Positions 1 through 40,759 of a stretch of 40,759 nt of DNA are shown piece after piece. Each line of letters starts with the position of its first letter. The stretch's first letter is position 1. Below the pieces are notes generated by a model. That model did no database searches, was not told the origin of the DNA, and saw only the letters and a program-made list of their open reading frames with translations. Source of the DNA: a virus; IMG/VR virus record IMGVR_UViG_3300028653_000004, positions 1 to 40,759 of that record; one strand, 5' to 3'. A program made the position numbers and the translations under genes.

Positions 1-112
1 GGGGTGCTTGAGGGAAGATTAGGAAGCTGGCCATGTCCTCATTGTGGTGGGAGCGAGGCGGTCATCCCAGAAGTCATCGAACGTTACCGCGACTTAATTA
101 AAAGTTTAGAGT
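1..112. repeat. Terminal direct repeat, left copy
   Basis: The first 112 bases are identical to the last 112 (40648-40759). The repeat lies inside a small zinc-binding reading frame that is intact only when the two ends are joined. That favours a circular assembly overlap or a circularly permuted genome over true fixed phage ends, which usually avoid the middle of a gene. Confidence 0.95.
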
Positions 113-114
113 AA
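1..114 (+). CDS. 3' part of 97-aa zinc-binding protein (join-spanning)
   Basis: Frame 1 is open from the first base to a TAA at 112-114 and continues the reading frame that starts at 40468. Residues here include WPCPHCGG, one CxxC pair of a zinc ribbon, followed by a charged helix. Joined at the repeat the protein is 97 residues. Function unknown; it heads a run of small early genes, and the next start follows only five bases after the stop. Confidence 0.75.
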   Translation, partial: GVLEGRLGSWPCPHCGGSEAVIPEVIERYRDLIKSLE

Positions 115-119
115 GGAGT

Positions 120-278
120 ATGAAAAAGAAAGAAAATAAAACGCTCTATCTTCAATGCCCAGGTTGTAAGCATGTTAAATCAGTGAAAGATAGCGTTCTT
201 AGTTATACTTGCCCTAAATGCAAAAGTAAGATTAAAAAAATTATCGATATTAAATGGATAGTCGCAAATTGTTACTAA
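120..278 (+). CDS. Small zinc-ribbon protein (52 aa)
   Basis: The frame encodes a 52-residue lysine-rich protein with two CxxC knuckles, CPGC at about 13-16 and CPKC at about 31-34, spaced as in a zinc ribbon. It is likely a small nucleic-acid-binding or regulatory protein; no specific family is recognised. The start has AAGGAG directly before it, almost too close to serve as a ribosome site. Its TAA at 276-278 is followed one base later by the next ATG, the tight TAATATG arrangement seen through this arm. Confidence 0.75.
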   Translation: MKKKENKTLYLQCPGCKHVKSVKDSVLSYTCPKCKSKIKKIIDIKWIVANCY

Positions 279-279
279 T

Positions 280-474
280 ATGCCCCCCAGCCCCCAAATC
301 GCCACTCCTCTCACCCCCGCCCAAGCCAAGCGATATTTGCGCGTGGGAATGGTGGTGGCATGGAACTTTGGTGTTGGCTGGTCAATCGAAACGATTGAAG
401 ATAAGAGCGACCTTAACAGATATATTAAAATTGTCAGTGTGCGAAGCGACCGCGTAATAATTCTTGAGGAATAA
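280..474 (+). CDS. Hypothetical protein (64 aa)
   Basis: This small protein begins PPSPQIATPLTPAQAKRYL and continues with a beta-rich segment (VAWNFGVGW, IKIVSV, RVIILEE). I do not recognise it. The start is chosen because it follows the previous stop by one base and has T at -1. A longer frame from 254 would overlap the upstream gene and is probably a shadow. The predicted fold is a small beta domain, possibly part of a cytosolic complex. Confidence 0.6.
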   Translation: MPPSPQIATPLTPAQAKRYLRVGMVVAWNFGVGWSIETIEDKSDLNRYIKIVSVRSDRVIILEE

Positions 475-478
475 AGGT

Positions 479-913
479 ATGAACACAAACGCTTCGTGCT
501 ATGGCGAAATGTTTGGACATAATTTTGAGTATACCGGCGCAGATTGTTTGCAGTGCGGCGTGAATCAAAACGACCTTGGTGGAAAAAGATTCAAGCCCGT
601 CATCGAGACCATCAAGAAAACTGTTTTGAACGCGGGGATGCCGGACGTTCCGGTCAAAGGCATTCACTCGCAGCTGCACTGGCTCGTCGCGGAGCTCCGA
701 AAAGATTTTGGAGAGACAGCAAAAGCCGGCCCTGGCTCGTTCGGATATTACCTTGGTCTCCTGAAGCGCATTGGATTTCCGACCGCGTTCCGGCTGTGGA
801 CCGAAGTGCGCCAGGACGCCGGCCCAGGGAGTGGGCGGCTCTTTTGGTGGAAGTATAAAGAGCTCCTGAAGAAGCCTGTGGATAACCAGCCCTTAACAAA
901 CCATCCACAATAA
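479..913 (+). CDS. Hypothetical protein with N-terminal zinc-knuckle-like motif (144 aa)
   Basis: The N-terminus has HNFEYTGADCLQCG, a histidine plus CxxC pattern that could bind zinc, followed by a charged helical region and a GSFGYYLGLLKRIG segment. The ORF is open from a TTG at 464, but that overlaps the previous gene; ATG at 479, with T at -1 and four bases after the upstream stop, is the likelier start. GC content rises here relative to the two genes before it. Function unknown. Confidence 0.7.
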   Translation: MNTNASCYGEMFGHNFEYTGADCLQCGVNQNDLGGKRFKPVIETIKKTVLNAGMPDVPVKGIHSQLHWLVAELRKDFGETAKAGPGSFGYYLGLLKRIGFPTAFRLWTEVRQDAGPGSGRLFWWKYKELLKKPVDNQPLTNHPQ

Positions 914-929
914 ACTACTATAAACATAT

Positions 930-1265
930 ATGAATGCACTCCCCAGCGGAGAAAAACCTAGTTCCATCCTCGAGGATGATGAAATGATGTTCTACGATTA
1001 CGGCGACGTGGCGCGCATCATGCGCGTGGACCGCGCGACCGTGCGCGCGTGGGCGTATCGCGGCGTGATTAAAAAGACTGTGAAGAACGGGCGCAAAACG
1101 CTCGTGCCGGCGAGCGAGCTCAAACGCTTCATTCTGTCGCGCACGAAGGTCCAGGAGAAGAAAACTTTTCCCATTCGCCCGTGGCCCATCGTCCCTCACG
1201 TTTCTCCGCTGCCCGCGCCCGCGGTCGCACCCGGGGAAGCGGTAGCTCCTTCAATTCAAAATTAA
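930..1265 (+). CDS. MerR/excisionase-type helix-turn-helix protein (111 aa)
   Basis: Residues about 21-66 fit a winged helix-turn-helix of the excisionase/MerR type: YDYGDVARIMRVDRATVRAWAYRG forms the HTH, and the following KNGRKTLVPASELKRFI fits the wing and closing helix. The C-terminus is proline-rich and probably disordered. Such proteins bind DNA as regulators or recombination directionality factors. With no integrase in the genome, a transcriptional or replication role is more likely. It sits just upstream of the ssDNA-binding protein gene and may regulate the replication genes around it. Confidence 0.75.
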   Translation: MNALPSGEKPSSILEDDEMMFYDYGDVARIMRVDRATVRAWAYRGVIKKTVKNGRKTLVPASELKRFILSRTKVQEKKTFPIRPWPIVPHVSPLPAPAVAPGEAVAPSIQN

Positions 1266-1286
1266 TTATTCTTTCACACGAACGAT

Positions 1287-1910
1287 ATGAAGTTCAATGA
1301 ACTCAATCAGGTGGCTGACGAATATAACCTCGGTGGCAATGGTGGCGACTGGATGAAGCTCCAAAAGGGCGACAATCGCATCCGCGTTGTCTCCGAATAC
1401 GAAGCGCTCGCCAAGCACTTTTCCGCCGACCGGAAGACGCCGCCGACCATTTGCGTCGGTGCGAAGAACGGATGCTCTATCTGTGCGCAGATGCACGAGT
1501 ACACGGAAGCGCACAAGGAAGACGAGAAGAAAACTTCCAACCCGTTCAAGCCCACGGTCAAGTTCCTCATGTGGGTAATTGACCGCCTCGACGGAAAGTT
1601 CAAAATCATCGAAGCCGGCTGGACCGTGGTCGCTGCCATTCGCGACCTGGGCGAGGACGCGGAGTACAAGTTCGACCCCGAGACCAACCTTCCCCCTTAC
1701 GACCTCAACGTGAAGAAGACTGTTTTGAACCCGACCCCGTCTGGCACCGAGTACAGCGTCATTGCCAACCGGCAGAACACGCCGCTCACCCCGGAAGAGC
1801 TGGCCGCGATTCCGGCGCTCAAGCCGATTAAGGAAATTGTGGACACCATCAAGGCCAAGGCCCTGGTGAGCCCGGCGGCCGCTGCGGACGCTGCTAAAGC
1901 CCCCTTCTAA
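1287..1910 (+). CDS. gp32-like single-stranded DNA-binding protein (207 aa)
   Basis: The protein begins with a WMKLQKGDNRIRVVSE strand, then a cysteine pair (CSIC, about 63-66). Next comes the segment FLMWVIDRLDGKFKIIEAGW..IRDL, then a YDLNVKK strand and a Y-S-V strand. This order is typical of the phage gp32-like OB-fold ssDNA-binding family, in which the cysteines may help bind zinc. The tail ends KAPF, resembling the PF tip that SSB proteins use to recruit partners. It would coat ssDNA in replication and recombination, matching the downstream RusA gene. No other ssDNA-binding candidate is seen. Confidence 0.75.
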   Translation: MKFNELNQVADEYNLGGNGGDWMKLQKGDNRIRVVSEYEALAKHFSADRKTPPTICVGAKNGCSICAQMHEYTEAHKEDEKKTSNPFKPTVKFLMWVIDRLDGKFKIIEAGWTVVAAIRDLGEDAEYKFDPETNLPPYDLNVKKTVLNPTPSGTEYSVIANRQNTPLTPEELAAIPALKPIKEIVDTIKAKALVSPAAAADAAKAPF

Positions 1911-1911
1911 T

Positions 1912-2121
1912 ATGGCACAGGAGGCAATCTGCAAAGAGTGTCAGACACCGTTCACCATTAGCGACAAGGACATCGCGTTCTACGCGACAATGAAGAACGA
2001 GAAGACCGGCAAACCGTTCTCGCTCCCTAAGCGGTGCCTCACGTGCCGCAAGAAGAAGCGGATGGGCGGCGATAAGTCACCTTTCACTCCCCCGCACTCG
2101 CACAACGACTTCGGGGAATAA
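1912..2121 (+). CDS. Zinc-ribbon protein, zf-trcl-like (69 aa)
   Basis: Two cysteine pairs, CKEC near residue 7 and CLTC near residue 42, flank a segment with the pattern F..SDKDIAFY and LPKRCLTCRKKKR. This matches the probable zinc-ribbon family often annotated as zf-trcl in bacteria and phages. The basic stretch after the second pair suggests nucleic-acid binding. The start overlaps nothing: TAATATG joins it to the SSB gene, so the two are probably cotranscribed and coupled. Confidence 0.75.
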   Translation: MAQEAICKECQTPFTISDKDIAFYATMKNEKTGKPFSLPKRCLTCRKKKRMGGDKSPFTPPHSHNDFGE

Positions 2122-2124
2122 CCT

Positions 2125-2355
2125 ATGAGCTCAAACGTTCTCAAGGCAGAAAAAAAATCAAAGGTCACAGCCAGGCGCGGGAGTGTCTCGCGCCTTCGGG
2201 CCCAGCGGCAGCGCAAGCTACTTTATGCCGGGGGCAGGAAGAGGCGCTATCCCGCCCGCCTGCGTTCTACTCTTAACCAACAACCTTCATGGCAAACAAA
2301 ACAGTCGGGGTTCCTGAGCAGTTTAGGGAGGCGTTTGGCGCGCTGGTTTCGTTAG
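2125..2355 (+). CDS. Possible small basic protein (76 aa), doubtful
   Basis: The start directly follows the previous stop with the usual AACCTATG context, which supports translation. The product is very rich in arginine and lysine with no recognisable domain. The last 67 bases overlap the next gene in another frame. The DNA also holds a 7-bp hairpin, AGGCGCG/CGCGCCT at about 2173-2195, so this stretch may be partly an intergenic RNA structure. Treat it as uncertain. Confidence 0.35.
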   Translation: MSSNVLKAEKKSKVTARRGSVSRLRAQRQRKLLYAGGRKRRYPARLRSTLNQQPSWQTKQSGFLSSLGRRLARWFR

Positions 2356-2696
2356 ACCAGAAGCAGCACGACCTCAAGAGCGAACTCGTCATCACCGCCA
2401 AGAAGCTGGACGCGGAGACGTCGGCGCTGTGGTCCATGGTCGAAAAGCATTTCGATTGCCGCGGTCAAGCAATGAGCTATGACCGTAAGACGAAGACCAT
2501 CACCATTCACGACATGAGCGAAAATCAGGACGCCGCGCTTCTGGACAAAATCCGCGCGGGGCACGCGAACAGCGTGGTATCAAAGAAACCGATGAGGGTT
2601 GACATTGGAGCACCGCTCCCCGGGTTTGTTGGTTTCAAAAAGCCCAACATCTTCAAACGCGCTGACCAGTGGTTGGCTAAAAAACTTGGATGGTAA
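2289..2696 (+). CDS. Hypothetical protein (135 aa)
   Basis: This helical protein has a charged N-terminal half (QKQHDLKSELVITAKKLDAETSALW fragments), a beta segment around MSYDRKTKTITIHD, and a C-terminus ending in FKRADQWLAKKLGW. No family is recognised. It lies inside the tight early operon between the zinc-ribbon gene and a small membrane protein, and its stop is followed by TAATATG for the next gene. Confidence 0.65.
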   Translation: MANKTVGVPEQFREAFGALVSLDQKQHDLKSELVITAKKLDAETSALWSMVEKHFDCRGQAMSYDRKTKTITIHDMSENQDAALLDKIRAGHANSVVSKKPMRVDIGAPLPGFVGFKKPNIFKRADQWLAKKLGW

Positions 2697-2697
2697 T

Positions 2698-2865
2698 ATG
2701 AGCGACTTTGAATTCTATCGCCTCATCATCTTCGGAATCGTCATGTTCTTTTGTGGCATGTGGTTACAAAAGGAAAACGACTACAGTAATTCCCCATCTG
2801 CCATTATTGGCGACCCCGACTTTGTAGACGGACGCAAGGGCGACGGGGAAACGACTGCCCGATAA
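2698..2865 (+). CDS. Small membrane protein (55 aa)
   Basis: The protein starts MSDFEFYRL and has one clear transmembrane helix, roughly residues 8-23 (LIIFGIVMFFCGMW), followed by a short polar, negatively charged tail. A longer frame from 2599 is open but overlaps the upstream gene; the TAATATG junction at 2698 decides the start. Its stop overlaps the next start as TAAATG. Role unknown; it is a single-span inner-membrane protein by prediction. Confidence 0.65.
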   Translation: MSDFEFYRLIIFGIVMFFCGMWLQKENDYSNSPSAIIGDPDFVDGRKGDGETTAR

Positions 2866-3219
2866 ATGAAGCTGATTCTCCCGGGCCAACCGATTCCCGC
2901 AAAGCGCGTGACGCGTCACACGTTATGGATGGCGCGCGATTACTGCGACTTTAAGGAACGTCTGGCCTGGGATTTCAAGCGTAAGGTTAAGGCCCTGGGA
3001 GCTTGGCCGGCAGCACCGATTACCAAAGACATCACCATAAAGCGTCTTGCGTTCTACCGTGAGACCAACCGACGCGCTGACATCGACAACCTGCTTAAAG
3101 GCGTGATGGAGGCCCTGGCCCTGTGCGAATACATAAAGAATGACAAACAGGTGGTGCGCATCACAGACATGACGGTTGAGCACGGCTCAATCGACCCGCG
3201 CATCGAAATCGAACTATGA
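2866..3219 (+). CDS. rusA: RusA-family Holliday junction resolvase (117 aa)
   Basis: RusA enzymes cut four-way DNA junctions as dimers and are common in phage recombination modules. The N-terminus LPGQPIPAKRVTR matches the family opening. The catalytic block is RRADIDNLLKGVMEAL followed by NDKQV, with Asp72, Asp74, Lys78 and Asp93. E. coli RusA has Asp70, Asp72, Lys76 and Asp91, so all four align with a constant two-residue shift, and the length (117 aa) is typical. It probably resolves replication or packaging intermediates together with the upstream SSB. The stop overlaps the next start as ATGA. Confidence 0.88.
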   Translation: MKLILPGQPIPAKRVTRHTLWMARDYCDFKERLAWDFKRKVKALGAWPAAPITKDITIKRLAFYRETNRRADIDNLLKGVMEALALCEYIKNDKQVVRITDMTVEHGSIDPRIEIEL

Positions 3220-3473
3220 TAGCCCAGCTTCTTCGCGGACATCTTAAAGGGGTTGAGGTCGAGGTGCATTCAATGTGCAATGACTGGGTCATGCTGCGTG
3301 ACTATAAGCAGCCGGTGAGTCCGGACCAAATTGCTTTCCTCACCGCTGACATGAGCCGGATGCTTCAGCACAAAGAAGACTACGGGTTTCTCTTTACCGC
3401 GTTTGAATTAATTAAACGTCCAACGGTCTCAAGATTTATGTGGTCGTTTCGCAAACGCCGTGAGGAAATATGA
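3216..3473 (+). CDS. Hypothetical protein (85 aa)
   Basis: Start and stop both overlap neighbours by the ATGA pattern, so translation is probably coupled to rusA and to the next gene. The protein has an HMCNDWVMLRDY-like beta segment, a central helix (PDQIAFLTADMSRML) and a basic C-terminal tail. No family is recognised. Its position beside rusA suggests an accessory role in DNA metabolism, which is inference only. Confidence 0.6.
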   Translation: MIAQLLRGHLKGVEVEVHSMCNDWVMLRDYKQPVSPDQIAFLTADMSRMLQHKEDYGFLFTAFELIKRPTVSRFMWSFRKRREEI

Positions 3474-3634
3474 GCCTCGACACAGATATTTATACCGACG
3501 ATAGAAATAAAGAGGTTTCAGAATGTTGTGGCGCGGAGTACGAAGAAACGTGTAGGACTAATCCATTTGACCACCATGACTGCATACCAACCTGCACTTG
3601 CAAAAAGTGTGGCCAAGAATGCGACATAATATGA
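3470..3634 (+). CDS. Cysteine-rich small protein (54 aa)
   Basis: The frame runs from ATG at 3470 (overlapping the upstream TGA) to TGA at 3632-3634, which overlaps the next ATG. The product has eight cysteines in 54 residues, including CC, CTCKKC and a final C, plus HHDC, a clear metal-binding composition. It is very acidic at the start. No family is recognised; a zinc-binding regulator or inhibitor is the most natural guess. Confidence 0.65.
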   Translation: MSLDTDIYTDDRNKEVSECCGAEYEETCRTNPFDHHDCIPTCTCKKCGQECDII

Positions 3635-3807
3635 GTGAAGACGGCGTCGAAATTAAATTTAGTTTGAAGGAGCTTGAATTAATGGCGATGCTTGCCGGTG
3701 CGGCTTTGATGGACAAGGACGTGTTAAAGAGTTTTAAATTTTCTCTTGAAGAGCGTTTGGCGTTCAATAACAAAATAATGTATCTTAAAATTCAAGCGGC
3801 CAAATAA
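3631..3807 (+). CDS. Hypothetical helical protein (58 aa)
   Basis: The protein begins MSEDGVEIKFSLKELELMAML and ends with a second amphipathic helix. The likely start is the ATG at 3631 that overlaps the upstream TGA, with T at -1; an upstream in-frame start at 3598 would sit inside the cysteine-rich gene. Function unknown. It lies two bases before the peptide deformylase gene. Confidence 0.6.
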   Translation: MSEDGVEIKFSLKELELMAMLAGAALMDKDVLKSFKFSLEERLAFNNKIMYLKIQAAK

Positions 3808-3809
3808 CT

Positions 3810-4292
3810 ATGGACCTGATTTTCCCTCCCCACCACTTCCCGTCTGAGCGCGTCCGGAGCTGGTGGCAAATCAAGCGCGCAGCAAAAGAAATGGAACGCA
3901 TGATTGATGCTGGTGGCTTTGGTGGCAAGCACCCGCAAGCCGCGGCGCTTTCTCACGCCCAGGTCAGTCTTAAACCGCTCTCTTTCTTTGTCATCAACAA
4001 ACTGCTCACCAAATACTTCCACGGGCAGCGCATCATCATTAATGCGCGCATCGCCTCGGCCACCGGACCGGTCGAGTTCCGTGAGGGGTGCATGTCCTAC
4101 CCGATGAACGGCTCGACGAAGACGGACCGCTTTAACGAGGTGTACGTGGTGTACCAACTGCCAACCTGGTACGGCGGCCTTAAGACGGTCCAGCAGAAGC
4201 TCGTGGGTGCGCCGGCGTTCGTGGTGCAGCACGAGACTGACCACGCCAAAGGGCTCCACATTTACGACAAATTTAATTCACCTGTAAAATAA
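3810..4292 (+). CDS. def: Peptide deformylase (160 aa)
   Basis: Peptide deformylase removes the formyl group from new bacterial proteins. Two of its three signature motifs are intact: REGCMSYP with Glu92 and Cys94, and QHETDH with His141, Glu142 and His145, supplying the three metal ligands and the catalytic acid. Motif I is weaker, around GGFGG..AAALSHAQV, but keeps Gln51. Length fits phage and bacterial enzymes. Phage deformylases are known in Vibrio and T5-like phages. This gene ends the early arm, so it may speed maturation of phage proteins late in infection. Confidence 0.88.
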   Translation: MDLIFPPHHFPSERVRSWWQIKRAAKEMERMIDAGGFGGKHPQAAALSHAQVSLKPLSFFVINKLLTKYFHGQRIIINARIASATGPVEFREGCMSYPMNGSTKTDRFNEVYVVYQLPTWYGGLKTVQQKLVGAPAFVVQHETDHAKGLHIYDKFNSPVK

Positions 4293-4294
4293 CT

Positions 4295-4390
4295 ATGTTC
4301 TTCGATGATGACGACGAAGATGGTGGTGTAGGAAATCCTCACGCCACTGATGCCGGCGAGGATGGCGAGGTCACTGGCGAAGATGAATAA
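4295..4390 (+). CDS. Tiny acidic peptide (31 aa)
   Basis: ATG at 4295 has the AACTATG context used by its neighbours and follows the deformylase stop by two bases. The 31-residue product is almost all Asp, Glu and Gly (begins MFFDDDDED), with no basic residue. The stop is just before the bidirectional terminator. Such an acidic peptide could mimic nucleic acid or simply be a spacer; only the start context and position support it. Confidence 0.5.
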   Translation: MFFDDDDEDGGVGNPHATDAGEDGEVTGEDE

Positions 4391-4391
4391 A

Positions 4392-4419
4392 AAAATATCC
4401 CCCACACGGGGGATATTTT
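4392..4419. terminator. Bidirectional intrinsic terminator
   Basis: AAAATATCCCCC (4392-4403) pairs perfectly with GGGGGATATTTT (4408-4419) around the loop ACAC. A T-tract follows on the plus side and an A-tract precedes it, giving U-runs in both directions. It separates the converging early (plus) and late (minus) transcription units. Confidence 0.93.
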
Positions 4420-4424
4420 GTTTT

Positions 4425-4616
4425 CTAACCAAGGGGCTGCGGCGGCACCGCGGCGACCGGCACGCCCGCTTTTTGCAGGAACGCCACGATGAGCTGAAGC
4501 ACGACACCAATACCCACAAGGATAAGAGCGACGTTCAGGTTGGTCGTGAGCTGCGTGAGCCCCGCGCCAATGAGCGCAGAGCTGGTGGCAGAGACGGACC
4601 AGGTTTTATTGTCCAT
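4425..4616 (-). CDS. Probable holin (63 aa)
   Basis: The small protein has a hydrophobic N-terminal half (SALIGAGLTQLT) and a strong membrane helix, NVALILVGIGVVLQLIVAFL, followed by a short positively charged then proline-rich tail. This resembles small holins, which make membrane holes that release endolysin. It is the last late gene, directly after the endolysin gene and overlapping its end. ATG at 4616 has T at -1 and is preferred; an in-frame ATG at 4625 would add three residues. Assignment rests on membrane pattern and position. Confidence 0.6.
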   Translation of the reverse strand: MDNKTWSVSATSSALIGAGLTQLTTNLNVALILVGIGVVLQLIVAFLQKAGVPVAAVPPQPLG

Positions 4617-5694
4617 AGAGTTCATTTAATTTTGTGATTGTCTTCGGGCCCGCTTTCCGACCTTTAAGCTCGTTGAGCTCAGAGAGAGGGGCTACATTGT
4701 GCTTCACCTGCCACTTCAGAAGGGCATCCGCGGTGATGGCACCAAAGTAAGCAGTAAAGGCAATGTTGGTAGGGAAGAAGCCTTCGTAGGCCAGGATGCG
4801 CTGGAGGGCACCCACATCGTCCGCATCGGTCATTCCAAAGTCGAGCTCGTGGTCGAAGTGGCGGACGGGCTTGGTGACAACCACCACCGGTGGGACCGGG
4901 GCGGTCTGGTCAGCGAACGAGAAATTCATCGGGTAGGCGGCAAAGAAGTTGCGCGCCTTGAAGAAGTCTTCAGTGATGACGCGCTGGCCACCCATGCCGA
5001 ACTGCGGCCCCCAGGAGTCCTCGATAATGATGGCCTTTTTGCCCTGGTAGAGCGTGAAGTCAACGCCGGAAATCGAGTGGCGGATGGTCGAAGGAGCCCA
5101 CTGGTCGATGACTTGGCCGCTCAAGGCAGGCACGTTGGTCCATTCGCCATAAGAGAAGTAGAACCACAGCATGACCGCTTTGCCGGTCTGCTGAATGACC
5201 GAGGCGACGGTTTCGATGTCGCCAACGGGCAGGAACAGATAGTTGCCAATCTTGAAGATTTCCCCGACATCCTTTTTGTACTGCGGAATTTCCACCGCGT
5301 CCATCTGCGCATCCGTCATGTCCTGCGAAGGAGCGAGCGATTCGAGCGTCACGCCATCGCGCTTCACAATATCGAACACGTCGGACCCGCCCATGCCGGA
5401 GGTCGGCTTATTCACACGCCGCTGATAGATATGGGTCGCGGAGAAGTGCACGTAGATGTTGTTTTTAAGCCAGTACCACACACCCATGAGCTTCGCCATC
5501 GTCTGCGCGACGCAAGAGCCGGAGCCATCCTGGTTAAAGATGGGGAACTTACGCCATGACGCGGGCGGCTTTTCAACCCACACGACGGGCGCGGCGGCCG
5601 CGACGACCTCTTTGAAGAGGATGTCTTTGGCCCTTTCGTCTTCGCTTCTGGTGTCTGGCAAACAGCCGGACACAAAATTAATTTCTTCTGGCAT
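4606..5694 (-). CDS. Endolysin: papain-fold peptidase plus peptidoglycan-binding domain (362 aa)
   Basis: Residues about 50-255 fit a C1 (papain) cysteine peptidase: NQDGSGSCVAQT with Cys61, IRHSISGVDF with His206, and EDSWGPQFG. In the last motif the usual Asn of the triad is Asp226. Residues about 285-360 form a peptidoglycan-binding domain (DVGALQRILAYEGFF, FGAITADALLKWQ, KTITKLNELYG). Such a protein would cleave cell-wall peptides from the cytosol after holin release, although a virion role is possible. ATG at 5694 follows the upstream stop by seven bases; the longer frame reads through that gene. The holin gene overlaps its end. Confidence 0.78.
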   Translation of the reverse strand: MPEEINFVSGCLPDTRSEDERAKDILFKEVVAAAAPVVWVEKPPASWRKFPIFNQDGSGSCVAQTMAKLMGVWYWLKNNIYVHFSATHIYQRRVNKPTSGMGGSDVFDIVKRDGVTLESLAPSQDMTDAQMDAVEIPQYKKDVGEIFKIGNYLFLPVGDIETVASVIQQTGKAVMLWFYFSYGEWTNVPALSGQVIDQWAPSTIRHSISGVDFTLYQGKKAIIIEDSWGPQFGMGGQRVITEDFFKARNFFAAYPMNFSFADQTAPVPPVVVVTKPVRHFDHELDFGMTDADDVGALQRILAYEGFFPTNIAFTAYFGAITADALLKWQVKHNVAPLSELNELKGRKAGPKTITKLNELYGQ

Positions 5695-5701
5695 AGAACG
5701 G

Positions 5702-6127
5702 TTATTTAGTAGGATTAGTAATGTGATAAACAAGCAAGGAGATTGCGCCGGTAATGCCACCGACAAGGACGGTACTAGTGCCAAGCGTGACCCAATAGAA
5801 CTTGCGAAGGCGACTCAACTCCTTAATCACGCCCTTCTTGAATTCAACCATCTCGGTTTTGAATTCAAGATACTCTTTCCGCTCCAGCGCGTCCTTCTTT
5901 AAATTGTCGAAGTCACTTTTTTTGAATTCGTCAAACTCTTTCTGCTCAACCTTTTCGAGTTCGATTTTTGCAATGCGGCTTATCGTCCCGTCCTGCAACT
6001 CTTTAATGCTCGCCCGCAAACCATCAATACTGAAGATTACATTCTTCATCCATTCCTTAGTAGCGGCCATGAATTCAAAGAACTGTAGGTCGCGGTCGTT
6101 GATAGTTCCTTTGCGTTCGTCCTCCAT
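5702..6127 (-). CDS. Coiled-coil protein with C-terminal membrane helix, XhlA-like (141 aa)
   Basis: Residues about 35-105 form a long charged coiled coil with repeated EFKK and FKK segments. It ends with a membrane helix, roughly 113-135 (VTLGTSTVLVGGITGAISLLVY). This layout matches hemolysin XhlA-type lysis accessory proteins, anchored in the membrane with the coil in the cytosol. It lies just upstream of the endolysin and holin genes. I see no signal sequence or lipobox that would make it a spanin. Confidence 0.6.
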   Translation of the reverse strand: MEDERKGTINDRDLQFFEFMAATKEWMKNVIFSIDGLRASIKELQDGTISRIAKIELEKVEQKEFDEFKKSDFDNLKKDALERKEYLEFKTEMVEFKKGVIKELSRLRKFYWVTLGTSTVLVGGITGAISLLVYHITNPTK

Positions 6128-6137
6128 ACTATTTTAT

Positions 6138-6458
6138 TTAGACTTTTTCTTCTTTCGTTTCTTCGGGTCGAGGCAAGCTTAATTGCTTGACGAGCTCAAC
6201 GCCCACGGAAAATGCAATGAGGATAAAGACCAGGACGTACCAAACAGCAGACACCCGTCGCCCAAAAAGCTCACCAATGCCGGCGACCGCGACAGAAATT
6301 GCCATGGTCGTCTGCACCCAGGACGTGTTCGCAGCGATATTTTTAGCAAGCGGAGCGATAAAGAAGCGCGACGCCTGTTTTATAAAGCCCGGGTGATGCT
6401 GGTCGCGCGGGTCAACGCCTTCGCGCCTCTTATACTCTTCAGGCTTGGTGATGGACAT
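6138..6458 (-). CDS. Membrane protein, two predicted helices (106 aa)
   Basis: The N-terminal 40 residues are polar and basic. Two membrane helices follow, roughly 48-64 (VQTTMAISVAVAGIGEL) and 71-92 (VWYVLVFILIAFSVGVELV), then a charged tail ending EETKEEKV. ATG at 6458 has T at -1; longer open frame upstream overlaps the next gene. It clusters with the lysis genes and could be a second holin or antiholin, though no family is recognised. Confidence 0.6.
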   Translation of the reverse strand: MSITKPEEYKRREGVDPRDQHHPGFIKQASRFFIAPLAKNIAANTSWVQTTMAISVAVAGIGELFGRRVSAVWYVLVFILIAFSVGVELVKQLSLPRPEETKEEKV

Positions 6459-6462
6459 AGGT

Positions 6463-8577
6463 TTAAAACACTTCGCGCAGCCCGAGAGCCACGACGTACT
6501 CAAGTTTTTTATCGTTGTTAATGATAGGAACAGACGAGCGGAAATCGCTGATAACCACCTTGTACCCATTGTGCGCGACCGCCTTATCCGCGTGGGTAGC
6601 CGCGGACGTTCCCTTGAGGCCGCGGAGGCACCCTTTGAACGAGGTCTGCGTCTTTGAAGTGTACTCGAGAATCTCATCGTCAATGCGCAGCCGGCCGCGC
6701 TCAGGAGCGAGAGAAGTATCAAGCGCCGGGATGTCCGTGACCGACGCGTCAATCCCGCCGACGAGCGTTGTAGAGAAGAAGTCCACGTCCTGAAAATCAA
6801 GCTCCTCTTGCTTACGCCATGAATACCGGAGCGAGCCCATGAGCTCACGCCCGCGGCGGACCTCGAGACTCTTATCGAGCAGCTCAATTTTGTCCCCGCA
6901 GTCGATGTGAATGGACCACTCGCTTTCCACGTCCGGAGTGGGGAGGTACGTCATTACCACATCTTTAACGGACGGGGTATTCGTCCCGCCGCTCACAAGC
7001 TTGACGCGCAGCCAGATTTTCTTGAACTTGGTGTTGACCGGGAAATAAAGAACCTTCTGCGTGACCGCGCCGCCATCGGCCGCGTAGGAAGCGTCACCAA
7101 GCGCGGTCCAACCGGTTGTGGTCGAGACGAATTCGCCCGTGTTGTACTCGACAACGATGCCCTGACCGGTCACGAGCTTATTGAAGATGAGCGTGAGACC
7201 AAAGGCCATTTTATCGACGCCGGAAATCTTGTCGTGATTGCTGAAGATGAGATAATTTTTGTCCGTGTCGCCCTTGAACAGCGAGCCATTCGGGTCAAGG
7301 ACCCACAGCTTTTTTGCGTCTACAGTATCGCTAAAATAGTGTTTTCCAAGACTGTCCGCGAAAAGCATTTTACAGTTCTCGGCCGAGCTATCGCCGTCGG
7401 GCTTGTAGGTGTTGAAGAAGGCCGCGCCGTCAAACATCAGGTTCCCCCACCACGCTTTATTGTCGGTCACGATTGCGCCCGAATCGAGGTACGCAGACGC
7501 CTCAGCGACGCTGAGAATGCTTTTCTTGTACGGGTCCTTGAGGAAGATGCGGGTGAGCGCGCCGGCAGAGAGCATCCAAATTTCGTTCGAGGGAATCGTG
7601 ATAATGAGTTTTCCGCCAACAAGACTCAGAAGCTTCCCGGAAACGCCGGCGTTCGAAACGTTGGTATTTTGGAAGGTTTGGAGTTTGGTCGCGGTCGCGC
7701 CAACAACGTTGAACTGCCAGAGCTCGCAGTACCCGGTGTAGTTCAAAATGTAGTACAGGTTTCCAAGATATTCGACGCAGTCAACCGGGATGCCGGAGGT
7801 GTTCGCAAGCTCCATGACCTTCGTCCAGTCGGCATTTGCCGTGGGGTTCGCTTTGGTCGCCTTAACCAGCGCCCAGGTCTTATTTGCCTGGTCGTCAACG
7901 AAGACAAAGAGCGTTCCAGCGGCGTCAGCAAAGCAGCGTGCGGCCATTGGCGTGAGCGATAAGGTCGAGCCAAGAAACGCGGTTTGGTCCGTCCATGTGG
8001 TGTCAGTGCGCGTTAAAAAAACATTCGTCGAACTGATGCCGACGGTTCCACAAAGGAGGATTCCCGCGCGCGCGGAAACACGAGAAATCGCGTTTTGCCC
8101 CGTGCCGAATTGTACCGAAGAAATATCCGCCCAGCCCGTACCGATTGTATAACGGTAGAGAATGGGCTTATGGCTTGTCGGGTGGTCGTCCGTTCCAACG
8201 TACCTCTTCAAAATTCCGCCCACCTCGAACTCGCCAGCGCAAGAGATTGGCGAAGACGCCGTTCCAAAATCAACGTCGTTTGCGCCTTTATGCGCGAGCT
8301 TCATCGCGCCGTTCTCGGACCAGACATCAATGTTGGTGCTCAGATAAAAACGCGCATCATCTTCAAAGGACATCGAATCCTTGATACCATTCTTCCAATC
8401 GGTCTGCGCCCAAAACCACCACTTTGCGAAATCATCGTAAGTGCGGTCGCCCTGGGCCAAACGATTGTTGAACATCTGCGCCTGAAAGGAAAGGTAGGAC
8501 GGAGCCTCGGGCGCGTTTTGAATGATGTAGCCAACATCGTTTAACGCAATATGGTATTTATTGCGAATGTCAATCAT
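6463..8577 (-). CDS. Large tail/virion protein, beta-rich (704 aa)
   Basis: The protein is predominantly beta with many short strands and repeated W/F-ended motifs, consistent with a propeller-like tail component such as the tubular protein B or needle-base proteins of short-tailed phages. The N-terminus (MIDIRNKYHIALNDVGYIIQ) resembles a virion-anchoring segment. A C-terminal part reads RGRLRIDDEILEYTSKTQ, typical of carbohydrate- or fibre-associated tail proteins. It follows the adaptor and fibre genes in the late operon. The start at 8577 removes 20 weak residues from the open frame. The specific role is inferred from context. Confidence 0.6.
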   Translation of the reverse strand: MIDIRNKYHIALNDVGYIIQNAPEAPSYLSFQAQMFNNRLAQGDRTYDDFAKWWFWAQTDWKNGIKDSMSFEDDARFYLSTNIDVWSENGAMKLAHKGANDVDFGTASSPISCAGEFEVGGILKRYVGTDDHPTSHKPILYRYTIGTGWADISSVQFGTGQNAISRVSARAGILLCGTVGISSTNVFLTRTDTTWTDQTAFLGSTLSLTPMAARCFADAAGTLFVFVDDQANKTWALVKATKANPTANADWTKVMELANTSGIPVDCVEYLGNLYYILNYTGYCELWQFNVVGATATKLQTFQNTNVSNAGVSGKLLSLVGGKLIITIPSNEIWMLSAGALTRIFLKDPYKKSILSVAEASAYLDSGAIVTDNKAWWGNLMFDGAAFFNTYKPDGDSSAENCKMLFADSLGKHYFSDTVDAKKLWVLDPNGSLFKGDTDKNYLIFSNHDKISGVDKMAFGLTLIFNKLVTGQGIVVEYNTGEFVSTTTGWTALGDASYAADGGAVTQKVLYFPVNTKFKKIWLRVKLVSGGTNTPSVKDVVMTYLPTPDVESEWSIHIDCGDKIELLDKSLEVRRGRELMGSLRYSWRKQEELDFQDVDFFSTTLVGGIDASVTDIPALDTSLAPERGRLRIDDEILEYTSKTQTSFKGCLRGLKGTSAATHADKAVAHNGYKVVISDFRSSVPIINNDKKLEYVVALGLREVF

Positions 8578-8581
8578 GTGT

Positions 8582-8773
8582 TTAGAAATCGCGCTGCACC
8601 TTTCGCGGTTTAATGCCGAGCAGCGCCTTGCCTTCAATCTGAAGCGCCCAAATCTCCCGGCGGACGGCCATCATCCTCACGTTACGCTCTTTCGCTTCAG
8701 CGCGCAGCGTGACAATAACCGCGTCACGTTCTTTGATTAGGGCCTGAATTTCGTCGAGTGTGCGTTGAGCCAT
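8582..8773 (-). CDS. Small coiled-coil protein (63 aa)
   Basis: This short, highly charged helical protein (QALIKERDAVIVTLRAEAKERN) has heptad-like spacing. ATG at 8773 has the AACCTATG context typical here, and the gene fits neatly between the adaptor and the large tail protein. It may be a tail assembly factor or chaperone; no family is recognised. Confidence 0.55.
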   Translation of the reverse strand: MAQRTLDEIQALIKERDAVIVTLRAEAKERNVRMMAVRREIWALQIEGKALLGIKPRKVQRDF

Positions 8774-8776
8774 AGG

Positions 8777-9640
8777 TTACGGATTGCCACCGCGCGGGTT
8801 ACGGGAGTCGAGCCGGCGCATGGGCTTGGTCGGTTTTTTACGACCTTTTTCTTTAAGGAATAATTTGTAGTAGTGTTGCGACATCGCCTGGATGTTCTGA
8901 AGCGGCGTGACCGTGCGCTCGGAGGCGACCTTGGTCGAAGTCTCGACGCGGTCCGCGAGGCGGTGGTCGTAATAGCGCCAGAGACAGCCGAGCTGAAGGA
9001 CCATCAGGAACTTGTCGAGCACGTCGAGGTCATCCGCGACCGCCGCGCCGCGCGTGAATCCTTTGAGGTAGTGCAGCTTCATCGGATAGTCGTTCGTGCT
9101 AAACGGCGCGCCAAGGAAAAGTTTGTTCTCGTCTTTCGAATACCGCCAGTTGGCGAGGTCGTTAATCATCGACCACATGAGGTCGCTGTTATTTGAGGAG
9201 CGATACCACCAACCGATAACGTCAATGCAGCCGGTCGGACCGTTATAAGACGGCTGGCCATCGACAGAGTTTCCAAAGCTTTCGGTCGTGACCTCGCGGA
9301 AAAACTCGCCTTCCATTTCGTCGATGATGGAGTTAATGATTCCAAACCAGGTCGCGTCCGTCAGGTTGGCGTATTTATAGTCGATGGTGACAGCCTTCGT
9401 GTTTTCCGGCGCGGAAGCAAAGGTGATGAGACCGAGCTCGCGGTCGAGCGTGTAGTCCGCGGCCAAGCCCTCAGTCTTCTGCACACCGTCCACTTTTACG
9501 ACATAAGTACCCTCCACGATTGGCGCGTCGGTCACAGTAAAAAGCGTGGTGGACGCGTCACCCGTGAAGTCGTTGTGCATTGGCTTGGCGTGGTCTTTCG
9601 ACTCGGCCCGAAGCTTGAGAATCCAATCGGAGTATTTCAT
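8777..9640 (-). CDS. Probable head-tail adaptor / tail completion protein (287 aa)
   Basis: An N-terminal beta domain (DASTTLFTVTDAPIVEGTYVVKVDGV and following) is followed by a mainly helical part with DATWFGIINSIIDEMEGEFF and LDKFLMVLQLGCLWRYYDHR. Helical proteins of this size in short-tailed phages (P22 gp4, T7 gp11 type) join the portal to the tail. The basic, proline-rich C-terminus (KKPTKPMRRLDSRNPRGG) may contact nucleic acid or the portal. Assigned by fold pattern and its place between fibre and tail genes. Confidence 0.5.
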   Translation of the reverse strand: MKYSDWILKLRAESKDHAKPMHNDFTGDASTTLFTVTDAPIVEGTYVVKVDGVQKTEGLAADYTLDRELGLITFASAPENTKAVTIDYKYANLTDATWFGIINSIIDEMEGEFFREVTTESFGNSVDGQPSYNGPTGCIDVIGWWYRSSNNSDLMWSMINDLANWRYSKDENKLFLGAPFSTNDYPMKLHYLKGFTRGAAVADDLDVLDKFLMVLQLGCLWRYYDHRLADRVETSTKVASERTVTPLQNIQAMSQHYYKLFLKEKGRKKPTKPMRRLDSRNPRGGNP

Positions 9641-9664
9641 ACACTTTAATTCATTATACGCTCT

Positions 9665-12600
9665 TTAGCCGTTTTTCACCAGACGCTTCCCGCCCTGAAT
9701 ATGGCCGTAATTGCGCCTGCCTTCCTGGATTTTAGAGGTATTTTTGGTGCCGAATTTACCACGGGTGGCACGCGTGCCTTCAGTTATCCCCAGCCTGGCC
9801 CCCCAGATGCGCGCCTTCGCGCCCACGGTCCTCGTGAGAGTGTTCTTCACCCGCGCCTTCGCGGTTGCAGTTTTGGTCGTTCCCAGTTGCCGGATGCGCG
9901 CCTTGGTCTGTTCGGTTTTTGTTTGGGTAGATTTGACGTATGCTTTCGCGGTCACGGTTTTGGTTTGGTCCGGTTGCTTCACGCGAGCGTGAGCGTTAAT
10001 CGCGCGAGTATTATTGAGCACCCTCACGCGCGCCTTCGCGGTTGCAGTTTTTTCAAGATGGCCAATGACATGCGCCTGGGCCGTGATAGTTGATTCGCCT
10101 GAACGCTTCACGCGAGCCTTCGCGTCGAGCGTTTGTTCGCCAAGTGTTTTGATACGCGCCTTCGTTTGGATATTTTTTCCAACAAGATAAACAACATTTG
10201 CTTTTGCGCTAATTGATTTCGTAATGTCGTACTTTTGAATATCCGCGCGAGCATTAATCTGTTTGGTCGGCGTGGCCGTGATGTTCGCCTTCGCGGTCAC
10301 GGTCTTCGCTTGGTTCACTTTAATGCGAGCTTTTGCGCGCGTGTGGCCTGAGCCATCGCGGTCGAGAAGAGGGCCGACGGTCCAAAAAGTCGCGGGGGAG
10401 AGGAGGTTGCTTCGCATGGTGTCCAAATATGTGGTCGTAACTGCGTACCAACAAACACGCACCTCATCAATAATTCCGTCCAATGTACCGTTTGAATGAT
10501 GCGTGTTTCCAATACGCAAAGAGGTCGCCAAATTAACCGGAACGATATTACAGACCACGCTTTTAATAACGCCGTTCGCGTACTGAATCAGATTCGTTCC
10601 GTCGTAGATACCAGCCGCTAAAGCGTTTGTGTTAAAAGGCCAGTTCGCATTTGAAGATACTGTTTGTTCTGTGTCGCCACTTGAACTTTGGCCAACAAGA
10701 AAAACTAATTTTCCGCTAACGCTTAACGTAAGACGCGCCCCTTTGTCATTAGTTCCAGTATTATGTGTGTGCTTGCTTACAAGACCATTATCGTTAAGGT
10801 TGGCAAGGGTTCGTTGATTAACCAAAACAATAAACGAAAACGGTTGAGAGTTATCGATATTGTCTGACGTGCTAACACCACCATTTGATGAAACCCCGTT
10901 AAAACTTTGACCTTTTCCAATTAGTGCGTCGACTTCAACCGGCGCATCCGCACCACCAAACTTTGTACCGTTATAATTTCCTTTACTATCTAAAATTGTT
11001 GAACTCGTTAAATCGTTCATGTGATACACAGCTGTCCCCGTAGGCCACACCGCCCGACTCCCATACGTCGAATTAGCCGCGGGTTCGGTAGCCGAGGGGT
11101 TGCCGCACCAAATATAAATTGCAGAGTGAGCCGTGAGACCACCAATATAAATAATTCCTTTGTGTCCAGCAAAATCAAAACCACTAACCTCGCGGGGGAG
11201 CTGCGTTACATCGTCTTCTGCGTAAACGCGAATGTCGCCACCATCAGAATTGACGTGGTCCCAAAACTCTGCCGGAACGTCAGGGTGGGTTAAGTCAAAA
11301 GAGAGGTCGTCGTTAATCGCGTCAGGCGTGATAAGAAACTCCTTGCACCATCCTGTGTTCCCCACGACCTTCACGCGCGCCTTTGCGGTTACGGTCTTGT
11401 TGTTCCCCAACTGCTTTACACGCGCCTTCGCGCCAACTGTTTTATTATTTCCAAGCACCTTGACACGTGCCTTCGCGGTCACAGTTTTGGTCGTGCCAGA
11501 CTGTTTAACGCGCGCTTTCGCGGTGATGGTCTTGGTGGTTCCCAGCTGCTTCACGCGGGCGCGCGCAGTCACGGCCTTGTCATTACCCAAGACCTTCACG
11601 CGTGCTTTCGCTTGAACGGTTTTATTATTGCCCGAGACTTTGATGCGGGACTTGGCCGTCGCGGTCTTATCGTTGCTGAGCTGCTTGACGCGCGCTTTCG
11701 CGGTGACGGTTTTGGTATTGTCCAAAACTTTCACGCGAGCCTTCGCGGTAGAGGTGACGGTGTTGGTAGTGACACTCGAATACGTCACGACGAGCTTGGG
11801 GTCTTGGGTGGTGCCATAGTGCCCTGAATAACTGCAAGAGAAATAATCACTACCACTTATCACATCAACCGGTGCCGTTCCCGTCACGTCAAAGTTCTGG
11901 TTTCTTGCCCCAAACTTTGAAATCCCTGTTAAACTAACATTGCCTATCCCTGTCGAATTAAAGGCAAAAGCATTGTACCCAGCCGTACTCCATGACGCAT
12001 ACACCATTGGGCTGCCTGTTTGTGACGTTGACCCTGCGTTTTGAAAATCGCTGTTCGCGTTTGCTGACGTTGACCCCCCGGCGATATATATATCTATATT
12101 CGGGGTATTGCTGGCGTCTTTCGTTTTGGCGGTTCCATAAAGAGACAAAGCAGCCGTGCTAATAGTTGCGGCTGATGTCAAAGACGAAGTATCAAAACAA
12201 AACTTTGAACGGATGACGGTGACATACCGTCCGTCACTGGCAGTGCTCCACCCTGAACAGTAGCTGTCATAACCGTCACTACCGTTATATAACCCACCAC
12301 CATTCGCCCCTACCACCAGCGACCACGTGTAACTATTTCCCCCAAAAGCATAACCGTCCACAGGATTTGAACTTGTTATTGTCGCTGGATATTGCGTCAA
12401 CGTTGAAAACCCGAACGACCACGCTGGCACGAACCTATCCGCGACGAGCCAATCCCAAGCATGGAACGCCCACCACATCGGGGCAAAAGCGAAGTATATG
12501 CGCTTCGAGAATTTGTCATGGGTGCGGAAGTCAGTGGTGCGCTGTTGGGCCATGTGCCAGCCGGGACAATTCGACTTCTTGTGCGCCTTATTCCATGACC

Positions 12601-12862
12601 GCAATTCGTAGCCATGGAAATGCTTACGGTATTGTTCACAGGTTTCGAGAACCTTCTTGTCACCCCACGAGAAACGGTTGGGGCCGAGTTGGGTTATCTT
12701 CGTTTTGCGCGGGCAGTCAAATTCGTGAATACGTAAGACGTAGCGGAACCAAAGTTTTATGGCTGGCGCATTACAAAGCCAAAGCAAAACGCGCTGGTGC
12801 TTGGAGAACCATTCTTCGGCGAACGCTTGAAAGTGACCAATGTTTTTATTGGCCTCTGCCAT
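9665..12862 (-). CDS. Tail fibre with DNRLRE-like, DUF2341 and LamG domains and two repeat shafts (1065 aa)
   Basis: Order of parts: a 150-residue basic, Trp-rich N-terminus probably attaching to the virion; a beta-sandwich at about 155-365 resembling DNRLRE domains (WSTAGYNAFAFNSTG, ending KLVVTY); then 14-17-residue repeats at about 370-500 (TKTVTAKARVKQLGN type). A DUF2341-like domain follows at about 505-610 and a LamG jelly roll at about 615-830 (AVYHMNDLT, GIIDEVRV), then a second repeat block at about 840-1025. DUF2341/LamG pairs bind sugars or surface layers. The repeats probably form a shaft, so this is the likely receptor-binding fibre. Confidence 0.75.
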   Translation of the reverse strand: MAEANKNIGHFQAFAEEWFSKHQRVLLWLCNAPAIKLWFRYVLRIHEFDCPRKTKITQLGPNRFSWGDKKVLETCEQYRKHFHGYELRSWNKAHKKSNCPGWHMAQQRTTDFRTHDKFSKRIYFAFAPMWWAFHAWDWLVADRFVPAWSFGFSTLTQYPATITSSNPVDGYAFGGNSYTWSLVVGANGGGLYNGSDGYDSYCSGWSTASDGRYVTVIRSKFCFDTSSLTSAATISTAALSLYGTAKTKDASNTPNIDIYIAGGSTSANANSDFQNAGSTSQTGSPMVYASWSTAGYNAFAFNSTGIGNVSLTGISKFGARNQNFDVTGTAPVDVISGSDYFSCSYSGHYGTTQDPKLVVTYSSVTTNTVTSTAKARVKVLDNTKTVTAKARVKQLSNDKTATAKSRIKVSGNNKTVQAKARVKVLGNDKAVTARARVKQLGTTKTITAKARVKQSGTTKTVTAKARVKVLGNNKTVGAKARVKQLGNNKTVTAKARVKVVGNTGWCKEFLITPDAINDDLSFDLTHPDVPAEFWDHVNSDGGDIRVYAEDDVTQLPREVSGFDFAGHKGIIYIGGLTAHSAIYIWCGNPSATEPAANSTYGSRAVWPTGTAVYHMNDLTSSTILDSKGNYNGTKFGGADAPVEVDALIGKGQSFNGVSSNGGVSTSDNIDNSQPFSFIVLVNQRTLANLNDNGLVSKHTHNTGTNDKGARLTLSVSGKLVFLVGQSSSGDTEQTVSSNANWPFNTNALAAGIYDGTNLIQYANGVIKSVVCNIVPVNLATSLRIGNTHHSNGTLDGIIDEVRVCWYAVTTTYLDTMRSNLLSPATFWTVGPLLDRDGSGHTRAKARIKVNQAKTVTAKANITATPTKQINARADIQKYDITKSISAKANVVYLVGKNIQTKARIKTLGEQTLDAKARVKRSGESTITAQAHVIGHLEKTATAKARVRVLNNTRAINAHARVKQPDQTKTVTAKAYVKSTQTKTEQTKARIRQLGTTKTATAKARVKNTLTRTVGAKARIWGARLGITEGTRATRGKFGTKNTSKIQEGRRNYGHIQGGKRLVKNG
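9790..10335 (-). repeat. Coding tandem repeat block 2 of the fibre
   Basis: About ten degenerate units of roughly 42-51 bp encode variants of KARVKQLGTTKTVTA. Units share GCGCGCCTTCGCGG-like cores on the plus strand. The DNA repeats could allow length variation by slippage or recombination. Confidence 0.8.
11360..11755 (-). repeat. Coding tandem repeat block 1 of the fibre
   Basis: About nine units of roughly 42-51 bp encode TAKARVK-type repeats. They are related to the block at 9790-10335, so recombination between blocks would delete the DUF2341/LamG head between them. Confidence 0.8.
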
Positions 12863-12864
12863 AT

Positions 12865-13533
12865 TTAGCTAGAAGTTTTAGGGTCGTGCCAAAGGTGGAC
12901 GAGACCATTCGGCTCGATGCAGAGAATACGCTTTTCGCCGGTCGGAAACGAACACCCAATCAGGTAGCGATTGTAGTACGTGACCTCGTCGGTGCGTCCG
13001 TCCGCCTGATTAACCGCGGTGTCCGTGCGGCGAATAATTTTCATCACGAGACTGCGTTCGCCGGTCGGAACAACCGAATTGATTACGTCTCCGCGAACCG
13101 ATTGCGGGACGTAGCCATTCAAGAACTCAAATTCACCGGTCTCGAAATTTAACGAGATGATAACGCGCTTTTCCGTGTTGTCCGTGTCGTAATCGAAATT
13201 GGAAACCCAGCGGAAAAACTTGAGGTTGGCCTGGTCGATGTGCGAGAAGTTTTTGTCTTCTTTATCACCAAACTGGCGGACCACCGAGCCGTCCTTCATT
13301 TCCGCTTCCCAGGTGAACTCCTGGTTATTGCATTGCTGAAACTTTTTTAAATTCAGGCCGGGGATAAAAGTCCAGTTCCCGTCTTTGAGTGATTTCACGC
13401 CCATGTCGGTCAGGTACATGCGGCTCTGCGCGAGGTCACGCTTAGCCGTGTCACGAATGCGAAGGGCTGAGGTGATGTCTTTTCCAAAATCACGATTCAC
13501 GTCTTGCGTGCCGATGATAGAATCAATGTTCAT
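12865..13533 (-). CDS. Probable virion protein (222 aa)
   Basis: The protein is beta-rich with many acidic and aromatic residues (NWTFIPGLNLKKF, EFEFLNGYVPQ, YLIGCSFPTGEKRI). No family is recognised. It is separated from the fibre gene by only two bases and shares its transcript. Being directly upstream of the fibre, it may attach the fibre or form part of the tail hub. Confidence 0.55.
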   Translation of the reverse strand: MNIDSIIGTQDVNRDFGKDITSALRIRDTAKRDLAQSRMYLTDMGVKSLKDGNWTFIPGLNLKKFQQCNNQEFTWEAEMKDGSVVRQFGDKEDKNFSHIDQANLKFFRWVSNFDYDTDNTEKRVIISLNFETGEFEFLNGYVPQSVRGDVINSVVPTGERSLVMKIIRRTDTAVNQADGRTDEVTYYNRYLIGCSFPTGEKRILCIEPNGLVHLWHDPKTSS

Positions 13534-13536
13534 AAA

Positions 13537-13746
13537 TTATTTTGCAATGTCGTTAATAATAGATTCACCGGCGCGCTCTAAGAGATTCTGAGTCTCTACA
13601 GAAAGTTCGATGTCCGCGTCCTCTTTGTCGGACACGGCTTTCGTTTTTCCTTCCTCGTAAAGAATCGGAATCTCCACCTCAAACTTAATGCTTCCGATTT
13701 TATTTGCCTGAGTGGGCGCGACGTATTCAAGTGAGTTGATGTTCAT
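13537..13746 (-). CDS. Small acidic protein (69 aa)
   Basis: Short protein beginning MNINSLEYVAPTQANKIGSIKFEVEIPILYEEG, acidic in the middle, helical at the end (QNLLERAGESIINDIAK). It resembles the N-terminus of the neighbour (MNIDSI), though the similarity is short. Probably a structural or assembly protein, by position only. Confidence 0.5.
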   Translation of the reverse strand: MNINSLEYVAPTQANKIGSIKFEVEIPILYEEGKTKAVSDKEDADIELSVETQNLLERAGESIINDIAK

Positions 13747-13751
13747 AATTC

Positions 13752-13785
13752 ATTTAAGCCCCGAAGGGTGCTGATGGCATTCAGC
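13752..13785 (-). other. Intergenic hairpins in late operon
   Basis: On the minus strand GCTGA/TCAGC closes a six-base loop (13770-13785), and CCC(TTCG)GGG gives a UUCG tetraloop hairpin beside it. They lie between a likely decoration protein and the next gene, with no U-run, so processing or attenuation is likelier than termination. Confidence 0.5.
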
Positions 13786-13822
13786 TTAGGCCGTGAGTGG
13801 TTGGAGGTACCCAACCTTAAAC

Positions 13823-14317
13823 CTATTGTTCGTCGTACTGTAAGGTAAAAGTCGCAAGCGACGTATCACCAGGTGCAGCCGAGGTCGTGGTTTGGAGTTG
13901 GAGAACGATGTAGTCCGAGTAACCAGTGGCCGAGAGCGAGCCGGCGAGAGTTCCCGCAATGGAAACGTTCGCGGTCGCAGGGTCAGCGGTCGGACAGGCA
14001 CCATCGCCAGAAGCGGTCGCCGCGGGCGTGACGTAGGACTTGTTGTTACCACCGAAGGTAACGGACAGGCCGGTCGCGGGCGAAAAGTTCGTGGACATCC
14101 AGAACTGAAGGTTGTCAATTTTGTTGAAGGTTCCGGTGAACTTCGCACGCAAATAGACAATCATCGAGTTCGCACCAGCAACAATCGGGTTGGAGGTGTA
14201 GTCCGCGGCGGTTGCGGTGTCGTTGGCCTTGAAGTTAAACAAGTTGCCAGACGCACCGAGGTCCGTAATCGTTTGCCCCGCACCATTCGACTGAGTCCAG
14301 CTAAAGGAGGCAGCCAT
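13823..14317 (-). CDS. Beta-rich structural protein, possible decoration protein (164 aa)
   Basis: Rich in Thr, Ser, Ala, Asn and Gly, with alternating hydrophobic strands (NSMIVYLRAKFTG, YIVLQLQTTT, LATFTLQYDE) and few charges. That composition is usual for phage surface or decoration proteins and tail tubes. It sits between the glycan genes and the small structural genes. The exact role is inference. Confidence 0.55.
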   Translation of the reverse strand: MAASFSWTQSNGAGQTITDLGASGNLFNFKANDTATAADYTSNPIVAGANSMIVYLRAKFTGTFNKIDNLQFWMSTNFSPATGLSVTFGGNNKSYVTPAATASGDGACPTADPATANVSIAGTLAGSLSATGYSDYIVLQLQTTTSAAPGDTSLATFTLQYDEQ

Positions 14318-14325
14318 AATGTTTT

Positions 14326-15516
14326 TTAGGGTTTATTTGAATAGGACGCGTAGCCGACCTTTGGCTCGAGCAGCGCGCCAGACAGCGCATCGCGGTAGGC
14401 TTTTTCCCACCGCCACGCGTGTTTTTTGATTGAAAGCCCAAGAGCCATCTTACGGGCCTTCGCCCCAATTATAGCACGCTTATGCTCATTATTCACCAAG
14501 CTCTCGATAGCCCCCACCCACGCCTCATAAGAGTTATCCACAAGCACGGCATTGGTGTCCTGGTAAGGGAGAACGTTCGACGAGACCGCCGGCACGCCAA
14601 GAAGACCGTATTCCATCCACTTAATATTCGATTTGGCGCGCGAGAATTCGCTATCCTCGACCACGATGAGCCCAACATCGAGGTCCATCTCCGCGAGCGC
14701 GCGCGGGAAAGACATCACCGGAACCGGCTTCCGGTATTCAAAATCGAAGTTCAGGAACTTGCGCTTAGCGCCAAGATTCCCATAGATGTCGATGTTCGGA
14801 TGCTGGCCGGCCATCGCCACAAACTGAATTTTCTTCCCGTACTTTTTGGCAATCTCGTTTAGCGGGTCAACAATATAATTAAAATTGTTCAGGAAGTGGT
14901 TATTGCCGCCCTGCCAACCAATCCGAATCGTGTCGTCCTTCATTATCTTCTTGCGCCAAAAGTCACGCAGCTTTTTATACACATAGAGGAAACGCCAGGC
15001 TGCGGGGTCAAAACAATTCGGGAGTACGAATATGGGCTTCTCCGTTTTCTTTGAATAAAACTCCTTTAAGCTATCGGTGGAAACCGTAAGCAGGTCCACG
15101 TGAGGGAGTAACCAATCAATCATTTTAAGCTGCCGGTCCATCTCATCAGCGCCCTTCTTCCCGCCGCCGCCAAGGTTCTGTCCAACCCGGTGCAGCAAGT
15201 CGTCCGTCTCATACACAATCGTCTTCCCCATATTCTTTGCCGCTTCCGCGACCATTCCCATGATTGAGACCTGGTCGTAGTGGCGAGCGAACACAACGAC
15301 ATCAGCCCACTCGACAAGGTCGAGCTTGAGGCTAACGCTCCGCACCTTTTTGCTAATGGGATTGTAATCAAAAGTTGTCTGCACCTCGTTCGAATATCGC
15401 ACTTTGAATTTACGGAGGTATTTGAACGGAAGAATGCACCGATATAACGTGCACGCGTTCTTGCGGTCGCTATCGTGATTCAAATAAATTAAGACCTTAA
15501 TTTTTTTCTTGAACAT
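14326..15516 (-). CDS. GT4-type glycosyltransferase, GT-B fold (396 aa)
   Basis: This cytosolic enzyme would transfer a sugar from a nucleotide donor. The N-domain includes KVLIYLNHDSDRKNACTLYR and VYETDDLLH. The C-domain holds IGWQGGNNHF, FPRALAEMDLDVGLI and the acceptor-side pattern EFSRAKSNIKWMEYGLLGVPAVSS. These match GT-B, GT4-like enzymes. It forms an operon with a deacetylase and a GT2 enzyme, the three together likely building or modifying one glycan on the virion or the host surface. Confidence 0.8.
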   Translation of the reverse strand: MFKKKIKVLIYLNHDSDRKNACTLYRCILPFKYLRKFKVRYSNEVQTTFDYNPISKKVRSVSLKLDLVEWADVVVFARHYDQVSIMGMVAEAAKNMGKTIVYETDDLLHRVGQNLGGGGKKGADEMDRQLKMIDWLLPHVDLLTVSTDSLKEFYSKKTEKPIFVLPNCFDPAAWRFLYVYKKLRDFWRKKIMKDDTIRIGWQGGNNHFLNNFNYIVDPLNEIAKKYGKKIQFVAMAGQHPNIDIYGNLGAKRKFLNFDFEYRKPVPVMSFPRALAEMDLDVGLIVVEDSEFSRAKSNIKWMEYGLLGVPAVSSNVLPYQDTNAVLVDNSYEAWVGAIESLVNNEHKRAIIGAKARKMALGLSIKKHAWRWEKAYRDALSGALLEPKVGYASYSNKP

Positions 15517-15517
15517 A

Positions 15518-16018
15518 TTACCAATTAAGATATTTTCTTAAACGTTGATACCGGCTGTCATCTCCGTGAGTGACTGAGATTCCCTCTTTGAATCCCGCGG
15601 CCTTAACCGCGTCAATCACGCGCCTGTCAAACGAGCCATACGGATAACCGATACTATTTCGTGGGAATCCTGACGGCGGCGTTACTTCGTGTAAAAGCTG
15701 CTCGTCAGAACACTTAGTCAGGTCGGGGTGCGACCAGGTGTGCCAGCCGAGTTTGAATCCGTAATCACGAACCATCTCCTCGATTTGCTCCCACGTGCAG
15801 AATTTTTCAAGCGGCATCCCCGTATCGAACGAGTTATCCTTTCCAACGTAAGCACCCATGACGAACAGCGTGACATCTTTCCCGCGCAGCTGTTCACGAT
15901 GCTCGTAAACGTTCAGGTACACACCATCGAAAGTGAGCGACTCATTATCGGCCAGAATTTCCTCGATGGTGTTGTAGTTGCTATTAACGCGCGGCCCGAT
16001 ATTATGCAGGAGCCTCAT
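15518..16018 (-). CDS. Polysaccharide deacetylase, NodB-like (166 aa)
   Basis: NodB-family enzymes remove acetyl groups from sugars. Motif 2 is clear, WHTWSHPDLTKCSDEQL, and motif 3 reads YPYGSFDRRVIDAVKAAGF. Motif 1, usually TFDDG, reads LTFDGVY, lacking one aspartate, so activity may be changed. At 166 residues it is close to the core domain with no extra region. ATG at 16018 overlaps the stop of the upstream GT2 gene as ATGA, suggesting coupled translation. It probably deacetylates the sugar added by the neighbouring transferases. Confidence 0.72.
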   Translation of the reverse strand: MRLLHNIGPRVNSNYNTIEEILADNESLTFDGVYLNVYEHREQLRGKDVTLFVMGAYVGKDNSFDTGMPLEKFCTWEQIEEMVRDYGFKLGWHTWSHPDLTKCSDEQLLHEVTPPSGFPRNSIGYPYGSFDRRVIDAVKAAGFKEGISVTHGDDSRYQRLRKYLNW

Positions 16019-16752
16019 GGGAAAGGGGTGTAAAAAGGATAACCCTCGACCTGACACTTGTGCATCAACGCAATTTTCGCAGGGTCTTTCACCTGCTCTT
16101 GCTTGAACGCGTGGTAATCTTTCGAATCACCTTTGCCGTCGAACATCTTAACGCCCTCAGTCCCGAGGTGCTCCGCAACCATGCCGGGGATAGCGTAGCA
16201 ATTCAATCCTTTGGCGACACAGCGCCGCGCCCATTCCACGTCCTCCCAGCCATAGAGGCCGAAGTCCTCACGCAGGTACCCGGCCCGAGACAGAACCGAG
16301 CGCCGCATCATCCGCCGACCCATCGGAATCGCTTTCTGCCAGTTTCCGGCCGAACACATATTCATTTCGCCAATAAGACGTTCGGTACACGCCGCAAACG
16401 GAACCGAGAACATCGCCACGACATCGGTCGTCGGAATCGCCTCAGTGTACTCAACCATTTTCTCCAACCATTTGTCCGGCATGAGCATGTCGCAGCCGGT
16501 TAAAACAATCCAATCGCCCGTCGCCAAAGCGAACGCGCGATTATAGCCTTTGGCAACGCCCAAATTTCTATCGTGTAAAACCGAGACCGCGGGACCAAAT
16601 TTTTTCATCACCTCACGAACGCCGTCAGTGGAACCGTTGTCCACCCAAACAAGTTCGCCAATGGGGTAGCCCGCATTTTTTAAATTATGTACCATCGCGC
16701 GCTCCACCGTTTCTGCGCGATTAAAGGTTAGGATGACGAGGGATATTTTCAT
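16015..16752 (-). CDS. GT2-family glycosyltransferase, GT-A fold (245 aa)
   Basis: The N-terminal core matches GT2 enzymes: SLVILTFNRAETVERAM, LVWVDNGSTDGVREV, NLGVAKGYNRAFALATGDWIVLTGCDML with the metal-binding acidic position. The catalytic region follows in LYGWEDVEWARRCVAKG (the ED pattern). It adds a sugar from a nucleotide donor. It opens the glycan trio and lies just downstream of the capsid gene and its hairpins, so it is expressed late. Confidence 0.82.
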   Translation of the reverse strand: MKISLVILTFNRAETVERAMVHNLKNAGYPIGELVWVDNGSTDGVREVMKKFGPAVSVLHDRNLGVAKGYNRAFALATGDWIVLTGCDMLMPDKWLEKMVEYTEAIPTTDVVAMFSVPFAACTERLIGEMNMCSAGNWQKAIPMGRRMMRRSVLSRAGYLREDFGLYGWEDVEWARRCVAKGLNCYAIPGMVAEHLGTEGVKMFDGKGDSKDYHAFKQEQVKDPAKIALMHKCQVEGYPFYTPFP

Positions 16753-16761
16753 AGTCAGTCA

Positions 16762-16813
16762 GGGAGCCGAGCGTGATGCTCAGCTCCCCTCGGACCACCC
16801 TAGCAAGCTAGGG
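16762..16813 (-). other. Twin hairpins after the capsid gene
   Basis: CCCTAG(CAAG)CTAGGG at 16798-16813 and a longer GGGAG..CTCCC hairpin with an inner GAGC/GCTC stem at 16762-16788 follow the capsid stop by a few bases. No U-run follows, so they probably stabilise the abundant capsid mRNA or partly attenuate the glycan genes. Confidence 0.6.
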
Positions 16814-16818
16814 CATGT

Positions 16819-17811
16819 CTAGGCGTTCGGGTCAGCCGAATAGCAATGGTAAACCAAGCTATTCTTTTCGACGGCGCGCGCGTCCTTCCAGACGATGTCG
16901 GTACCGATACCGAGCTTGCGACCGTAGTCGTCAACCTGTTCGAGCCAAGACGGGTACTGCCCGTAGGCGCGAGCAAAGGCTTCACCACCGAAGGCGATAA
17001 CGTGCGAAACATTCGCGACACCAGTTCCGATACCGGCGTCATTGCCCGTGGTCGGGTTGACATTGCCGTTCGGGACGTTGGCCGATTCGCGGATGATACA
17101 GCCGTTATAGATACCAAGCGCACCGGTGAAGATGGGGTTGGTTTCTCCCTTTACGTTCGCTTCAGCCTGTACGCTCTTCCACGTGGCATCGTTGCGCAGG
17201 TTGAAGGAGTCGGTCGGGCCGATAACGATAATAAAGTATTTCTGACCATTGACGGTCGAAATCGGGTAGGCGCGATTGGCGACGAGCTTAGCACGAATTT
17301 TGCTAATGGCCGCACAGTTGAACACGTCGCCCGTTCCCAAGCCAGCATCGCCGGTCGCCGTACCACCGTAAAGGTTGTAGGTCGCGCCGGTCGAGGCGAC
17401 TTTGAACATCGACTGGTCAAGCTTGTCAGACAACCAGTACGCCAGGCGGCCCTGAGCTGCGGAGCGAACTCCGAAGATGGCTTCCTTGTTAGCGTACTTG
17501 GTGTACTTAACAGCGTGAGCAAGGATGGCGATGTTCAAAACAATTTCGCCAATGGAAAGAGCTTCCTCGTTACCCGTCAGGTTGGCGGTGTCGCCAGTGA
17601 CGCCCGCGCCGGTGAGGTGAGACATGGTGATAATGCGGATAGTGTCACCAGCTTCTTTCGTCAGTTCGTCCTTGCGGAGAACCGGCATCCCGGAACCTTC
17701 AGGACCTTCGTAGTCCTTCCAGAACATCTGCTTTTCCGCGTCGATGAGCAAATCCTTGGACCAAAGTTCAGGGATTGCGACATCAAGGGCGGCCAAATCA
17801 GTAAGAGCCAT
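16819..17811 (-). CDS. N4-gp56-type major capsid protein (330 aa)
   Basis: The protein fits the N4-gp56 family of HK97-fold capsid proteins. It begins with a WSKDLLIDAEKQMFWKDYEG segment, then VLRKDELTKEAGDTIRI, LTGAGVTGDTANLTGNEEAL and IGEIVLNIAILAHAV, a pattern conserved in the family. Length near 330 is usual. It has no internal protease site that I can see. Its gene follows the scaffold gene with 60 bases between, and it is followed by RNA hairpins. Confidence 0.85.
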   Translation of the reverse strand: MALTDLAALDVAIPELWSKDLLIDAEKQMFWKDYEGPEGSGMPVLRKDELTKEAGDTIRIITMSHLTGAGVTGDTANLTGNEEALSIGEIVLNIAILAHAVKYTKYANKEAIFGVRSAAQGRLAYWLSDKLDQSMFKVASTGATYNLYGGTATGDAGLGTGDVFNCAAISKIRAKLVANRAYPISTVNGQKYFIIVIGPTDSFNLRNDATWKSVQAEANVKGETNPIFTGALGIYNGCIIRESANVPNGNVNPTTGNDAGIGTGVANVSHVIAFGGEAFARAYGQYPSWLEQVDDYGRKLGIGTDIVWKDARAVEKNSLVYHCYSADPNA

Positions 17812-17870
17812 ATTGATGAGAGAGTGTTATCCCTTCATTTCTGCCGGGGAGATAACGGTCGAAGGGGTTG

Positions 17871-18563
17871 TTAAAATTCTCCCTTTTTCATCCTGTCGCG
17901 CTGTTCCTTCGGAAGCTTGCTCCAATCTTGCGCGGACATTGCCGCAGCTTTCTCGGGGGTGATGCTTCCTTTGAGCTCAATCGAATTTGTGTTCGACGGA
18001 GCGCGAAGTTCCTGCTCGCCAGGTTTCTTTTCGACAGTCGCAGCGGCAGCCGGAGCTCCCTTGCGCTTATCGAGTTTCTTTTGAATCTGCTCCACGGCGT
18101 CCTCTGCGTCGATGTACTCAGTGAGTAACGAGAGAGGGTTGTTGAGCATGACATCCTTGAGGGTTTCGTCTTTCTTGAGCAACTCCTGGTATTCAGGGTT
18201 GAGCATCAAGAGGTTGGCGATTCCCTTTTCGGCTTTGAGCCGTTCCGTTGTCGCTTCGTCGTCGCCAGCGTTCGAAGCACTGGCGGCGGCTGCGGCAGCA
18301 GCGGCCCCGTCCCCGCCACCCGCGAGAGCGGCGAGTTTTCTGTCCGCGGCAATGCGAAGAATCTTCTCATTACGCGCTTTTTTCTCGGCAACTTCCTGCG
18401 CCTGTTGCGCAGTCGCGGCACGAGCTTCTGCCCTATCAGCCTTATTTTTAAGTTCCTCAATAGGGTCCGAGGAACCGCCATTCGCCGGGGTGTTGGCTGG
18501 AGCGCCTGTAGGCTTTACAGGATTTCCGTGCTCGTCCAGGGTGTCGGCATTTGACTCTGACAT
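17871..18563 (-). CDS. Scaffolding protein (230 aa)
   Basis: Highly charged, alanine-rich helical protein with a coiled coil at about 35-75 and a poly-Ala stretch, and a basic C-terminal tail (LPKEQRDRMKKGEF), as in phage scaffolds that bind capsid through their C-terminus. Its place directly before the capsid gene fits. The ATG at 18563 follows the AATTT context; eight extra residues are possible from 18587 but less likely. Confidence 0.75.
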   Translation of the reverse strand: MSESNADTLDEHGNPVKPTGAPANTPANGGSSDPIEELKNKADRAEARAATAQQAQEVAEKKARNEKILRIAADRKLAALAGGGDGAAAAAAAASASNAGDDEATTERLKAEKGIANLLMLNPEYQELLKKDETLKDVMLNNPLSLLTEYIDAEDAVEQIQKKLDKRKGAPAAAATVEKKPGEQELRAPSNTNSIELKGSITPEKAAAMSAQDWSKLPKEQRDRMKKGEF

Positions 18564-18648
18564 AAATTTTGGTACTAACCGGGCCACAGATGCCAGGTTG
18601 ATTTAATAATGTTATGGCAGTCTGCGCTGCCGTTTTTAATCTACTCCT

Positions 18649-18677
18649 ATACTACCACCGTCTACGCGTGTCCACAA
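18649..18677 (-). promoter_or_regulatory. Candidate promoter for scaffold/capsid
   Basis: On the minus strand TTGTGG, 17 bases, then TAGTAT lies about 85 bases upstream of the scaffold start. Inside the spacer is GTGGACACGCGT, a 12-mer repeated at the terminase promoter (29465-29476). Each hexamer matches consensus at four of six positions. Confidence 0.45.
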
Positions 18678-18685
18678 CAAAACAC

Positions 18686-18694
18686 TTATCCACA
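18686..18694. promoter_or_regulatory. DnaA box
   Basis: TTATCCACA is an exact consensus DnaA box. It abuts the stop of the giant internal protein gene. A lone box here could titrate DnaA or regulate late transcription; the others cluster near 29.5-31.1 and 34.85 kb. Confidence 0.55.
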
Positions 18695-21600
18695 TTACTG
18701 ATTCATCATGTCCCCAATAGATTCAAGCGAGCTCGCGCGGCCCGGGGGACGCGGCGTGAGCACGTTTTTAACCGGAGAAAGCACGCCCGTTTGGTTCATT
18801 AATTCATTCACCAGTGTATTTCCACCCTTATAGGCCGCGGTTCCGAGTGAGGCAATCGAGCTCAGAGCCGGAGGAATGAGCAGGCGTTCCATCTGGTCGA
18901 AACGTGTGGCGTCAAAAAGGTCTCCAATCATACCGAGACCGCCGGCGGAAGCGAGGTCGCTGTAATACCGTTCGATGGCGTTGGTCGGACGACGCGATTG
19001 CGTGACGAGCGAGCGAAGGTCTTGAGTGACTTCGCCGCCAAGAGGGAAGAGGGTTGCCAGGAGCAAGAAGTTGCGGGACGCGCGACCGTAATTTCCCTTA
19101 CGAATTTCCTGAACAGTTTGGTCGCCCAAGAATTTGGTTTGCTGATACGTGAAGTTCTTAAACTGCCAGAACAACTTTCCAATCGGAGACGAGGCCCAAT
19201 ACGGGAGGTCCATCGGGCGCGAACGGAATTGCGTTTTGTCAGAAAAGATTTGCCCGGCCTTGAGCTTGTCGTTCATTGTGAGCGACCCGCGCTTCAGCGC
19301 CGCGTCAACATCGACACCAAGTTCAGAGAGCCGACCGCGGGCCGTTTGGTTACTCGCATCTTTCAACACCGTGTCAAAATTCCGCTCGACCCAGCGCATA
19401 CCGGTATTCGACGCGACGGTACGGTTGAATTTTTCCGTCCAAATAAATCCGACCGTTTTCAACAGCTTGTCCGCGAAGTTTCCACCACCGGCCACCGTCT
19501 TCGCCTGCTCGTTCAAGATGGCTTGGAGCTTTGCACCAGAAGCGAGCGCGGCCTGGTTCCCTTCGTGCTTAAACGCCATTCCAAGACCGTAGAAAGTGGA
19601 CGCAAAATCGCTCGTCATCAACGAGTTCAACGACTGCGCAAGGTTAGGGATGGCCGCGTAAGAAAGTTTCGGCACCTGAGTCGCGGTCAAAAAGTGAGAG
19701 AAGCGGCTTTCCGGCGATGAGTTATTGATGCGCTCCATCGCAATCTCAAGGAATTTCTTGGCTTTCTCCACATCCTTGACGCCCTTACCGTCCATTTCTT
19801 TAAGGGCCTGAATCGCGGCGTCAAGCGACGGCGTCTTCGGAGACGCGCCGCTATACTCCACGCCAAAATTGCGAATGTTCTCCATGCGCGTAAACGAGTC
19901 AGCCAGGTACGCCGGCAAAACCTCGTCAGGAAACGGGTTGTAGAACGGGTTGTTCACCACGCGAGCGTGCTCGAGCGAACCGGCCATTTTTACGTTCCCT
20001 TTATTTTCGACGATTTGGCGCATGACGCGCTCGGCGTCGGCGCGAGTTTTAGACTGTCCAGACGAGACCATGTAATCGACCCAGCCATTCTGCTTCGAAA
20101 CGCCTTTCCCGTTCTTATCAATAAACTCAATGTACCCGTCGAGAGCACGGGTTGCGGTTTCGGTATCTTTAAACGCTCCGTGCTCAACAGCATTCTCAAT
20201 AACCCACTTGCGCATCCGACCAGGACGGTTAAATACCCCGACGCGTGCGCGAAGGTCGTCGGTTTGCGGTATAACGTGAGGAAAGAAATTCGCGCGGTTC
20301 GTCACCGGCTCAAAGTGCGCCGGAGCGCCTTTGCGAGCCGGGACATACTCATGGACGCCGGTGGCCTCAGCCTCGGCGTAAACGTCATCAAGAACGGCGC
20401 GATACACCTGCTCGCGCGTGAGCCCTTTTAAATCTGCTGGGAGGTCTTTAGGGGCGAGGGGTAATGCTTCCTGAGCCCCAAAACCCACCGGTCGCTTCCC
20501 GCCTGGGGTGAGGGGGTCTCCGACGCGGCCTGTGACGATTCCGCTGCGAGGTCGTCCGCTGCTACCCGCTGCCGCACCTGCTCCTGCTCCTGCGGACTCA
20601 GGTCCTTGAAGCTTTTTAATATAGCCGCCATAATTGTCTTTTGTTAGGACTAAGTTTCTTGTGTAGTAAGTCTGCGTTTTTCCGCCCGCCGCAGCAACCT
20701 CGTTTTTAACAGCTGCCATCATCCCCTCAAATTCCTCCCGTGTCAAGCCATCGAAGTCCGTGAAATTCTGAATCTCGATAGCGCCCGTTTTTGTGCTCAT
20801 CGTCAATCCCTTCCCAATTTTCCCGTCAGTCACCGCCTGAATTTTCGCGCTGAGTTCGTCAAGCTGGGAATGGTCAAGGCCCGGGATAGAAATGCGCAGC
20901 GCCGGCGACGCTTCAGGGTCAGCCTTAGTAACGCGCACGCCGTTCACGTGCGTCCTGCTGATTGTAATCGCATCCTGATTTGCCTTGTCACCAAAAGATG
21001 CAATCTCGCCAAGCGCCTTATCATCCAAGGTTCCAAAATAACTCGCTTGAACCGAGGGTTCTTTCGAGCCGTCAAAATATCCGATAGTCGGGAGCGTTCC
21101 TTCTTCTTTAATTCCTGCGCCGCGGAGTGCGGTCCCGAGCTCTTCATCAACCGAGCCACCAACCTTGCGCGCCGCGCCAATAATGTCGCCTGTTGAAGCG
21201 AGGTCGTAAGCTTCCTTGCTCAAGTTTTCAGCGCGAGCCGAGCGAAACGTCGTGACGCCAAGTTTAAATTGCGATGCGTCCTCCACCGGACTCAGCCGGG
21301 GGGCGAGACCTTCCAAAAGCTGTCCGGAAATTTTAGCTGCCGAGCGGCCCGCGTCGTTCGAGCCAAAACGCGGGAACAAATCCTCAATCGTTTTCGTAAC
21401 ACGAGCAACACCAAGCGTGGCGTTCGCGCTTGCGTCATTCAATTTGCGAACAATATCTTTTCCAGTTTGTCCCAGGTCGCGCTGAAGAACGCCGGCCGTG
21501 GTGCCAAAAAAGTCGCGCAAGAAACGAGTCTTCTCGCTTTTGCCAACCATTTCTCCAACCTTATTATATGCGTTCACGAACGGCTCAATCGAAGCCGCGC

Positions 21601-22342
21601 GAATCAGGCCGTGCCCGAGAAGCGGAGCAACGACGCCGAGCGGCGCGCCAACGAGCGCACCGACGCCGGCCGCTTTCGCAATATCCCCAAGGCTCTTATC
21701 CTGCGATGCCGCGTCCGCAGCCGAGAAACCAGCGAACCATCCACCGCCAGCGACAGCCGCTTTCAAGTATTTGTCCACCGTGGCCGCGTGCTGAAGCGTC
21801 GAGGCAACCTTCAGCATTCCCGCGCCTTCAACCTCCGCGCCGCCGCGCACCAAAAGCGAGCCAGCGATATTTGCAGCTTCCGCTTCTTTGGTTGCGGCCA
21901 GACCCATCCGCGCCGCGCCGAATGCTTCGCCAATAGGAAGAACCGAGGCAACGTTCAAAAGCGTTCCGCCGATATCCCCGGCCCATTTTTTCATGGTCGG
22001 CTTGTCGCCAAGAACGGACTGAAGCTGGTCAGCGGTTGCTGCGTCCGACTCGCGCAAACGCGCGTAAATTTCCGGGCGCAGACGATTAGGGTCAAGGCTC
22101 GCGTCCTGTGCGCGCAGCGCGGCGATTGATTCCTTGGCCTGGCCGAATTCAGGGTAAGCGGTCTTCGCGATGTCTTCACCCAAACCAATCGTGCTCGAGA
22201 CCATCCCTTTGCCAAAATCCGCCGCCGACTGCCAGAAACTCTTTTGCTCTTCGTCGGTGGCAACGTTAGCAATGGCCGCATGAAAATCAGGGGCCGGAGC
22301 GCTGGTGATTTTGTCCGCCGTTGACTGAAAATCTGAGAGCAT
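18695..22342 (-). CDS. Large internal virion / ejection protein (1215 aa)
   Basis: The giant protein has helical, Ala- and Gly-rich segments near the N-terminus (AVAGGGWFAGFSAAD, GVGALVGAPLGVVAPLL) that could enter membranes. Its C-terminal region (SPIGKLFWQFKNFTYQQTKFLGDQ) resembles large polyvalent protein-associated domains of phage internal proteins. Such proteins are injected with DNA and help build the channel across the envelope. It is the largest gene and sits between portal-side genes and the scaffold. No enzymatic motif is clear. Assigned by composition and position. Confidence 0.6.
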   Translation of the reverse strand: MLSDFQSTADKITSAPAPDFHAAIANVATDEEQKSFWQSAADFGKGMVSSTIGLGEDIAKTAYPEFGQAKESIAALRAQDASLDPNRLRPEIYARLRESDAATADQLQSVLGDKPTMKKWAGDIGGTLLNVASVLPIGEAFGAARMGLAATKEAEAANIAGSLLVRGGAEVEGAGMLKVASTLQHAATVDKYLKAAVAGGGWFAGFSAADAASQDKSLGDIAKAAGVGALVGAPLGVVAPLLGHGLIRAASIEPFVNAYNKVGEMVGKSEKTRFLRDFFGTTAGVLQRDLGQTGKDIVRKLNDASANATLGVARVTKTIEDLFPRFGSNDAGRSAAKISGQLLEGLAPRLSPVEDASQFKLGVTTFRSARAENLSKEAYDLASTGDIIGAARKVGGSVDEELGTALRGAGIKEEGTLPTIGYFDGSKEPSVQASYFGTLDDKALGEIASFGDKANQDAITISRTHVNGVRVTKADPEASPALRISIPGLDHSQLDELSAKIQAVTDGKIGKGLTMSTKTGAIEIQNFTDFDGLTREEFEGMMAAVKNEVAAAGGKTQTYYTRNLVLTKDNYGGYIKKLQGPESAGAGAGAAAGSSGRPRSGIVTGRVGDPLTPGGKRPVGFGAQEALPLAPKDLPADLKGLTREQVYRAVLDDVYAEAEATGVHEYVPARKGAPAHFEPVTNRANFFPHVIPQTDDLRARVGVFNRPGRMRKWVIENAVEHGAFKDTETATRALDGYIEFIDKNGKGVSKQNGWVDYMVSSGQSKTRADAERVMRQIVENKGNVKMAGSLEHARVVNNPFYNPFPDEVLPAYLADSFTRMENIRNFGVEYSGASPKTPSLDAAIQALKEMDGKGVKDVEKAKKFLEIAMERINNSSPESRFSHFLTATQVPKLSYAAIPNLAQSLNSLMTSDFASTFYGLGMAFKHEGNQAALASGAKLQAILNEQAKTVAGGGNFADKLLKTVGFIWTEKFNRTVASNTGMRWVERNFDTVLKDASNQTARGRLSELGVDVDAALKRGSLTMNDKLKAGQIFSDKTQFRSRPMDLPYWASSPIGKLFWQFKNFTYQQTKFLGDQTVQEIRKGNYGRASRNFLLLATLFPLGGEVTQDLRSLVTQSRRPTNAIERYYSDLASAGGLGMIGDLFDATRFDQMERLLIPPALSSIASLGTAAYKGGNTLVNELMNQTGVLSPVKNVLTPRPPGRASSLESIGDMMNQ

Positions 22343-22351
22343 AATTATTTT

Positions 22352-23758
22352 TTATCCACCAAACATTTTTTTAGCAGCGTCGGCCAGAACACCGAGACCG
22401 GTCCCGTTCATAACTTTTGATGCTTGAGCCGCCATCGAATCCTTCACGCTCGCCTCGCCAACCTTGGACGGTTCCTTTACGCCAGGCTGTTTACGCGGGA
22501 CCTCGAAGGCCGGAGCGGCTGCCGGCGCGGCCGGTACAGTCGGTGCCGGCGCGGCCGAGATTGTCCCCTTGACCGGCTGAGTGAGCGGCGGTAGCGCAGC
22601 CTGTGGTGCCGCGGGGGTAGCGGTAGCGTTCAGGAATTTGTCGTCGATGATGCGTGACTTTCCATCCGCGTCGACAAACGAGCCGATTCCCTGAACCTCG
22701 TTCCGAGAAATCGGGAACGATTGCGCATCAATATCGCCCGGGTGCAGCCCGGTGTTATTCATAAATTTGACCATGTTGTCCTTGCTCGGCGCTTTGTACA
22801 CGCCGTCCGAGCCGTAGTAGTAGTAATTTCCCGAACCGTCTTTCGCCACCGAGCCGGTCGGGAGCTTCAGGACATCACCGAACTGAACGCCACCGAGGTT
22901 CAGCGTGCGATTCTTTTCCTTAACCTGGTCCGGTGTTTCGCCGCCAGGCAAATAACCTTTGAAGAATCCGCCATACTGCTTTCCAACGTTCTTCAAAACT
23001 TTAACCGTGGAGCCACCGGACTTATCATCTGTGAGTTCGTATTTATTTTGTCCAATGCGCGCGGTCACGACGCCCTTGTCGTCGGTCATCGTGTTGGTCC
23101 ACACCGGGATGTTCCCGTAATACTGATTCGTGCGCATGTACCCGGACTGCTTGTTAGTGGAGTCCACACCATCGAGCTCTAAAGAAATAATCGAGCCGTC
23201 ATCCGGATTCGTTTTGGCGTACCAACCGTAAGCGTTCGGGTTCGACGGCTTATCTGTTGCCAAAACCTGACGCGCCAAACGAGAAATTTTATCGGCCTTC
23301 TCCGAGTAATCGTTAAGCATGGATTGAAGACCCTCCACCGATTCCCCCTTTTGAGTGCGTACTTCAATTTCGTTACCAATCGCATCGGCGGCGGAATTAT
23401 AGAGCTCCGAAGTTTTCAAAACAAGATTCTTCGGGTCGCTGTAAAAATTCTTTGCGGCCGCGCTAAGAGCGTCATTAAAGTTTGCCTCGAACTGCGACAC
23501 GCTGCTCTTCGTGTCGTTCTGCTTGTCGCGCAAACGATTTTCGTCATTGGTCGATTGTGCAATCTGCGTGGAAATCTGAATGTTGTCTCCAAGCGGGGCG
23601 AGAAACGTCTCGCGCGCCTGACGATACACGTCGGGGTTACTCACCGCGCCGGTCTTGTCCGCGCCTTGCGCAACCGCGCGCGCGTAAAGACGCAACGCGT
23701 TAGTAACGCCGCTGCCAGCGGGAGCTGCCATTTGCGCAAAGCCGTAGATTGAATTCAT
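22352..23758 (-). CDS. Internal virion protein (468 aa)
   Basis: An N-terminal helical part is followed by a beta region (NKYELTDDKSGGSTVKVLKN, GGFFKGYLPGG) and a Pro/Ala-rich linker (TPAAPQAALPPLTQPVKG), ending in a short helical tail. Such mosaic proteins are common among ejection or core proteins. It shares its transcript with the LysM protein and the giant protein, which supports a complex. No known domain is recognised. Confidence 0.55.
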   Translation of the reverse strand: MNSIYGFAQMAAPAGSGVTNALRLYARAVAQGADKTGAVSNPDVYRQARETFLAPLGDNIQISTQIAQSTNDENRLRDKQNDTKSSVSQFEANFNDALSAAAKNFYSDPKNLVLKTSELYNSAADAIGNEIEVRTQKGESVEGLQSMLNDYSEKADKISRLARQVLATDKPSNPNAYGWYAKTNPDDGSIISLELDGVDSTNKQSGYMRTNQYYGNIPVWTNTMTDDKGVVTARIGQNKYELTDDKSGGSTVKVLKNVGKQYGGFFKGYLPGGETPDQVKEKNRTLNLGGVQFGDVLKLPTGSVAKDGSGNYYYYGSDGVYKAPSKDNMVKFMNNTGLHPGDIDAQSFPISRNEVQGIGSFVDADGKSRIIDDKFLNATATPAAPQAALPPLTQPVKGTISAAPAPTVPAAPAAAPAFEVPRKQPGVKEPSKVGEASVKDSMAAQASKVMNGTGLGVLADAAKKMFGG

Positions 23759-23760
23759 AT

Positions 23761-25362
23761 TTATTTAAGAGGAATCTTAATTTTCATTCCCGCTACGATT
23801 TTATTCGGGTCCAAAATTTTATTGCTGTCGGCAAGTTCCTTGAAGCGCTTGGCATCGCCAAGTTGCGACTGAGCAATTCCGGAAAGCGTGTCGCTTGCCT
23901 TAATAGTATACTCCTTAAACTGCGGGTCGGTAACGACCGGCGCTGCTGCGGCCGGAGCAGCCGGATTTGCCGCGGCTTCCGGTGCGCCCGTCGAGTCCTT
24001 TTTCGGAGGAAGAGCGGTGCCCGGAACGTTCTCGGGCAGCACGTTACTCTTAACGATTTCGGCCGGCGATGCACCCGGGGCCAACTCGGGCGATGGTGTT
24101 TCCGCGCCAACTTTTCCAAGCTGGTCCGAAGCGGCCTTAATGCTCGGGAGCTCTGCGCCTTTTTGAATGATGCTCGTCTGAAGCTGCGATTGCTTAGCGG
24201 TGGTGTCGATTCCGTAGCGCGTTTGGAAACCAGCGAGCGCGGCCTGGCCGGTCTTTAGCTGAAGAGCGTCCGTGGAAGAAGAGATTATCGCATCCGAAGA
24301 TTTGTCCACCCCATAAGAAAGGGAGGCAACCTTCGAACTCAAAATCTTATCTGCGACGTTGGCAAACTCGGGGCGAGCGGCGATGGTGTTGTACGTGTTT
24401 TGAATCGAGTCGAGCGTCGATGTCGGAACGAATCCAAATTTATTCACCTTAGAAACCGTATCAATTTTGTCTTTCGTTTCGTTCTCCAAATCGGTGAAGA
24501 AGTTTCCGAAGACGCCGGAACCAAGGCCATTCACATACGCGTCGCGGGTGCCGGTCCAATATTCCTTGGCCGAGGCGTAGTTCGTGCCGTTAATGGTGAC
24601 GGGCACGTTCCCATCCGAACCATTAATCTGGTTCGTGAGCATGTCGAGCTTTTGCAGCGAGGTCCCGCCGGTAGACGAAATCTGCATGTCGATGTCATGC
24701 AGCGTGTTCGAAACTTTGGTTTCATTCATCTGCTTTTTAAGCGCCGAAAGAGAAACGTCGTAGGACGAAGACGCCTCCGTGTCGCCGGTCGCATCCGCAG
24801 TCGCTTTTTTGCGCGACACTTCATCAATAACATCGCCCAAAAGCGCGAGCGTCCCATCCTTTTGCGCAAGTAAGATACGGTTGGAAAGTGTGCTCCCTTC
24901 CGCGGTCGTAATGGCCGCGCGGGTCGTGGAAATTTCATCGCGAATCTGAGTCCTAATGTCCGGGTCGGTCTCGTCCCTAAACTGCTGGTTGAGGAATTCA
25001 AGATGCTGGCTCAGATTAATTTTTCCAGTCTTCAGGTCATCGTAGTTCTGCAAATACTCGTCGCGAACCTTTTGGAATTTAACAAGTTTGCGCGTAGAAG
25101 AAATTGAAGATTCCAAAGACGCGATATAATCTTCGTCCGCAATGCCGGGAGATTCCTTCGCGTCTTTAAGCTGCTGCTTGCGAAACGCCAGCTGGTCATC
25201 GTAAGAGAGGCCCTGGTCAATCACGGTTTGCTGGTACGCGGCCTCGGATTTCGCGCGCGCTGTCTTTTGCGCGTCAGCAATAACCGAAACGTGACTCTCG
25301 ACCAGAGAGGCGAGGTCAACAGAGATTTGGATGGACCGGTCAGCGGACGAATTAAAAGCCAT
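23761..25362 (-). CDS. Internal virion protein with C-terminal LysM domain (533 aa)
   Basis: Most of the protein is helical and coiled-coil (YDDQLAFRKQQLKDAKES, LSALKKQMNETKV). After a Pro/Ala linker at about 440-480, the last 50 residues form a LysM domain: YTIKASDTLSGIAQSQLGDAKRF..LADSNKILDPNKIVAGMKIKIP. LysM binds peptidoglycan, so it may help the injected core cross the wall. Lacking a catalytic domain, it probably anchors rather than cuts. Confidence 0.7.
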   Translation of the reverse strand: MAFNSSADRSIQISVDLASLVESHVSVIADAQKTARAKSEAAYQQTVIDQGLSYDDQLAFRKQQLKDAKESPGIADEDYIASLESSISSTRKLVKFQKVRDEYLQNYDDLKTGKINLSQHLEFLNQQFRDETDPDIRTQIRDEISTTRAAITTAEGSTLSNRILLAQKDGTLALLGDVIDEVSRKKATADATGDTEASSSYDVSLSALKKQMNETKVSNTLHDIDMQISSTGGTSLQKLDMLTNQINGSDGNVPVTINGTNYASAKEYWTGTRDAYVNGLGSGVFGNFFTDLENETKDKIDTVSKVNKFGFVPTSTLDSIQNTYNTIAARPEFANVADKILSSKVASLSYGVDKSSDAIISSSTDALQLKTGQAALAGFQTRYGIDTTAKQSQLQTSIIQKGAELPSIKAASDQLGKVGAETPSPELAPGASPAEIVKSNVLPENVPGTALPPKKDSTGAPEAAANPAAPAAAAPVVTDPQFKEYTIKASDTLSGIAQSQLGDAKRFKELADSNKILDPNKIVAGMKIKIPLK

Positions 25363-25364
25363 AT

Positions 25365-27146
25365 TTATTTCTTATTACTTTTTCCGACCGTTACACCGGT
25401 CTTGCGTTGAGTGGTAGCAGCAACCGCGCCTTCAGGAGAGGTCATGGACGCACCGCGCTGTTGCGGCGCGGTCATCGGCATCGTTTCGCCGCTCTCGCCA
25501 TTCGAGTTCATCATGGCGAGTTCCGGATTGCTGGCGTCCGCTCCCGCGCCGGTCCCGCCGGCGGCGGCGGCCGCGTTAGCCTGGTCATTCTGTGCAGCGG
25601 CGGCAAGGATTTGGTGCAGAAGACCCGGCTGACGCGAGATTTCGACGCCAAAGATGGGGTCTTCGAGCTCCTTTTTCATCAATTTCTGCTCTTCGGTCGG
25701 AGAAGGAATACCCAAATTCTTCTGCGTGGTCGACATCGACTGCAACTTCGAATTGAATTTATTGATTTCCTCAGTGACATCGCGCAGCATGACTGAGGAA
25801 ATGAACACGTCGACGCGATAATTTCCGCCAATCAGGATGCTTGCTTTCGGAATCTTCTTCTCCGCCAGGATAAGGATGTTGCGGTTCAGCGTTTCGAGCG
25901 CGTTCTTCCAGAAATCCTTGCGCAGCGAGACCTTGTTGTTCACGCCCTGCATCAAAACCGAAAGCGCGCGGCCGGTCGAGGCCAGCACCGACTTCGCGCC
26001 GCCCGGGTAAAGCGCCTGGTTCTGCCCGGAGAGGTTGATGATGTCGCCCTGGATGTCCTGCTGGTAGCGCTCCAGCACAAGCGGGTTGGCCGAGCGCGGC
26101 ATCGCGTTCAACTCCGCCTCATCATTAAAGTTGTAGAGCGAGCCGACGCCGGTTTCGATAACCGAGTAATTGTCCAGGTTCTTGCCCCACAGAGAGGTGA
26201 AGGCAACCTGACGGATGATGTCTTCCTCGTTCGACTTCGATTCGTTGTACGCAACCTGCGCGTCCAGGAGGTTCTCAATGTCCGAAGTGCCGCCCGGTTC
26301 GCCCGGGACGTGACAGTTCGGAATGAGGTACCCGGGAAGGAACCCGTACCCGTGTTCGTAAAAGTCCACAATGATAACCTTGCCGCCGTCGCCCTTCAAA
26401 CGAGTCTCAAAATAAGTGTCGTCATAGTATTCCTCAACGCAGTACATGTCCTGGCCAAGGTTGACCGAACGGGTCCAAGACTTGCTGTTGGCGTTCGCCG
26501 GCATCTGCTGCGTGACAACGCGCATCGGTTTGATGGAGTCCAATTTAATGCCGCGCTCCTTGAGCTGCTTGTCGTACTTCTTGGCAAAGGTGGCCGGATT
26601 AATGTAGTAGGTGTTGATGAACCCTTCCATCTCGTTGAAATTAGAGTCCTTCCAAATCGGGCGGATGTTCTCCGGGTTCTCGATGTTGTTGTAGCGAATG
26701 ATTTTCGAATCCGCATCCCAAACGGGGCCGAAGAGAAACGACACGCCGGTCAACGAGCCGCAGCGCGCGCCCTTCTGAAAGGTAAGGCCGAATTTATTAA
26801 CGCGGTGAATCTCCCCAAGGAACTGGTCAATGCCTTCCGAACGCACGCGCTCGACATCGTCCGAGGTGTCGCGCGGCGTCGAGTGGCACTCCGGCGTTTC
26901 GTTAGCCAAAAAAGCCGTCATGTTTTCCACGACAGTGAAGCAATAATTGAAGACGCGCATGACCCCGTTCCCCTCCTTACGATACGACCAGTGCTTGCCT
27001 TTATAAAACTCGCGCAACTTCTCGGACCCGACGTAAATCCCGTCACCGTTCACAAAGCGGGAGGCCGCAGTCTCGAGCTGCTGGCTCATGTCGTCAATGT
27101 AATCGGACAATTCCTTCTCGGTCGGGTTACTGATAAATACGCTCAT
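25365..27146 (-). CDS. Portal protein (593 aa)
   Basis: Size, position directly after the terminase gene, and a mixed alpha-beta make-up fit portals of short-tailed and N4-like phages. Typical segments include an N-terminal RFVNGDGIYVGSEKLREFYKG and a central GARCGSLTGVSFLFGPVW. A helical C-terminal region includes LASTGRALSVLMQGVNNKVSLRKD. The tail is disordered and Met/Gly/Gln rich. It forms the vertex ring through which DNA is packaged and ejected. Confidence 0.75.
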   Translation of the reverse strand: MSVFISNPTEKELSDYIDDMSQQLETAASRFVNGDGIYVGSEKLREFYKGKHWSYRKEGNGVMRVFNYCFTVVENMTAFLANETPECHSTPRDTSDDVERVRSEGIDQFLGEIHRVNKFGLTFQKGARCGSLTGVSFLFGPVWDADSKIIRYNNIENPENIRPIWKDSNFNEMEGFINTYYINPATFAKKYDKQLKERGIKLDSIKPMRVVTQQMPANANSKSWTRSVNLGQDMYCVEEYYDDTYFETRLKGDGGKVIIVDFYEHGYGFLPGYLIPNCHVPGEPGGTSDIENLLDAQVAYNESKSNEEDIIRQVAFTSLWGKNLDNYSVIETGVGSLYNFNDEAELNAMPRSANPLVLERYQQDIQGDIINLSGQNQALYPGGAKSVLASTGRALSVLMQGVNNKVSLRKDFWKNALETLNRNILILAEKKIPKASILIGGNYRVDVFISSVMLRDVTEEINKFNSKLQSMSTTQKNLGIPSPTEEQKLMKKELEDPIFGVEISRQPGLLHQILAAAAQNDQANAAAAAGGTGAGADASNPELAMMNSNGESGETMPMTAPQQRGASMTSPEGAVAATTQRKTGVTVGKSNKK

Positions 27147-27155
27147 AATTTATTT

Positions 27156-28880
27156 TTAATTCCTACCCATTATTTGATTATACCTCCCCGAGGGATTTAG
27201 GCCAATGGTCTGTTTGACGTTTTTGGGAATCTTTTTCTCCAGGTACCAAATACCCATACCAAGACACATGACCGCGTCCTGCACCAACCCCTTATCATTT
27301 CCAACCTGGTATGCGCCAAGCTGCTCTTCCAGCTCCTCAATAAAGTACGAGCCAAGCTTCCCAAAACCGGGGTTCTCTTCGACGGTGTCGCCGGTTACGG
27401 GGTCGACTTTATACACACGCTTGTCGTTCAAGACGGCGTGGAGCGAGGCAAGCATTTGGTCCTTCTGGTCCGCGTGCGAATCGAACGGAATCGGGTGCAG
27501 GTCGAAGAGCATTTTTTTCACCATGACCCCGCCCATCGAGTTCGTGTCCATGATGAAGCGCACCGGCTCCCACTCGACGTTGCCCTCCCCGTCCTTTGAA
27601 CCCGCGCCGCCAAAGTTCTGATAGATAATCCGGAGCGTCGCGAGCTGCATGGCCGGCGAGCCGCCGGTCACGGTTTCGTGATGGACGATGGAGATTTTAT
27701 TTTCCATCACATAGTCGGTCCAATCGAGGACCATAAACCACGACGGGTCGCCTGTATCCGACATGCCCCAATCGGCCATGAGCAGATACTTCCGCCCCTT
27801 CACGCCAACTTCTAATTTCGAAAGGCTCCACTCGGTCGCGCGTTCAAAAACTTTAGCAACCACTTCGAGCGCGAAGAAGCGCTTGCCGATGGAAATAAAT
27901 TTGCCCTCAATCATCTGCCGGTACTTCTGAACGTCGGTCGAGCGAATTTCCTCTTTCGCTTTTTCGCGCTGCTCGGGGTGAATGTATTTGTTGTGGTCGA
28001 GCCCGATGTTCGCCAGCGCAAAATATCCTTTCTGTAATTTGAGTCCCTGCTTCACCAGACGATGATACGCCTGGTGCGATGGCTTTTCGACTTCCGGCGA
28101 GGAGACCAAATCGAAGCAGTAGCCGTAGCGGATTAAGCGCGAGAGCAACATGGCAATTTCAGTTTGGAGGTGAAGCGACTGCGCGCATTCGTCAAAGGAA
28201 ATATAGCCGAACTGCTCACCGGCGCGGGCTGTGGCTTTGTCCTGGGACGCCGACTTCGAATAGAAAATCGCGCCGTTCCCGAAGCGGATTTCGCCCTCAT
28301 TCGAGTTCGCGCCAACCTGAAAACCGATGATGCAGTCGTGCAGTTTATTGACCTTCGTTACATCATTAATCGGGTCATAAAACACCAATTCTCCGCGTAA
28401 AATGCGCTGAACGTACTCGTAGCACTTGGCCGACTGGTCGCCGTGCGGCGAGATGTTCAGGGTCTTATATTCCGCAATGTCCAGGTGCTCAGCGGAGACG
28501 CGCAGACCAATTTTATAGAAGAGCGACCAAATGTGTTTGAGCGCCGTCATAAACGTCTTGCCGATTTGGTTCGCGGTCGCCAGGATGTGTTTGGAAATCT
28601 TTTCAAAAATCAAATCCACGTCTTCATCAAAATTCTCCGGGCCATTAAAACAGATACCCTTCTGACGCAGCAGCTCTTTGCACTTTTCTTTCTGCGTCTT
28701 GGTCGTGGCCCACAGCCATATTTTCTGCTCGTCGTATAAATCAATGCCAAGAATTTCTTTAATAAAATAAACCGGGTCCATGCGCCCGCGAGCGATGACC
28801 TCAATAATCTTGAGCTGTTCGTTAATTAGTCCCGACGGCTGCTCCCTCAATTCCTGGAGCATCTTCAGCGGCAGTTCCAT
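27156..28880 (-). CDS. terL: Terminase large subunit (574 aa)
   Basis: This packaging motor has both expected domains. ATPase: Walker A ANQIGKT (Lys108, Thr109 region) and Walker B YISFDEC with Asp230/Glu231. Nuclease: MADWGMSDTGD (Asp370), FIMDTNSMGG (Asp445) and LVQDAVM (Asp535), the usual RNase H-fold acids. It cuts concatemers and drives DNA into the portal. The start at 28880 overlaps the upstream gene by 59 bases; a later ATG at 28862 is possible. It heads the late structural operon with its small partner. Confidence 0.9.
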   Translation of the reverse strand: MELPLKMLQELREQPSGLINEQLKIIEVIARGRMDPVYFIKEILGIDLYDEQKIWLWATTKTQKEKCKELLRQKGICFNGPENFDEDVDLIFEKISKHILATANQIGKTFMTALKHIWSLFYKIGLRVSAEHLDIAEYKTLNISPHGDQSAKCYEYVQRILRGELVFYDPINDVTKVNKLHDCIIGFQVGANSNEGEIRFGNGAIFYSKSASQDKATARAGEQFGYISFDECAQSLHLQTEIAMLLSRLIRYGYCFDLVSSPEVEKPSHQAYHRLVKQGLKLQKGYFALANIGLDHNKYIHPEQREKAKEEIRSTDVQKYRQMIEGKFISIGKRFFALEVVAKVFERATEWSLSKLEVGVKGRKYLLMADWGMSDTGDPSWFMVLDWTDYVMENKISIVHHETVTGGSPAMQLATLRIIYQNFGGAGSKDGEGNVEWEPVRFIMDTNSMGGVMVKKMLFDLHPIPFDSHADQKDQMLASLHAVLNDKRVYKVDPVTGDTVEENPGFGKLGSYFIEELEEQLGAYQVGNDKGLVQDAVMCLGMGIWYLEKKIPKNVKQTIGLNPSGRYNQIMGRN

Positions 28881-29448
28881 GTGTTTGCTTCATTACTTCA
28901 ACATCGCGCATAGTGAACTCCCCCGACATTGCCGAGCGTAAAAGCTTGGCGAAGAGTCCGACCGATTCACGCTTCTCAGCGTGCGCTTTGATGGAAATCT
29001 TTTTCTCTTCCTGAATCTTGCCCCACACATTCGTCGCCACCGCGAGCGCAAAATACTTTTCCTTGATGTCCGCGTCTTCCGGACTCTGCATGATGGTGGA
29101 CGCGTTATCAACAAGTTGCGCAACGGTGCCGCGGAGCGATTCCTCGAGCTGCACCAGCGTGGCCTCGCGCTTGTTTACAATGCGGTCGACCGCGGCCGAA
29201 CCCTCCGTCCGCAGTTCCAGGTCCCGCTCTTTGTTGCGCTCCTGTTCGAGCCGGCGCGTGGCGCGTTGCGTATAATTCAAAAACGCGGCAAATTTAATCT
29301 GCGGCTCGTCCGGCAGAATCAAGGCCATCCACTTTTTGAAAACCCATTCCTTCGTCTTCTTCTTACGATATTTTTCGTACAGGACAAGCAGTTCCGTGAA
29401 GTGCGGCTCCTTCTGTTCGAGAGGAAGATTTTGCGGGGCATCAGTCAT
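28822..29448 (-). CDS. Probable terminase small subunit (208 aa)
   Basis: First late gene, overlapping terL. The middle is a long charged coiled coil (TRRLEQERNKERDLELR..REATLVQLEESL), a common oligomerisation feature of small terminase subunits, which recognise phage DNA and feed it to TerL. No clear HTH is visible, so the call rests on position and coil. The ATG lies exactly at the predicted start of transcription, so the mRNA may be leaderless. Confidence 0.5.
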   Translation of the reverse strand: MTDAPQNLPLEQKEPHFTELLVLYEKYRKKKTKEWVFKKWMALILPDEPQIKFAAFLNYTQRATRRLEQERNKERDLELRTEGSAAVDRIVNKREATLVQLEESLRGTVAQLVDNASTIMQSPEDADIKEKYFALAVATNVWGKIQEEKKISIKAHAEKRESVGLFAKLLRSAMSGEFTMRDVEVMKQTHGTAAEDAPGIEGAAVGTN

Positions 29449-29454
29449 GCGTCA

Positions 29455-29483
29455 ACTATAACACACGCGTGTCCACTTTAAAA
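29455..29483 (-). promoter_or_regulatory. Late promoter for terminase operon
   Basis: On the minus strand TTTAAA (or TTTTAA) lies 16-17 bases upstream of TATAGT, whose spacing puts the start of transcription on the terminase ATG at 29448. The spacer holds GTGGACACGCGT, also present at the scaffold promoter, and TTTAAAGTG, shared with two plus-strand promoters. Confidence 0.5.
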
Positions 29484-29540
29484 CCAGTGGCTCACCCGCG
29501 CTCAACATCTTTTACCGGTCCGTTTGTTGCTTCCTAAAAG

Positions 29541-29560
29541 TTATCCACAGGTTATCCCCA
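29541..29560. promoter_or_regulatory. Paired DnaA boxes
   Basis: TTATCCACA (29541-29549) and TTATCCCCA (29552-29560, one mismatch) lie two bases apart on the same strand. They are close to the late promoter, suggesting DnaA may affect both replication and late transcription. Confidence 0.6.
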
Positions 29561-29589
29561 GGATGTGCACAACTTCTCCTTCCCAGCCC

Positions 29590-29618
29590 TTGAACCGGAC
29601 GCCGGGGCGCGGTATGAT
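29590..29618 (+). promoter_or_regulatory. Sigma-70-type promoter
   Basis: TTGAAC, 17 bases, TATGAT, with GG before the -10. Transcription would start near 29625, just before a GTTC-CAAA-GAAC inverted repeat (29630-29641), possibly an operator. A hairpin terminator follows at 29703-29730, so this makes either a short RNA or a read-through transcript of the large RNA downstream. Confidence 0.6.
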
Positions 29619-29702
29619 AGAAGAGTTCCGTTCCAAAGAACACCAAAAAACTATGAATCACTTGTATGCCTAAAAATCATCTGGCCGCAGGACAAACAAA
29701 AA

Positions 29703-29730
29703 CACCGACCTTTGCAGGTGCGGTGCTTTT
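29703..29730. terminator. Hairpin terminator
   Basis: CACCGACC (29703-29710) pairs with GGTGCGGTG (29717-29725) with one bulge. CTTTT follows on the plus strand, and a longer U-run (TTTTTGTTTGT) follows on the minus strand, so it is stronger in the minus direction. Confidence 0.6.
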
Positions 29731-29821
29731 GGCGTTCCAAGGCATCAAAAACTACGAACGTCAGGGACTATGACCCCCTAACAAATCCACTATAGCACAC
29801 GAACAGAAACCGAACAAGTAG

Positions 29822-29830
29822 TTATCCACA
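29822..29830. promoter_or_regulatory. DnaA box
   Basis: Exact TTATCCACA just before the large structured RNA region. Confidence 0.55.
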
Positions 29831-29839
29831 GTTCAAATC

Positions 29840-30600
29840 ATGTTTGGGGCGAGGCAATACGAGTCTGCTTGCAGACGAGTTGAAACCAACCCCCTCTCCA
29901 AACACGCTTTGAACCGGAACGCATGGCGGGGGAGAACCAGTATCTCCGGGCGACGGATGTCGCCTGTGGATAGCCCCGCGCCACGCGCGCCGATTCGAGC
30001 GAGAACAACTGACCAACATCCCTAAAATGAGTTAGGGGGCCGCTGCACCACGCTTGGGTACGCCTCCAAAGAGCCCTGCAACGCGGGGAGACAATGTCGG
30101 GAGACCGAGTCAGATAATTAGAGCGGGCGGTCGTGCTCCAAAGCTTATTGCGCGACCGACCCGCTCCCCAGTAGTCGTAAGGAGAGTCCGCTATTCCCCT
30201 CTGATAGGGGTCAAAATCCAGCCATTCTGAGGGTCCGCGGAAACGCCGCGGGCCCACGACCACCGCCTCGGGCCGAAAGGCCGGGTTCATAGGTCCATCA
30301 TTACGCCGGCACGGCTGCCGGTAGGAAAGCCAGACGAGGTCTGACGCTTCCCTAAGCGCGCTACAACGAGACCAGAGCGCGCGGTCCCACGAGACCAGAG
30401 ACCTAAACTGCACCACGCACAGAGCCGCCCCACGGGCTTGCAGTTGCCGGACATAACGCGTCCGGCTCACAACCTTCGAAACGCTGGAGAATCCTTACGA
30501 AAGCTTTAAACGCGCCACGATTATTTCCGCTCGCCACGGGAATAAAACGGCGCGGGGATTCTCGCTGCTCACAACACGAACGCGCCCATTGGGCTTATTT
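29840..30600 (+). ncRNA. Large ornate structured noncoding RNA (about 750 nt)
   Basis: No convincing gene lies here; the one long minus-strand frame is arginine, serine and tryptophan-rich nonsense. Hairpins follow one another: GTCTG(CTTG)CAGAC, GGCGAC(GGAT)GTCGCC, CCCTAA/TTAGGG, TCGG(GAGA)CCGA, GAGCGGG/CCCGCTC with GGTCG/CGACC, CCCCT/AGGGG, GGGTCCGCGG/CCGCGGGCCC, GGCC(GAAA)GGCC, CCGGCA/TGCCGG, CAGAC/GTCTG, GCGCGCT/AGCGCGC and GCCGGAC/GTCCGGC. TTTGG-GGCG near 29852 can pair with CGCCTCCAAA near 30060. A U-G pair and two GNRA loops favour the plus strand. It resembles the GOLLD/ROOL class of giant phage RNAs; identity with either is untested. Confidence 0.65.
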
Positions 30601-30602
30601 GG

Positions 30603-30900
30603 TGACGCGGTGGAACGTTCACCCGCCTCCCGCTGGAAACGGTTGAACGCGATTGACATGATTGACGCGTGCGCTTTTTTTAGCGAGCCTGACGCGGTTA
30701 GACGCGATGGAATTATTGGCCGCGTTAAGCCGAGTTTGCGAGGTTCAAAAAAAGATTATTTGGGGAGGGTGTCTCGGGTGGTAGTCCCAACTTCGAAAGA
30801 ACATGACGTACTACCATTCACTGATATTCATCGCTATCGACGTACAAATAATTGAATAATTATAAGGGTGGGCGCGTTGAAGTGCGCGGGTTATTTGAAC
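30603..30900. other. Gene-free stretch with TGACGCG repeats
   Basis: TGACGCG occurs at 30603-30609, 30663-30669 and 30690-30696, with near copies at 30648 and 30700. They could be iteron-like protein-binding sites beside the origin. A T7 run follows at about 30675. A frame at 30589-30855 exists but lacks the usual start context. A G9 tract begins at 30901 after GGGTTATTTGAAC. Confidence 0.4.
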
Positions 30901-31021
30901 GGGGGGGGGAGTATCAGTCTAAGCCCCCGCGTCCATAATGCACACACATGCACACGTTCCCGCGCTCAATGGCTCCCGCGTACGTACAGCGTGCGCGTGC
31001 TGCCCGCGTCAATCACGCTGC

Positions 31022-31079
31022 AATGGTGGAGCGCTGCCGCTCCCGAACGCGTGCGGGCGTGATGTAACGCTCCACCATT
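31022..31079. repeat. 12-bp perfect inverted repeat at origin
   Basis: AATGGTGGAGCG (31022-31033) is the exact complement of CGCTCCACCATT (31068-31079), with a 34-base GC-rich interior that can fold again. It lies about 45 bases from the parS site. A role in replication initiation, or as a plus- and minus-strand RNA hairpin, is plausible. Confidence 0.7.
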
Positions 31080-31122
31080 ACGCGCTCCGCGCGAGCCTGG
31101 GGCAGATAGTGGCGTCGCAAAA

Positions 31123-31138
31123 TGTTCCACGTGAAACA
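31123..31138. promoter_or_regulatory. parS partition site
   Basis: TGTTCCACGTGAAACA is an exact match to the bacterial chromosomal parS consensus TGTTNCACGTGAAACA, a 16-bp palindrome bound by ParB. No parA or parB gene is visible in the window, so it most likely recruits host ParB. It abuts a DnaA box. Confidence 0.88.
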
Positions 31139-31139
31139 T

Positions 31140-31148
31140 TTATCCACA
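31140..31148. promoter_or_regulatory. DnaA box and AT-rich region
   Basis: TTATCCACA overlaps the end of parS by a base or two. The next 120 bases are AT-rich and end in the early promoter, as in bacterial origins where a DNA unwinding element adjoins DnaA boxes. Confidence 0.6.
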
Positions 31149-31264
31149 GGGGTCCGCGTGGTTCTGTTCGGTATTTGTTCGGCTTTATCCTTTTGGCTGT
31201 GTATATCTTTGCAAACCTTTATAATATAGCATAACTATGCGATTCTTTTCGCTATTGCATACTC

Positions 31265-31293
31265 TTGACCGGGAATAGTTTAAAGTGTATACT
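31265..31293 (+). promoter_or_regulatory. Early promoter P1
   Basis: TTGACC, 17 bases, TATACT: each hexamer matches the sigma-70 consensus at five of six positions. It drives the cassette region beginning at 31336. The spacer ends TTTAAAGTG, shared with the 34861 promoter. Confidence 0.8.
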
Positions 31294-31335
31294 AATGGAC
31301 AGGAGGCTGGAGACAGTCCCAGACCATTGACAATC

Positions 31336-31354
31336 TTGTACAGTAGAACGGGCG
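31336..31354 (+). repeat. Cassette 1 left arm
   Basis: TTGTACAGTAGAACGGGCG is the exact reverse complement of 32422-32440. The two arms bracket the three genes of cassette 1 and could pair in the mRNA. It lies about 36 bases downstream of the predicted transcription start. Confidence 0.9.
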
Positions 31355-31396
31355 CAAAACGTGCGGGGAGTATTAATACACCTTGAACACTTACGC

Positions 31397-31413
31397 CCGA
31401 GACTGAAAATATG
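31397..31413 (+). promoter_or_regulatory. Cassette leader motif, copy 1
   Basis: CCGAGACTG is followed by AAAAT and the ATG of the first gene. Copies occur before the first gene of cassettes 2, 3 and 4 at a spacing of four to six bases. It is not a Shine-Dalgarno sequence. Confidence 0.75.
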
Positions 31414-31932
31414 CAAATATTCCAAATCACGCGCCGCATCTCAATCGCTTGCGAAAGCGTCGGCACGCGCTCCGGGTTCAAACACGTTGCACGGCTCATG
31501 CTTAACGGGCGAGAGTGCGACGAAACCAAATGTTGCTATCAGAATAGAACATGGGAGCGCTATCAATTCCATGACGTTCTCAACAAACTCGTTACGGGTA
31601 CTAAGAGCCTGAACGATGATGAACGCGCCAAGTGCAAAACGTGGATTGCCAACTATGGCAAAGAGGCCCCAAAGACTGGGCGGGACCAAACAAACCGCGC
31701 GCCGCGCAAAATGGTAAAGACCGAGAGCGGCGCGCTTAAAGCGGTCGCAATGGTCGCGGCAATGGGCGACGTATTCGGCGGTTCGCGCCGGGAGTCGAAC
31801 GACTGGAAAGCGCGAATGCTCAAAGCGGGGTTACAGGGCGCGGGGCTTATAATGCCCGACGACTGGAACACGCTTTCGGAAACGGTCAAAGAGCAACGTT
31901 TGAACGCTGCCATTACCGCGCTGCGCGCTTAA
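31411..31932 (+). CDS. Hypothetical early protein (173 aa)
   Basis: First gene of cassette 1. The N-terminal half includes TRRISIACESVGTRSGFKHVARLM and a cluster ECDETKCCYQN with closely spaced cysteines. The C-terminal half is helical (LKAVAMVAAMGDVF). No family is recognised. As the first early gene behind P1 and the leader motif, it is a candidate host-takeover protein. GC-rich compared with the leader upstream. Confidence 0.65.
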   Translation: MQIFQITRRISIACESVGTRSGFKHVARLMLNGRECDETKCCYQNRTWERYQFHDVLNKLVTGTKSLNDDERAKCKTWIANYGKEAPKTGRDQTNRAPRKMVKTESGALKAVAMVAAMGDVFGGSRRESNDWKARMLKAGLQGAGLIMPDDWNTLSETVKEQRLNAAITALRA

Positions 31933-31935
31933 GAT

Positions 31936-32205
31936 ATGCACATTACCTTTTACAAGGTTATGCAATACGGAACGGCGCGCCGGTACATTACCGAAGCGCT
32001 GGAGCGGCGCGCGATTGCACGGCTCACGGGACGCCAAACAGTTACGCCGGAAGACCTCGAAGCCCTGCACGCGTTGGGCCATACCACGGAGGAGGTATTA
32101 GAAAGCGAAACGGTCGGCGCGCCGCGCTGCGAAACGTGCGGAAAAAATCATAGCGAACTCCATGCTCCCGACTGCGAATTACGCGGTCAACACGCAAGCC
32201 GCTAA
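31936..32205 (+). CDS. Hypothetical protein with C-terminal zinc knuckle (89 aa)
   Basis: The N-terminal part is helical (YITEALERRAIARLTGRQTVTPEDLEALHALG). The C-terminus CETCGKNHSELHAPDC, two cysteines spaced two apart followed by histidines and a distal Cys, could bind a metal. It follows the previous stop by three bases with T at -1. Function unknown. Confidence 0.6.
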   Translation: MHITFYKVMQYGTARRYITEALERRAIARLTGRQTVTPEDLEALHALGHTTEEVLESETVGAPRCETCGKNHSELHAPDCELRGQHASR

Positions 32206-32209
32206 ACCT

Positions 32210-32410
32210 ATGTCTGATTGCACGAAAGACCTCGAGCATCTATTCATTGAACTCGAGCGGCAAGGCTGGCGCGTCCGGCGCGGCAAACATTACTTTGTCT
32301 ACCCGCCGGATAAAACGCTCTCACCCGTTTCAATTCCGATAACAACATCGCGTTATCGCTCATTCCAAAACACGCTGGCACGCCTACGGGCGCGCGGCGC
32401 TAAAGTTTAA
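32210..32410 (+). CDS. HicA-like protein (66 aa)
   Basis: The 66-residue protein has the HicA/YcfA double-stranded RNA-binding-like fold pattern: an N-terminal helix (LEHLFIELERQGW), RRGKHYFVYPP with His27 where HicA toxins have their active histidine, a second strand pair, and SFQNTLARLRARG. HicA toxins cleave mRNA and are blocked by HicB. No HicB candidate lies beside it. Similar lone phage proteins exist. It could be an RNA-binding regulator or an mRNA interferase that degrades host transcripts. Last gene of cassette 1. Confidence 0.62.
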   Translation: MSDCTKDLEHLFIELERQGWRVRRGKHYFVYPPDKTLSPVSIPITTSRYRSFQNTLARLRARGAKV

Positions 32411-32421
32411 ACAAACTCCCC

Positions 32422-32462
32422 CGCCCGTTCTACTGTACAACTTAAGCAAGCCAACACGGGCG
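32422..32462 (+). repeat. Cassette 1 right arm joined to cassette 2 left arm
   Basis: CGCCCGTTCTACTGTACAA (32422-32440) is the exact complement of 31336-31354. One base later, 32442-32462 begins the left arm of cassette 2, which is complementary to 33450-33470 at 20 of 21 positions. The two inner halves CGCCCGT and ACGGGCG can also form a local hairpin, an alternative to the long-range pairings. Confidence 0.88.
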
Positions 32463-32500
32463 ATTCACGCGCGGGGACTTTTACCCTAAACCAAAATCGT

Positions 32501-32516
32501 CCGAGACTGGAATATG
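32501..32516 (+). promoter_or_regulatory. Cassette leader motif, copy 2
   Basis: CCGAGACTGGAAT then ATG. Ten of eleven bases are complementary to TTTCCAGTCTC at 35003-35013. Confidence 0.75.
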
Positions 32517-32897
32517 AAAACGAAAACATCAATCGAAATTGCAAACGAATTCGACATTGAAAGCCACTTGACCGATTGCGACATCTCATACCGCGGCGGG
32601 TTTTTCCGCTGCAATGTCCGGGAACTCTTTCCGAACGTAGATGATGCGATAATGGGAGCCGCTCAGAACTATCTTGGCGGCGGCATTGCGGGAGCTATAC
32701 AGGCCCGCGCGATGTTCACGCCGGATGAACTGAATGCTAAAGAGCTGGAAATTTTCGATGCTCTTAAGCCGCGCATGATTCAGTTTTTCTATAACGTCAA
32801 CAACGGCGGCGGCGATGATTACATGCAAGCCGAGGTTACCGGCGCGGATGCCGGCGGACTTGCCGCCGTTCAAAGAATGCCGGTAAGCGCGTACTAA
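32514..32897 (+). CDS. Hypothetical protein (127 aa)
   Basis: First gene of cassette 2. It has a hydrophobic central stretch (AAQNYLGGGIAGAIQ) and an acidic C-terminal part rich in Gly and Asn (NNGGGDDYMQAEVTGADAGG). No family is recognised; a cytosolic protein is likely, since no clear membrane helix is present. Expressed early, from P1 or its own processed message. Confidence 0.6.
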   Translation: MKTKTSIEIANEFDIESHLTDCDISYRGGFFRCNVRELFPNVDDAIMGAAQNYLGGGIAGAIQARAMFTPDELNAKELEIFDALKPRMIQFFYNVNNGGGDDYMQAEVTGADAGGLAAVQRMPVSAY

Positions 32898-32901
32898 CCC
32901 T

Positions 32902-33111
32902 ATGAAAAAACTTGCATCAATCGCGATTCCCGCGGTTATGGTCTGCATCTTAGCCGCCGGCATCGTTATCGCCGCATCGCGCGGGGTAAAGAACGGCGAA
33001 AAGGCCGAGTGCGAAAGCTGGGCGGCGCAAGCAAAGGAATACCCGTTATTCTTTTCTGCCGACTGGCAAAAAGAGCAATGCCAAACTTATGGCATCGCGC
33101 TAAATAAATAA
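32902..33111 (+). CDS. Small membrane or exported protein (69 aa)
   Basis: The N-terminus is lysine then a hydrophobic helix (SIAIPAVMVCILAAGIVIAA), a membrane anchor or signal peptide. The rest (about 40 residues) has two cysteines and reads ECESWAAQAKEYPLF. It may sit in the periplasm or outer face of the membrane, for example as a superinfection-exclusion protein; no family is recognised. Confidence 0.6.
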   Translation: MKKLASIAIPAVMVCILAAGIVIAASRGVKNGEKAECESWAAQAKEYPLFFSADWQKEQCQTYGIALNK

Positions 33112-33113
33112 CT

Positions 33114-33437
33114 ATGGCTACACCTGTCTACCGAATAATTAAAGAACAAGAAAAAATAATTGCGGCGGCTAAAGAAATTTCTATAATGAAATTCCCAAGC
33201 GTCGAGTCGATTCTTTCTGACGCTGGATACAATCACGAAGCGGGCAAAATCAAAGCTCTTTGCGACGCGGTTGAAAAAATGGCCGACAAAGTAAAAGAAC
33301 GGCTCGAATATCTGCGCGGGGAGCTGCGCTCCGAGCTCATAAGCTATGGCGAACTGGCCGAGCTGCAAAGCCTAGCGGCTCACATTGACCCGTCCGACGT
33401 GGAATTACTGGAAGCGGCGGGAGTCAAAGAAAATTAA
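33114..33437 (+). CDS. Coiled-coil hypothetical protein (107 aa)
   Basis: Largely helical with heptad-like repeats (KEQEKIIAAAKEIS, ALCDAVEKMADKVKERLEYLRGELR), rich in Glu, Lys and Ala. No motif is recognised. Last gene of cassette 2. Confidence 0.6.
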   Translation: MATPVYRIIKEQEKIIAAAKEISIMKFPSVESILSDAGYNHEAGKIKALCDAVEKMADKVKERLEYLRGELRSELISYGELAELQSLAAHIDPSDVELLEAAGVKEN

Positions 33438-33449
33438 CCAAACGTCCCC

Positions 33450-33492
33450 CGCCCGTGCTGGCTTGCTTAAAAAATATCTACACGAACGGGCG
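33450..33492 (+). repeat. Cassette 2 right arm joined to cassette 3 left arm
   Basis: 33450-33470 is complementary to 32442-32462 with one A-C mismatch. 33474-33492, ATATCTACACGAACGGGCG, is complementary to 33975-33993 at 18 of 19 positions, the exception being a possible G-U pair. Both sides carry CGCCCGT and ACGGGCG halves, which can form a local stem. Confidence 0.88.
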
Positions 33493-33519
33493 CATACGGG
33501 CGGGATTATAACCATGCGT

Positions 33520-33536
33520 CCGAGATTGGAAATATG
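33520..33536 (+). promoter_or_regulatory. Cassette leader motif, copy 3
   Basis: CCGAGATTGGAAAT then ATG. GAGATTGGAAA pairs fully with TTTCCAGTCTC if one G-U pair is allowed. Confidence 0.75.
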
Positions 33537-33962
33537 GATAACTTTACATTCATCCGAGACATTGCCAACGGAACGCGCACCAAGCCGGGCCGTTGCGGAC
33601 ATATATTCTATGAAAGCGGCATTGTCTACGATTACGGGTACCATTACATTTTAATGGTAAAAATTGGCAACAAGTGGATATACAACACGCGCAAATATAG
33701 CTCAACAACCGCGCGACACCAAAGCTATGCGCGCCAGTGTTCCGCGTTCGGAATGAACATTCCGAACGTTCAAAACATGGGCGGGCTCTTTGACCTAACA
33801 GCAAAAAATCTCTTGCGCTGGGCGCGGGAAGAGCTTGCACAAAGGGAGAGCGGGATTGCGGACCTTAAGACCACGAACCCACGCGCTAAGCAGCGCACGT
33901 TACGAGAAGAGAACGACGCCGCCGAGGTCGCGCGCACCGTACAATATCTTGAACAGAAGTAA
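33534..33962 (+). CDS. Hypothetical protein (142 aa)
   Basis: The only gene of cassette 3. The N-terminal half is beta-rich and Tyr-rich (FYESGIVYDYGYHYILMVKIGNKW, NTRKYSSTTARHQSY), a pattern I have seen in phage proteins of unknown function. The C-terminal half is helical and charged (AREELAQRESGIADLKTTN). A protein domain of unknown function, possibly acting on host gene expression. Confidence 0.6.
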   Translation: MDNFTFIRDIANGTRTKPGRCGHIFYESGIVYDYGYHYILMVKIGNKWIYNTRKYSSTTARHQSYARQCSAFGMNIPNVQNMGGLFDLTAKNLLRWAREELAQRESGIADLKTTNPRAKQRTLREENDAAEVARTVQYLEQK

Positions 33963-33974
33963 AAATTAATCCCC

Positions 33975-34018
33975 CGTCCGTTCGTGTAGATATAACCCTA
34001 AGACAGGAGCTTTTCCGC
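33975..34018 (+). repeat. Cassette 3 right arm joined to cassette 4 left arm
   Basis: 33975-33993 pairs with 33474-33492 (18 of 19). 33994-34018 begins cassette 4 and is complementary to 34813-34837 at 19 of 25 positions. The abutting arrangement at 33993/33994 repeats the design of the other two junctions. Confidence 0.85.
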
Positions 34019-34035
34019 CGCGACTGGAAAAAATG
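34018..34035 (+). promoter_or_regulatory. Cassette leader motif, copy 4
   Basis: CCGCGACTGGAAAAA then ATG at 34033. It differs from the others by one base in the core, and lies inside the arm region. Confidence 0.65.
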
Positions 34036-34113
34036 CCCCCGATATTTTGCGACGCCAAATTTTTACCAAAAAAAATTGGGTCGGCGTATCAGGGGGTTTT
34101 GCCAAAGTTATGA
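34033..34113 (+). CDS. 26-aa leader peptide
   Basis: The start ATG sits exactly where the leader motif places the first gene of the other cassettes. The 26-residue basic peptide (MPPIFCDAKFLPKKIG...) ends at a TGA that overlaps the next ATG, so translation is probably coupled. It has one cysteine and two lysine pairs. Evidence is leader position and coupling; too short for family comparison. Confidence 0.6.
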   Translation: MPPIFCDAKFLPKKIGSAYQGVLPKL

Positions 34114-34529
34114 ATGAAAATATCAGGACCGCCGAAAATATCGTGGACGAAATCATCAAAGCCAAGAACACTTTTGGTGGCGTCCCCGAAAAACTTAAAT
34201 TCATCGAGGCATGTCAGCGCCGCATCAATGCGGAAGAGAGCCTTGAAACGAAATCGTCCATCTGCGACGAAATGTGCGGCGTGCTCATGGAGGCGTGGCA
34301 GAATAATCCTCTGCTTCCCGAGCCTCTTCATATCAGGGGCTACGCCGCACTTCTGCAATTAATTCAGGAATGGGCGGACGGCGTTGCGGTCGAGAGCAAG
34401 GTCACGAAGGACGAAGTCCTTGCGATTGCCGACGACATTATTGACGAGATGCTTTCCCAAGCAGACGCCAAGGAATTAATGGAAGATGCTTTCCTTACGC
34501 TCTTGGAAGCGAATCGCGCGCACGAATAA
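34110..34529 (+). CDS. Hypothetical helical protein (139 aa)
   Basis: The ATG overlaps the TGA of the 26-aa peptide (ATGA), so it is chosen over an upstream TTG in frame. The protein is helical and acidic, with ICDEMCGVLMEAW and a long acidic C-terminal helix (DEVLAIADDIIDEMLSQADAKELMEDAF). No family is recognised. Its TAA is followed by TATGG for the next gene. Confidence 0.62.
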   Translation: MNENIRTAENIVDEIIKAKNTFGGVPEKLKFIEACQRRINAEESLETKSSICDEMCGVLMEAWQNNPLLPEPLHIRGYAALLQLIQEWADGVAVESKVTKDEVLAIADDIIDEMLSQADAKELMEDAFLTLLEANRAHE

Positions 34530-34530
34530 T

Positions 34531-34803
34531 ATGGGGCGCGTCCAAGCTGCGTTTGAAAGCGTCGTCAACGCGTCTGTTGTACAAGCCGTGGAAAATATTA
34601 ATGCGTTGCCGCACAAAAACAAAAAGGCGTTTCTCATCGAAATAAAATTCGATGCGCCTTACCCACAGACCTGGCACAGCAAAACGATTCAAGCGCGCTC
34701 AGTGGAACGCGCGGTCGTCTTTGCCACGCGAGCGTTTAAGAAAACGCGCCCGCGCAAACGGATGCCGAAGGTTCTCACCTTTCGCACCGAGCAAATTAAT
34801 TAA
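34531..34803 (+). CDS. Small basic protein (90 aa)
   Basis: The N-terminus is helical (VQAAFESVVNASVVQAVENI). The middle is beta-like (KKAFLIEIKFDAP), and the C-terminus is strongly basic (KKTRPRKRMPK), suggesting nucleic-acid binding. The TAATATGG junction fixes the start. Last gene of cassette 4. Confidence 0.6.
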   Translation: MGRVQAAFESVVNASVVQAVENINALPHKNKKAFLIEIKFDAPYPQTWHSKTIQARSVERAVVFATRAFKKTRPRKRMPKVLTFRTEQIN

Positions 34804-34812
34804 TTAAAGTCA

Positions 34813-34837
34813 GCGAAAGAGCTCCATTCTCAGGGTT
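34813..34837 (+). repeat. Cassette 4 right arm
   Basis: GCGAAAGAGCTCC..AGGGTT is complementary to 33994-34018 at 19 of 25 positions, in two blocks of seven or more. It lies between the last cassette gene and the 34861 promoter, so it ends the cassette chain. Confidence 0.75.
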
Positions 34838-34845
34838 ATTTGAAC
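34833..34845 (+). repeat. 13-bp direct repeat, second copy
   Basis: GGGTTATTTGAAC is identical to 30888-30900. Each copy lies near a DnaA box region, possibly a protein-binding site or a recombination site. Confidence 0.6.
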
Positions 34846-34850
34846 AGAAG

Positions 34851-34859
34851 TTATCCACA
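34851..34859. promoter_or_regulatory. DnaA box at promoter P2
   Basis: TTATCCACA lies two bases upstream of the -35 element of P2. A near copy, AGTGGATAA (minus-strand TTATCCACT), lies downstream at 34908-34916. DnaA could control P2. Confidence 0.55.
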
Positions 34860-34860
34860 G

Positions 34861-34889
34861 TTGAAAGTAGTTTTAAAGTGGATTATAGT
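34861..34889 (+). promoter_or_regulatory. Promoter P2 (sigma-70 type)
   Basis: TTGAAA, 17 bases, TATAGT. It drives the leader RNA and the two DNA-binding genes after it. The spacer contains TTTTAAAGTGGA, present as a 12-mer on the minus strand at the late promoter. Confidence 0.8.
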
Positions 34890-34906
34890 ATGTTCATAGT
34901 GAACAT
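34890..34906. promoter_or_regulatory. Operator ATGTTCATAGTGAACAT
   Basis: Perfect 7-bp inverted repeat with a 3-bp centre, starting at the last -10 base and covering the transcription start of P2. This is the classic geometry of a repressor site. The HTH protein from 35040 is a candidate for an autorepressor. Confidence 0.75.
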
Positions 34907-34924
34907 GAGTGGATAAGATTTGGT

Positions 34925-35013
34925 ATCAGGGGTGTGGCATCGGATAGAGCCACGTAAGCAGCAGTCCAGCCGGCAAGCGCGCGCCGGCAACACCGCCCCT
35001 GATTTCCAGTCTC
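34925..35013 (+). ncRNA. Structured leader RNA ending in antisense to cassette leaders
   Basis: ATCAGGGG (34925-34932) pairs with CCCCTGAT (34996-35003). Inside is TGGC/GCCA with a ten-base GG-containing loop, and a GCCGGC hairpin. The tail TTTCCAGTCTC (35003-35013) is complementary to the cassette leader GAGACTGGAAA. It has a tRNA-like acceptor and D-arm but no good anticodon or T-arm, so it is not a tRNA. It could be cut from the mRNA to act in trans. Confidence 0.6.
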
Positions 35014-35039
35014 ATCAACTCATCTCACGTTCCAACGCT

Positions 35040-35339
35040 ATGAAACGAGCAACAGAAAAAATGCGCTTGCCGCGCGAAGCGGACCGGCGCGTAAAAATAA
35101 CCGAGGACAAGCGTTTCCAAATTCTTAATCACAAAGGAGTCCTCTCGCAGCGCGTGACCGCAAAAAAGTTTGGTGTGTCACGGCGCATGGTTACGTTCAT
35201 CTGGTTTCCGGAGCGTTTGATTCGCGCCAACAAATTGTATAAAGAGCGACGCAAGGACGGACGCTACTATAATAAAGAGACGTGGGCGGCGACGATGCGC
35301 AAGCATCGGGCGCACAAAGCCGCGGTGTTAGAAAAATAA
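35040..35339 (+). CDS. Helix-turn-helix DNA-binding protein (99 aa)
   Basis: The region about residues 30-55 fits an HTH (NHKGVLSQRVTAKKFGVSRRMVTFIW). It is followed by a basic DGRYYNKETWAATMRKHRAHK segment seen in phage DNA-binding proteins. The very basic N-terminus supports DNA binding. The ATG at 35040 has T at -1; the open frame upstream to 34920 covers the structured RNA and is probably not translated. It may repress P2. Confidence 0.7.
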   Translation: MKRATEKMRLPREADRRVKITEDKRFQILNHKGVLSQRVTAKKFGVSRRMVTFIWFPERLIRANKLYKERRKDGRYYNKETWAATMRKHRAHKAAVLEK

Positions 35340-35343
35340 AGCT

Positions 35344-35601
35344 ATGACGCAAACAAATTTATTTGACGCGAGCAAGACGCAGAAGCAGCGCGTGCTCGAG
35401 CAGCTGCAAGCGACCGGCATAGTTAATAATTTTTGGGCGATTGAAAATTATATTCTGCGTCTTGCCGCGGTCATCGCGTCACTAAAAAAGAACGGGCACA
35501 AAATTTATTCTCTCGATGGGCGGACCCGCTGGGGAGGCGATATCGCGCACAAAAGCGATTGGAAAAACTGTTATTATTATCTCTGTAAAAACGGATGCTA
35601 A
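35344..35601 (+). CDS. Winged-helix DNA-binding protein (85 aa)
   Basis: The segment TQKQRVLEQLQATGIVNNFWAIENYILRLAAVIASLKKNGHKI matches small phage winged-helix proteins (family pattern KRVLE.L..G.V.N..AI...ILRL...I..L...GHKI). The stop lies just upstream of a long noncoding stretch. It shares P2 with the HTH gene, and the two may act as a regulatory pair. Confidence 0.68.
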   Translation: MTQTNLFDASKTQKQRVLEQLQATGIVNNFWAIENYILRLAAVIASLKKNGHKIYSLDGRTRWGGDIAHKSDWKNCYYYLCKNGC

Positions 35602-35699
35602 AATAATCCGCTCTCCGAGCCCAGCGCGTTTTTAAACCCCCGAATCTGCCTCTTGGCGATGTGGTGCAGGGGTAGTAAAAAGCGCGTTTGGTCCGGCGA
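35602..35699. other. Gene-free stretch before structured RNA
   Basis: No gene or clear promoter is visible. It carries a D-arm-like GTGCAGGGGTAGT, but no tRNA can be completed. Confidence 0.4.
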
Positions 35700-35833
35700 G
35701 TGCACTGTCCGGCTCCCCGAATTTATTATCGGCCCGAAAGGTCGTTAACAGGCGTCAAAAGTGAATTAGAACTTTGCTTTTGAATGACGCGTTCTAAGCG
35801 TCTCCATCGGGTTCGGGGCGATGGACAGTGCAC
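35700..35833 (+). ncRNA. Structured RNA 2a (134 nt)
   Basis: GTGCACTGTCC and GGACAGTGCAC are exact 11-bp complements closing the whole unit. Inside are CCCCGAA/TTCGGGG, CGGCC(CGAAA)GGTCG with a G-U pair that favours the plus strand, GCGTCAAAAG against CTTTTG..GACGC, and a TCCATCG/CGATGGA alternative. No family is recognised. Confidence 0.6.
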
Positions 35834-35856
35834 AAACGGTCTTTAAAAAATTGTGA

Positions 35857-36120
35857 ACAAAGAGAGCCGACATTCTGTATAGCATAGACGCAGTGCGCCG
35901 CGAGAGGGCCTTGGTAATTCTTGGCTGGGTAGCGGAGACGAGATAACAGAACGCGACTGGGACCTTTTGATGAAAGTAATCAGAAGCGCAAAACCTCTAA
36001 ATATCCGTGGAAACACTTTGCATTTAGTAGCGGGCCTAATCAACCCGCGGGGGGTGCAGAAAAGGTCACGGGGGATAGGAGTTCTTCCATTGGCAAATCT
36101 CTACAGTCTGCGCTCTTTGT
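35857..36120 (+). ncRNA. Structured RNA 2b (about 264 nt)
   Basis: ACAAAGAG (35857-35864) pairs with CTCTTTGT (36113-36120), and the stem continues with interrupted pairs including CTGTA/TACAG. Inner hairpins include GCGGG(CCTAATCAA)CCCGC and CTAAAT/ATTTAG. It follows RNA 2a and precedes the next gene. It does not fit tmRNA, RNase P or group I intron signatures that I can check by eye. Confidence 0.55.
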
Positions 36121-36142
36121 CCATAATAAAATAATCTACAAC

Positions 36143-36337
36143 ATGGCTCTTAACTGGTGGAATCTCAAAAAGAACCGGTGCCCGCAATGTAACCGCGACC
36201 TAATGAAAGGTCTCGCGGTCTCAAATAAAATCATGCGGCACGCGTGCGGGTTCGCAATCAGCGAAGAAAAATTTAGCGCGTTCGTGAGCGTCCAAATTAA
36301 GGACGACCTAATGGAGCGACAAGATATTATTGAATAA
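36143..36337 (+). CDS. Small zinc-binding protein (64 aa)
   Basis: The N-terminal CPQCNRDLMKG, with a later HACGF, gives three cysteines and a histidine that could bind zinc. The rest is helical. It begins the second half of the plus operon after the structured RNAs. Function unknown. Confidence 0.6.
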   Translation: MALNWWNLKKNRCPQCNRDLMKGLAVSNKIMRHACGFAISEEKFSAFVSVQIKDDLMERQDIIE

Positions 36338-36338
36338 T

Positions 36339-36539
36339 ATGCTTTCAGAAAAAGAAATCCACGCTCAATTCATGGCGGCAGTAATCGCCGGCGTTACTTC
36401 AAATCTTAAGATGATGGAAAACACTCAGCTGGTTGCGGACCGCAAGGGGGCCACGGCACAGGTGGAACTTGCCGAACTCGCAGAGATTACAGCCACAGCC
36501 GCTCTTGATGAGTGGAGAAAGAAATGGGATGGCGTATGA
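36339..36539 (+). CDS. Hypothetical helical protein (66 aa)
   Basis: Starts MLSEKEIHAQFMAAVIAG and is helical and acidic to the end (ITATAALDEWRKKWDGV). The TAATATG start at 36339 follows the previous stop by one base, and the next gene overlaps its end. Role unknown. Confidence 0.6.
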   Translation: MLSEKEIHAQFMAAVIAGVTSNLKMMENTQLVADRKGATAQVELAELAEITATAALDEWRKKWDGV

Positions 36540-36757
36540 TAGCCGATACACCCGTAAAATTACCCAACTTCATTTTGGATGCGGTTCAGCACGAAATGGA
36601 AAGGTTTTACGACGAAGAAATTATCGCTTTAAAAAAGCGTCTTGATGAGCGTCGTGAACAAATTATTGCGTCCGCGGTTCTGCACATTGAGCAATATGTG
36701 CGCGTAGAAACGAGAGTGAACGAGCTCGTAATCATTATTAAAAAAGAAGCAGCCTAA
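36536..36757 (+). CDS. Hypothetical coiled-coil protein (73 aa)
   Basis: ATGA overlap with the previous stop (ATG at 36536) fixes the start over a longer frame from 36512. It is a charged coiled coil (AVQHEMERFYDEEIIALKKRLDERREQ). Role unknown, but the operon leads to a recombination-associated protein. Confidence 0.58.
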   Translation: MIADTPVKLPNFILDAVQHEMERFYDEEIIALKKRLDERREQIIASAVLHIEQYVRVETRVNELVIIIKKEAA

Positions 36758-36759
36758 CT

Positions 36760-37068
36760 ATGTTAATCCTGTCCAACCAATCTCTCATCACTAATGGTGA
36801 CATCGTGCGGCTCGCGCTGGACGCGCCACGCTGGGGCGGCCAGCTTGGTTACGTGTACACCACGTACCCCGATTACGACCAGTCCGGCGAGATTGGCGTC
36901 CAAATCATTTTGAAAGATGGAGAAGACACCGGTGGCTGGTCGCGCGAAGAGCAGAAGAAGTGGGTCGAACACGTGCGCTGCTCCGGATTCGATTATCAAT
37001 TTACTAACGTAATAAAATTAGACCGTGATTACGCCGCCGGCGTTTTTAATCAGGTCTTTGGGAAATAA
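36760..37068 (+). CDS. Hypothetical beta-rich protein (102 aa)
   Basis: Compact beta-rich protein (DIVRLALDAPRWGGQLGYVYTTYPD, IGVQIILKDGED) with a helical C-terminus. No family is recognised. Tight spacing to both neighbours implies one operon. Confidence 0.58.
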   Translation: MLILSNQSLITNGDIVRLALDAPRWGGQLGYVYTTYPDYDQSGEIGVQIILKDGEDTGGWSREEQKKWVEHVRCSGFDYQFTNVIKLDRDYAAGVFNQVFGK

Positions 37069-37074
37069 ATCTAT

Positions 37075-38040
37075 ATGTCAGAATTTAGTAAAGAAATTAT
37101 TGAGTTCAATCCGACTAAGGCTGCGCTCCTTGAAGTAAAAGAAAAATACTCCGGTCTCGAAATCAAGGGGATTGATGATGTCGCCGGTTATGCGCTTGTT
37201 GACGAGGCGCGCAAAGATTTGAAGCGCAAGCGTCGCGAGATTGAAGTTGAGGGGAAGCGTCTTCGTGATAAGGCCACGGCTTTTTCTCGAAGCGTTATTG
37301 CGCAAGAAGATGAGCTGGTGGAAATCATTAAACCGCTCGAAAAAGAATTGGAAGCCAAGCAGGACGCGATTGACCGCGCCAAGCTTTTGAAAGAGCGCGA
37401 AGCAAAGATGCCGGAGCGTTTGGAAAAAGTTGACGCGCTGGGAATCGCATACTCTCCGGACAACATTTTAGCAATGGACGATAACGAGTTTGCCCGCTGG
37501 TTCATTGACGAAAAAGATAAAGTGATTGCCGAGAAGGAACGCCTCCTTAAAGAAGAGACAGCTAAGCTTGAAGAGGAAAAGCGTTTGGCTGCGGAAAAAG
37601 AAGCGGGGCGCATTAAAGACGCGCAGGAAGCTGAGGCTCTCCGGCTCGCGGCAGACACCAAGGCGAAAGAGGAGCGCGAGGCTGAAGAGAAGCGCGTTGC
37701 TGCTGAGCACGAAAAAGAGATTGCCGAGGTCAAGCGCAAGGCCGAAGAGGAAAAGGCATCCATCATCGCCGAGAACAAGCGCAAGGAAGAAGCGCGCATC
37801 GAAGCCGAAGCGCAAAAGGAGCGCGACCGCGTTGCTGCCGAGCAGAATGCCGCGGCTGAAGCGAAGGCCGCTAAAGACGCTGAAGACGCTGAAGACGCGC
37901 GGCAGGCGTCCAGCGCAGCCTACGAGGCGTTCCTGGCTGCTAATGGGTACGTTGATGATGGAAGCTTTGTCGTGGTCCGGAAGGATGGAAAGGTTCAGCT
38001 GTTTAAAAAGGTGGCCGAATATACACCGGAGCAAATTTAA
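37075..38040 (+). CDS. DUF1351-like coiled-coil protein (321 aa)
   Basis: The N-terminal 100 residues (EFNPTKAALLEVKEKYSGLEIKGIDD, LVDEARKDLKRKRREIE) match the pattern of phage DUF1351 proteins, which usually lie beside recombination genes. A long alanine, glutamate and lysine-rich coiled coil follows at about 150-285, then a small folded tail (AANGYVDDGSFVVV). It may be a recombination accessory or scaffold-like factor. No recombinase is visible nearby, so it may work with the SSB and RusA proteins. Confidence 0.65.
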   Translation: MSEFSKEIIEFNPTKAALLEVKEKYSGLEIKGIDDVAGYALVDEARKDLKRKRREIEVEGKRLRDKATAFSRSVIAQEDELVEIIKPLEKELEAKQDAIDRAKLLKEREAKMPERLEKVDALGIAYSPDNILAMDDNEFARWFIDEKDKVIAEKERLLKEETAKLEEEKRLAAEKEAGRIKDAQEAEALRLAADTKAKEEREAEEKRVAAEHEKEIAEVKRKAEEEKASIIAENKRKEEARIEAEAQKERDRVAAEQNAAAEAKAAKDAEDAEDARQASSAAYEAFLAANGYVDDGSFVVVRKDGKVQLFKKVAEYTPEQI

Positions 38041-38047
38041 AATCAGC

Positions 38048-38072
38048 GGCGCAAGTGTAACGTGCTTGCGCC
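38048..38072 (+). other. Perfect 8-bp hairpin after coiled-coil gene
   Basis: GGCGCAAG/CTTGCGCC with a nine-base loop directly after the stop at 38040. No U-run follows. It shares its last bases with the next hairpin, so the two may be alternatives. Confidence 0.65.
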
Positions 38073-38149
38073 CTCGTGTCGGTATTGACATAACGGCCAA
38101 ATGAGGCACCGCGCCAAATGAGGCGACCTTGTCAATACCAACACGAGGG
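38071..38149 (+). ncRNA. Long hairpin with tandem GCCAAATGAGGC motif
   Basis: CCCTCGTGT..GGTATTGAC pairs with GTCAATACC..ACACGAGGG as 18 pairs with one mismatch. The 41-base loop holds two copies of GCCAAATGAGGC (38096-38107, 38113-38124), each able to form a GCC/GGC hairpin. The two-copy loop suggests protein binding. Confidence 0.65.
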
Positions 38150-38160
38150 TTATTAAAACT

Positions 38161-38445
38161 TTATTTCTTCGAAGCAGCTCGCGCGCCTATTAAATGAAGA
38201 ATTTGGTATCGGCGCATACGAGTCGAAAGCTCGTAGGTGAAAAGGCGGAAGGGGCAAAGCAGACCGGCCATCTAGTCATCCGCTCGTACATCGTCATAGT
38301 TTGCTGGTTGAGGTCTTTTGCTCGCGTGAGCTCTTAAATAACGCGAGGGGCTGGCGCATAAAAGCGTGGCCAACAAGAGAAAAATAAATACGAAGCCAGT
38401 CGCCTGCCCTGTTTTACACAGGGGTGAGCTGCTTCGAAGAAATAA
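38161..38445 (+). ncRNA. Structured RNA 3, closed by a perfect 20-bp stem
   Basis: The 20 bases 38161-38180 are the exact complement of 38426-38445, a very strong closing stem around 245 nt. Internal hairpins include TACGAG(TCGAAAG)CTCGTA, CTCGCG/CGCGAG, and CCCTGT(TTTAC)ACAGGG. Such a stem resembles an RNase III processing site that releases the RNA. Function unknown. Confidence 0.7.
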
Positions 38446-38464
38446 TAATAAAATTTGTCACTTG

Positions 38465-38575
38465 CGTGCTGCGTCTTGGGGCCTAATACGTTTTGTCTCC
38501 AGAGGGGTGGGGTAATTGCCATGAGTATGGAGGCCGTTGCATAAGCCCGAACGCGGCGCAGCACGGAGGTGAGAA
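38465..38575 (+). promoter_or_regulatory. Structured 5' leader with Shine-Dalgarno
   Basis: CGTGCTGCG (38465-38473) pairs with CGCAGCACG (38557-38565), and GGCCT/AGGCC closes an inner domain. The right arm touches GGAGGTGA, the only strong Shine-Dalgarno of the early genes, five bases before the ATG at 38576. It is placed to hide the ribosome site, so a riboswitch or protein-controlled switch is possible. Confidence 0.55.
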
Positions 38576-38869
38576 ATGATAAGCATCGTTGGAGTCGATT
38601 TCCAAACGCACGAGATTCGAAACGTCTCTCCGCAATGGCGCGCTGCGCTCATCCAGTGGCAGCACGACGCGCCGGACGACAAAATGTATTGTTCATTGCA
38701 CGGGAAATGTGAGCCCATCTCGCTCTACGTACCTGAGTCCATCGCGTACAAACGCGACCGAATCGAAGAGCAGCAGTCGCTCTGCGGCGCAATGGAGGAT
38801 GAAGACAGGCGGCGTATCGAACGCGACATCGCCGCCGGGGCAAGGTGCCGCAACAAGCACGGAGGATAA
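38576..38869 (+). CDS. Hypothetical protein (97 aa)
   Basis: The start is supported by a strong GGAGGTGA sequence, exceptional in this genome. The protein begins MISIVGVDFQTHEIRNVSPQWRAAL, has CSLHGKC (a possible Cys-His-Cys metal site) and an acidic-to-basic helical tail. It may be synthesised at a high or switchable level. Role unknown. Confidence 0.65.
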   Translation: MISIVGVDFQTHEIRNVSPQWRAALIQWQHDAPDDKMYCSLHGKCEPISLYVPESIAYKRDRIEEQQSLCGAMEDEDRRRIERDIAAGARCRNKHGG

Positions 38870-38883
38870 TTCGCAAAGCTGAC

Positions 38884-38903
38884 GGGGCGCAGCCGCTCGC
38901 CCC
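38884..38903 (+). other. 6-bp GC hairpin
   Basis: GGGGCG(CAGCCGCT)CGCCCC after the 97-aa gene, with no U-run; probably an mRNA structure rather than a terminator. Confidence 0.5.
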
Positions 38904-38912
38904 ACACTTTCT

Positions 38913-39173
38913 ATGACCACCAATAAAAAACACGTGATGGTCCCGGTCGAGTGGTTGGAGGGGCTCGACAATATCGTCGCTCACATTGAGAAGGCATACA
39001 GTACCAACCGCATCATTGAGATTCGCGAGTGTGTGAATCACCTTATCGGCTTCACGCGCTCAGTTAAGTCTCTCCTTCCTGCCCTCAAGCGCGAGAAAAG
39101 CGACGAGCGCACCCTCACCATTGACGAAGCGATTGCACAAATTAAAGCGCGAAAACATGCTAACCGTAACTGA
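38913..39173 (+). CDS. Hypothetical protein (86 aa)
   Basis: Helical protein beginning MTTNKKHVMVPVEWLEGLDNIVAHIE, with the HMVPVEWL-type opening seen in small phage proteins. Its C-terminal 17 bases overlap the next gene. Role unknown. Confidence 0.58.
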   Translation: MTTNKKHVMVPVEWLEGLDNIVAHIEKAYSTNRIIEIRECVNHLIGFTRSVKSLLPALKREKSDERTLTIDEAIAQIKARKHANRN

Positions 39174-39357
39174 GCTGGTGGCAAACTTTAAGTTCCAATA
39201 TGGGAATGACCGGCATGTTCGCCTTCGTGATTTTTGCCTTGCTCTAATGCGCGAAGAGCGCCGGAAGAAGCCGAATGGGGCGCAAACGAAGAGGATGCGC
39301 GAGCGCATCAATGTCATCCTGGACCATGAGAACTACCCATCAACCAGACGTTTATGA
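39157..39357 (+). CDS. Hypothetical basic protein (66 aa)
   Basis: ATG at 39157 is chosen because the longer frame from 39121 lies inside the previous gene. The protein starts MLTVTELVANFKFQYGNDRHVRLRDF and is strongly basic in the middle (LMREERRKKPNGAQTKRMRER), so nucleic-acid binding is possible. The end overlaps the next ATG as ATGA. Confidence 0.58.
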   Translation: MLTVTELVANFKFQYGNDRHVRLRDFCLALMREERRKKPNGAQTKRMRERINVILDHENYPSTRRL

Positions 39358-39665
39358 AGCAGATTGTCATCAGCTTGGTCGAACAGGGGCAGCCAGTCGT
39401 CATGCAGGGGGCGGAGGAGACTACGGCCGCGCTCGGCATTTGCGCGCTGGTTAATGGAATCCCGGCTCAAGAAAAAGATTTTTCCATCGACAGTATCGCC
39501 TCAGTCCTCATGTCCGCATACCTCGTTGTCGCGCGCGACATGACGCTCTCACATCATATAGGAGCTGCGACGTGCCCGGTGTGCGTGATGCACAAAAAGT
39601 GCATCGACGATATTGAAGGGCGGCGAAAAGAGCTTCGTATTACAACGCTTAATACTCCTGAATAA
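39354..39665 (+). CDS. Hypothetical protein with CPVC motif (103 aa)
   Basis: Starts in an ATGA overlap. A hydrophobic N-terminal half (VVMQGAEETTAALGICALV) is followed by TCPVCVMHKKC, three cysteines that could bind zinc. No family is recognised. Probably translated as part of a coupled group. Confidence 0.58.
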   Translation: MKQIVISLVEQGQPVVMQGAEETTAALGICALVNGIPAQEKDFSIDSIASVLMSAYLVVARDMTLSHHIGAATCPVCVMHKKCIDDIEGRRKELRITTLNTPE

Positions 39666-39666
39666 T

Positions 39667-40032
39667 GTGGCCGGAAAAACATACGCGGAACTTAAAGAGT
39701 GGGCGCTGCGCGAGCGCCGGCGGTGGGTAGAGTCCCCACCACGCCTTGTCGGTTCCGAGCGCGACAGAATTCTTTTCGAGCGCGCGAAGAAAAAAATGTT
39801 TGCGAATTTAAAGAAGTGGGGAGAGCGGTGTTACCACCACGATATGCTCAAGAAACCTAAAATTGAATACGCCGTGGGAGACACCGCTGTCTTTATCGCC
39901 ACGCCACACACGTTTGAGTTCAATGGGCTAGCTTACTACGAGGGCGACCCGTCGTTCACGCCGCTCGTGGTGTTCGCTGCGCTGCAAAAGTTTAAGGAGC
40001 TGCGCGCGGCGCGTGAAAAAATTAATAAATGA
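39667..40032 (+). CDS. Hypothetical protein, GTG start (121 aa)
   Basis: The first in-frame start after the upstream stop is GTG at 39667, overlapping TAATGTGG; the open frame from 39613 would overlap the previous gene. The protein is charged (AELKEWALRERRRWVE) with a helical basic middle and a C-terminal domain (GDTAVFIATPHTFEFNGLAYYEGD) that looks like a small folded beta unit. Function unknown. Confidence 0.58.
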   Translation: MAGKTYAELKEWALRERRRWVESPPRLVGSERDRILFERAKKKMFANLKKWGERCYHHDMLKKPKIEYAVGDTAVFIATPHTFEFNGLAYYEGDPSFTPLVVFAALQKFKELRAAREKINK

Positions 40033-40033
40033 T

Positions 40034-40234
40034 ATGTCTAAAAAAATACTCGTGAGAACTATGGTTGCGTTGTGGCTATCGGCATTCCTGGTCGGTGCCT
40101 ACGACTATCGCGTGATGCAGAATCGCTTAGAAAAAGAAATTCGTATCTGCCAAATTGAGGTGGTCGTCCTTGAAAACGTAGTCAGCGAATGTGCGGCGAA
40201 CAGGCAGTCGTTAAACATGTGCCTGGTCCCCTAA
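40034..40234 (+). CDS. Small membrane protein (66 aa)
   Basis: MSKKILVRTMVALWLSAFLVGAY gives one N-terminal membrane helix, followed by a polar region with three cysteines (ICQIEVVVLENVVSECAANRQSLNMC). It may be a membrane-anchored early protein. ATG at 40034 has T at -1 and follows the previous stop by one base. Confidence 0.6.
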   Translation: MSKKILVRTMVALWLSAFLVGAYDYRVMQNRLEKEIRICQIEVVVLENVVSECAANRQSLNMCLVP

Positions 40235-40289
40235 CCGCGCTAGGCGCATAATTCCAGCCGATTCACTAGAATTAAAATAATTTAAGTAT
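40235..40289. other. Short gene-free gap
   Basis: No clear promoter or terminator is visible; the sequence is AT-rich toward the next start. Confidence 0.4.
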
Positions 40290-40466
40290 ATGAAAATGGA
40301 TTTCAAGAAAGACACCAAGGAAATTAAGAAAAAAGCAAAGGAACTAAATTACTCCTTGCAACAACTTCTTGAAATGGTGGCCAAGGTTTCTTTCATGGCT
40401 GGAATGTCAGAAGTGTATAAAGAAAACGAGATAGCGAAGTTAAAGAAAAAATTAAGCAAAAACTAA
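40290..40466 (+). CDS. Lysine-rich helical protein (58 aa)
   Basis: MKMDFKKDTKEIKKKAKELN and ending AKLKKKLSKN, with a hydrophobic middle (SLQQLLEMVAKVSFMAG). It is too short for the frame list's cut-off, but its TATATG start and TAATATG junction to the next gene support translation. Role unknown. Confidence 0.65.
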   Translation: MKMDFKKDTKEIKKKAKELNYSLQQLLEMVAKVSFMAGMSEVYKENEIAKLKKKLSKN

Positions 40467-40467
40467 T

Positions 40468-40759
40468 ATGACCCACCTCGTGACCTCACAACAAACAAGC
40501 GAACGCCTGGCCAAGCTCGGCGTGGAACAGATAAAAGAGCTGGCAGATAAAATCTGTGATATGACTGGATACGGTCACGCACTATGCCCGAATGACATTA
40601 TCCCCGATATCCGCCACTCCCTCGCCTCGCTTTTAACAGCGGAGATTGGGGTGCTTGAGGGAAGATTAGGAAGCTGGCCATGTCCTCATTGTGGTGGGAG
40701 CGAGGCGGTCATCCCAGAAGTCATCGAACGTTACCGCGACTTAATTAAAAGTTTAGAGT
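40468..40759 (+). CDS. 5' part of 97-aa zinc-binding protein (join-spanning)
   Basis: MTHLVTSQQTSERLAKLGVEQ followed by ICDMTGYGHALCPNDIIPD and CPHC inside the repeat. The frame is open to the last base and stops only after the join, at 112-114. Cys at three or four positions could bind zinc. Function unknown. Confidence 0.75.
   Translation, partial: MTHLVTSQQTSERLAKLGVEQIKELADKICDMTGYGHALCPNDIIPDIRHSLASLLTAEIGVLEGRLGSWPCPHCGGSEAVIPEVIERYRDLIKSLE
40648..40759. repeat. Terminal direct repeat, right copy
   Basis: Identical to 1-112. Sharing the same bases, the two ends join into one continuous genome of about 40,647 bp. Confidence 0.95.

Follow-up and report, generated by a model that had tools for sequence, protein, structure and literature searches.

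A tandem chain of putative stem-closed RNA units in the early operons of an uncultured phage group

The early transcript of an uncultured virus appears to be laid out as a row of adjoining units, each closed by complementarity between its own two ends. As judged from covariation, an excess of G-U mismatches, computed pairing probabilities and an architecture shared with relatives, selection maintains these closing stems as RNA structures, specific to each unit and carried on a polycistronic RNA. We propose, with a probability of roughly 0.6, that the transcript folds into stem-closed domains that are cut near their junctions by a double-strand-specific nuclease, most likely the host RNase III. 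The broader reading is one that we favour by a little over even odds: that in a whole uncultured phage group, perhaps infecting Patescibacteria, the early operons are tandem stem-closed mRNA and noncoding units, freed by stem cleavage as panhandle RNAs in the style of pre-rRNA.

The DNA analysed here (the window) is a linear IMG/VR virus record of 40.8 kb. Its early genes lie on the plus strand, and its portal protein and large terminase are both encoded on the minus strand. The chain comprises four adjoining units at 31336–34837, all features of which are given here on the plus strand. A sigma70-type promoter (TTGACC-N17-TATACT, 31265–31293) stands 5' of unit 1, and the next one (TTGAAA-N17-TATAGT, 34861–34889) lies 3' of the chain, likewise on the plus strand. 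Between 31293 and 34861 that strand lacks terminator-like sites, and its one promoter match is weak and falls where a coding region ends. This anatomy supports the polycistronic arrangement assumed in the original prediction: apart from the weak match the promoters are at the ends of the chain, and there is no plus-strand terminator inside it.

How is each unit built? The left arm of unit 1 (31336–31354) pairs at all 19 positions with the right arm (32422–32440), which lies 11 nt past the last stop codon. Beyond a 10-nt bulge the duplex is extended by GGGGAGT (31365–31371), which pairs with ACTCCCC (32415–32421) in the minimum free energy (MFE) fold. Enclosed are gene X (173 aa, 31411–31932; C-terminal motif NDWKxRMLKAGL..MPDDW), an 89-aa ORF (31936–32205) and an 82-aa ORF (32162–32410; phrog_2089, no assigned function). 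The arms of unit 2 (32442–32462 and 33450–33470, the latter 12 nt past the last stop codon) match at 20 of 21 positions with one A-C, and GGGGAC (32473–32478) adds pairs with GTCCCC (33444–33449). They surround gene Y (127 aa, 32514–32897), gene Z (69 aa, 32902–33111), which probably encodes a small membrane protein, and a 107-aa ORF (33114–33437). Unit 3 holds one ORF of 142 aa (33534–33962; phrog_7247, no assigned function) between arms at 33474–33492 and 33975–33993 that pair at 18 of 19 positions plus one G-U; here GGGATTA (33502–33508) pairs with TAATCCC (33967–33973), and the right arm again lies 12 nt past the stop codon. Unit 4 carries ORFs of 139 aa (34110–34529), downstream of a separate local 5' UTR hairpin (about 34034–34098), and 90 aa (34531–34803). 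Its arms, 33994–34018 and 34813–34837, do pair as predicted, although the 19 of 25 matches first given became 20 of 25 plus one G-U on recounting.

The pairing counts and positions proposed earlier for units 1–3 were reproduced exactly. So were the close spacing, with gaps of 1, 3 and 0 nt at successive junctions (0–3 nt had been claimed), and the enclosure of whole ORFs by every arm pair. The arms differ from unit to unit except for a CGGGCG end common to units 1–3. In these three units the duplex resumes beyond a left-side bulge of 9–10 nt with 6–7 extra pairs, whose sequence is again unit-specific.

Do other phages share this architecture? No DNA match to the window (27.0–35.5 kb as query) was found among 50,697 GenBank phages, and neither the window terminase nor the unit 3 protein matched cultured (GenBank) phages; the unit 3 protein had no match in IMG/VR either. 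Terminase alignments, on the other hand, recovered several dozen related IMG/VR contigs, and relatives were traced via the terminase and the cassette genes. L058 (42% terminase identity) has a leader unit followed by five successive adjoining units on its early strand. L134, L135, L137 and L144 each have two to four units, likewise in adjoining tandem order, and L139 has one. L132, with a terminase identity of only 34%, has three tandem units of one gene apiece. Promoter-like sites also precede the chains in L058, L134, L135, L139 and L144. Throughout the phages studied, comparable arm pairs are about nine times denser in early regions (42 in 179 kb) than in late regions (6 in 229 kb). A gapped RNAduplex duplex search was dropped for excess noise in GC-rich DNA.

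In L134, L135, L137, L139 and L144 a single panhandle of 978–1242 nt contains the orthologues of window units 1 and 2 (X, Y and Z in part). Gene X has orthologues in all five; homologues of gene Y occur in L134 and L139, where they are panhandled, and also in phages without panhandles; homologues of gene Z occur in L058, L134, L135, L139 and L129. Since unit 1 of the window carries X whereas unit 2 carries Y and Z, the brackets have been redrawn around shared genes. A leader RNA panhandle of 163–189 nt lies 5' of the mRNA panhandle in L134, L135, L137 and L144 and is absent from L139, and a noncoding panhandle of 120–181 nt lies 3' of it in L134, L135 and L144. Most of the 80 loci of gene Y are without panhandles, several phages with gene X have no stems, and phages of other lineages that carry X or Y mostly lack them. 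The stems therefore track certain phage lineages, not genes X and Y.

Several searches returned nothing further. No close homologue turned up for the arms of the window itself, and a search for relatives of L132 with one protein recovered only L132 itself. The leader motif CCGAGAYTGRAAATATG had 44 matches in IMG/VR, none with such arms. For gene X, neither the predicted fold (pLDDT 74, pTM 0.46) nor the sequence profile gave a convincing match in the PDB. Rfam covariance models matched nothing in the window, either at the gathering score or at E up to 10, and nothing at the gathering score in L058, L068, L091, L059, L003 and L052.

Had the arms drifted in related phages without compensation, the original prediction would have been in difficulty. 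We found compensatory changes instead. The homologous arms of the mRNA units (0.6–1.2 kb) in L144, L134, L135, L137, L058 and L139 are mostly about 1 kb apart and align without gaps; standard pairs fill 97.4% of the 156 cells, and double compensatory changes occur at 21 of the 26 pairs. None of 500 shuffles reached any of five measures of this covariation, and slid controls were 41–56% paired. The short noncoding unit behaves likewise (95.4% paired, double changes at 12 of 18 pairs). Both alignments consist of six sequences, anchored by hand at their outer ends. In most cases a left arm is matched best by its own right arm.

The mismatches carry a strand signature. Read on the transcript strand, 28 units show 63 G-U to 22 A-C (p = 5e-6). 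Some of these units had been found by G-U-tolerant scoring on that strand, and so the 83 to 41 of a strand-neutral scan is the safer figure. Window units 1–4, with two G-U and three A-C, hold too few mismatches for this comparison. The excess of G-U over A-C in both scans points to arms that act as RNA and not as DNA.

Folding gave a concordant picture. Each of the four units folded singly is closed as a panhandle in its MFE structure. When the whole 3550-nt transcript was folded, a check proposed at the outset, the arms did pair, at probabilities of 0.81–1.00; the means for units 1–4 were 0.95, 0.93, 0.91 and 0.81. Taken with the covariation in relatives and the G-U excess, the dominance of the arms in this fold bears out the earlier view of them as RNA elements that close transcript units.

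If the transcript folds in this way, what becomes of the units? One early transcript, starting from the promoter at 31265–31293, would form a row of independent domains. The first 20 or so nucleotides of each would pair with its last 20 or so, leaving one to three genes in the loop; in the relatives the loops would additionally hold the leader and small noncoding RNAs. Cutting of the stems near the junctions by a double-strand-specific nuclease, probably the RNase III of the host, would then set individual mRNAs and small RNAs free, protected from exonucleases by their paired termini and with their ribosome-binding sites still accessible within the loop. We infer that such cutting by host RNase III is the best mechanism on offer. 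Its strongest pointers are the tandem adjoining layout, the presence of similarly closed noncoding units, which must be excised if they are to become free RNAs, and the distribution of RNase III. The host enzyme is favoured because the phages themselves yielded no RNase III, which was absent from all 19 phage records searched. One related contig, identified by its terminase, lies in a Candidatus Levyibacteriota metagenome-assembled genome (MAG), a weak hint that these phages may have a host among the Patescibacteria. Of 78 genomes from this candidate host's phylum, 71 encode RNase III; the MAG itself, which may be incomplete, gave no match.

The main rival is that the stems are left uncut and stabilise or tune segments of a long polycistronic mRNA, by protection from decay or by control of translation from the 3' end to the 5' end, as in hbs and icaR. 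We hold this to be improbable, though a serious contender. Single pairings of 5' and 3' UTRs with such roles are known in icaR (PMC3868564) and hbs (PMC7821165). Nowhere in the window or its relatives, however, does a 3' arm lie on a ribosome-binding site as in icaR, with one possible exception that lends this rival some support: in unit C of L058, TTTCTCC on the 3' side faces the GGAGGAGAAA leader. The spacing of the arms speaks against it. Across the window, L132 and the L134–L144 group, left arms end 15–56 nt upstream of the first ATG in 15 of 16 mRNA units (91 nt in window unit 4), so that the outer duplex neither reaches nor covers the start sites. Right arms start 5–16 nt past the last stop codon in 14 of the 16, the exceptions being 40 and 193 nt, and the stems thus flank the translated segment. 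A general blocking of Shine–Dalgarno sequences was rejected on the same distances, which leave the start sites open. Stems that merely stabilise would also leave unexplained why noncoding units are closed identically and adjoin in the same way.

Might the long stem instead take turns with a local hairpin, in which the left arm's inner end pairs with the 5' UTR or the two arms at a junction pair with each other, so that transcription or translation times a switch between the two forms? This is a smaller rival, and we consider it quite unlikely. In units 1–3, ACGGGCG in the left arm can indeed also pair with CGYCCG directly before the first gene, and by inspection similar local hairpins occur in L134, L135 and L144. 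By the same inspection, however, none is evident in L139, L132 or unit A of L058, and in the computed ensemble the long-range form prevails.

It is very improbable that the arms are DNA elements, such as terminal inverted repeats of mobile cassettes or inversion or integron-type sites. The unit-wise brackets do resemble cassettes, and the grouping of genes varies between phages; but each arm pair is private to its own unit, mismatches on one strand favour G-U over A-C, and homologous arms keep their position and covary. Terminal inverted repeats of mobile cassettes were accordingly rejected as a class, on the privacy of the arms and the G-U bias. Chance, which the original prediction had called negligible, is excluded: units 1–3 score 55 as a chain, 500 Markov shuffles of the early region never exceeded 28, and the arms covary in relatives.

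What would such an arrangement mean? A bacterial or phage operon is usually viewed as one long RNA that is cut at local sites. Here evolution maintains about 20–35 bp of pairing across 0.3–1.2 kb for each group of genes, through many compensatory changes, and packages noncoding RNAs in the same manner as the gene groups. If the units are released, the stems would offer a modular route from one transcript to several closed RNAs; if they are not, they would still be a strong example of end-to-end structure in mRNA that is under selection. Single 5'–3' pairings (icaR, hbs), intervening sequences (IVS) and pre-rRNA stems are already known. In the open-access literature that was searched we found no report, in phages or elsewhere, of a tandem array of stem-closed units over a protein-coding operon. 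A search for chains of stems could uncover this layout elsewhere.

Among known systems the closest in plan is pre-rRNA, in whose 30S precursor stems cut by RNase III release the 16S and 23S RNAs. The likeness had been drawn originally for the mRNA units, and the anatomy supports it: the flanks pair with one another over about 20 bp or more, and by sequence there are several units per transcript. It seems stronger than first claimed because the leader and small noncoding RNAs of the relatives are closed and adjoin alike. Both systems have adjoining transcript domains closed by long complementary flanks, from which cleavage of double-stranded RNA likely frees the units. The phage units differ in being mRNAs and small noncoding RNAs with private, fast-evolving arms, and in that their cleavage is inferred. 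In T7, RNase III cleaves the early RNA at hairpins between cistrons. That RNA too is polycistronic and yields mRNAs, as the phage transcript here would if cut; its hairpins, however, are local and lie between genes, whereas each of the present stems brings the ends of a unit together.

In Coxiella burnetii, RNase III excises from 23S rRNA an IVS that carries an ORF and is closed at its ends by a stem of 28 bp (PMC4990558). This too is an ORF-bearing RNA segment with a closing stem, but a single insertion in rRNA and a labile RNA, whereas in the phage an entire mRNA operon consists of tandem units. In Bacillus subtilis, RNase III is reported to cut duplexes of 10–36 bp whose sites are up to 505 nt apart (PMC11780869). 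These targets are likewise long-range intramolecular mRNA duplexes; they are scattered, and are not reported as tandem brackets around whole genes. Two points weigh against cleavage in the phages: most of their 0.5–1.2 kb loops exceed this maximum span, and translating ribosomes could delay the pairing. Finally, a 14-nt pairing of the 5' and 3' ends of hbs mRNA shields it from RNase Y (PMC7821165), and the UTRs of icaR mRNA pair through a UCCCC anti-Shine–Dalgarno sequence (PMC3868564). In both cases the two UTRs of a single mRNA base-pair with each other and thereby affect RNase action, as would hold for the phage units, but each concerns one mRNA with a short pairing, and the tandem array sets the phage units apart from both.

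Is tandem organization in the window confined to the four stem-closed units of the main chain? A second tandem chain lies on the + strand at 38071–38577 and is apparently noncoding; a search of Rfam with this chain returned no match. It opens with a hairpin (38071–38149, +), continues with a 285-nt element closed by a perfect 20-bp terminal stem (38161–38445, +) and ends with a third member (38453–38577, +), whose right arm contains the ribosome-binding site GGAGGTGAG of the following ORF.

The loci fetched from other phages contain a family of noncoding RNAs of 100–180 nt, closed by stems of the form TTGTNYYTY... / ...RRGGNNRCAA, in which covariation is strong. Its members lie at 6109–6228 in L134, 5944–6068 and 6080–6230 in L135, 6051–6231 in L144, 3670–3771 in L147 and 15531–15708 on the reverse complement of L058. 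Rfam gave no match for L058.

Repeated leaders were also seen. In the related phage G001 (L052, 2200–3900) the leader AACCCCTCAATAAAAATATG precedes many early genes, and in L121 and L123 AATAAAATTGTATC is repeated upstream of ATGs. The terminase gene of G001 (L003, 2534–5356) is a single 940-aa frame in which an insert, seemingly an intein, separates the terminase halves. The window phage itself has a gene for a peptide deformylase at 3810–4292 (Pfam PF01327, E 8e-14) and one for a RusA resolvase at 2866–3219.

What lies upstream of the early promoter? One copy of a 14-nt exact inverted pair is found here (31110–31123, TGGCGTCGCAAAAT), the other lying within the unit 4 leader hairpin (34044–34057, ATTTTGCGACGCCA). 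Also upstream, 31123–31138 matches the parS consensus TGTTnCACGTGnAACA perfectly (0 expected in shuffles) and adjoins a perfect DnaA box. Perfect boxes (TTATCCACA) number seven in the window, at 877, 14534, 18686, 29541, 29822, 31140 and 34851, against 0.28 expected. Among the other fetched loci, only L216 has a parS-type site; L135 and L144 each carry one perfect DnaA box a little upstream of the first arm.
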